DNA of 33,997 nucleotides from Endomicrobium sp. (GTDB taxonomy: Bacteria; Elusimicrobiota; Endomicrobiia; Endomicrobiales; Endomicrobiaceae). Both the position numbers and the translations under genes were made by a program. The stretch spans positions 1 through 33,997 of the forward strand of contig JAISLA010000002.1 of the NCBI GenBank assembly GCA_031260705.1, in the 5' to 3' direction. The notes beneath the pieces were generated by a model. That model made no database searches. It worked only from the letters and a program-made list of their open reading frames with translations, and was not told the origin of the DNA. Shown one piece after another: positions 1 to 33,997 of this stretch; the first letter of the stretch is position 1, and the number at the start of each line of letters is the position of its first letter.

Positions 1-1646
1 CGATGCGCTATAACTATTGAAGTTCTGCCTTTTATAAGTTTCTCAAGTCCTTCCTGAACCATTTTTTCAGATTGGGAATCCAGCGAGCTTGTAGCTTCGT
101 CAAGCAAAAGTATCGGAGCATTTTTTAACATGGCTCTCGCAATAGATATCATTTGTTTTTGTCCGCCGGACAAATTACTGCCTCTTTCACCGACAATAGT
201 ATCATATTTGCGATCCTGATTTATTATAAAATTATGCGCTGCAGCATTTTTTGATGCTTCTATGATTTCTTCATCAGTTGCGCCGGGTCTGCCCATTAAA
301 ATATTTTTCTTAATGGTATCGTCAAAAAGCACTGCATCCTGAGAAACAAAAGCTATATTATCTCTCAAAGATTTTATCGTAACATCTCTCACATCCTCAC
401 CGTCAATTTCTATGCTTCCATTCTGAACATCATAAAATCTAAGTATCAAACTTATTAAAGTAGATTTTCCAGAACCGGCGGCTCCAACTATTGCAACTTT
501 TTCACCCTCTCTTACTTCTAAATTTATGCCATGCAGAATTTCAAAACCAGGAACATAACCGAATCTAACATTGTCAACTTTTATAATTCCTCTTGTTGCT
601 CTGAACACTTTTGCAGCCGGGTTATCAACTATTGCTGGATTTTGATCCATTACGGCGAAAATACGATTAGCTGCAACGACACCCATCTGAAGGCACATAT
701 TTAAATTTGCCAAAGACTTCATAGGTTTATATGCCGCAACTATGGCGAACAAAAATACCATAAAAGAGCCGGTAGTAAGAGAACCGTGCATAATTCTGTA
801 TCCGCCATATACAAGAGTTCCTGCTGCTGCTGTGCCTCCGAAAAATTCCATCAAAGGACTTAATATATTGTTATTTTTTGCCATTTTTATCTGAATATCT
901 GACAATATATCAGTGTTGTTTTTTGCTTTTTGAGATTCAACTTCTTCCATATTGTAAGATTTAACGATTTTAATCCCCTGAAACGACTGTGTGAGAATTG
1001 CGTATAAATTCCCGGAATGTATCTGCTGATTGGAAAAAATTCTTTTCATTTTTTTCCCGAAATATACTATCGGATAAAAAGCTATAGGAAAAAGTAAAAA
1101 CACAACTATCGCCATATCAAAACATTTCCAAAACATAAGGATAACCAAAAAGAATACCGAACAGGTATCTTTACAAAGAGTGGTAACACCTTTTAATATA
1201 GACTCTCTTACTGCATTTAAATCACTTACAAAGTACGTTAAAAGATTTCCCAAATTGTTATTATGAAAAAATTCTAAATCCTGTATGACAATCTTATCAT
1301 ATAAATCAACCTGCATCTTCTTTATAAAATTCACACCAAGCGTTGACATACTGACAGATTGTACGTAATAGGCAACGCCTTTTGCAGCAAAAAGAATTAC
1401 AATCTGAATGGCAATCCAAGTGAGAACTTCCTTATTTTTATCTATAAACACTTTGTCAAAAACAGGTTCAAGCAACTTAATGGACGCTGCTTCCAAAACT
1501 CCAAATATAACCATAAAAAGCGCTGAAACCGCTAAAAGTTTCCACTGCGGCAAAACATAGTTAATCCAAAGTCGTTTCATCTTTATAAAAGAATCAGCGT
1601 TTATGTTATCCGCAATTCTTTTTTTTATTTTTGAAAAAATATTCAT
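1..1646 (-). CDS. msbA: ABC transporter, fused permease/ATPase, MsbA-like (3' end outside window)
   Basis: Half-size ABC exporter that probably flips lipid A-core or other lipids across the inner membrane. I translated the minus strand from the ATG at 1646: 548 codons are open to the window edge. Residues about 1-320 are a hydrophobic six-helix permease domain; the ATPase follows with Walker A (GAAGSGKS), the Q-loop region (FVSQD), signature LSGGQ and Walker B (ILLLDEAT). The last residues visible are IAH, the switch histidine, so only roughly 30-40 residues are missing. A Shine-Dalgarno AAGGA lies 8 bases before the ATG. It is divergent from the methyltransferase at 1827. The fold and type are certain; the lipid substrate is inferred from family resemblance, and another multidrug or lipid exporter is possible. 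Confidence 0.8.
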   Translation of the reverse strand, partial: MNIFSKIKKRIADNINADSFIKMKRLWINYVLPQWKLLAVSALFMVIFGVLEAASIKLLEPVFDKVFIDKNKEVLTWIAIQIVILFAAKGVAYYVQSVSMSTLGVNFIKKMQVDLYDKIVIQDLEFFHNNNLGNLLTYFVSDLNAVRESILKGVTTLCKDTCSVFFLVILMFWKCFDMAIVVFLLFPIAFYPIVYFGKKMKRIFSNQQIHSGNLYAILTQSFQGIKIVKSYNMEEVESQKAKNNTDILSDIQIKMAKNNNILSPLMEFFGGTAAAGTLVYGGYRIMHGSLTTGSFMVFLFAIVAAYKPMKSLANLNMCLQMGVVAANRIFAVMDQNPAIVDNPAAKVFRATRGIIKVDNVRFGYVPGFEILHGINLEVREGEKVAIVGAAGSGKSTLISLILRFYDVQNGSIEIDGEDVRDVTIKSLRDNIAFVSQDAVLFDDTIKKNILMGRPGATDEEIIEASKNAAAHNFIINQDRKYDTIVGERGSNLSGGQKQMISIARAMLKNAPILLLDEATSSLDSQSEKMVQEGLEKLIKGRTSIVIAH

Positions 1647-1784
1647 TCTGTTTATCCTTAATTTACGTATTAAATCATACTTTTTAAATTCTGTCCTTTA
1701 ACTTTTTCAACACTTTTTATTACATATAAAAAAATATAATACTTTTGAACATATATTCAATTTATCTATCTGCCTTCCAACAAT

Positions 1785-1813
1785 TTGTACTCAACCGCTT
1801 AATGTGTCATAAT
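1785..1813 (+). promoter_or_regulatory. Candidate sigma70 promoter for the SpoU-family methyltransferase
   Basis: The -35 is TTGTAC at 1785-1790, the spacer 17 bases, and the -10 CATAAT at 1808-1813. The predicted start of transcription falls only a few bases before the ATG at 1827, so the mRNA would be almost leaderless. That agrees with the absence of a good Shine-Dalgarno there. Confidence 0.4.
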
Positions 1814-1826
1814 TTTAAATAAGAAC

Positions 1827-2582
1827 ATGATAATTAAAAGCATTCAAAACCAAACCTTTAAAGACGCCTTAAGCCTGCAAAATAAGAAACTGCGCGATAA
1901 AAACGGTCTTTTCTTTGTTGAGGGTAAAAAGCAAATTTATGAAATTCCAAAAAACAGGACTATAAAACAAATTTTCATATCCGAAAAGTATAAAAACGAT
2001 GTTACAGATTTTAAAAATGTTATAACGCTTTCAAACCATCTGTTCAGCAAACTGTCAGCAACCAAATCTCCGCAGGGAATAATGGCAGTTGTTGAGAAAA
2101 AACACTACACTATTGAAGAGATCATCAAAAATTCCGGATTGTTTATAATTTTGGAAAATATTCAAGATCCGGGCAACTTAGGAACAATTATCCGCTCTGC
2201 AGACGCATTCGGCGCAAAAGCTGTGTTTGTCTCAAAGGGAAGCGCTGATATATATTCTGACAAAACCATAAGAGCGACAATGGGGTCAATATTTCATTTA
2301 CCTATAATAGATAACATTGATATTGAAAATACGCTGAACTCAATGAAAAAAGAAAAAATTTTTGTGTTTGCCGCATCACTAAAAGGAAAAAAATATTTAA
2401 GCGATATTAAATTTCCAAATAAAAGCGCTTTTATAATAGGCAACGAAGCCAACGGTCTCAGAAGCGAGACGGAAAACTCGGCAGACACGCTTGTTAAAAT
2501 ATATATGCCGGGTAACGCCGAATCTTTAAATGCTGCTACTGCAGCGTCTATAATTATGTATGAAGCAGCAAAAAACAGATAA
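1827..2582 (+). CDS. TrmH/SpoU-family RNA 2'-O-methyltransferase
   Basis: SAM-dependent ribose methyltransferase of the SPOUT class, acting on 23S rRNA or tRNA. The 251 residues show an N-terminal substrate-binding domain (residues about 1-90, with the FFVEGKKQ turn) and a knotted catalytic domain. All three SpoU motifs are present: PGNLGTIIRSADAFG (motif 1, with the catalytic Asn and Arg), IGNEANGL (motif 2) and MPGNAESLNAATA (motif 3). Length is normal for the RlmB/TsnR-like group. The ATG at 1827 is the first in frame and has only a weak ribosome site. The exact target nucleotide cannot be read from the sequence. Confidence 0.9.
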   Translation: MIIKSIQNQTFKDALSLQNKKLRDKNGLFFVEGKKQIYEIPKNRTIKQIFISEKYKNDVTDFKNVITLSNHLFSKLSATKSPQGIMAVVEKKHYTIEEIIKNSGLFIILENIQDPGNLGTIIRSADAFGAKAVFVSKGSADIYSDKTIRATMGSIFHLPIIDNIDIENTLNSMKKEKIFVFAASLKGKKYLSDIKFPNKSAFIIGNEANGLRSETENSADTLVKIYMPGNAESLNAATAASIIMYEAAKNR

Positions 2583-2936
2583 TATAAATATACCTTTATT
2601 TTTTAATAAGGCACTTCTGCGCTGCAGTGTATAACATTTATCCAGTCTTTAGTACCTCTTACACAACCTCTTAATGATTAAAAAAATGAGATGACGTAAT
2701 TAGAAACACAAACTACAAAAAGATATAATCTAACCACCGAATTGAGATTATTCAACGATGCAGGCAGTAAAACATACTTTAAAAAATCTTTTTCAGATTT
2801 CATTTATATTTTGGTTTGGAACAAAGATGTCATAAAAAATCTGGAAGAAAAAAAATAGAAAACTTTCTAGAGTTCAATATATTGAAGTTTAACAAAACCA
2901 GAGATTAAGTATAAACTAAAACAAAATAACAAAATT
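2583..2936. other. Non-coding or decayed stretch with one short unidentified reading frame
   Basis: No intact gene. On the plus strand 2700-2858 is open for 52 codons without a start codon and reads LRLFNDAGSK...DFIYILVWNKDVIKNLEE before a TAG. It has protein-like composition but I do not recognise it. It may be the tail of another lost gene. Confidence 0.4.
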
Positions 2937-3460
2937 TTAATCAATACAGAAATTTACTTTACTGACTTTCTCCAAATAATCCTTATATCTCTTCAATATA
3001 TATTAGTCAATAACTCATTATCCTGAATTATCAAATCTGAAATCATCAAACAGCCGCCGGGATTGAGAAGTTTATACATACCGGCTAAAATAATGTCAAA
3101 ATGATTTTCTTTCAACTCAGCAGTTTTGATATCGCTTTGTATTTATTTTAACTTCACTATTTGTCCGTTTTGAAACTCTCTCAGATGCTTTGTCTAACAT
3201 CGATCTGCTTAAATCAACCAATGTGCAATTCAAATTCGGCATTTTTGAAAACATCATCACGGTATAAATTACCAGCACCGCTGCCAACATCCAATAAATT
3301 TGCGGCAACAGAAATAATTCTTTTTACACCTCCTGTAACAAGCTCTAAAGAAATTTTTAATCAATTATTGAAATCTGCTCCGTATCCGTATCAAGGATTT
3401 AAAAACCTTTCAACATCGTTATCAAACCATCTTTTTATTTCTTCTACGGCTGTTTTTCAT
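2937..3460 (-). pseudogene. Class I SAM-dependent methyltransferase, decayed
   Basis: Bridging several frames on the minus strand rebuilds a Rossmann-fold methyltransferase. There is an N-terminal segment EEIKRWFDNDVERF, then motif I (LLDVGSGAGN at about 3290), motif II (CTLVDLSRSMLDKASERV, about 3180-3230), motif IV (HFDIILAGM) and the LLNPGGCLMISD strand, ending RYKDYLEKV. The ATG at 3460 has a GGAG ribosome site. It is broken by a frameshift directly after the start, stops at two sites before motif I, a frame change after motif I, and an apparent deletion of the segment between motif IV and the LLNPGG strand. The small-molecule substrate is unknown. Confidence 0.8.
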
Positions 3461-3628
3461 TTTTTTTTACACTCCGTATAAAATCCGACTTAAAGATTTT
3501 AACCGAAACAAAAAGACATAAACACAAAATAAAATACCGATTATTTTGAGTTCAGATTCAAAAAAAACCATCGCACTTGTGTACAACCAGTTTCAGCAAA
3601 AGAATAAAAAGTACCTTTAAAAACTGCC

Positions 3629-4195
3629 TTATAACTCTTCCATATATGCCTTAGGATGCAGACATGCAGGACACTTCTCTAAAGCTTCCTTACTTTCATA
3701 TACATAGCCACAGTTGCGACATCTCCATCTTACAACTATATCTTTTTTGAAAACTCTGCCGTTTTCAAGATTATTGAGAAGCGCTAAATATCTTGCTTCA
3801 TGATGTTTCTCGGCAATAGCAACTCTTCTGAAACATTCGGCTACTTCAGGAAAATCCTCATCTTCGGCAATTCTTGCCGCTTCCGGATAAATTTTTAAAT
3901 GCTCTTCATTTTCACCTGCAACGGAAGATCTCAAATTTTCAATTGTACTACTTATAATCCCGGCAGGAAAAGTTCCAGTAATTTCAACACAGCCACCTTC
4001 TAAAAATTTAAAAAATCTCTTCGCATGTTCTTTTTCATTATCTGCAATTTCCGTAAAAACTGCAGAAATCTGCTCAAAACCTTCTTTCTTTGCTTTTGAA
4101 GCAAAATAAGTGTATCTCATTCTCGCCTGAGACTCGCCTGCAAACGATTCCAATAAATGTTTTTCCGTTTTTGTTCCTTTAATTGATTTTGCCAT
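3629..4195 (-). CDS. rbr: Rubrerythrin
   Basis: Cytoplasmic non-haem iron peroxidase that reduces hydrogen peroxide to water in anaerobes with electrons from rubredoxin. The 188 residues have a ferritin-like diiron four-helix domain (residues 1-145), with the ligand motifs [16 protein letters not shown] and [10 protein letters not shown]-terminal rubredoxin-like domain has two Cys pairs (CRNCGY and CPACLHP) binding one iron. Length matches the family. A strong Shine-Dalgarno GGAGGTG sits before the ATG, and a perfect TATAAT (minus strand, 4223-4228) is at the right distance upstream, though its -35 is poor. It stands alone between pseudogenes, so it is apparently kept by selection. Confidence 0.95.
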
Positions 4196-4249
4196 AGCTA
4201 TTTCACACCTCCATTACAAATAATTATAATTAATACACAATAAAAATAA

Positions 4250-4436
4250 ATGTGGGCATATCGCCAAAGTTAGCTTTTATACGCTTTCCCTGACCCACTC
4301 GTTAATGTCTGACGAAAAGATGCACTTCAACCCTCTCCGCTCTAAGGCTAGGCGAAACCCGCTACCCCGCAGAATAAATCTATAAATGTTTTCGCTCGTT
4401 TATTCTCCCTTAGCTTACGTCCGATTAAAATATTTT
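4250..4436 (-). pseudogene. dcm: DNA (cytosine-5) methyltransferase, N-terminal fragment
   Basis: The minus strand reads AKTFIDLFCGVAGF, then with one missing base RLALERRGLKCIFSSDINEWVRES. These are motif I (the SAM-binding FxGxG region) and motif II of C5 DNA methyltransferases. After that a stop appears and homology ends near 4250, right where the promoter region of rubrerythrin begins; the catalytic PC motif and target-recognition domain are absent. Upstream, about 4448-4550, another piece reads FEVWANDS, which resembles motif II of the same family and may come from a second enzyme or a rearranged copy. This is a relic of a restriction-modification or Dcm-type system. No nuclease gene is visible nearby. 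Confidence 0.75.
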
Positions 4437-4559
4437 AAACACAAACTGCTAAGTAAAAACATTCATATTGTTTTTTTCATTTTCTATGTAATCTTCGAAT
4501 GAAATATCCGCTTAACAGACAAAAATACACTGTCATTTGCCCACACTTCAAATTTTATA

Positions 4560-5010
4560 TTATTTTACTTCTACTTCATTAAACCATTTACCATATATGT
4601 TACAATTTTTTATAATCTGAACTTCTACCTTTTGTACCGCTATTTAAATGAATAACTGCGGCTGGATTAATGTCAGAATGCAAGCATGATATTTTCAACA
4701 AATTTATTATCAATATAAAAACTATTTCCGTTATATGGTGTTCTCCGGCAAAGCGGGATGAAGAATTTCTCCGATTTTTACATGGACGTCCACACAGCCT
4801 TGCATCAGGGAATCAAGCCGCACTCTCTCACCAGCATAAATGAAGGTATATGTTTCTTTTCTGTTTCACCGGGAACTGCTTTAAAATTCGGCACTTTATA
4901 AGCGTCTTCTTTTTCTTCAAATACGCTTTTTGACTGGCAAAACAGGACATCGTTCTTTATTCCCGTCTAAAAAGCAACATAACCGCACACCTTACAGACT
5001 AACCTTTCAT
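4560..5010 (-). pseudogene. Superoxide reductase (desulfoferrodoxin family), decayed
   Basis: Superoxide reductase turns superoxide to peroxide without making oxygen. Reading the minus strand across stops gives an N-terminal iron-binding piece (LVCKVCGYVAF), then GETEKKHIPSF with the EKH motif of the active-site loop, VDVHVKIGEILHPALPE with the HP ligand region, FYIDNKFVENIMLAF, INPAAVIHLNSG, and finally NCNIYGKWFNEVEVK, which matches the C-N-x-H-G iron-ligand motif with Tyr where His is expected. Damage includes a frameshift after the second codon, a TAG after the first Cys pair, a TGA near 4810, and two or more frame changes after that. The start at 5010 has a GGGAAGGGG ribosome site. Identity is by motifs only. 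Confidence 0.75.
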
Positions 5011-5314
5011 AATTACCCCTTCCCTATTAACAGCAATAATACCCATCCCCAAAGATTACACAATTAAATACTCATAAGCAGACAACAGAAAATCTGTACT
5101 TTTTTGTTATTTCAAAGGGACTTCATTCTAAAAATTTTCTGTTTTTTATTATTCTTTTCTGTATTTTTCCCGCCTTTTTACAACGATAGACAGCAATTGA
5201 ACAGCAAATTTTAGACTAAAACAATATTTAAATGATATCTTTTACAGAACAGACACTGCATATCAGTCTCACAATACATCAGAAAATAAAGATAAACGAT
5301 CCGTCCATGTCTTT
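5011..5314. other. Intergenic region, nothing recognised
   Basis: AT-rich spacer between the superoxide reductase relic and the end of fprA. It contains oligo-T/oligo-A runs but no reading frame, tRNA or GC-rich hairpin followed by a T run that I could support. Confidence 0.5.
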
Positions 5315-6505
5315 TTACTTTTCAGTTTTTATCTTTAAAGCAAACGTTTTACCGGCTCCAAAACATTTATTAAGTTCTTCATCAGTCGGATTAAAAACAA
5401 CCCTTAAAGACGGTTCAAAAGCACTCACGCCGAAAACCGTATCCTCTATATCTTTGACAGCTTCGCCGCTCCATCCGTAAGAGCCGAATGCAAAAGATTT
5501 GCGTCCTTTAGCCTTTGATCCTTTAAGAAAATGCAGAAAACCCTTGATAACAGGAAGCATTTCTCCATCATGCGTCGATGAACCGAAAACCCAGCCTTTC
5601 GCATCAAGCATATATGAGGCAATATCCGTTCTGTCATTTTTCGTTACATCAAATAAAACAGCTTCAACGCCTTCCGAAGTTATGCCTTCAACAATTTTTC
5701 CCGCCATTTTTTCAGTAGAATTCCACATTGTTTCATAAACAACAGCGATCCTGTTTTGGCAGGAATGAGACGACCAATAGAGATATTTCTGCATAATTTC
5801 AGGTATATATCTGCGCCATACAAGCCCGTGACTGGGAGCGATAAGTTCAATATCAAGGTTTAATTTACCTATTGCAGAAAGTTTGGCGGCAAAAAGCGCA
5901 TTGAACGGCCAAAGTATATTTGCGTAATACTTCTGCGCCTCATCCATCAAAGCGGCAAAATCAACTTCATCGTCGAAAACTTTGTTTGTCGCATAATGTT
6001 GACCAAAACCGTCATTTGAAAATAAAATTTTATCGTAAGCGGAATATGTAAACATACTATCGGGCCAATGTATCATCGGCACATCTATAAAATTCAAAGT
6101 TCTCTTGCCAATATTTAAACTTTGTCCGGACTTCACGATAGTCCAGTCACCACTTACCCCGTAATATTTTAAAAGTCCCTGTCTTGCTTTTTCGGTTCCA
6201 TAAACTTTTGCACCGGGACATAATTTTAATATTTCCGGAAAGGCTCCGGAATGATCCGGCTCAATGTGGTTAATAATTATTATATCTATCCTGGAAATAT
6301 CAGCTAGTGTTCTTATATTTTCTATCAGCTCTTTTTCATAATCTCTGCGCACTGTGTCAATTAAAGTAATTTTTTCATCGACAATTAGATAAGAATTATA
6401 GGTAACGCCTCTTCTTGTCACATAAGTATATCCGTGAAAATGTCTTTCATTCCAATCTGTCGCACCTACTGCATAAACGCCATCTTGTATTAATCTGACT
6501 GTCAT
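5315..6505 (-). CDS. fprA: Flavodiiron protein (FprA, oxygen/NO reductase)
   Basis: Reduces oxygen to water (or NO to N2O) in the cytoplasm, using rubredoxin as electron donor. The 396 residues start with a metallo-beta-lactamase-like diiron domain (about 1-248). Its ligands are visible: H80-x-E82-x-D84-H85 (HIEPDH), H146 (MIHWPDS), D165 (FSNDGFG) and H226 (PSHGLVW). A flavodoxin domain follows (from NRIAVVYETMWNSTEK, residue 251) with the FMN loop GSSTHDGEM. I chose the ATG at 6505 because it has an AGGAG ribosome site and a promoter directly upstream; an in-frame ATG at 6547 lies inside that promoter. Rubredoxin is encoded 2 kb upstream on the same strand. Confidence 0.95.
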   Translation of the reverse strand: MTVRLIQDGVYAVGATDWNERHFHGYTYVTRRGVTYNSYLIVDEKITLIDTVRRDYEKELIENIRTLADISRIDIIIINHIEPDHSGAFPEILKLCPGAKVYGTEKARQGLLKYYGVSGDWTIVKSGQSLNIGKRTLNFIDVPMIHWPDSMFTYSAYDKILFSNDGFGQHYATNKVFDDEVDFAALMDEAQKYYANILWPFNALFAAKLSAIGKLNLDIELIAPSHGLVWRRYIPEIMQKYLYWSSHSCQNRIAVVYETMWNSTEKMAGKIVEGITSEGVEAVLFDVTKNDRTDIASYMLDAKGWVFGSSTHDGEMLPVIKGFLHFLKGSKAKGRKSFAFGSYGWSGEAVKDIEDTVFGVSAFEPSLRVVFNPTDEELNKCFGAGKTFALKIKTEK

Positions 6506-6526
6506 AATAAAGCACTCCTTTTTTAC

Positions 6527-6554
6527 AGTATAAGGAATACAACACATCAGTCAA
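6527..6554 (-). promoter_or_regulatory. Strong sigma70-type promoter of fprA
   Basis: On the minus strand a -35 TTGACT (6554-6549), a 16-base spacer and a -10 TATACT (6532-6527) lie 22 bases before the fprA start codon. Together with the 250-base gap after nifU this indicates that fprA is transcribed on its own. Confidence 0.6.
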
Positions 6555-6755
6555 ATGACTGCATCATTATTATATTTCTCTTTTACCGCCGCACTGGCAG
6601 GATACCTGTACATCCAGTTTTGCTAACAAAAGCATATTTAATAATTATTATTTTTCAGCACAACAATATCTGCAATCCGCACTTCAAACATATTCTTTCT
6701 AATCCCGTCTTACAATGAAAACAAGAAGAATCCTGATATATAAACTTTGAATATA

Positions 6756-7133
6756 TTATTTTACCTGTTTAGAATTGTAGTTTTCAACAGCTTTATGCAA
6801 TGCATCCGCTCCTAAATTAGAACAATGCATTTTATTTGACGGCAATCCGCCTAAAGCCTTTGCAACGTCTGCATTTGTAAGATTCATAACTTCTTCAAGC
6901 GTCTTTCCCAGCGCCATTTCCGAAACCATTGAAGAAACGGCTATTGCCGCACCGCAACCGAAAGTTTTAAATTTCACGTCTTCAATTTTATTGTCTTTAA
7001 CTTTTATATAAAAAGTCATCATATCGCCACACACGGGATTTCCCACTTCACCAATACCGTCGGCATCTTTTATTTCTCCGACATTGCGCGGATTTGCGAA
7101 ATGATCCATGACTCTCTCCGAATAAAATGCCAT
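6756..7133 (-). CDS. nifU: Iron-sulfur cluster scaffold NifU/IscU-like
   Basis: Scaffold on which Fe-S clusters are built before transfer to apoproteins. The 125 residues form the single N-terminal NifU/IscU domain. The three conserved cluster-binding cysteines are present in NPVCGDMM, TFGCGAAIA and MHCSNL, and the Asp after the first Cys (CGD) is kept. The C-terminal Nfu domain of long NifU proteins is absent. ATG at 7133 has a GGAGG ribosome site. It is 74 bases downstream of nifS and in the same operon (rubredoxin-nifS-nifU), the usual scaffold/desulfurase pair. Confidence 0.95.
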   Translation of the reverse strand: MAFYSERVMDHFANPRNVGEIKDADGIGEVGNPVCGDMMTFYIKVKDNKIEDVKFKTFGCGAAIAVSSMVSEMALGKTLEEVMNLTNADVAKALGGLPSNKMHCSNLGADALHKAVENYNSKQVK

Positions 7134-7207
7134 TAATATCCTCCAATATTTTTTACCGCTTATTTCTATGTTTAACGAATACGCTATATTTCAACTTTCT
7201 CTTCAGT

Positions 7208-8467
7208 CTATTCTTCTATATTGCAGTGATCATCATGATGATCATCAAAATCAGTCCCCGGTCCCGCCGCTTTTCTGCTACCGGTCTTTAGAAAATATGA
7301 ATACAGGGGCGACATATCCCTCAATCTTTTAACAATATTTGGAAATTCTTCCAGAACATAATTTATTTCTTCTTCCGTATTAAATTTTGACAGGGTAAAC
7401 AAAATTGAACCCTGCCCGACCGCAACATCAATGCCAATAGCATCTAAAATATGCGAAAGTTTAAGGTTTTTACTGGCACATGCAGAGCCGCTAGATACCA
7501 TGATACCTTTGGCATCTAAAAGCAGAAACAGCGCTTCTCCTTCAACAAACTCTATTGAAAAATTTACATTTCCCGGCAGGCGGTTTTCCCGTGCGCCGTT
7601 TAAATAAATATGTTCTATTCTTTTTGGAAGTTCGGCAATAAGTTTATCTCTTAACTTCTGAACAGCTTTACCATTTTTTACAATTTCATCTTTAGCTATT
7701 TCGCAAGCTTTTCCAAAACCTACAATAGTCGGAATATTCTCAGTTCCGGAACGTCTATAATTTTCTTGAATTCCGCCATCTAGCTGAGGACTAATTCTTA
7801 CGCCTTTTTTAAGATAGAGCGCCGCAGCTCCTTTGGGTCCGTACATTACTGAAGCCGAAAAAGTTAAAGCGTCAACTCCCAAATCTTTAACATCTACGGG
7901 AATCGTTCCGCAGGCACTGACCGCATCCGTATGAAAAGCAACAAATTTACCGGCATTGCTGCTTTCTTTAACTGCAGAAACTAATTTTTTTATGTCCTGA
8001 ATTGTGCCGATTTCGGGATTGGCATATTGTACAGACACTAAAATCGTATCTTTTCTCAGCGCTTTTTTCAATTCAGATTCATCTACATTGCCATTACCGT
8101 CAACCGGAATAAAACTTACTTCAAAACCTTCTTTTTCAAGTTTTTTCACAGAATTTAAAACTGAAAAATGCTCTATTGAAGAGATAATAATATGTCTTCC
8201 GCCAGCCTTTAAAGCTCCGGCAATACCTTTTACTGCCAAATTATTCGATTCGGTACCGCAGGATGTAAAAATAATTTCCTCGGCATCTGCATTAATTAAA
8301 TCTGCAACCCGTCGCCTTGCCGTTTCAAGAGCGTCTTTAGAAAAAGAACCAAAAGAATAAATGCTTTGAGGATTTCCATAATACTCAATAAAAAACGGCT
8401 TCATACTCTCAAATACTCTTTCATCGGGTTTAGTATTTGACTGATTATCCATATATATTCGTTTCAT
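7208..8467 (-). CDS. nifS: NifS/IscS-like protein lacking the PLP-binding lysine
   Basis: A class V aminotransferase fold protein of 419 residues, closely resembling cysteine desulfurases, which supply sulfur for Fe-S clusters. Kept features are SCGTESNN (phosphate loop, 69-76), H100, the ANPEIG segment (N150), D181, the SGTEN loop (240-244) and the mobile catalytic loop SSGSACAS with Cys330. Two key PLP contacts are changed. The usual S-x-H-K of the Schiff-base lysine reads SASV (204-207), so the lysine is Val207, and the Gln that follows HTDAV is Ser184. The tail is rich in Asp and His (FDDHHDDHC, 407-415). The frame is intact and it pairs with nifU, so it is probably expressed but may act as a cysteine-donating scaffold partner rather than a PLP desulfurase. 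Confidence 0.85.
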   Translation of the reverse strand: MKRIYMDNQSNTKPDERVFESMKPFFIEYYGNPQSIYSFGSFSKDALETARRRVADLINADAEEIIFTSCGTESNNLAVKGIAGALKAGGRHIIISSIEHFSVLNSVKKLEKEGFEVSFIPVDGNGNVDESELKKALRKDTILVSVQYANPEIGTIQDIKKLVSAVKESSNAGKFVAFHTDAVSACGTIPVDVKDLGVDALTFSASVMYGPKGAAALYLKKGVRISPQLDGGIQENYRRSGTENIPTIVGFGKACEIAKDEIVKNGKAVQKLRDKLIAELPKRIEHIYLNGARENRLPGNVNFSIEFVEGEALFLLLDAKGIMVSSGSACASKNLKLSHILDAIGIDVAVGQGSILFTLSKFNTEEEINYVLEEFPNIVKRLRDMSPLYSYFLKTGSRKAAGPGTDFDDHHDDHCNIEE

Positions 8468-8473
8468 AAATTG

Positions 8474-8632
8474 TTACTCTTCTTCAAAAGCACTTTTAGT
8501 CGCACCGCATAACGGACACACCCAGTCTTCAGGAAGCTGTTCAAAAAGAGTTTCCGGAGCAATCCCAGCGTCTGGAAGACCTACAGCAGGATCATAAACA
8601 TAATCGCATGCTGAACATTTCCACTTTTTCAT
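8474..8632 (-). CDS. Rubredoxin
   Basis: Small one-iron electron carrier, 52 residues. Both knuckles are present ([10 protein letters not shown] near the start and CPLCGATKS near the end), as is the PEDWVCP segment typical of rubredoxins. ATG at 8632 follows an AGGAG ribosome site. It is the first gene of an operon, six bases before the nifS start. It probably passes electrons to the flavodiiron protein and rubrerythrin encoded nearby. The downstream Fe-S genes suggest expression together with cluster repair under oxygen exposure (inference). Confidence 0.95.
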
Positions 8633-8658
8633 AATATTCTCCTTGTTTGATATATAAC

Positions 8659-8686
8659 CTTATATTTTAATTATTTATTTTTACAA
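8659..8686 (-). promoter_or_regulatory. Candidate promoter of the rubredoxin-nifS-nifU operon
   Basis: Minus strand -35 TTGTAA (8686-8681), a 16-base spacer, and -10 TATAAG (8664-8659), 27 bases before the rubredoxin ATG. No clear operator palindrome was seen next to it. Confidence 0.45.
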
Positions 8687-8713
8687 CTTCTTTTGCAAAT
8701 GTTCCTGTTTTTA

Positions 8714-10359
8714 TCATCTCTTAAAATTCAGAATCAGAGTTTCAACACTATTTAATAATGCGTTTATGGAATCTTTATCTAAATTCACAGAAGCAAATTT
8801 ATAAAAATCAAACATTCCCAACATTTTTATTATTTCAATTAAAGCCTGATAAAGTAAATCCCGCGACGCTTCAAAATTATTTTCCGAAATCCTGTCTCCG
8901 CCTCCTTTCATAAGTTTTTGTACTTCAGCAAAATGAAAAGTTTTTAATTTTTTAAACGGATTTCTGGATACTCTTCTTACATATAGTATAACGTACGCTT
9001 AAAACGAACAATGCAATAAAAGGAACGAATATCAAATAGAACACCGGCTTTTCTATGAGATATCCTCTATACAATTTAAGTGTTTTTATCCGCTTATTGT
9101 AATCTATACTTTACGCATAATGTCTATTTTTGATTTATGTTTAACATTTTCTTCGGAATGTAAGGGCCCCACTTATGGTGATTTTTTGCGACGATGTCTT
9201 TATGGTTCTCATATTGTTTCTTTAAGAGACTAAAAAAAGACAGGCTTGCTGCAGGTATTTCCTTTTCGCCCGACACAAGCGGAATAAATATAGTTTTAAA
9301 TTTTTTTGAATTACCGGAAGTACTCGCGAATATAGTATCATATTTTTTTAAACCGCTATAAACACCAAAGTTTATGCCGCTTACGCTTTTCATATTCCCG
9401 TTTCCGCTTACAGTTACGGTCAAAGTTACAGGTTCGTTTATCCTGACATCTTTTTTATCAACGACAGCTTTTATTTCAAAATCACCTGCGTCTCCAGAAA
9501 AATCAGCAGGCTTCCCCTCCTTAGGCAAGGAAATAAAATTTATTTCTAATGATTCGGTTTCTAAAATTTTAGTCTTTCCGCCTCCCACATCCGCAAAAAA
9601 ACTGAAAAAATCATTCATTCCGGAAGGCAGCGAAAAATCCATAACCGCTATTTTTAATTTCGCAGGTAAAATTCCTTTTAATCCAGTTCCGACGGGATAT
9701 AAAGTCGTCTCTATTTCGTCAACGCGGGAATTTGAACCGTCTATAACCTCAAAATGATTTTTAGGTTTCGAGCCATCATTCCAAAAACCTGAAAAACCCG
9801 GCGGGGTAGTATTCGGGATTTGATACCAAATCAACTTTCGTATAAAAGCTGAACTTATAAACCAGCTTCTCATTTTCATAAGCAGTTTTCTTATTTAGGG
9901 AAGCTTTTACAAAAGCTTTTCCTGCCGCCGCATTCTGCGATGATGACTGCCGCTGATTAGCGATGACAGGAATACTATTAACGCTTTGAGCCGGTGTAAC
10001 TTCAATTTCTACGCTTTTTGTTAAATACATTTTACCATCAAACGTTATTTTGGCAGGTGGTATTGTAAATCTTCCTATTTTTTTCGGTTCCAAAGTATAG
10101 TCGCGTGTTATGCTCATGCTCGTTTTGCCATTGACTATAGATATGCTATGTGAAACAGCCGTTCCGAATCTGTTAAATTCCAGCACAGCGTCCATCTTAT
10201 ATTCCGGAAGATTCGTACTGTCCCCGCTCACCGTGACTGAATATATAAAAAACTCTTTAACGTCACAGTTTTCTTATTCGCAGATGCCTTAAAATAAATA
10301 GTTTCGGCAGATGCCAAAACAGATGTAAAAAGCAACAGCAGCAATACCTTTTTAAACAT
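8714..10359 (-). pseudogene. batD: BatD, aerotolerance operon protein, broken
   Basis: BatD is a membrane-anchored periplasmic protein of the Bat (Bacteroides aerotolerance) system. The start at 10359 encodes a signal peptide (MFKKVLLLLLFTSVLA). A one-base deletion after about 38 codons shifts the frame, and the protein continues as VSGDSTNLPEYKMDAVLEFNR, then in a third frame from about 9890 (NDGSKPKNHFEVIDGS, VVDKKDVRINEPVTLTVTVSGNGNMK), with beta-sandwich repeats as in BatD. The C-terminal membrane helix (FYLIFVPFIALFVLSV) and the tail RNPFKKLKTFHF are again in different frames, ending at 8714. At least three frameshifts; clearly not functional as one chain. Confidence 0.85.
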
Positions 10360-10360
10360 T

Positions 10361-10729
10361 TTACCAATTCTCTTGGGGTTGATTTAATGCCAGTTTTTTA
10401 TTTTTATTCCTTAATTTATTGGCTTTTCTGTCAGCTCCATTATAATAATTTAAAAATATCGACATAAGCATATCTTTCTTATCTTCTTTTTCTCCTGCCG
10501 GCTGCATTTCTAAAACTCCATATTGCTTTTCTTTCTCAGACTTATCTCTCAGCGGATTGTCCCCTTGAGACCCGTCTTTCCGTTCAGAGAACTTATTCTT
10601 AGTTACTCCAGTCTTTTTTAACGCTTTTATTTTATTGCTTATTCCCAGTTTTTGTTTGTTAAGTTCCAGTTTTTCTTCCTCTAAATTTTTTTGTACATTC
10701 TGCCGTTTTTGAATTTCATCTCTTACGCC
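10361..10729 (-). pseudogene. BatC-like C-terminal fragment without a start codon
   Basis: An open frame of about 122 codons lies between batB and batD, ending one base before the batD start. It overlaps the end of batB, but its first codons (GGC GTA AGA GAT) hold no start codon. It is hydrophilic and probably coiled coil (QKNLEEEKLELNKQKLG) and ends LNYYNGADRKANKLRN...QPQENW. Proteins at this position in bat operons are TPR proteins (BatC) that commonly end with a short basic stretch and an acidic-Asp/Asn-Trp terminus, which fits. Probably the remnant of batC after loss of the start and TPR part; a small intact gene using a rare start codon is the alternative. Confidence 0.5.
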
Positions 10730-11709
10730 TCAGAGGAAATAAAAGTTCCGTAAATAATGCAATTAAACTAAAAAGCAAAAATATCTGGAATCTATCAGTT
10801 TTACTGCTTTTCATGCCGACTTCACTGTTATTTTTATCTAAATTGCGGACGGTTTTTACAAACGACGGATAAACATCGTCATTTGAAGCGTCAAAATATT
10901 TTCCGCCCGTTTCTTCGGCAACACTTTTTAATAAAACAGGATTTACCCTGCTTATAACCACTTTACCGTTTACATCTTTTACATAATCTATTATCGCACC
11001 TGTTTCATCTTTAACAGGAATAGTCGCTCCTTCATCTGTTCCTATTCCGATAGAAATGATTCTTAAACCTGCTTTTTTGCCGCATTCGCAGCTTCTTTTA
11101 TTTTTGAGTCGTGATTTTTGCCGTCACTTATCAGAATCATTACCCTGCTGCCTACAGCCTCACCGCTTGTTGCTTTAGAAGCAAGCATACCCGCGTTGCT
11201 TACGCACGTACCGACTAAAGGAAGGTTAGTTGTTTCAATACTCTGCAAAAACATTTTTAGCGCCTGCAAGTCATAAGTCAAAGGACATTGCCACACAAGC
11301 AGTTCCAGAAAAAATGATAATACCCATTTTCTCACCGGGATTTTCTTCAACAATTCCCCAAATTATCATTTTTACTTTTTCAAGCCTACTCGGCTTTGAG
11401 TCTTCAGCAAGCATGCTTTTTGAAATATCCAAAGCCATAATTATTTCTGAAGACTCCTTAATTACCGTTCTCATTTTATCGCTGTACTGAAGACGAGCCA
11501 TTGCAAGAATAACAAAAAAAGCCCTGTGAGAAGCAAAATATACTTTATTTTATAAGCTTTTAAATTAACAGACACAAGCGTTGATATATTCACCCGCGAT
11601 ATTAAGAGATCCAAATGCTGCTTTCCTTTTTTTAAATACAACATAAAAAAAAGACTACCAACACCGGGATCAGCAATAGAAGCAATAAATAGATTTTATC
11701 CGCAAACAT
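10716..11709 (-). pseudogene. batB: BatB, von Willebrand factor A membrane protein, broken
   Basis: VWA-domain inner-membrane protein. The start at 11709 (AAGGA ribosome site) gives a first membrane helix (YLLLLLLIPVLVVFFF) and a second at ILLLTGLF. A frameshift follows near 11510, then the VWA domain with the MIDAS motif (ALDISKSM) and SRLEKVKMI. Another frameshift comes after GIIIFSGTA, then LISDGKNHDSKIKEAANA, and another before GIGTDEGATIPV. The end VNPVLLKSVAEETGGKYFDAS plus a C-terminal helix (FLLFSLIALFTELLF) is in frame to 10716. Order and domains match BatB; at least three frameshifts. Confidence 0.85.
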
Positions 11710-11851
11710 ATTTCCTTTATGCCTTCTCTCCGCCTATCATTTGATCAGATAAAAAAGTTTAAAAAGACCGGACATTTTAAGTGTTTTATCTCTTAAGCAT
11801 TGCAATCTCCAGTTTTATCGTTCATCCTACTTTTAATTTTTCACTCCGACG

Positions 11852-12660
11852 TTAAGGAAGTTTTCTCAAATAAGTGTTTTCTAAAACGATTATAAGTAAC
11901 AGTAAAATAAAAGCCGGAACCAAAAAATATTTATATAGCTCTCTGTAATTTGTAAACTGTATAACTTCAATCTCATCTTTTTCCAGCTTATCTATTTGTT
12001 TCATTATATTTCCAAAAGATTTTGCGTCCTGCGCCCTGAAATATCCGCCGCCGGTATTATGCGCTATTCCTTTTAAAACACTCTCATTTATCGCATCCTG
12101 TCTATATTTAATTTCTCTTTTACCTAAAAACGGATCATCCACCTCATATCATAAATTGCACCATCAAGACTTCCTACTCCTACAGCATAAATTTTTATAT
12201 CACAGCTTCGGGCTATTTCTGAAGCAGTTAAAGGATCGATTTCTCCCATATTGTTATTTCCATCAGTAACAAGAATTATAATTTTACTTTTAGCCCAGAT
12301 GTCTTTTAACCTATTGACGGAAGTTATTATTATTGACGGAAGTTATTATTGCAGAACCTATTTCATTATTTCTAAACTCCTTTCTATAAAGCCATCAATG
12401 TTATCTATTTCAAACACATCGTTTGGAAACATTTGCTGAGCATTCTGATGCATTTAACTATTCTATCTATAATCGTGATGTACTCCTATCCCGTAATTCA
12501 AATACGTTAGCTAACGCTTCTCCTCAAATATCACACATTAACTGCAGCTACCCACACCCCTCCATAGGTGAGAGGACTGCTATTGATACTAAGTTCCTTT
12601 TAATTCTCTATACCTTTAAAACATTTCGAGATTTGCAACCGCTAATACTAGATAAATACA
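11852..12660 (-). pseudogene. batA: BatA, von Willebrand factor A membrane protein, broken
   Basis: First gene of the bat remnant. Near 12650 the frame reads YLVLAVANLEM and then YRELKG, as in the BatA membrane helix region. The MIDAS part is not recognisable. From about 12390 the VWA core is clear (NEIGSAIITS, KIIILVTDGNNNMGEIDPL, CDIKIYAVGVGSLDGAIYD), then after one frameshift DDPFLGKREIKYRQDAINE, NTGGGYFRAQDAKSFGNIM and a C-terminal helix (FLVPAFILLLLIIVL) ending at 11852. A 19-bp tandem duplication at 12313-12350 also breaks the frame. Confidence 0.8.
12313..12350. repeat. 19-bp perfect tandem duplication inside batA
   Basis: The unit attgacggaagttattatt occurs twice head to tail (12313-12331 and 12332-12350). 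Nineteen is not a multiple of three, so the duplication itself is a frameshift in the VWA core. It looks like a replication-slippage scar. Confidence 0.9.
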
Positions 12661-12850
12661 GTTGAAAAAAGATATAGAAAAAGATAAAATAAACTACTCA
12701 TACTCAAGTAATAGAATAAAGACATTATAAATATATGATATGAAAAAAGTCAGTCACAAGCACTTTAATCTAATCATGTATGTAATTCATTTATATAACG
12801 CAGTTTTATATACAAAATCAACGTAGACGTATAAAAATGGGAGATGATAA

Positions 12851-14188
12851 ATGTTATCAAAATTCATTAATTGGATGAAACCTCTGCCAGATGCGAAAAA
12901 TCCTCTTACAGATGAGAAACAAATCGCAAAGCAATATAAACATTGGCGTATCAAAATGTTTTCGGGAATGTATATAGGTTATGTAATGTATTACTTTACA
13001 CGCAAGAATTTGGCTTACGCAGCACCTTCTGTAATGAAAAAATTTGGCATTACAATGAAAGAACTTGCCGCGATAAGCTTCGTATCATATATAACTTACG
13101 GCATCGGCAAATTTTTAAGCGGCATAATTGCTGACAAATGTAATATAAGAACTTTTATGGCACTCGGATTGATTGGCTCTTCTTTAGTCAATCTTTTTTT
13201 CGGTTTTCTTCCCTCTCTGCCTCTTTTAACTTTATTCTGGGGTATAAACGGGGGATTGCAGTCTATGGGATTTCCGCCAGTGGCAAAAGGACTGGTATAT
13301 TGGTTCTCGCCTAGAGAAAGAGCGACTAAATGGACATTGTGGTCATCTTCCCATACGGTCGGCACCGCTATAGGAGGCATAGTAACCGGTCTTTGTATAT
13401 CAATAGGAGGCTGGCATGCAGTCTTTTATATACCAGGTATAATCGGAATAATAACAGGTATCGGACTGCTTTTTACTTTGACAGATAAACCTGCTTGCAT
13501 AGGCTTGCCACCTATTGAGGTCTACAAAAAAGACGTAATACCGATAAAAAAACAAAGTAATCTCTCTCATTGGCAGACTTTAACCAAATATGTTTTCGGC
13601 AATCCATTTTTGTGGTCGCTTGCAATGTCTTACATATTTATATATTACATTCGTTTTGCCACATTGGATTGGACAACTGTATTTATGGCAAACAGAGGCA
13701 TAGAAAACGCGCGCGCGGCTTTTTTGCTGTCATCCATGCCGTTAGTCGGCACTTTAGGCGGTATATCGTCAGGCTGGATTGCTGATAGGTTTTTCAAAGG
13801 ACGCTGCACGCCAGTTAATCTCATATATCTTTTCTGTCTGATTTTCAGTTTGGCAGGTATGTATCACTTTATTAACGCCACAACGCCAGTATGGATTATG
13901 ATAATATTTCTGTCTTTAGTCGGATTTTTTGTAGACGGACCGCAAAATCTTGTGGGGGGAGTGCAGACATCCCGTCTTACCGTACAGGAATCTGCATCTG
14001 CCGCTTGCGGTTTTACTGGAATGTTCGGTTATATTGGAAGCGCATTATCCAGCTTCGGCGTAGCGCTGCTTGTTGAAAAGTACGGCTGGCATGGATTCTT
14101 TGTGTCCTGCATTGCATCATGTATAATAGCAATGTTCTTTATTGCCCTAACATGGAAGAAAGAAGCTGTGGACAGTAAAAAAGTCTAA
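12851..14188 (+). CDS. uhpC: Hexose-phosphate:phosphate antiporter, MFS/OPA family (UhpC/UhpT-like)
   Basis: Inner-membrane carrier that takes up sugar phosphates such as glucose 6-phosphate in exchange for phosphate. The 445 residues have about 12 hydrophobic segments in two halves. The N-terminal YYFTRKNLAYA carries the conserved Arg-Lys of the substrate pocket in organophosphate antiporters, and SYITYGIGKFLSGIIAD matches the family signature after helix 2. Further family stretches are GLVYWFSPRERATKW and the VGFFVDGPQNLVGG helix. ATG at 12851 has a GGGAG ribosome site. The gene is intact among pseudogenes, so it is likely important; host-derived sugar phosphate as carbon source is an inference. 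The choice among UhpT, UhpC and GlpT is by overall likeness. Confidence 0.85.
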   Translation: MLSKFINWMKPLPDAKNPLTDEKQIAKQYKHWRIKMFSGMYIGYVMYYFTRKNLAYAAPSVMKKFGITMKELAAISFVSYITYGIGKFLSGIIADKCNIRTFMALGLIGSSLVNLFFGFLPSLPLLTLFWGINGGLQSMGFPPVAKGLVYWFSPRERATKWTLWSSSHTVGTAIGGIVTGLCISIGGWHAVFYIPGIIGIITGIGLLFTLTDKPACIGLPPIEVYKKDVIPIKKQSNLSHWQTLTKYVFGNPFLWSLAMSYIFIYYIRFATLDWTTVFMANRGIENARAAFLLSSMPLVGTLGGISSGWIADRFFKGRCTPVNLIYLFCLIFSLAGMYHFINATTPVWIMIIFLSLVGFFVDGPQNLVGGVQTSRLTVQESASAACGFTGMFGYIGSALSSFGVALLVEKYGWHGFFVSCIASCIIAMFFIALTWKKEAVDSKKV

Positions 14189-14298
14189 GATAAATATATG
14201 CCAGATTTATGCAGATCTCCTGTCTAGAGGGATTATTGTTTTGGTTTTGGCAGCCAAGAATAAATAAAACAATAAAAACAAGGGATATAACAGAAAAA

Positions 14299-15161
14299 AT
14301 GAAGGCAATTTTAGCCGCAGCAGCAGCGATGCTTATGGCAATAATAAACAACGCGGCATTTGCAGCAGACAGCAGCACAACGCAACAACCAGGAATTCAG
14401 GTTTCGGGAAGTAGCACATTTACTATACTATAAGCATACGAAAACATAGATAACACCCCCCTTCGGCTATATAAACTTTCTTTAAAACTCATAAAAGAAT
14501 TTGAAAATAACGGTAAAATCGAAATGCGTCTTAAAGGCGACAGCGGGACTGAAAATAATATAAAAATTACTGAATTATTTTATCAGCAATCTTTCTTAAA
14601 CAATAAACTTACCGCTGATTTCGGGACATATTTTGCCGGCAATGAATATACTTCGCAGTTCATAACAGAATTTTTTTCTTCGCCGACAAAACAACTTATA
14701 TAAATCCATCAATTATTGCATTAAGCCTGAATTACACAATGATTGATATGATTTCAATTGATATTGCTTACGCCTATTTTGTGACATGCTTTGCGACAGA
14801 GAACGTACTTGATATAAAAGGAGCTGTTGCCTGTGCTGGCAACATACAAACCTTCCAACTATGGAGGAAATTACAGATTATAATGTGGACAGAAAAAAAG
14901 GCTCGCAAAACTCTAGATCAAGAGGTATCGGTCTAAGCGCAGATCAAGAAATACGGTGTATTTGTCAGACTCGTATATTATTCTCCTCTCCATATCCGGA
15001 TGAAAGGTTTGAAATTGACAAGAACAGATGATACTGCAGGGCTTGCAATTGGAAAGACAATAGCATCCTCATCCGAAACACAATACTTAGCAGAATTGTA
15101 TTACAGACAGTGTTCTAGCCAAAATAAACTTTTTATCAAAGACAAAATTGTTTATGTATAA
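14299..15161 (+). pseudogene. OprB-like carbohydrate porin, decayed
   Basis: Outer-membrane beta-barrel relic. From the ATG at 14299 there is a signal peptide ending AAFA, then GIQVSGSSTFTIL and an in-frame TAA at 14431 where a Tyr codon is expected. The frame continues LRLYKLSLKLIKEFENNG, KIEMRLKGDSGTENN, ITELFYQQSFLNNKLTADFG, a typical porin pattern with the LNNKLTADFG strand turn. After a stop at 14701 other frames give LSLNYTMIDMISIDIAYAY, TYKPSNYGGNYRL, SRSRGIGLSADQEI and a final YLAELYYRQ...IKDKIVYV. These strands match carbohydrate-selective porins (OprB family). At least four breaks. It follows the hexose-phosphate transporter by 110 bases, a sugar-uptake pair in which the outer-membrane member has died. 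Confidence 0.7.
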
Positions 15162-15192
15162 GAACCGTGATAACTTTCTGATTTTTTCGTTT

Positions 15193-15203
15193 GGGGGGGG
15201 GGG
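15193..15203. repeat. Run of 11 G in AT-rich spacer
   Basis: An uninterrupted G11 tract lies between the porin relic and the end of pyrG. It is unusual for this base composition. Its length may be inaccurate in the assembly. Confidence 0.9.
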
Positions 15204-15266
15204 AATTGATAATACAAAAACTCTTCACTATAAAACAAATTGTATATTTAAAATATAGACTGAAAT

Positions 15267-16847
15267 TTACTTATTTTTAAGCGCCATACTGACAAGACCT
15301 CTAAAAAGCGGATGGGCTTTCATAGGTCTTGAACCGAACTCGGGATGAAACTGCACTCCTATAAAAAACGGATGATTTTTCATCTCGACAATTTCGGGAA
15401 GCATTTTCTTATGGTATGCACTTACCAAAAGTCCAACTTTTTCTAATGTTTCTATAAACTCAGGATTCATTTCATATCTGTGTCTGTGTCTTTCCTCAAT
15501 TTCAGTAGTTTTATATAAATTATATGCCAACGTACTTTTTTTGATTTCAGACTTGTAATTTCCAAGCCTCATCGTATTGCCTCTGTATTTGATATTTCTC
15601 TGCTCATCAAGAATTTTTATTACCGGGTATTTTGTATTTTCGTCAAATTCCGTAGAATTTGCATTTTCAAGTTTCGCTAAATTCCTTGATACCTCTATAA
15701 CGCTGCATTGCATTCCCAAACATATCCCAAGAAATGGAATCTTATTTTCTCTTGCATAAGTTATTGCCTTTATCTTACCCTCTATACCCCTGCTGCCAAA
15801 TCCGCCGGGAACCAAAACAGCATCATAATTCTCCAATTTTCTAACCAAATCCTTATCTTCGGCTCCAAGATAATGCACTTCAGCTTTTGTATTTAACTCT
15901 GCCGCGGCAATATTTAAAGATTCGTCAATAGATTTGTAAGCATCTTTTAAATCTGCGTATTTTCCTACGACGGCAATTTTGACTCTTTCATTAAATTCAT
16001 CGGCAGATTTTATTTTCGTAAACCACGTTTTATCAAATTTCTTTTTAGGTATTATGTTAAGTTTTTCTATTATTAAAGAATCGGTATTTTGTTTATAGAA
16101 AGCTTCGGGAATATAATAAATCGACGGACTGTCCAATGCCTCAATCACACAATCTTCTCTCACGTTACAAAAAAGCGATATTTTTTTCTTTAATGGTTCG
16201 TTAAGGCTATGCTCCGTTCTGCATATTATCACATCGGGAGAAATTCCTATTTCTCTTAATTTGTTGACTGAATGCTGAGTAGGTTTCGTTTTTAACTCAT
16301 GCGCGCCTGCAATATACGGAACCAGAGTAACATGTATGCTGAAAACGTCTTCCTTTTTATTTTCAAGTTGAAACTGTCTTGCAGCCTCCATAAAAGGCAG
16401 ACCTTCAATATCTCCGACCGTTCCCCCGATTTCAATTATTGAAATATCACAACTATCTTTTAATGCCGCGAAACGCTTCTTTATTTCGTCGGTAATATGA
16501 GGTATTACCTGAACCGTAGCCCCGTCATAATCTCCTCTTCTTTCCCTGTTGATTACAGTTTGGTAAATATCACCCGCAGTATTAGTATTTGCACTGCTTG
16601 TGTAAACGTCCAAAAATCTTTCATAAGTTCCCAAATCCAAGTCCGATTCCGTACCGTCTGTTGTCACAAAAACTTCACCATGCTGATAAGGATTCATTGT
16701 TCCCGGATCTACGTTTATATAAGGATCAAACTTTATCATATTGACTTTAAAGCCGTGAAGCTGCAGGAGTCTGCCTATGCTTGCCCCAGAAATACCTTTG
16801 CCTAAAGAACTCACAACTCCGCCAGTAATAAAAATATACTTCGCCAT
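15267..16847 (-). CDS. pyrG: CTP synthase
   Basis: Makes CTP from UTP, ATP and glutamine. The 526 residues have an amidoligase domain with the N-terminal P-loop (GGVVSSLGKGISGAS), DPYINVDPGTMNPYQHGEVFV and the EIGGTVGDIE loop, followed by a class I glutamine amidotransferase domain with the nucleophile Cys in FLGICLGMQ and the His/Glu pair in QFHPEFGSRP. I start at the ATG at 16847, where family homology begins (MAKYIFITGG) and an AAGGA ribosome site is present; the frame is open 20 codons further up but into the end of purF. It is the second gene after purF with a 14-base gap, so a nucleotide-synthesis operon. Confidence 0.97.
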   Translation of the reverse strand: MAKYIFITGGVVSSLGKGISGASIGRLLQLHGFKVNMIKFDPYINVDPGTMNPYQHGEVFVTTDGTESDLDLGTYERFLDVYTSSANTNTAGDIYQTVINRERRGDYDGATVQVIPHITDEIKKRFAALKDSCDISIIEIGGTVGDIEGLPFMEAARQFQLENKKEDVFSIHVTLVPYIAGAHELKTKPTQHSVNKLREIGISPDVIICRTEHSLNEPLKKKISLFCNVREDCVIEALDSPSIYYIPEAFYKQNTDSLIIEKLNIIPKKKFDKTWFTKIKSADEFNERVKIAVVGKYADLKDAYKSIDESLNIAAAELNTKAEVHYLGAEDKDLVRKLENYDAVLVPGGFGSRGIEGKIKAITYARENKIPFLGICLGMQCSVIEVSRNLAKLENANSTEFDENTKYPVIKILDEQRNIKYRGNTMRLGNYKSEIKKSTLAYNLYKTTEIEERHRHRYEMNPEFIETLEKVGLLVSAYHKKMLPEIVEMKNHPFFIGVQFHPEFGSRPMKAHPLFRGLVSMALKNK

Positions 16848-16861
16848 TAACAGTTTTCCTT

Positions 16862-18226
16862 CTATATACTCTCTGAAATTTTTGTAGGATATTTTCCGGT
16901 AAAACATGCTGCGCAGAAAACATCGCTTTTTTTATTACCTGCAGAACAAGCCTTAATAAGATTGTCTAAACTTAAAAAGTTTAGGCTGTCGACATTCAAA
17001 TATTCTTTTATTTCTTCCACCGAATTATTTGCAGCTATCAAATGTTCTCTGTTTGGAGTGTCAATCCCGTAATAGCACGAATCAATTATAGGTGGACAAG
17101 ACAAGGCAAAATGTATTTTCTTTGCCCCGGTTTCTCTTAAAATATTTATTAATCTTTTTGAAGTGGTTCCTCTCACTATCGAATCGTCAATAAGTATTAT
17201 TTCTTTTCCGTTTACAACTTCTCCTATCGGACGAAGCTTAAGCGTTGCGGTCAAATTTCTTAAGTTCTGCGACGGTTTTATAAAAGATCTTCCGACGTAA
17301 TGATTTCTTATAAAGCCATTTTCAAAAAGTATTCCCGACGCCCTTGAAAATCCGAGCGCTGCGAAATAACCTGTGTCAGGAACAGGCATAACAATATCGG
17401 CTTTTATATTTTTCATTTGCTGTGCAAGATATTCTCCCATTTTTACTCTAGCTTCTTTTACAGTCTGTTCAAACATTATACTGTCAGGTCTTGAAAAATA
17501 AACCTGTTCAAAAATACAGCTGGTTTGTTTTCTGGCTTTTTTATATATAAGAGACTCCTTAATCTGTCCGTCTTCTATGACAATAATTTCACCGGGCTTT
17601 ATGTCTCTTATATATTTGCCTCCGATAACCTCAACAGCAGCGCTTTCCGAAGATATTATATAGGAATTATCTATTTTTCCTAAAACCAAAGGTCTAAAAC
17701 CATTACTATCTCTTGCGCCTATAAGAGTTCTGTCTTTAAGTATTACCAGCGAAAAAGCGCCTTCGAGTTTACGCAGCGAATTTACAATTATGTCGGTAAG
17801 ACTTCCTTTAGACATCGCTATAAGATGAAGCAATATTTCGGTATCCGAAGTATGATTAAAAATCGCACCTTTTTTTAAAAGCAGTTCTTTTATTTTAGAA
17901 AAATTTGTAATGTTCCCGTTATGCGCTACAGAAATATTTCCGTGAATGCAGCTTATCTGAAAAGGTTGGGCATTTATTAGAGAGCTTTTTGAAGAAGTTG
18001 TATAGCGAACATGCCCTATGGCAACAGTCCCAGGAAGTTTGTTCAATAAGATTTTTTCATTGAAAATTCTTGAGACAAGCCCCATAGCTTTAAAAGTTCT
18101 CATCTTTTCACTGCCGCTTATCGTAATACCGGCAGATTCTTCCCCTCTATGCTGCAAAGTAAGAAGTCCCGCCGAAGTTAAAACAGCAGCATTTTCATTG
18201 TTTTCAACGCCAATTATTCCACACAT
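16862..18226 (-). CDS. purF: Amidophosphoribosyltransferase
   Basis: First committed step of purine synthesis: PRPP and glutamine give phosphoribosylamine. The 454 residues open with MCGIIGV, whose Cys becomes the N-terminal nucleophile after removal of Met; this fixes the start at 18226 although the frame is open 31 codons further. The glutaminase domain shows LQHRGEESAG, IGHVRYTTS and NGNI. The phosphoribosyltransferase domain shows FSRPDS and the PRPP loop ILIDDSIVRGTT. C-terminal CAACFTGKYP is typical of the B. subtilis-type enzyme with an Fe-S cluster. A weak AGAGG ribosome site is present. Confidence 0.97.
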   Translation of the reverse strand: MCGIIGVENNENAAVLTSAGLLTLQHRGEESAGITISGSEKMRTFKAMGLVSRIFNEKILLNKLPGTVAIGHVRYTTSSKSSLINAQPFQISCIHGNISVAHNGNITNFSKIKELLLKKGAIFNHTSDTEILLHLIAMSKGSLTDIIVNSLRKLEGAFSLVILKDRTLIGARDSNGFRPLVLGKIDNSYIISSESAAVEVIGGKYIRDIKPGEIIVIEDGQIKESLIYKKARKQTSCIFEQVYFSRPDSIMFEQTVKEARVKMGEYLAQQMKNIKADIVMPVPDTGYFAALGFSRASGILFENGFIRNHYVGRSFIKPSQNLRNLTATLKLRPIGEVVNGKEIILIDDSIVRGTTSKRLINILRETGAKKIHFALSCPPIIDSCYYGIDTPNREHLIAANNSVEEIKEYLNVDSLNFLSLDNLIKACSAGNKKSDVFCAACFTGKYPTKISESI

Positions 18227-18362
18227 AAGCCAGTTGCCTCTTTTTAGATAAACAAAAAAATGAAAACACAACCATCTGTACGCCGCCTGCAAGCCATACA
18301 TCAGGTTTACCTTTATCATTTTTAACTTTGAAAACTAGAGATAACTAAAATGTTGGGCTTAT

Positions 18363-18391
18363 ATAATACACTTAAAATAACATTAATTCAA
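18363..18391 (-). promoter_or_regulatory. Candidate promoter of purF-pyrG
   Basis: Minus strand -35 TTGAAT (18391-18386), 17-base spacer, -10 TATTAT (18368-18363). It predicts a leader of about 130 bases before the purF start. I saw no purine-riboswitch core in that leader. Confidence 0.45.
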
Positions 18392-18897
18392 ACAAAACAT
18401 TTGTTTCTTTCCCGGACATTTTAGGAGCTTATATTTTATCCTTTTGCTTCTTTTAACGTCATTGCTAGAAAAAAATGAAATCCTGACAAAACAATTTGCA
18501 CCGTTGAAATGCAGTTATAACAATACTTCGCAAATAAACAAAAAACAGTTAAAGTCCGACGGACTAAATCCCTTAAAAAATGTCTTTTTCATAATGCAGT
18601 TTAGTCCGCATTTCAGGGCTTGAATATAAATAGTATAGCAATGTGAATAGTTTACAGATTAACATCTGACAGATATATACCCGCAGGAAAATTTGATACG
18701 AAATACATCTAACAAAAAGCAATAACACTAAAATCCGAAATATATTAAAAAGAGAATAAGATTTATTCTTTAACAGACTTTGACATATTGATATCAATAT
18801 AAATAAATTTGAGCTTTATGCACTCTACTATAGCAGACAATACAACAAAAGCGAGAGGAGATTAGTCTCATTTTCACTTTCCGCTTTTAATTCTTCA
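18392..18897. other. Intergenic region with short palindromes, no gene recognised
   Basis: About 500 bases of AT-rich spacer between the purF promoter and the end of the aminotransferase gene. It has two exact palindromes: a 13-base one (AGTCCGACGGACT, 18553-18565) and a 16-base one (18785-18800). Open frames are short, hydrophobic and without ribosome sites; I do not support any as genes. Confidence 0.5.
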
Positions 18898-20031
18898 CTA
18901 TGTCTTAAGCAATATTTCTTCAACGGCTGTCGCTGCTTTTCCTTTTTCAATTTTTACGCCAAGTTCAATTAACACCATTTCAAGACATGTAAAACCCGCG
19001 AGCAAGTCAGCTTTGCCGATACAGCCCAAATGCGCAAATCTTATAATTCTGCCTTTCAAATCGCCCTGCCCGCCGGCAATAGATATTCCGTATTTTTCTC
19101 TCAATGTTTTAACTATTTTAACTCCGATGTCAACAGGAACTGAAGCACTTGTAACAATCTCGCATGGAACTTCGCCGAAAAGCTCCAAACCGAGAGCTCT
19201 CATTGCAGCTCTTGCGGCTTTTGCAAGAAGTTTGCAGTCGTTCCATATATTTTCCAAGCCCCTTTCTTTAATAAGTCTTACCGATTCCTGAAGAGCAGCA
19301 ATAAGAGTCAGCGGAGGAGTAAAAGGAGTTTCGCCTGCAGCATAAAACTTTTTATATTTTTTAATGTTAAAATAGAATTTCGGAATTTTTGAAGTTCCGA
19401 CTAGTTTCCATGCTTTACTGCTTAACGTTATAAAAGCAAGACCGGGAGCAAGCATAAAGCCTTTCTGTGAAGCAGAAATTGCCACATCGACTTTCCATTC
19501 ATCTGTTCTAAACTCCTGACCTGCAAGTCCAGAAATTGTATCAACAACTAAAACGGCGTTTGTCTTTGAAACTATTTTACCGATGGCTTTAATATCGTTT
19601 GCAACACCCGTAGATGTTTCAGTAAACGTCGTATAAACAGCTTTGACATCAGGATTTTCTTTGAGCGCTCTTTTTATTTCAGCGGGATTTACCGTTTTTC
19701 CCCATCTGACGGAAGCAGAAATAACTCTTATTCCGTATCCCCGCGCTATTTCCGCCCATCTGTCGCCAAAATTTCCGCAGCTTGCAACTATAATTTTGTC
19801 TCCCGGACTCAAAAGATTTGCAACAGCCATTTCCATTGCGCCCGTTCCGGAAGCAGCCAGTACATATACGTCATTTTCAGTCTGAAAAATATATTTTAAA
19901 CCTTCCGCAATATTTTTATAAACCGCTGCAAATTCATCTGTTCTGTGATGAAATATAGGCAGTGCTTCTTTAAGAGCAATCTCCGGAGGAATCGGTACAG
20001 GTCCCGGCGTCAGGAGATAGTGATTCATCAT
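18898..20031 (-). CDS. Class V aminotransferase (serine-pyruvate / alanine-glyoxylate type)
   Basis: PLP enzyme of 377 residues. It shows LLTPGPVPIPPE at the start, FHHRTDEF, the ASGTGAMEM phosphate loop, VDTISGLAGQEF with the PLP-nitrogen Asp, and the Schiff-base lysine in ISASQKGFM. The C-terminal GGQGDLKGRIIRFAHLG matches the group. Natural substrates vary in this family (serine, alanine, aspartate or phosphoserine with glyoxylate, pyruvate or 2-oxoglutarate), so the reaction is not fixed by sequence; a role in serine or glycine synthesis is possible. The start ATG overlaps the lon stop by four bases (ATGA), so it is translationally coupled as the last gene of the tig-clpP-clpX-lon run. 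Confidence 0.9.
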   Translation of the reverse strand: MMNHYLLTPGPVPIPPEIALKEALPIFHHRTDEFAAVYKNIAEGLKYIFQTENDVYVLAASGTGAMEMAVANLLSPGDKIIVASCGNFGDRWAEIARGYGIRVISASVRWGKTVNPAEIKRALKENPDVKAVYTTFTETSTGVANDIKAIGKIVSKTNAVLVVDTISGLAGQEFRTDEWKVDVAISASQKGFMLAPGLAFITLSSKAWKLVGTSKIPKFYFNIKKYKKFYAAGETPFTPPLTLIAALQESVRLIKERGLENIWNDCKLLAKAARAAMRALGLELFGEVPCEIVTSASVPVDIGVKIVKTLREKYGISIAGGQGDLKGRIIRFAHLGCIGKADLLAGFTCLEMVLIELGVKIEKGKAATAVEEILLKT

Positions 20032-22436
20032 ATCCCGTTTTCTCCATTTTTCTTATTCATTTTTATATTTTTATTTTCGGGAAGCCGTTCTATTGTCAAA
20101 GAAATTACTTCGTCCATATGAGAAACAGGTATCATCTGCAATTTCTTTCTCACATCTTCGGGTATATCAACCAAATCTTTTTTATTGCTTTCAGGAAACA
20201 GTACTACCATTATTCCTTCTCTGTAAGCGGCAAGAACTTTCTCTTTAAGTCCGCCGATACCAAGTACTCTCCCTCTCAATGTAACCTCACCGGTCATTGC
20301 AATTTTCTTTTTTATCGGCTTATTCATACAGACTGAAGCAAGAGCGGTCGCCAAAGCAATTCCAGCACTAGGTCCGTCTTTCGGCACTGCTCCTTCCGGC
20401 ACATGCACGTGAAAGTCGGTATTTGAAAACATATTTTCATCTATTTCCAGTTTCTGCGATGACGAACGAACATAAGTCAAGGCAGCCTGCGCGGATTCTT
20501 TCATAACGTCACCGAGTTTTCCAGTAAGAACCAAAGAACTTTTGCCTCCCATTTTATTTACTTCTATCGTCAGTGTCTCGCCGCCGACTTCGGTCCATGC
20601 AAGTCCCGTTGCCACTCCGATATCATTTTCTGCTATTCTTTCTCTCTCATAATAAGCTATACCCAGATATTCATTAAGATTTTCAGGCTTAATAGTTATT
20701 GACTTCAATTTCTTGTCAAATTCAAGTTCTTTTGCAACTTTTCTGCAAAGGTTTGCAATTTCCCTCGTTAAATTACGGACGCCAGCTTCATGCGTATAAT
20801 TTTTAATCACAGCGTCAAGAGCGCCATCATCAAAAATAAATTCTTCCGGTTTTAACCCGTGTTCTTTTAACTGCTTGAGAACTATAAAATCTTCGGCTAT
20901 ATGTCGTTTTTCAGCATCCGTATAGCTGGAAAATCTTATAAGCTCCAATCTGTCAAGCAGCGTGACAGGAATATTATTCAAAGTATTTGCCGTAGTTATA
21001 AACATAACGTTTGACAAATCAAAATCCACATCAAGATAATGATCATTGAAAGCATAATTCTGTTCCGGATCCAAAACTTCAAGCAGCGCCGAAGACGGAT
21101 CGCCTCTCCAGTCGGAACCGATTTTATCTATTTCGTCAAGAATAAACACAGGATTGTTAGATCCCGCTTTTTTCATCGATTGTATGATCTTTCCGGGCAT
21201 TGAGCCTATATAAGTACGTCTGTGTCCTCTTATCTCAGCTTCATCTTTTACACCGCCCATTGAAATTCTTACAAAATTTCTTCCGAGACTTCTTGCAACG
21301 GATTTTGCAATGGAAGTCTTGCCTACTCCTGGAGGTCCGATAAAACAGAGAATAGTACCTTTTATTTTTTGAACTCTTGATAAAACAGCAAGATATTCTA
21401 AAACTCTATCTTTAACTTTCTCAAGCCCATAGTGATCCTGATCTAAAATTTCTTTAGCTCTCTTTAAATCCAAATTATCAGGAGTAGATTTCTCCCACGG
21501 CAAATCGAAAATCCATTCAAGATACGTTCTTATAACCGTAGCCTCCGGAGACATCGGCATCATCTTTTCAAGTCTTGATATCTCTTTATCTGCGGCACTT
21601 TTTGCAACCTGCGGCATTTTCGTTTTTTTAAGCTTGCTTTTCAAATCATCAACGTCTTTTTGTGCATCGTCTTTCTGTTTAAGCTCTTTCTGAATGGCTT
21701 TCATCTGTTCGGTCAGATAGTATTCTTTCTGCGTCTTTTCTATCTGGGTTCTCACTCTGTTTTGAATGCGTCTTTCAATGTTTAATATTTCTATCTCTGC
21801 ATTAAGTATCTGGATTATTTTCTCTAAACGCTTAACGGGATCTACAAGTTCGAGAACTATCTGTTTATCGTTGTTTTTTATTGCAAGGTGCGACGCTATA
21901 GTATCTGCAAGTCTTGCAGGATCCGTAATGTTGCTTACAGAAACAGAGATCTCAATAGGTATTCTGGAACTTAATTTTACATACTGCTCAAAAAGAGCAA
22001 TAACCCGTCTCATAATTGCTTCAACTTCAGGCATTTTTACGGTCTTCTCGTCAAAGATTTTCAATCCTACTTCAATATAGCCTTTATCACTCAATTTAAA
22101 ATCCGTCCACTGCGCTCTGCTTATACCCTCTACAAGAGCCTTTAACGTACCGTCGGGCATTTTCAATATTTGAAGCACTTCGCATACGGTTCCTATATTA
22201 TAAACATCGTTAGGCGTTGGATCTTCAATCTGAATATTTTTCTGCGTAACAATAAAAACAAGCCTGTCTGTCGACATAGATTCTTCCAAAGCCTTGATTG
22301 ACTTTTCCCTGCCTATGGCAAGCGGCAACACCATCGCCGGATACAAAATTATATCTCTTACAGGAAGAAGCGGAAGTACATCAGGAATTTTTGGCACTTC
22401 GTTCTTATCATTACTGAACCTATCCAATTCGCTCAT
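20028..22436 (-). CDS. lon: ATP-dependent protease Lon
   Basis: Cytoplasmic AAA+ serine protease that degrades damaged and regulatory proteins. The 802 residues contain the N-terminal LON substrate domain ([13 protein letters not shown], about 20-210), a coiled-coil region, the AAA module with Walker A GPPGVGKT (367-374) and Walker [10 protein letters not shown], and the S16 protease domain with catalytic Ser690 in KDGPSAG and Lys731 in GIGGLKEK. Length is normal. The ATG overlaps the clpX stop by four bases, and the 3' end overlaps the aminotransferase start, so it sits in a compact operon. Confidence 0.98.
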
Positions 22437-23677
22437 GCAGTCTCCTTTGTACCTTTATACACAAATTTCGGATTTTCTTTTCTTGTCACAGTTTCAGCCA
22501 TAACAATGCTTTTCACAATTGAAGTATTATCCGGAATATCAAACATTGTGTCAAGCAGTATATTTTCTATAATTGATCTTAAACCTCTCGCTCCAGAACC
22601 TTTTTTTAAAGCCTCTTCCGCTATTTTTTCCAAAGCTTCTCTCTCAAACTTAAGTTCGACATTTTCAAGCTGAAACATTTTCCGATACTGTTTTACTAAA
22701 GCGTTTTTAGGTTCCGTCAAAATATGAATCAAATCCGCCGTTGACAGATGGTTTAATGTCGAAATCACGGGAACTCTTCCTATAAACTCCGGTATAAGAC
22801 CGAATTCTATTAAATCTTCGCTTTCAACTTTAGAAAGCGCATAATCCACATTTTTAAAATCATTCCTGTTATCCGAACCATCTGTTATAAAACCCAAAGT
22901 CTTTTTTGACAAACGTTTTTCTATTATCTTTTCAAGTCCGTCAAAAGCTCCGCCGCAAATAAAAAGAATGTTTGTGGTATCTATTTTCATATATTCCTGC
23001 TGCGGGTGTTTTCTCCCACCCTGTGGAGAAACGTTCGCGATAGTTCCTTCAAGAATTTTCAAAAGGGCCTGCTGAACGCCTTCTCCGGAAACGTCCCTTG
23101 TTATAGACGGAGTATCGGACTTTCTTGAAATCTTATCTATTTCATCAATATAAATTATGCCTTTTTCCGCTTTTTTAATATCAAAATTTGCATTTTGTAT
23201 AAGCCTTAAAAGTATGTTTTCAACATCTTCTCCTACATATCCCGCTTCCGTCAGCACAGTGGCATCGGAAATGGCAAACGGAACATCAAGTATCCTTGCC
23301 AACGTCTGAGCCAAAAGAGTTTTGCCTGTTCCCGTAGGACCTATAAGCAAAACATTGGATTTTTGAAGTTCAACATCGTCTTTCGATACAACAACGGAAG
23401 CCTCAAGTCTCTTGTAATGGTTATATACTGCGACAGATAAAATCTTCTTTGCATGTTCCTGTCCTATAACATAAGTGTCGAGAAACTTTTTTAATTCGCA
23501 TGGTTTTGGCAGTCTTAACATAGTTTCTTTTGACTCTTTTTTATTCAAATTTTCAAAAAGTTCCAACGAACGTTTTGCGCATTCCTCACAAATATAAATA
23601 CCATTTACCCCGACTAATTTATAGGGATAGCCTTTGTTGCAAAACATGCAACGCTTTTCGTTAAAATCAATTTCCAT
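22433..23677 (-). CDS. clpX: ClpX, ATP-dependent unfoldase of ClpXP
   Basis: AAA+ hexamer that unfolds substrates and feeds them to ClpP. The 414 residues begin with the C4 zinc finger (C10, C13, C30, C33), followed by Walker A GPTGTGKT (113-120), Walker [14 protein letters not shown]-type loop region (TLGFITDGS) for ClpP docking, and the sensor 2 motif [13 protein letters not shown] at 23677, where the zinc finger begins just after, has a weak GAGAGA ribosome site. It is 18 bases after clpP and overlaps lon by four bases. Confidence 0.98.
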
Positions 23678-23695
23678 TAATTTATCTCTCTACTG

Positions 23696-24346
23696 TCATA
23701 AATTTATTTCAGGATTGTCCGCAGTCACGGCTGGATACTGCTTCAAATTAACTATCACTTCGTCAATAAGACCATATTCTTTTGCTTCCTGTGCCGACAT
23801 ATAATAATTTCTATCGGTGTCTTTCAACACTTCTTCCAACGTCTTTCCAGTATGCTCTGCAATTATTCCGGAAAGCTTTTGTTTCGTCGAGACAAGTTCT
23901 TTTGCTTCTATATCAATATCGGAAACTGTACCCGACAAACCGCCTCCGTAAATCAAAGGCTGGTGTATCATTATGCGAGAATGCGTCAAAGCATATCTTT
24001 TGCCTTTTGTTCCCGCGGCAAGCAGAACAGCTCCAAAAGACATTGCCATACCCATACAAATTGTGGTTATCGGACTTTTTATAAACCGCATAGTATCATA
24101 AACGGCAAGTCCGGCACTAACCATACCGCCTGGCGAATTGATGTATAAACTTATATCTTTCTCCTGATCTTCTGAGTCCAAATATAAAAGCTGCGCTATT
24201 AAAACGTTCGCAGAATCAGTGGTAACGGATCCATCTTGCCCACCGACAAAAATAATTCTGTCTTTGAGAAGCCTCGAATACAAATCATACGTTACGGCGG
24301 CTCCCTGACTCCATCTTTCTATTACTGTAGGTATCAGTAACGACAT
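23696..24346 (-). CDS. clpP: ClpP, proteolytic subunit of ClpXP
   Basis: Serine protease that forms the double-ring chamber. The 216 residues have the catalytic Ser103 ([16 protein letters not shown]), His128 (SRIMIHQP) and probably Asp176 in [10 protein letters not shown]. The hydrophobic N-terminal region LLIPTVIE is typical. The motif before the Ser is GMAMS rather than the more usual GQAAS, a mild variation. ATG at 24346 follows a GGAG ribosome site. Confidence 0.98.
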
Positions 24347-24414
24347 CGCTATCTCCTAACAACGCAAACATTTACGCCAAATTATAAAAAAATTTATTTA
24401 CTATTTTGTTAAGT

Positions 24415-24428
24415 CCGCTCCAGCTGCC
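24415..24428. repeat. 14-bp direct repeat, copy 1 (tig-clpP gap)
   Basis: ccgctccagctgcc occurs here and again at 26006-26019, that is, downstream and upstream of tig in the same orientation. Here it is also part of an inverted repeat (TCCGCT ... AGCGGA, 24414-24443), which could form a hairpin between tig and clpP. No T run follows on the minus strand, so it is not a classical terminator. Confidence 0.6.
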
Positions 24429-24462
24429 GACGAAAACAGCGGAGTTCACTCTTCAAAACATT

Positions 24463-25803
24463 TCATTTTTCATTCTCGTCTTTTTTTAACAACATATCCT
24501 TTTCTTCCGTTTCAACATTTGCACTGGCAAGCAGAAACCCGAAGAGTCTTTGTTCTTTAAGCGAAAGTATTATATTCTCTTTTTTTTCTGCAAAATATTT
24601 ATCAACCGCACTTTCCCTGCCCGGATTTGAAGTTTTCATTTTACTTTTTTCTTCCTCAATATCAGCATCACTTACGGCAAGATTTTCATCTTTAAATATC
24701 GCATTCAGAATATAAGAAAACCTTGTTTTCTTCTCCGCTTCTTCTCTAAATTTTTCCTGTCCGAGTTCAATCTGCTTTTCAACATATTCTTCAGAAGCGC
24801 CCTGCCTTTTCATATAATTTTTCATTTTTTCAACTAATGATTCTTTATTCTCTACAACTAAAGACTGGGGAACTTCAAATTTATTTTTCTCAAGCAAATA
24901 TTCGATAATTTGCTTTTCAATATCCATGTCCTGACGGTGTTTTTCTTCAGCTTCTACGGTTTCTTTTACTTTTGTTTTTAAATCTTCAAGATTTTCAGTT
25001 CCCATATCTTTTGCAAAATCATCATTTAGATCCGGAACCTCTTTTTCTTTTATTTCAACCACTTTTATTTTAAACGTTACGGTTTTTCCCGCCAAAATTT
25101 CACTTGAATAATCAGAAGGATATTCAATTTTTATATCCCTCTTATTGCCGATTTTTAAACCCTTTAAAGCTTTTTTAAATTCTTTAACGGTATTTTCGGA
25201 ATTTAAATCAATAATATAGTTTTTTGCCTTAATTTCAGAAAGCTCCTTGTCATCAGCGTCAAAAACATCATAATCAACGGAAACAAAACTCTTTTCCGTA
25301 ACTTTATTGGATTTAGATGGAACAAGTTTTGCGTTCCTTTCTCTTAAAACCTCAAGATTTTGCTCTAAACTTTTATAAGTAATTTTGAAAATTTCTTTTT
25401 TTAACGGAATGCCTTTATAATCTTTTACTTCGATTTTTGGATGACGTTCTGCGGTAAAACGATATTTTAGAGTCTGTCCGAGTTCATAGTCAAATTCTTC
25501 AATCACCGGAAAGCCAATCGGAACAAATTCTTCTTTTTTAAGAGCATCTAAAACGGTTTTTTTTATGATGCTTTCTACGGCTTGGTTCTTAGCTTCGCCG
25601 GCAAACTTCTGTTTAATAATATTCATCGGGACTTTTCCGTGTCTAAATCCGTCAATTTTTGCCTGCTGCTGTACCCGGCTAAAAGCAGATTCAATTTCAT
25701 CTGCTGCAATATTTTCTGAAACTTCAACATCCATAGTTATAGAGCACAAATTTTCGCCAACAACTGCGGACTTAAAATCAATCATCTTATTTTCCCGGGA
25801 CAT
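24463..25803 (-). CDS. tig: Trigger factor
   Basis: Ribosome-bound chaperone and peptidyl-prolyl isomerase. The 446 residues comprise the ribosome-binding N domain with the signature GFRHGKVPMNIIKQKF, a central FKBP-like domain (around residues 150-245: SFVSVDYDVF, DFKIEYP-type strand, GKTVTFKIKVVEIKEKEVPDLND) and a charged helical C domain. I start at the ATG at 25803 because an AGAGGAAAAG ribosome site precedes it; the frame is open ten codons further up. First protein gene after the two tRNAs and head of the tig-clpP-clpX-lon cluster. Confidence 0.95.
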   Translation of the reverse strand: MSRENKMIDFKSAVVGENLCSITMDVEVSENIAADEIESAFSRVQQQAKIDGFRHGKVPMNIIKQKFAGEAKNQAVESIIKKTVLDALKKEEFVPIGFPVIEEFDYELGQTLKYRFTAERHPKIEVKDYKGIPLKKEIFKITYKSLEQNLEVLRERNAKLVPSKSNKVTEKSFVSVDYDVFDADDKELSEIKAKNYIIDLNSENTVKEFKKALKGLKIGNKRDIKIEYPSDYSSEILAGKTVTFKIKVVEIKEKEVPDLNDDFAKDMGTENLEDLKTKVKETVEAEEKHRQDMDIEKQIIEYLLEKNKFEVPQSLVVENKESLVEKMKNYMKRQGASEEYVEKQIELGQEKFREEAEKKTRFSYILNAIFKDENLAVSDADIEEEKSKMKTSNPGRESAVDKYFAEKKENIILSLKEQRLFGFLLASANVETEEKDMLLKKDENEK

Positions 25804-26160
25804 TTGCTTTTCCTCTTTATTTCGCATAAACACTGTATTACTATGCCTAAAACTGCAATCGATGCGTTTTTTCCGTCACTTCGGACAAACTTCAGTTTCG
25901 CAAGCTTCTGTTATCGCATCTTTGCCATCAACGCAGATAAATCATACCTACCACCGTCCCGGTCTTCCAAATGATAACTCCAAATAAGTTTCGGCACACT
26001 TATACCCGCTCCAGCTGCCAGATTATCCGACTATTAAGCAAACGGGAGGAATTCGTTAAACACACTATCTCCCACTTTTCCCCCTTATCTTATTGCTCAT
26101 TAAAAAAGAAGAAAGAGAAAGGTGTGTATATTTGGATAACAGCAAAAAGCTTTTAATATA
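25804..26160. other. Spacer between tRNA-Leu and tig, nothing coding recognised
   Basis: About 350 bases, probably transcribed as a long leader of tig after the tRNAs. It holds the second copy of the 14-bp repeat (26006-26019). I found no convincing reading frame or riboswitch. Confidence 0.4.
26006..26019. repeat. 14-bp direct repeat, copy 2 (upstream of tig)
   Basis: Exact match of ccgctccagctgcc to 24415-24428. Here the flanks differ and no inverted partner is seen. Confidence 0.6.
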
Positions 26161-26242
26161 TGCGGACGGAGGGACTTGAACCCCCATACCCTGCGGTATA
26201 TAGTTCTAAGCCATACGCGTCTGCCAATTCCGCCACGTCCGC
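26161..26242 (-). tRNA. tRNA-Leu (anticodon UAG)
   Basis: Full cloverleaf on the minus strand. The 7-bp acceptor is GCGGACG/CGTCCGC, the D arm GCGGAATTGGCAGACGC, and the anticodon loop CTTAGAA in a TATGG/CTATA stem. A long variable arm (TACC-GCA-GGTA), diagnostic of class II tRNA, is followed by a T arm with TTCAAGT. Discriminator A; CCA is not encoded. Confidence 0.95.
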
Positions 26243-26249
26243 ATAAACA

Positions 26250-26322
26250 TGCGCTGCATAGGAATCGAACCTATAATCTAACGATTAAGAGTCGTTTGCT
26301 CTACCAATTGAGCTAGCAGCGC
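26250..26322 (-). tRNA. tRNA-Lys (anticodon CUU)
   Basis: Full cloverleaf on the minus strand. The acceptor is GCGCTGC/GCAGCGC, the D arm GCTCAATTGGTAGAGC, and the anticodon loop CTCTTAA in an AACGA/TCGTT stem. The T arm is ATAGG-TTCGATT-CCTAT. Discriminator A; CCA is not encoded. It lies 7 bases upstream of tRNA-Leu in the same transcript. Confidence 0.95.
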
Positions 26323-26363
26323 AATAAAATTAGCACATCGGCACAGGCACACTTTAAAAAAAA

Positions 26364-26392
26364 ATTTTAACAAACTATAATTGAAAAATCAA
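26364..26392 (-). promoter_or_regulatory. Candidate promoter of the tRNA-Lys/tRNA-Leu/tig transcript
   Basis: Minus strand -35 TTGATT (26392-26387), 17-base spacer, -10 TAAAAT (26369-26364), about 40 bases before the tRNA-Lys 5' end. Confidence 0.5.
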
Positions 26393-27058
26393 TCACAATA
26401 ACAGTCTGCATTCACAATAAAAAGACACTAAAAACAATATATTATTTAATCTATTCTCTCTTAATCCTTTTATTTTTTATTCTGTACCAGTTTACATGGA
26501 AAATGCTTTTCATTCGCAAATGGACAGATATTGTTACAATTGTTATATATGAAAGGTTAGTCTGCCATTTTCATTTTCCCGCTTATTGGGATTTTTTTAT
26601 TGTTTTATTTTCCTAATGATATTTAGTCTGCAGGTTGGATTAAAAACTCTAAAAAATATTTCATCGGCAAGTTTTTATAAAACTTGCCTTACGATTCAGT
26701 CGTTCTTGCTTCTTTCAAAGAGAAAATAGTAATTCAACCAAGACCGCCAAGCACATGTTTCTTGCAGCAAACCCTTAAAAAACACACATCGAGAATAATT
26801 TTTAAAATCCATCAGTATCCATGCCGTTTTCTATTGCTCTCCCATTTCACGCTCTAACATCTGACAGAAAGAATTCTTTCTTTATTATATCCCTACCGCG
26901 ACCAAAACAATCTGGTAGTTTCCCTAAGTTAAGTCGCGAATTAAAAGTGCTTTTCTTACCGTTCTCACTCTGCCGTATTATAGTTCACATCCGCAAGGAC
27001 GCTGTTCTCTTTAAAAGAGTAAAACCGGCTGAATATAAAAAACACCAAACGAACCACT
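26393..27058. other. Decayed or non-coding region, no gene identified
   Basis: About 670 bases with no intact gene. On the minus strand between 26980 and 26740 one frame stays nearly open with protein-like content (RLNLGKLPDCFGRGRDII, KKEFFLSDVRA, NGRAIENGMDTDGF), broken by stops; this looks like an old gene but I cannot name it. A perfect 10-bp stem with a 3-base loop (GGCAAGTTTT, 26666-26688) lies near its end. Confidence 0.4.
26666..26688. repeat. Perfect inverted repeat (10-bp stem, 3-base loop)
   Basis: GGCAAGTTTT-TAT-AAAACTTGCC. It may be a terminator relic, but there is no T run directly after it on either strand. Confidence 0.7.
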
Positions 27059-27158
27059 ATTAATCTAAATTATCATCGAGGACAACAGCAAACTTTTTCA
27101 TTCTTTCTATTGTATCAAAATGAATTAATCTAAATTATCATCGAGGACAACAGCAAAC
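27059..27158. CRISPR. Two copies of a 35-bp direct repeat with a 30-bp spacer (CRISPR-like remnant)
   Basis: Identical 35-base units occupy 27059-27093 and 27124-27158; on the minus strand each begins GTTTGCTGTTG and ends TTTAGATTAAT. The 30 bases between them are unlike the flanks. A 35-36-base repeat with 30-base spacers and a GTT start is the geometry of type II arrays. No cas gene, leader or third repeat is visible in the window. A simple local duplication is the alternative. Confidence 0.35.
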
Positions 27159-27325
27159 CTATGAATGCAGAAAGTTATAAACCCTTATATATAAATTAAG
27201 ACACTGTTGATATTATTTTGAAAAATATTCAGCAAAGCCAAAGATTTTATATGCAACATAATGAGACGGCGAAAATCTTTAGCGCCATTATGCACAGAGT
27301 TCTTCAGGAATATGTAGAACAGAGA

Positions 27326-28627
27326 TTAAACATACTCATCCCGTACCCCGCGGCTTATATTACTGAAAAACTTCTCCAGTACCATAAGTCCAGCTTTATC
27401 AAGTTTTGTTTTATATTCCTCAATAAGACTATATCCCAATCTTTTAAGTTCAGGTTTTGCCAAATCCATAAAATGTTCGCCCGTCCTGTTTTTACAATAA
27501 CAAGCGGCGCAAAAACTTGATATAAATCCCTGCAAAAGCAGGGATTTTACTATTTCATCAAGAGTACGCTGAACTGTCTTTCAAGTTTATCATTATGCGG
27601 AGTTCCCACCAGATTATCTTCGTATCCGCCGGGAGTAACTCTTGATTCTGCGCTTATCTGCGAAACGCCAAGATTTACAAGAACGTCCCTCATGCCCGCT
27701 GTTTCCCTCGTTGACATTATTATTCCGGTATAAGGAACAGAGAGTCTTAAAACAGCTACCAGTTTTTTAAATTCTTCATCTGCAAACGGGTATTCAAGAT
27801 TTGAAGCATATGCGGATCCACTCGCCGGTTCAATGCGCGGAACCGAAATCCGAAATAGTGTGAGGATCAACTCCGTAAACTTTTTCCATATACTTATATG
27901 CACAAGCATTGCAAGAATTTCAAAACGATAATCGTAAAAACCAAGCAACGGTCATATTCCGACGTCGTCAATCCCAGCTCTAAACGCATTGTCTACTGCA
28001 TCTAAACAATTGTCAGGATCAGACTTTGCACCCGCAATATGAAGTTTTCTGCAAGTTTCCTGGAATAATCTGGTACGTACCGATACCTACTTCTTTCAAT
28101 CTTTTAAACCCGCTAACACTCATAGGGGGCACATTTACATTTACTCTTTTATCTTATTTCCTTTGTAATCCGCACTATAAATTGCTTTAACCGTACCGAT
28201 ATAATAATCCGTATTTTCTTCCGAAGAGGACATTTCTCCAGCAACCATCAAAATACGTTTATGTCCTCTTTTTAGAAGTATCTCCGTCTGCTCTTTTATT
28301 TCCTGAAACGTAAGTTTCTTTCTGACAGTAAGCTTATTGTCTGATGCAAAACCGCAGTAAAGACAACTGTTTGAGCAGAAATTGCTTATATAAGAGGCAC
28401 AAACATAACAACACGCTTGCCGTACACAGTATTTTTACATAGGGAGCCGCATCGTAAAATTTTTTAAGAAGCGCAGAACTGGTCACAGATAAAAGTTTTG
28501 CAGATTCTTCCACGTTAAGTCTTTTAAGCTGTTTTGTTTTTTCCAAAATACTGTCAATTTCTTTTTCAGATGCCTTTATCTCAAGAAAAGAATTTATCTT
28601 TATTTTATCTATTTTATATGTTTCAAT
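27326..28627 (-). pseudogene. hydG: HydG, [FeFe]-hydrogenase maturase, decayed
   Basis: HydG is the radical-SAM tyrosine lyase that makes CO and cyanide for the hydrogenase H-cluster. Bridging frames on the minus strand gives FLEIKASEKEID, KFYDAAPYVK, a frame change, then SNFCSNSCLYCGFASDN with the CX3CX2C cluster motif, ILLKRGHKRILMVAGE, RVNVNVPPMSVSGF, LGFYDYRFEILAMLVH, ISVPRIEPASGSAYASNLE, LAVLRLSVPYTGIIMSTRE, GVSQISAESRVTPGGYEDN and the C-terminal FCAACYCKNRTGEHFM, which is the HydG-specific second cluster motif and separates it from ThiH. Breaks include frameshifts near 27545, 27880 and 28400 and a stop near 27980. An AGGAGGG ribosome site precedes 28627, where the expected ATG reads ATT. 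Confidence 0.85.
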
Positions 28628-28670
28628 CTGTCAACCCTCCTTATATTTTTATATTTACACAAAGAAAGAT

Positions 28671-30407
28671 TTACAATCCGCTTATGCAGACACTTCCCTC
28701 TTTTACAAAAGAAATAAAATTGTCAACACTCATAACGCCCAAATCTCTATTGCCTCTTGCTCTTACGGCAACCGCACACGCATCTTTTTCTTTATTTCCG
28801 ACAACTGCTATATAAGGAATTTTCCGCATTGCGCTTTCTCTTATTTTATGCCCTATCTTTTCATTCCTGCCATCGAAAATAACTCTTATATCGTTCTTTT
28901 TTAATTTCTGCGACAATCCTTCGCAGAACCCGCGCTGTTCTTCATTAATATTTGCCACCGCAACTTGAACGGGAGAAAGCCAAAGCGGAAGAGCACCGGC
29001 ATAATGTTCTAAAAGAATACCTATAAACCTTTCCAAAGATCCCAATAATGCCCTGTGAATCATATAAGGTCTTGCTTTTTTACCCGACGAGTTAATATAA
29101 AAAATATCAAACCTTTCAGGAAGATTAAAATCGAATTGTACCGTCGAACACTGCCAGAGCCGTCCTATAGCGTCTTTTATCTTTATGTCGATTTTAGGTC
29201 CGTAAAAAGCCCCCCCGCCTTCGTCAATTTCATAGGCACAGCCTGTTTTTTTCAAAGCGTTTTCAATGGAATTTTGTGCTTTTTCCCAATCTTCTATTTC
29301 ACCTATATATTTTTGGGGGGGTCTTGTGGCAAAATAAATCTTATATTCGTTAAATCCAAAAGTTTTAAGACAGTCTATCGCCATATTAAAAACTCCGAGC
29401 ATTTCTTCTTCAAGCTGTTCCGGAACAACAATAATATGTCCATCGTCTTGAGTAAATCCCCTGACTCTCAAAAGTCCATGCAAAACACCTGACTTTTCAA
29501 ATCTATAAACCGTGCCAAGTTCTGCATATCTTATCGGAAGTTCCCTGTAAGAATGAAGTTTTGTTTTGTATATCATCAAATGCATAGGACAGTTCATAGG
29601 TTTTATCCGGTAAGGGTTTCCTTCTATTTCCATAGACGCATACATATTTTCAGAATAAGTCTGTAAATGACCGCTTATTTTAAAAAGCTCTTCGCTTGCA
29701 ATATGGGGTGTAAACAGAAGATCATAACCGTTTTCAAGATGAAACTTCTTCCAATAATTCTCAATAATATCTTTCAAAAGGGCGCCTTTAGGATGCCACA
29801 GAACCAAACCGCCTCCGACAGTCTCATCAAAACTGAACAAATCCAAATCTTTTCCGAGTTTCCTATGATCTCTTTTGCGGGCTTCTTCAATTCCAGTCAA
29901 ATAATCGTCAATATCTTTTTTCGTAAGAAATGCCGTTCCATAAATTCTCTGCAGCTGGTCCCTTGAAGAATCGCCTCTCCAATAAGCACTTGCAATGGAA
30001 AGAAGTTTAAAATATTTAAGTTCCCCTGTTGAATTTATATGAGGTCCCCTGCATAAATCTGTAAAATTTCCAGACCTGTACATACTTACTTTATCGTCTT
30101 CTATCTGAGAAGCTATTTCAGCTTTATATTTCTCGCCTTTTTCCCGAAATTCTCTAACAGCTTTGTCTTTAGACACATACGAACATATAAAAGGATAGTC
30201 TGCCTTTATTATTTCTGCCATCTTTTCTTCAATTTTTGCCAGATCTCCCGGAGTAAAAGATTGCTCTCTGTCAAAATCATAATAAAATCCGTCTTCTATC
30301 GACGGACCAATTGCAACTTTTGTCCCGGGAAAAAGCTCCATGACAGCTGCCGACATTATATGCGCTGCAGAATGTCTTAAAATATCCAGCGATTTCTGTT
30401 TTTCCAT
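28671..30407 (-). CDS. thrS: Threonyl-tRNA synthetase without the N-terminal TGS domain
   Basis: Charges tRNA-Thr. The 578 residues start directly at the editing domain (LRHSAAHIMSAAV with the HxxxH zinc-like motif; DLCRGPH with its Cys and His). The class II catalytic core follows, with motif 2 (RYAELGTVYRFE) and zinc ligands in MNCPMH and GFTQDDGHI, then the anticodon-binding domain (PVQVAVANINEEQRG, FDGRNEKIGHKIRESAMRKIPY). Bacterial ThrRS usually has about 60 more residues forming a TGS domain at the N-terminus; no TGS-like sequence is seen upstream of 30407. The ATG has no Shine-Dalgarno. A C7 run in the coding strand (RPPQ codons, near 29309) is in frame. Confidence 0.95.
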   Translation of the reverse strand: MEKQKSLDILRHSAAHIMSAAVMELFPGTKVAIGPSIEDGFYYDFDREQSFTPGDLAKIEEKMAEIIKADYPFICSYVSKDKAVREFREKGEKYKAEIASQIEDDKVSMYRSGNFTDLCRGPHINSTGELKYFKLLSIASAYWRGDSSRDQLQRIYGTAFLTKKDIDDYLTGIEEARKRDHRKLGKDLDLFSFDETVGGGLVLWHPKGALLKDIIENYWKKFHLENGYDLLFTPHIASEELFKISGHLQTYSENMYASMEIEGNPYRIKPMNCPMHLMIYKTKLHSYRELPIRYAELGTVYRFEKSGVLHGLLRVRGFTQDDGHIIVVPEQLEEEMLGVFNMAIDCLKTFGFNEYKIYFATRPPQKYIGEIEDWEKAQNSIENALKKTGCAYEIDEGGGAFYGPKIDIKIKDAIGRLWQCSTVQFDFNLPERFDIFYINSSGKKARPYMIHRALLGSLERFIGILLEHYAGALPLWLSPVQVAVANINEEQRGFCEGLSQKLKKNDIRVIFDGRNEKIGHKIRESAMRKIPYIAVVGNKEKDACAVAVRARGNRDLGVMSVDNFISFVKEGSVCISGL

Positions 30408-30541
30408 TTATTTTATTATACAATATTTTTTATATTCAAAATCATTCTTTTTTCTCTATGTCAGCATCTTTTTTTCAATGTTCTTTCTATTTCAGCCATT
30501 TTTTCTCTATTTTGAGAAAAACACTGATAGAAACTGAAAGT

Positions 30542-32656
30542 TCAATGCCGCAAAACCGAAAAATCTACAAATCCAGCAAACATATTTTTTATATAGCTTA
30601 GAAGAGAAACTCTATTTAACTTTACGGCCTCATCTTCTACCATCACCATAACTTTTTCAAAGAAACTGTCAATCACCGGCTTTATCTCTGACACTTTGCC
30701 AAAAACCCTGTCATATTCACCTGCTGACACAAAAATTTCAATTTCTGCTTTTGCCTTTTTAGCAGCGGCATAAAGCATTTTCTCAGCATCTTCAGTAAGC
30801 AAATCTTCATTTACTAATTCGGAAATACCAATATTCTGCTTTTTCACCTGATTTATAATATTATTTACTCTTTTAAATATAGCAACAACAGATGAAAAAT
30901 CACCTTTTCGACCGGTATTTCGCAAAGCCTCAAGTTTTGTCCGTAAAGAGCCTATATATTTCAGTTCATTAATTCCCGACGCATTGATAACAGCTTTTAC
31001 TTCATCAGAATTATACCCTTCAGACTCAAAAATATTTTCTATCCTCTGCCAAAAAAATTTGATAAGTCTTTTGCAAGCATCTTTTGATTTCGGATTATTT
31101 TTTACATTTTCAGGCAACAATTCAAAAACTCTTATGACAGCACCCGTCAAATCACATTTCGGCAGTTCATTCATTGCCACTTTCACAAAACCTGTTCCAG
31201 CTCTCTTGACACTATAAGGATCTGCGGAACCGTAAGGTTCAAGTCCTATTGAAAAAAATGCCGTTAAAGTATCTATTTTATCAGCTAAAGATAATAAAGA
31301 CGCCATCGGATGTAGCGGAAGTTTTCCTGAAGCGACTAACGGCCAGTAATGCTGTTCCGCTGACGAAGCAACATCTGCGTTTTCTCCCGACTTAAGCGCA
31401 TAAATTTTTCCCATTACACCCTGAAGTTCGGGATATTCAAAAACCATTTCACTTGTCAAATCGGCTTTTGAAAGCATCACCGCTCTTTCAAGCGCACCGC
31501 CGTCAATCCTCATATCAAACTCTCCGTTAAAGAGAGCCGCTATCTGTTTAATACGTTCTATTTTTTCATAAACCGTACCGATTTCTTTGTGGAAAACAAT
31601 ACCTTTTAATTTCTCTATATTAATGCCGAGTCCCTTTTTCAAATCGTTACTATAAAAAAACTCAGCGTCGGCAAGCCTTGCCGCAACAACTTTTTCATAC
31701 CCTTCTTTTGCAGTTTCCTGATATTTTGAAACACCGTTTTTAACACTTATAAAATAATTTGAAAATTTACCGTTTTTATCAACTACCGCAAAACATTTTT
31801 GGCTTTTTCTCATACATACGGTGAGTATTTCTTGCGGCAAATCAAGATATTTTCCGTCAAAAGCACAAAGTACAGCCGACGGATATTCGACAAGATAATT
31901 TACTTTGTCAATAAGTTCTTCGTCAGGTATTACGCTGCCTATATTTTCAGCAGCATACTTTATTGACCTTTTTATTTCTTCGCGTCTTTCGTTCTGATCG
32001 ACAATCACTGATTTATTCTTCATCGCCAAAAGATATTTTTCAGGCAAATCTATTTTTATTCTGCTGTTATCATACGTATGAAGTCCTACAGTCCAATTTG
32101 AAGAATCAACATCCGCAATTTTAAATTTAATTACTTTTTTCCCGTAAAGCGCAACTATATTTCTTATGGGTCTTGCAAATCTAAAACCGCTTTCTTCCCA
32201 CATCATTGTCTTGGGAAAGGATATATTTTTTATTATCTCTGGAAAAACTACGGCTAAAAGTTTCTCTGTTTTTTCGCCTTTAATTTTTTTAATAAAAGAA
32301 AGATAGTCGCCTTTTTCGGTTGTTTTTACGACAAGCTTTTCAGGAATTACACCATTTTTTAAAGCAAACCCTTCAGCCGCCCGCGTATATTTTCCCTGCG
32401 CATCTTTTGCCGCTTTTAAAGACGGACCTAAAATCTCTTCGGTTTTATCATCGCTTTTTTCTGCAAGATTTTCAACCATCAGCACAAGTCTTCTTGGTGT
32501 AGCGTAAGTTTTAAGCACTCCGTGTTTCAGTCCTGAAGCATTAAAGGCTTTTAATGCATAATCTTCAATCTGTTTTAAGGCCGGTTCAATATAGGAAGAT
32601 GGAATTTCCTCCGCACCTATTTCCAGTAAAGCGTTTTTTATATTCCCTTCAACCAT
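30542..32656 (-). CDS. glyS: Glycyl-tRNA synthetase beta subunit
   Basis: Partner of GlyQ in the alpha2-beta2 type glycyl-tRNA synthetase. It binds tRNA-Gly. The 704 residues match the family from LLEIGAEEIPSSYIEPAL at the N-terminus through TPRRLVLMVENL, PKTMMWEESGFRFARPIR, HPMASLLSLADKIDTLTAFFSIG (HD-like domain, Asp conserved) and the C-terminal anticodon-binding DALR-like region. Length is normal. GGAG ribosome site before the ATG; 62 bases downstream of glyQ in the same operon. Confidence 0.97.
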   Translation of the reverse strand: MVEGNIKNALLEIGAEEIPSSYIEPALKQIEDYALKAFNASGLKHGVLKTYATPRRLVLMVENLAEKSDDKTEEILGPSLKAAKDAQGKYTRAAEGFALKNGVIPEKLVVKTTEKGDYLSFIKKIKGEKTEKLLAVVFPEIIKNISFPKTMMWEESGFRFARPIRNIVALYGKKVIKFKIADVDSSNWTVGLHTYDNSRIKIDLPEKYLLAMKNKSVIVDQNERREEIKRSIKYAAENIGSVIPDEELIDKVNYLVEYPSAVLCAFDGKYLDLPQEILTVCMRKSQKCFAVVDKNGKFSNYFISVKNGVSKYQETAKEGYEKVVAARLADAEFFYSNDLKKGLGINIEKLKGIVFHKEIGTVYEKIERIKQIAALFNGEFDMRIDGGALERAVMLSKADLTSEMVFEYPELQGVMGKIYALKSGENADVASSAEQHYWPLVASGKLPLHPMASLLSLADKIDTLTAFFSIGLEPYGSADPYSVKRAGTGFVKVAMNELPKCDLTGAVIRVFELLPENVKNNPKSKDACKRLIKFFWQRIENIFESEGYNSDEVKAVINASGINELKYIGSLRTKLEALRNTGRKGDFSSVVAIFKRVNNIINQVKKQNIGISELVNEDLLTEDAEKMLYAAAKKAKAEIEIFVSAGEYDRVFGKVSEIKPVIDSFFEKVMVMVEDEAVKLNRVSLLSYIKNMFAGFVDFSVLRH

Positions 32657-32718
32657 TTTCTGCTCCGTAATTACTTTTACAACAAAAAAACTTTTCCAGA
32701 TTTTCCGTATTACGCAGA

Positions 32719-33558
32719 TTATTTAGAATTTAAATACTCTTCAGCAATAATTCCGGCTATTGTACGCAGTCTCAAAACATAATCCATTCTTTCGGAAACC
32801 GAAATAGCACCTTTTGCGTCAAGCAAGTTAAACAGATGCGAGCATTTCATAACTGCATCATAAGCCGGAACCGGAAGATGCGTTCCGGCAAGTCTTTCAG
32901 CCTCTTTTTTCCATTCGTTAAAATGTTCCTTCAATATATCAACGTCGACTTTTTCAAAATTATAAAAAGACCACTGCCTTTCATCTTCAAGATGAACATC
33001 GCCGTAAGTTACCTCATCGTTCCATTGTAAATCGTAAACGCTGTTTTTCTTTTGGACATACATCGCAAGCCTTTCAGTGCCGTATGTAATTTCAACGGAA
33101 ACTGGATTCAAATTGATACCGCCGACCTGTTGGAAATATGTAAACTGCGTCGCTTCCATACCGTCAATCCATACTTCCCAACCGAGACCCCATGCACCAA
33201 GTGTCGGAGATTCCCAGTCGTCTTCAACAAATCTTATATCGTGTTTTTTAGGATCAAGCCCTACGGCTTTTAAACTTTCCAAATAAATCTGCTGTATATT
33301 TTTTGGAGCAGGTTTCATAATAACCTGAAACTGGTAATAATGCTGCAATCTGTTAGGATTCTCGCCGTATCTTCCGTCGGCTGGTCTTCTGGAAGGCTCG
33401 ACATAAGCCGCATTCCACGGCCACGGTCCCAGAGAACGTAGAAATGTGGCAGGGTTAAATGTTCCAGCTCCTTTTTCTAAATCATAAGGCTGCCATATAA
33501 GACATCCTTTTTTTGCCCAAAACTTCTGCAAAGTCATAATAATTTCCTGAAAATTCAT
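32719..33558 (-). CDS. glyQ: Glycyl-tRNA synthetase alpha subunit
   Basis: Class II catalytic subunit of the tetrameric glycyl-tRNA synthetase. The 279 residues carry the whole family pattern: [79 protein letters not shown] and [16 protein letters not shown] ribosome site before the ATG. It is divergent from dCMP deaminase, with a 98-base gap. Confidence 0.98.
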
Positions 33559-33613
33559 ATAATCTCCCGATTTTTATACAATTACAATTGAGGAGTATTC
33601 CAAAAAAATATAT

Positions 33614-33643
33614 TTGACCCAATACCGCTTTTTTTAGTTTAAT
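33614..33643 (+). promoter_or_regulatory. Candidate promoter of the dCMP deaminase gene
   Basis: -35 TTGACC (33614-33619), 18-base spacer, -10 TTTAAT (33638-33643). The start codon at 33657 is only 13 bases after the -10, so the mRNA would have a very short leader, in keeping with the absence of a Shine-Dalgarno. Confidence 0.35.
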
Positions 33644-33656
33644 ATTTGGCATAAAA

Positions 33657-33997
33657 ATGGAAAAAATCATAATACGCAGTCGTCCTTCCTGGGACGAATA
33701 CTTTATGAAGCTTGCATGGCTTGTGTCCGAAAGATCAACATGCGTACGACATCATGTCGGAGCAGTTATAGTAAGAGATAAAAGAATTTTAACAACAGGA
33801 TACAACGGAGCCGCCACAGGCATACAGGATTGTATATCTTTGGGCTGCCTAAGAAACACTCTTAATATTCTTTCTGGACAAAGACACGAAATATGCAGGG
33901 CAATTCATGCCGAACAAAATGCAATTATACAGGGCGGATATCACGGTATAAACATTAAAGATTCAACGCTTTACTGCACACATTCTCCGTGTGTACT
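33657..33997 (+). CDS. dCMP deaminase (ComEB family), 3' end outside window
   Basis: Zinc enzyme that deaminates dCMP to dUMP, the source of dTMP. 113 codons are visible from the ATG at 33657: [42 protein letters not shown], then the catalytic HAEQNAI with zinc His and proton-donor Glu, and SPCV, the first Cys of the PCxxC zinc motif, where the window ends. Early family motifs ([18 protein letters not shown]) are intact. Roughly 30-40 residues are missing. Confidence 0.93.

What the first reader, a model, noticed from the sequence alone, without database searches (positions are those of the whole stretch)
7208..8467. NifS-like protein lacks the PLP Schiff-base lysine but keeps the catalytic cysteine
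In cysteine desulfurases the PLP lysine sits in S-x-H-K directly before YGPKG. Here that site reads S-A-S-V (residues 204-207) before MYGPKG, and the Gln that stacks on PLP after HTDAV is Ser184. The rest of the frame is intact, including Cys330, and it lies in an operon with a NifU scaffold and rubredoxin. Archaeoglobus fulgidus IscS is a known case of a desulfurase relative without the PLP lysine that offers its cysteine as a cluster ligand. A PLP-free assembly partner fed with free sulfide would suit a sulfide-rich gut habitat (inference).
Basis: partly seen in the sequence, partly recalled or inferred. Interest (0 to 1): 0.7.

Follow-up and report, generated by a model that had tools for sequence, protein, structure and literature searches.

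The report
Desulfurase-dead IscS paired with iron-sulfur scaffold
This gut-symbiont gene encodes a relative of the enzyme that strips sulfur from cysteine; it has lost the lysine and other residues needed for that chemistry but keeps its reactive cysteine and its iron-sulfur scaffold partner, and it belongs to a large, conserved bacterial family whose only characterised counterpart is one protein from the archaeon Archaeoglobus.

Summary
The 419-aa NifS homologue at 7208-8467(-) reads S204-A-S-V207 where desulfurases read S-x-H-K. It also lacks Gln184, Asn151 and Arg356, and keeps Cys330. The window is from Endomicrobia (termite-gut Elusimicrobiota). Of 96 Endomicrobia genomes, 83 carry this form, nearly always directly upstream of nifU, plus five other Elusimicrobiota and WOR-3 bacteria. 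Every copy I read lacks the lysine and keeps the cysteine. The gene is under purifying selection (dN/dS about 0.1-0.2). Almost every near-complete genome also has one normal lysine-containing IscS, and nearly all lack SUF. The best analogue is A. fulgidus IscS (4EB5), a non-desulfurase that lends its cysteine to the cluster on IscU. With PLP-site columns masked, bacterial and archaeal lysine-less proteins form separate clades; one clade is mildly rejected (AU p 0.03), so the state probably arose twice with the same accompanying substitutions. Bacterial members add a conserved, often His-rich C-terminal tail. The scaffold residue at the yeast frataxin-bypass position is Asn and covaries with the residue three after the loop cysteine. 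A non-desulfurase is nearly certain; a cysteine-ligand assembly platform is likely; sulfide supply and absence of PLP are not shown.

The parts
7208..8467 (-). Lysine-less NifS/IscS homologue (NifSx), 419 aa
   Evidence: AF2 model pLDDT 90.6, pTM 0.88; top PDB folds NFS1, AfIscS, IscS
7847..7858 (-). S204-A-S-V207, replacing S-x-His-Lys (PLP Schiff-base lysine lost)
7916..7918 (-). Ser184 in place of the PLP-contact Gln (E. coli Q183)
8015..8017 (-). Pro151 in place of the conserved Asn (E. coli N155)
7400..7402 (-). Leu356 in place of the substrate-carboxylate Arg (E. coli R354)
7478..7480 (-). Cys330, loop cysteine, kept in every member that covers it (105/105 bacterial, 31/31 archaeal)
7469..7471 (-). 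Lys333, three residues after Cys330; covaries with NifU Asn106
7211..7300 (-). C-terminal extension (residues 390-419): linker ...KTGxRxxAGPGTDx plus His/Asp/Cys-rich end DFDDHHDDHC; absent from canonical and archaeal proteins
   Evidence: disordered in the model from residue 408
6756..7133 (-). NifU/IscU scaffold with ligand set C35, D37, C60, H103, C104
   Evidence: TIGR03419 202.8 bits, above the 187.9 cut-off; ligand conservation; only NifU_N hit in this genome
6816..6818 (-). NifU Asn106, at the position of E. coli IscU Ile108 / yeast Isu1 Met141
   Evidence: PMC4440810
8474..8632 (-). Rubredoxin, first gene of the presumed operon, 6 bp before NifSx
   Evidence: synteny
5315..6547 (-). 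Flavodiiron protein, downstream of nifU
   Evidence: conserved synteny
3629..4195 (-). Rubrerythrin, same neighbourhood

Best explanation
NifSx is a desulfurase-dead IscS that works as a structural partner of the NifU scaffold rather than as the sulfur donor. Shown: it cannot make the PLP-lysine Schiff base; it has also lost the Gln and Arg positions used for PLP and substrate; it keeps the IscS fold, the loop cysteine and the nifU pairing; it is under purifying selection and conserved class-wide. Inferred: a NifSx dimer binds NifU, the Cys330 loop swings into the NifU site and gives a temporary ligand that holds a nascent [2Fe-2S] cluster, as in the AfIscS-IscU crystal. Sulfur arrives as free sulfide or as persulfide or sulfide made by the separate canonical IscS. 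The acidic/His-rich tail may bind or pass iron. The rubredoxin/flavodiiron/rubrerythrin neighbourhood suggests cluster building and repair in an oxygen-sensitive anaerobe.
For: Lys207, Gln184 and Arg356 are lost across the family while Cys330 is kept. E. coli IscS K206A and Q183E have no desulfurase activity (PMC9978102). NifSx sits beside nifU in nearly all loci, and the NifU ligands are intact. dN/dS is about 0.1-0.2, similar to the flavodiiron and canonical iscS genes. AfIscS shows the same set of losses and its IscU complex has the loop cysteine as a cluster ligand (PMC7585200; PMC5176006). The model matches 4EB5 and NFS1-ISCU complexes. NifSx 333 and NifU 106 covary. A separate desulfurase exists, and sulfide can feed IscU in anaerobic E. 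coli lacking IscS (PMC13015791).
Against: I found no biochemistry for any bacterial member. A few lineages keep nifU but have no NifSx beside it (G011, 99% complete, L185; also L186-L189), so NifSx is not indispensable. The 333/106 covariation is not specific to lysine-less proteins: six archaeal lysine-containing IscS pairs show it. The tail function is only suggested by composition.
Confidence: 0.6

Rival explanations
1. NifSx is a persulfide relay: the canonical IscS loads sulfane sulfur onto Cys330 of NifSx, which hands it to NifU, so the cysteine is a sulfur carrier rather than a cluster ligand.
For: Almost all near-complete genomes keep one canonical IscS. It lies directly upstream of NifSx in genus g13 and beside nifU in some f10 genomes. 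Cys330 is invariant.
Against: In most genomes the canonical gene is elsewhere, for example next to yqgF/mltG/yajQ-like genes in the window's genome. AfIscS is explained without a relay.
Confidence: 0.17
2. NifSx forms heterodimers with the canonical IscS and acts as a dead regulatory or docking subunit.
For: The R239-x-G-T242 segment, which in IscS reaches the partner subunit's PLP phosphate (established knowledge), is conserved; the genes are adjacent in some lineages.
Against: AfIscS forms a homodimer in its IscU complex; the genes are unlinked in most genomes; one 0.2 Mb MAG has NifSx but no lysine-containing copy, although it is only 66% complete.
Confidence: 0.1
3. NifSx still uses non-covalent PLP or PMP for a different or slow reaction.
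For: D181 and H100 are invariant in 137 lysine-less proteins, and the T/S72, S204 and T242 positions are largely kept. From memory, AfIscS was isolated with PMP (paper not held).
Against: The Schiff-base lysine and general base, Gln184, His206 and the substrate Arg356 are gone together; AfIscS is reported to lack desulfurase activity (PMC7585200).
Confidence: 0.1
4. Pseudogene or sequencing error.
For: The host genome is reduced and has a broken BatD gene nearby.
Against: Open frame, dN/dS about 0.1-0.2, same change in more than 100 distinct sequences.
Confidence: 0.01

Closest known systems
Archaeoglobus fulgidus IscS (PDB 4EB5, 4EB7, 4HVK; D199K mutant 4R5F)
   Same: Lys lost (D199), His to Asn, Gln to Ala, Arg to Leu, plus the accompanying Asn75, Ser102, Gln147 and Lys333 states; Cys kept; lies beside iscU; same fold.
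   Different: 46% identity; separate, probably independent origin; Val rather than Asp at the lysine site; no His-rich tail.
Methanosarcina acetivorans IscS1
   Same: Reported to lack the catalytic lysine and to be a possible AfIscS-like protein (PMC7585200).
   Different: Archaeal and not characterised; its sequence was not compared by name here.
Canonical NifS/IscS (TIGR03402; E. coli IscS; the window genome's own L001 paralogue)
   Same: Fold, loop cysteine, SPLY/SPLW C-terminal end, operon with nifU in Clostridia.
   Different: No Lys207, Gln184, His206 or Arg356; Ser at 102, Asn at 75, Lys at 333; long C-terminal tail.
MIS minimal system (MisS-MisU)
   Same: A two-gene IscS-IscU homologue module without the accessory ISC genes (described in PMC12442378).
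   Different: MisS is described as a type I cysteine desulfurase; the original paper was not held, so I could not check whether it includes lysine-less forms.

Membership tests
Cysteine desulfurase (NifS/IscS) | PLP Schiff-base lysine in S-x-H-K | tested here: not met
   V207 in the window; V, Q, T, S, A, M or I in the bacterial relatives, Asp in the archaeal ones
Cysteine desulfurase (NifS/IscS) | PLP O3' Gln and substrate Arg | tested here: not met
   Q184 kept in 1 of 106; R356 kept in 0 of 105 bacterial lysine-less proteins
Cysteine desulfurase (NifS/IscS) | Nucleophilic loop cysteine | tested here: met
   C330 in all 136 lysine-less sequences that cover it
Cysteine desulfurase (NifS/IscS) | Fold type I aminotransferase class V fold | tested here: met
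   PF00266 238 bits; TM-score 0.88-0.97 to 4EB5
Cysteine desulfurase (NifS/IscS) | NCBIfam TIGR03402 cut-off (530.75 bits) | tested here: inconclusive
   475.8 bits, below, but only 1 of 14 control genomes exceeds it, so it separates poorly
AfIscS-type non-desulfurase IscS | No PLP lysine, cysteine kept, paired with iscU | tested here: met
AfIscS-type non-desulfurase IscS | Common descent with AfIscS after the loss of lysine | tested here: not met
   Separate clades at 100/99 and 100/98 support; single clade AU p 0.030. A smaller taxon set did not reject it (p 0.294), so the rejection is mild
AfIscS-type non-desulfurase IscS | Loop cysteine ligates the cluster on IscU | not testable with these tools
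   Needs a structure or spectroscopy
IscU/NifU scaffold (partner) | Three Cys, Asp and His ligand set | tested here: met
   C35, D37, C60, H103, C104; TIGR03419 above cut-off

The most novel reading that the evidence does not exclude
Bacteria of the Endomicrobia/WOR-3 group evolved, independently of Archaeoglobus, a desulfurase-dead IscS that serves as a dedicated cluster-building platform for their only IscU-type scaffold. The same set of active-site positions changed in parallel, a cysteine-loop/scaffold pair (Lys333/Asn106) was retuned at the site that sets frataxin dependence in yeast, and a metal-binding tail supplies iron. This would be an ISC branch in which sulfur delivery and cluster assembly are carried by two separate IscS paralogues.
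Probability: 0.35. Interest if true: 0.72.

Novelty: new variant of a known kind. Interest (0 to 1): 0.57.

Why it matters
AfIscS is usually treated as an archaeal oddity. Here the same state is fixed across a bacterial class and in other phyla, apparently by convergence, which argues that an IscS without desulfurase activity is a selected design. It makes testable whether the loop cysteine matters as a cluster ligand independently of its role as sulfur carrier, a point hard to separate in normal IscS. It also gives a natural case at the scaffold position that controls frataxin dependence in yeast. Practically, proteins of this family are likely to be annotated as cysteine desulfurases by homology, which is probably wrong.

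Tried and rejected
1) NifU Asn106 as a marker of lysine-less partners: first seen in all 104 distinct NifUs beside a lysine-less NifS that cover the position, against 4 of 29 beside canonical. Adding archaeal lysine-containing pairs showed Asn106 there too when residue 333 is Lys, so the pairing is 333 with 106, not lysine loss with 106. 2) Single origin with AfIscS: a first tree did not reject it (p 0.294) and a NifU tree grouped both (95), but that NifU tree held no archaeal canonical partners; with archaeal canonical IscS added, the IscS tree puts AfIscS-type proteins among archaeal lysine-containing IscS and rejects one clade at p 0.030. I lean to two origins but do not call it settled. 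3) Pseudogene or assembly error: rejected. 4) Gut habitat as the cause: not needed, since members occur in genomes without host origin in their titles. 5) Papers on Endomicrobia Fe-S assembly or on lysine-less desulfurases as pseudoenzymes: none relevant in the held library.

Full report
OBSERVATION. The reported ORF is real: 7208-8467 on the minus strand, 419 aa, ATG start. The PLP-lysine site reads S204-A-S-V207 followed by MYGPKG (codons TCG GCT TCA GTA ATG). Against canonical NifS/IscS the protein also has Ser184 for Gln, Ser206 for His, Pro151 for Asn and Leu356 for Arg; Cys330 is present. By sequence, the closest solved chains are cysteine desulfurases, among them AfIscS. A rubredoxin (8474-8632) ends 6 bp before it and nifU (6756-7133) starts 74 bp after it, followed by a flavodiiron protein and rubrerythrin.

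WHERE IT IS FROM. The window lies in a 990 kb, 17-contig genome, 81% complete. The best matches are Candidatus Endomicrobiellum and other Endomicrobia, mostly from termite guts, and rumen relatives. The same genome has one lysine-containing IscS (L001, 44% identical, beside yqgF/mltG/yajQ-like genes) and one NifU, and no SufB/D hit.

NOT CHANCE, NOT DECAY. Of 96 Endomicrobia genomes, 83 have a strong match to this protein, as do five other Elusimicrobiota; WOR-3 relatives have it too. Every one of these strong matches that I read is lysine-less. Among 106 distinct bacterial lysine-less sequences, Gln184 is kept in 1, His206 in 4, Arg356 in none, and Cys330 in all 105 that cover it. dN/dS between close pairs is about 0.1-0.2. 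Most near-complete genomes hold exactly one lysine-less and one canonical copy. SUF core proteins were found in only 9 of 96 genomes.

PARTNER AND NEIGHBOURHOOD. The lysine-less gene is directly upstream of nifU in nearly all loci. In family f1 the order is usually rubredoxin - NifSx - NifU - flavodiiron - rubrerythrin. In rumen genus g13 the canonical IscS lies directly upstream of NifSx, and in some f10 genomes the canonical gene lies beside nifU. The NifU ligands C35, D37, C60, H103 and C104 are conserved. A few genomes have nifU without NifSx beside it, including the 99%-complete G011, so NifSx can be lost.

COMPARISON WITH ARCHAEOGLOBUS IscS. I wrote the AfIscS sequence from memory and checked it against PDB 4EB5, where it matched letter for letter. 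AfIscS lacks the lysine (D199) and shares the loss of the Gln and Arg positions, with Asn75, Ser102, Gln147 and Lys333 in common. Across 137 lysine-less proteins, Asn75 and Ser102 are invariant; canonical proteins have mostly Asp and Ala there. The literature reports that AfIscS has no desulfurase activity and gives a cysteine ligand to the [2Fe-2S] cluster on IscU (PMC7585200; PMC5176006). About 30 archaeal loci (one Bathyarchaeota, the rest from the phylum of G295) carry the same S-S-N-D form.

ONE ORIGIN OR TWO. With the PLP-site columns masked, a careful tree gives a bacterial lysine-less clade (100/99) apart from an archaeal lysine-less clade (100/98). The archaeal one sits among archaeal lysine-containing IscS. 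Holding all lysine-less proteins as one clade costs 39.5 log units, AU p 0.030. A previous sample without those archaeal sequences did not reject one clade (p 0.294), and a NifU tree that lacked archaeal canonical partners joined the two. Two origins with parallel substitutions is therefore favoured, not proven.

NEW FEATURES. (a) Bacterial lysine-less proteins carry a C-terminal extension (median 27 residues after SPLY, against 6-7 in the others), with the motif KTGxRxxAGPGTD and three or more His/Cys in 72 of 105; none of 27 archaeal or 79 canonical tails has that His/Cys content. The model leaves residues 408-419 and the Cys330 loop at low confidence. (b) NifU residue 106 is Asn in 118 of 118 adjacent lysine-less pairs, and all six canonical pairs with Lys/Arg/Gln at IscS 333 also have Asn106. 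Thirty-one of the other 36 canonical pairs have V/I/L/M there. This is the position of E. coli IscU Ile108 and yeast Isu1 Met141, where Ile/Leu/Val/Cys bypass frataxin (PMC4440810). The pairing is a lead for a contact between the cysteine loop and the scaffold; it is not a measured contact.

STRUCTURE. An AlphaFold2 model from 60 lysine-less sequences has mean pLDDT 90.6 and pTM 0.88. Its best PDB matches include NFS1-ISCU complexes and AfIscS-IscU 4EB5 at 1.5 A rmsd. The fold is intact.

MECHANISM. Desulfurase chemistry by the known route is excluded with high confidence: E. coli K206A and Q183E alone are dead (PMC9978102). The most likely role is a NifU-docking platform with Cys330 as a transient cluster ligand (inferred from AfIscS). 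Sulfur could be free sulfide, which supports IscU-dependent assembly in anaerobic E. coli without IscS (PMC13015791), or sulfur from the canonical paralogue. My data do not decide between these.

VERDICT. Observation confirmed; interpretation partly supported. It works like AfIscS, but descent from the same lysine-less ancestor was tested and mildly rejected, so I file it as a new variant of a known kind.

Noticed in passing
window 9124-10231 (-): BatD (PF13584) is split over two overlapping frames (9124-9879 and 9776-10231); short unassigned ORFs follow at 10716-12142. A Bat-type operon seems to be decaying here.
   Followed up: partly
L185, L186, L187, L188, L189: Endomicrobia loci with nifU but no NifSx gene beside it (for example rubredoxin-NifU-flavodiiron in the 99%-complete G011): natural losses of the lysine-less partner.
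   Followed up: partly
L154 (G038:C2): A 0.2 Mb Endomicrobium MAG (66% complete) holds the lysine-less NifS and NifU, with no lysine-containing NifS found; possibly the dead copy is the only one left.
   Followed up: no
L258, L261, L265, L268, L272, L273: Archaeal lysine-containing IscS with Lys333 paired with IscU Asn106: covariation of the cysteine loop with the frataxin-bypass position of the scaffold, independent of lysine loss.
   Followed up: partly
L246, L247, L249, L252: WOR-3 proteins that lost Lys207 but keep His206 (AGHAF, SAHTF, SSHTF): possible intermediates in the loss of the PLP site.
   Followed up: no

Follow-up and report, generated by a model that had tools for sequence, protein, structure and literature searches.

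If the hydG gene of a bacterium is broken, what becomes of its hydrogenases? The window, a 33,997-nt stretch of DNA from Endomicrobium sp. that makes up a whole contig, carries hydG on its minus strand (Table 1). The preliminary description recognized a frame-broken HydG here and proposed that, if this is the only copy, hydrogen metabolism has been or is being lost. The first part holds, as the gene lacks 25 codons and has 7–8 frameshifts and one in-frame stop. The second finds mixed support: hydG and hydF are broken and hydE has no match over the cut-off, but both hydrogenases, HydABC and a group B enzyme, are intact.

Table 1. Features of the hydG region, in window coordinates
Feature	Position	Strand	Evidence
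thrS, intact, directly upstream of hydG	28671..30407	-	ORF; TIGR00418, 718 bits
hydG pseudogene (H-cluster maturase, radical SAM tyrosine lyase)	27329..28612	-	TIGR03955 pieces; frameshift-tolerant and nucleotide alignments
Radical-SAM motif CX3CX2C (CSNSCLYC), readable in one frame segment	28354..28377	-	Sequence and alignment
CAAC, Cys 1 and 2 of the auxiliary-cluster motif CX2CX22C	27500..27511	-	Sequence and alignments
75-bp deletion junction in hydG, same in G064	27454..27455	-	Nucleotide alignment

The NCBIfam HydG profile TIGR03955 matches the window in three pieces on the minus strand: 27607-28401 (E 3.2e-53, with six stops read through), 27452-27574 (E 2.7e-11) and 28037-28150 (E 1.4e-4). 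The best piece scores 178.6 bits against a curated cut-off of 312.15, and no single open frame exceeds this cut-off. Three intact HydG proteins, from genomes G024 (the closest maturase-bearing relative), G018 and G026, served as references. Frameshift-tolerant alignment with the G024 protein (496 aa) spans 28719-27329, with 369 of 453 aligned residues identical (81.5%), and reveals 8 frameshifts, one in-frame stop and 35 deleted residues; the corresponding figures are 8, 1 and 34 with G018 and 7, 1 and 34 with G026. Homology thus extends over the whole gene and includes the radical-SAM motif, but the window copy is inactivated and its auxiliary-cluster motif incomplete. We take the defining HydG motifs to be a radical-SAM CX3CX2C and a C-terminal auxiliary-cluster CX2CX22C. 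Both had been described as present; CSNSCLYC is, but the auxiliary motif is reduced to CAAC, its third cysteine having been lost inside the 75-bp (25-codon) deletion. Read-through or recoding was rejected, since the breaks lie in several frames and are accompanied by long deletions. The window hydG is therefore confirmed as a true pseudogene.

Could the frame breaks be sequencing or assembly errors? Some of the indels are single bases, part of them in runs, which would favor such a reading. However, nucleotide alignment with G024, G018 and G064 also reveals deletions of 13, 14 and 75 bp and a 7-bp tandem duplication. Neighboring genes are open (thrS, 578 aa; glyS, 704 aa; lon, 802 aa; clpX, 414 aa), all four scoring above NCBIfam cut-offs. 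Large lesions among open neighbors argue that the breaks are not a sequencing artefact, and as the same 75-bp deletion occurs in G064, a separate assembly, error is refuted in practice and we give it next to no weight. In the intact hydG of G024, two imperfect direct repeats flank the stretch that is deleted, so the deletion could have a common origin in the two genomes or have arisen in parallel. HydG adjoins thrS also in relatives such as G024, G025 and G026 and in G064, making thrS a syntenic anchor.

Several other features of the window were recorded. Beside the hydG wreck, two identical 35-nt repeats (27059-27093 and 27124-27158; their starts are 65 nt apart and they enclose a 30-nt spacer) look like a one-unit CRISPR remnant, and genes for tRNA-Leu and tRNA-Lys lie downstream of the hydG region (26160-26323, minus strand). 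Fragmented ORFs occupy 9124-12142 on the minus strand. Two contain BatD domains, and three within 10716-12142, which have no Pfam match, resemble von Willebrand/Bat pieces; the stretch is probably another decayed operon. An intact MFS transporter (PF07690; 12851-14188, plus strand) may belong to the antiporters for sugar phosphates described in Endomicrobiellum.

The genome of the window (G000; 989,969 bp in 17 contigs, 81.4% complete) is related to symbionts found within termite-gut protists. Its nearest genome in our searches, G064 (ThrS 93% identical; DNA 90.4% identical over 6.4 kb), is approximately complete (99%, four contigs, one of 1,114,532 bp) and includes a 5,518-bp replicon that, over the 3000 bases compared, is 100% identical to NZ_AP017460.1 of Ca. 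Endomicrobium trichonymphae from Trichonympha agilis. A HydA scan that left out G000 itself returned 48 loci, with Endomicrobium/Endomicrobiellum MAGs (Endomicrobia) as closest named relatives and the rest in more distant phyla. We regard G000 as an Endomicrobium/Endomicrobiellum symbiont that is a close but separate relative of Ca. E. trichonymphae.

Is the broken hydG the only copy? A profile search of the assembly (990 kb, 81% complete) found no second one, and none of the genomes of the genus had two HydG matches over the cut-off in our searches. The hydF gene, on contig C12, is itself a pseudogene with five frameshifts and a stop. An 8-nt gap at its end, present in both G000 and G064, was set aside as C-terminal length variation; without it, hydF has 5 frame-breaks and G000 has 15 lesions in total, and with it 6 and 16. 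For hydE there is no match over the cut-off in the assembled genome. Its neighborhood, sought with G024 DNA, yielded a single 156-bp match outside hydE, and the hydE-mnmA neighborhood of G064 gave nothing above 150 bits in 28 contig-end stretches; hydE is either deleted or unassembled. With hydG and hydF broken and no hydE over the cut-off, the cell has lost its canonical means of building the H-cluster. The idea that hydG is the only copy thus has strong but not final backing in G000, since the assembly is 81% complete; it is firmer for G064 (99%). An intact hydG accompanied by hydE/hydF elsewhere, which would make the window copy redundant, was looked for in the assembled genome and did not appear. 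Intact hydE, hydF and hydG could still sit in the unassembled part, as the genome is fragmented and the hydE-mnmA region may be among what is unseen, but two of the genes are wrecked in G000 and all three in G064, and we consider this very unlikely.

In contrast to the maturases, the hydrogenases have been kept. HydC, HydB and HydA (162, 623 and 667 aa) are intact on contig C14. HydA scores 474.7 bits against the group A profile TIGR02512 (cut-off 405.95); its best-scoring profile is NF040763 (group A6), yet at 729.9 bits it falls below that cut-off of 765. The three H-cluster motifs, with their four ligand cysteines, are present in G000 and G064 as TSCCPAW, MPCTAKKFEA and MACPGGCIGG. A monomeric group B [FeFe]-hydrogenase (483 aa; TIGR04105, 492.6 bits, cut-off 450) is intact on contig C13, adjoining an intact AdhE (1386 bits). 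The gene order purA-thyX-cpa-hydC-hydB-hydA-ruvX-mltG-iscS recurs unchanged in 8 of the 11 genomes compared (G000, G064, G018, G026, G007, G029, G028 and G032); in G024, G025 and G014, one to three of the nine genes are absent from the stretch, and the order is kept. This common gene order argues that HydABC is neither contamination nor a recent transfer. The 4.36 kb of hydCBA contain no frame-break or stop, compared with approximately 27–29 expected at the lesion density of the genome's own pseudogenes (the range reflects leaving out or counting the 8-nt hydF gap).

Evidence on whether HydABC has been maintained comes from the sister genome G064. It has no HydE, HydF or HydG match over the cut-off, and its hydE, hydF, hydG and group B hydA are wrecks, whereas HydABC is intact. 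Only the ends of hydE are left, beside an intact mnmA, with approximately 170 internal residues missing, and 11 indels and 8 stops interrupt group B hydA. We counted amino-acid/synonymous changes on the G064 tip branch, polarized by G024. These were 70/9 for hydG, 56/12 for hydF and 36/15 for group B hydA, compared with 18/25 for hydA, 22/28 for hydB, 8/3 for hydC and 88/89 for eight control genes together. HydABC (48/56) is similar to the controls (Fisher P 0.62) and differs from hydG plus hydF (126/21; P 2.5e-11); at the pseudogene rate, 261 amino-acid changes would be expected instead of 48. The outcome was the same with four control genes and then with all eight polarizable controls. HydABC of G064 has therefore been under purifying selection after its maturases decayed. 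Between G000 and G064, dN/dS is 0.17 for hydA, 0.21 for hydB and 0.27 for hydC, within the 0.10–0.46 range of 11 controls.

Cysteines that are invariant in three maturase-bearing relatives are also conserved: 27/27 in HydA and 26/26 in HydB are kept in G000, G064 and G028, as are 5/5 in HydC of G000 and G064 and 4/5 in HydC of G028. At 141 H-domain sites invariant among nine relatives, there are no changes in G064, one in G000 and six in G028. For G064, 6.3 changes would be expected if approximately 35 pocket codons were free to vary (P 0.002) and 1.8 if only approximately 10 strictly [2Fe]-specific codons were (P 0.16), both codon numbers being our choice.

For G000, the substitutions say less. 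On its tip, changes are 13/11 in hydG and 17/9 in hydF (P 0.08–0.09 versus controls); with so few excess substitutions, the loss looks recent and selection after loss is not demonstrable by substitutions in this genome. Over the whole G000 lineage since G024, amino-acid changes are in excess (38 versus 15 in hydG, 36 versus 19 in hydF). One mismatch is not fully explained: substitutions in hydG on the G000 tip resemble those of a working gene, yet the gene has 7–8 frameshifts.

How widespread is maturase loss? HydG is over the cut-off in 28 of 41 genomes of the genus and has no such match in 13 (G000, G001, G002, G003, G017, G021, G027, G028, G031, G033, G034, G061 and G064), several of which are incomplete (G003, 34%; G034, 63%; G021, 66%). 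Although the loss of hydG had been called unusual, it is not so within this genus, even with several of the 13 far from complete, and the frequency fits the genome erosion that PMC11257099 reports for these endosymbionts. G003 has a HydE match over the cut-off despite having no HydG. Among the 13, HydABC-type HydA occurs in 3 (G000, G028 and G064), group B alone in 1 (G033) and neither type in 9. G033 (L062; 95% complete) combines an intact group B hydrogenase, with 26/26 invariant cysteines, with no HydE, HydF or HydG over the cut-off. In G028 (85% complete), HydABC is intact and there is no HydE, HydF or HydG over the cut-off, although maturases could be unseen at that completeness. Since G028, a separate lineage, is sister to the maturase-bearing G008 in a ThrS tree (one gene, 36 genomes, FastTree, midpoint root), its loss would be separate from that of G000 and G064. 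Its HydA (L127 8114-10153) has Val in place of the L2-motif Met. G032 (L058, L199) is a converse case of decay, in which HydE, HydF and HydG are over the cut-off, an H-cluster ligand Cys of HydA is replaced by Tyr, and HydB is open over 185 aa only.

These results suggest that the hydrogenase of G000 either now has a job other than making H2 or obtains its active site by an unknown way. The chances are roughly even that H2 turnover has been lost and that HydABC persists in a role independent of H2, which may be ferredoxin:NAD+ oxidoreduction. Following the death of hydG, hydF and hydE (for hydE, as shown by the sister G064), the [2Fe] part of the H-cluster would no longer be made by the canonical route. 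Retained at its ancestral locus under purifying selection, HydABC would function as an apo-complex that lacks the [2Fe] site but has FMN, the NADH site and the Fe-S chain, and may link the ferredoxin and NAD(H) pools by electron transfer, for example to feed AdhE. For pyruvate:ferredoxin oxidoreductase we rely on PMC11257099. There is a laboratory counterpart: E. coli cannot make the [2Fe] subcluster, and apo-HydABC from E. coli holds the other cofactors, FMN only in part at 0.2 per protein, according to two reports (PMC9499530, PMC7064455). No RnfC exceeded the cut-off in five genomes, and in the four that have HydABC the top hit was HydB itself. From the cofactor assembly of the apo-complex and the lack of an RnfC over the cut-off, we infer that HydABC may serve as a ferredoxin/NADH oxidoreductase without H2; its activity without the [2Fe] site is predicted from homology to HoxEFU and the intact cysteines. 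Against an H2-independent role, the untouched H-cluster domain of G064 goes beyond the needs of a pure diaphorase, most lineages lacking maturases also lack HydABC (HydA is kept in 3 of 13), and HydA has changed a little more on the G000 lineage than on that of G024 (47 versus 32 changes with G018 as outgroup, 45 versus 34 with G025).

Two other explanations must be weighed. One, to which we give perhaps one chance in a handful, is that HydABC is still a working hydrogenase whose [2Fe] unit comes in trans from the flagellate host or another symbiont, or is made by an unrecognized maturation route. Hydrogenosomes of the flagellate host need HydE, HydF and HydG, and a more specific version, in which the [2Fe] cofactor or loaded HydF comes from these hydrogenosomes or from a co-symbiont to complete the H-cluster of HydABC, is unlikely; if true, it would be a cross-kingdom sharing of an organometallic cofactor. 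To our knowledge, no route is known by which the [2Fe] precursor or HydF could be transferred into the bacterial cytoplasm. The idea fits the H-cluster domain of G064, since its 141 unchanged sites leave room for maturation in trans, and also the intact H-cluster motifs of both genomes and the selection that persists after maturase loss. Precedents come from eukaryotes that have lost at least one maturase and still retain [FeFe]-hydrogenases (PMC4967309). The decay of the group B hydrogenase in G064 would be odd if there were an H-cluster supply, and the altered L2 motif of G028 HydA and the lack of matches over the cut-off for all three maturases in G064 also speak against a working hydrogenase.

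It is also possible, with about the same limited probability, that ordinary erosion has been caught midway, H2 metabolism having been abandoned recently and HydABC being a relic still awaiting decay. The few excess substitutions in the G000 maturases, the absence of both hydrogenase types from 9 of the 13 genomes without HydG (several of them incomplete) and the converse decay in G032 would all be consistent with this. For G064 it is refuted, as the maturases have evolved approximately neutrally on the tip branch while HydABC has accumulated less than a fifth of the changes expected of a relic. The unbroken hydCBA of G000 and the intact hydCBA of G028, which has no maturase match over the cut-off, also argue against it.

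The H2-independent role that we favor can be set beside known systems. HydABC resembles the electron-bifurcating complex of Thermotoga maritima in its three subunits, domain content, H-cluster motifs and invariant cysteines; the difference is that the cells of G000 and G064 lack H-cluster maturases. Each of the HydG, HydF and HydE cut-offs was exceeded in one of 14 control genomes, and an H-cluster domain occurred only in that of T. maritima. Apo-HydABC from E. coli, with other cofactors and no [2Fe], matches the native state predicted here, but is a laboratory preparation and not a natural endpoint. The HoxEFU diaphorase module of cyanobacterial [NiFe]-hydrogenase is a homologous NADH/FMN/Fe-S module that links ferredoxin and NAD(P)H without a hydrogenase site; it has no H-domain, whereas G000 and G064 keep a full HydA. 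In Rhodospirillum rubrum, Entamoeba and Monocercomonoides, [FeFe]-hydrogenases occur although some or all of the maturases are missing (PMC4967309), so the kind is already known. Unlike in those organisms, the wrecks, a sister with a broken group B hydrogenase and intact congeners make selection measurable here. As far as the literature searched shows, a case with visible maturase wrecks and measured selection after their loss is new. Within the open-licence literature searched, which does not include the original descriptions of Rs-D17, E. proavitum and the genomovars, we found no report of the maturase loss.

What does this mean for the Endomicrobiaceae? In PMC11257099, fermentation to hydrogen among other products is ascribed to the whole family and HydABC, classified as group A3, to most genera; hydrogenase genes are reported in Em. 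trichonymphae, and lineages H and I are said to lack enzymes that reoxidize NADH and ferredoxin. The word "maturation" is absent from its main text. Genome studies deduce H2 production from the presence of hydrogenase genes alone, and if the maturases are dead, this deduction does not hold for a well-known protist endosymbiont. A HydABC that is naturally without maturases and under measurable selection would be a natural experiment on the bifurcating core without H2.
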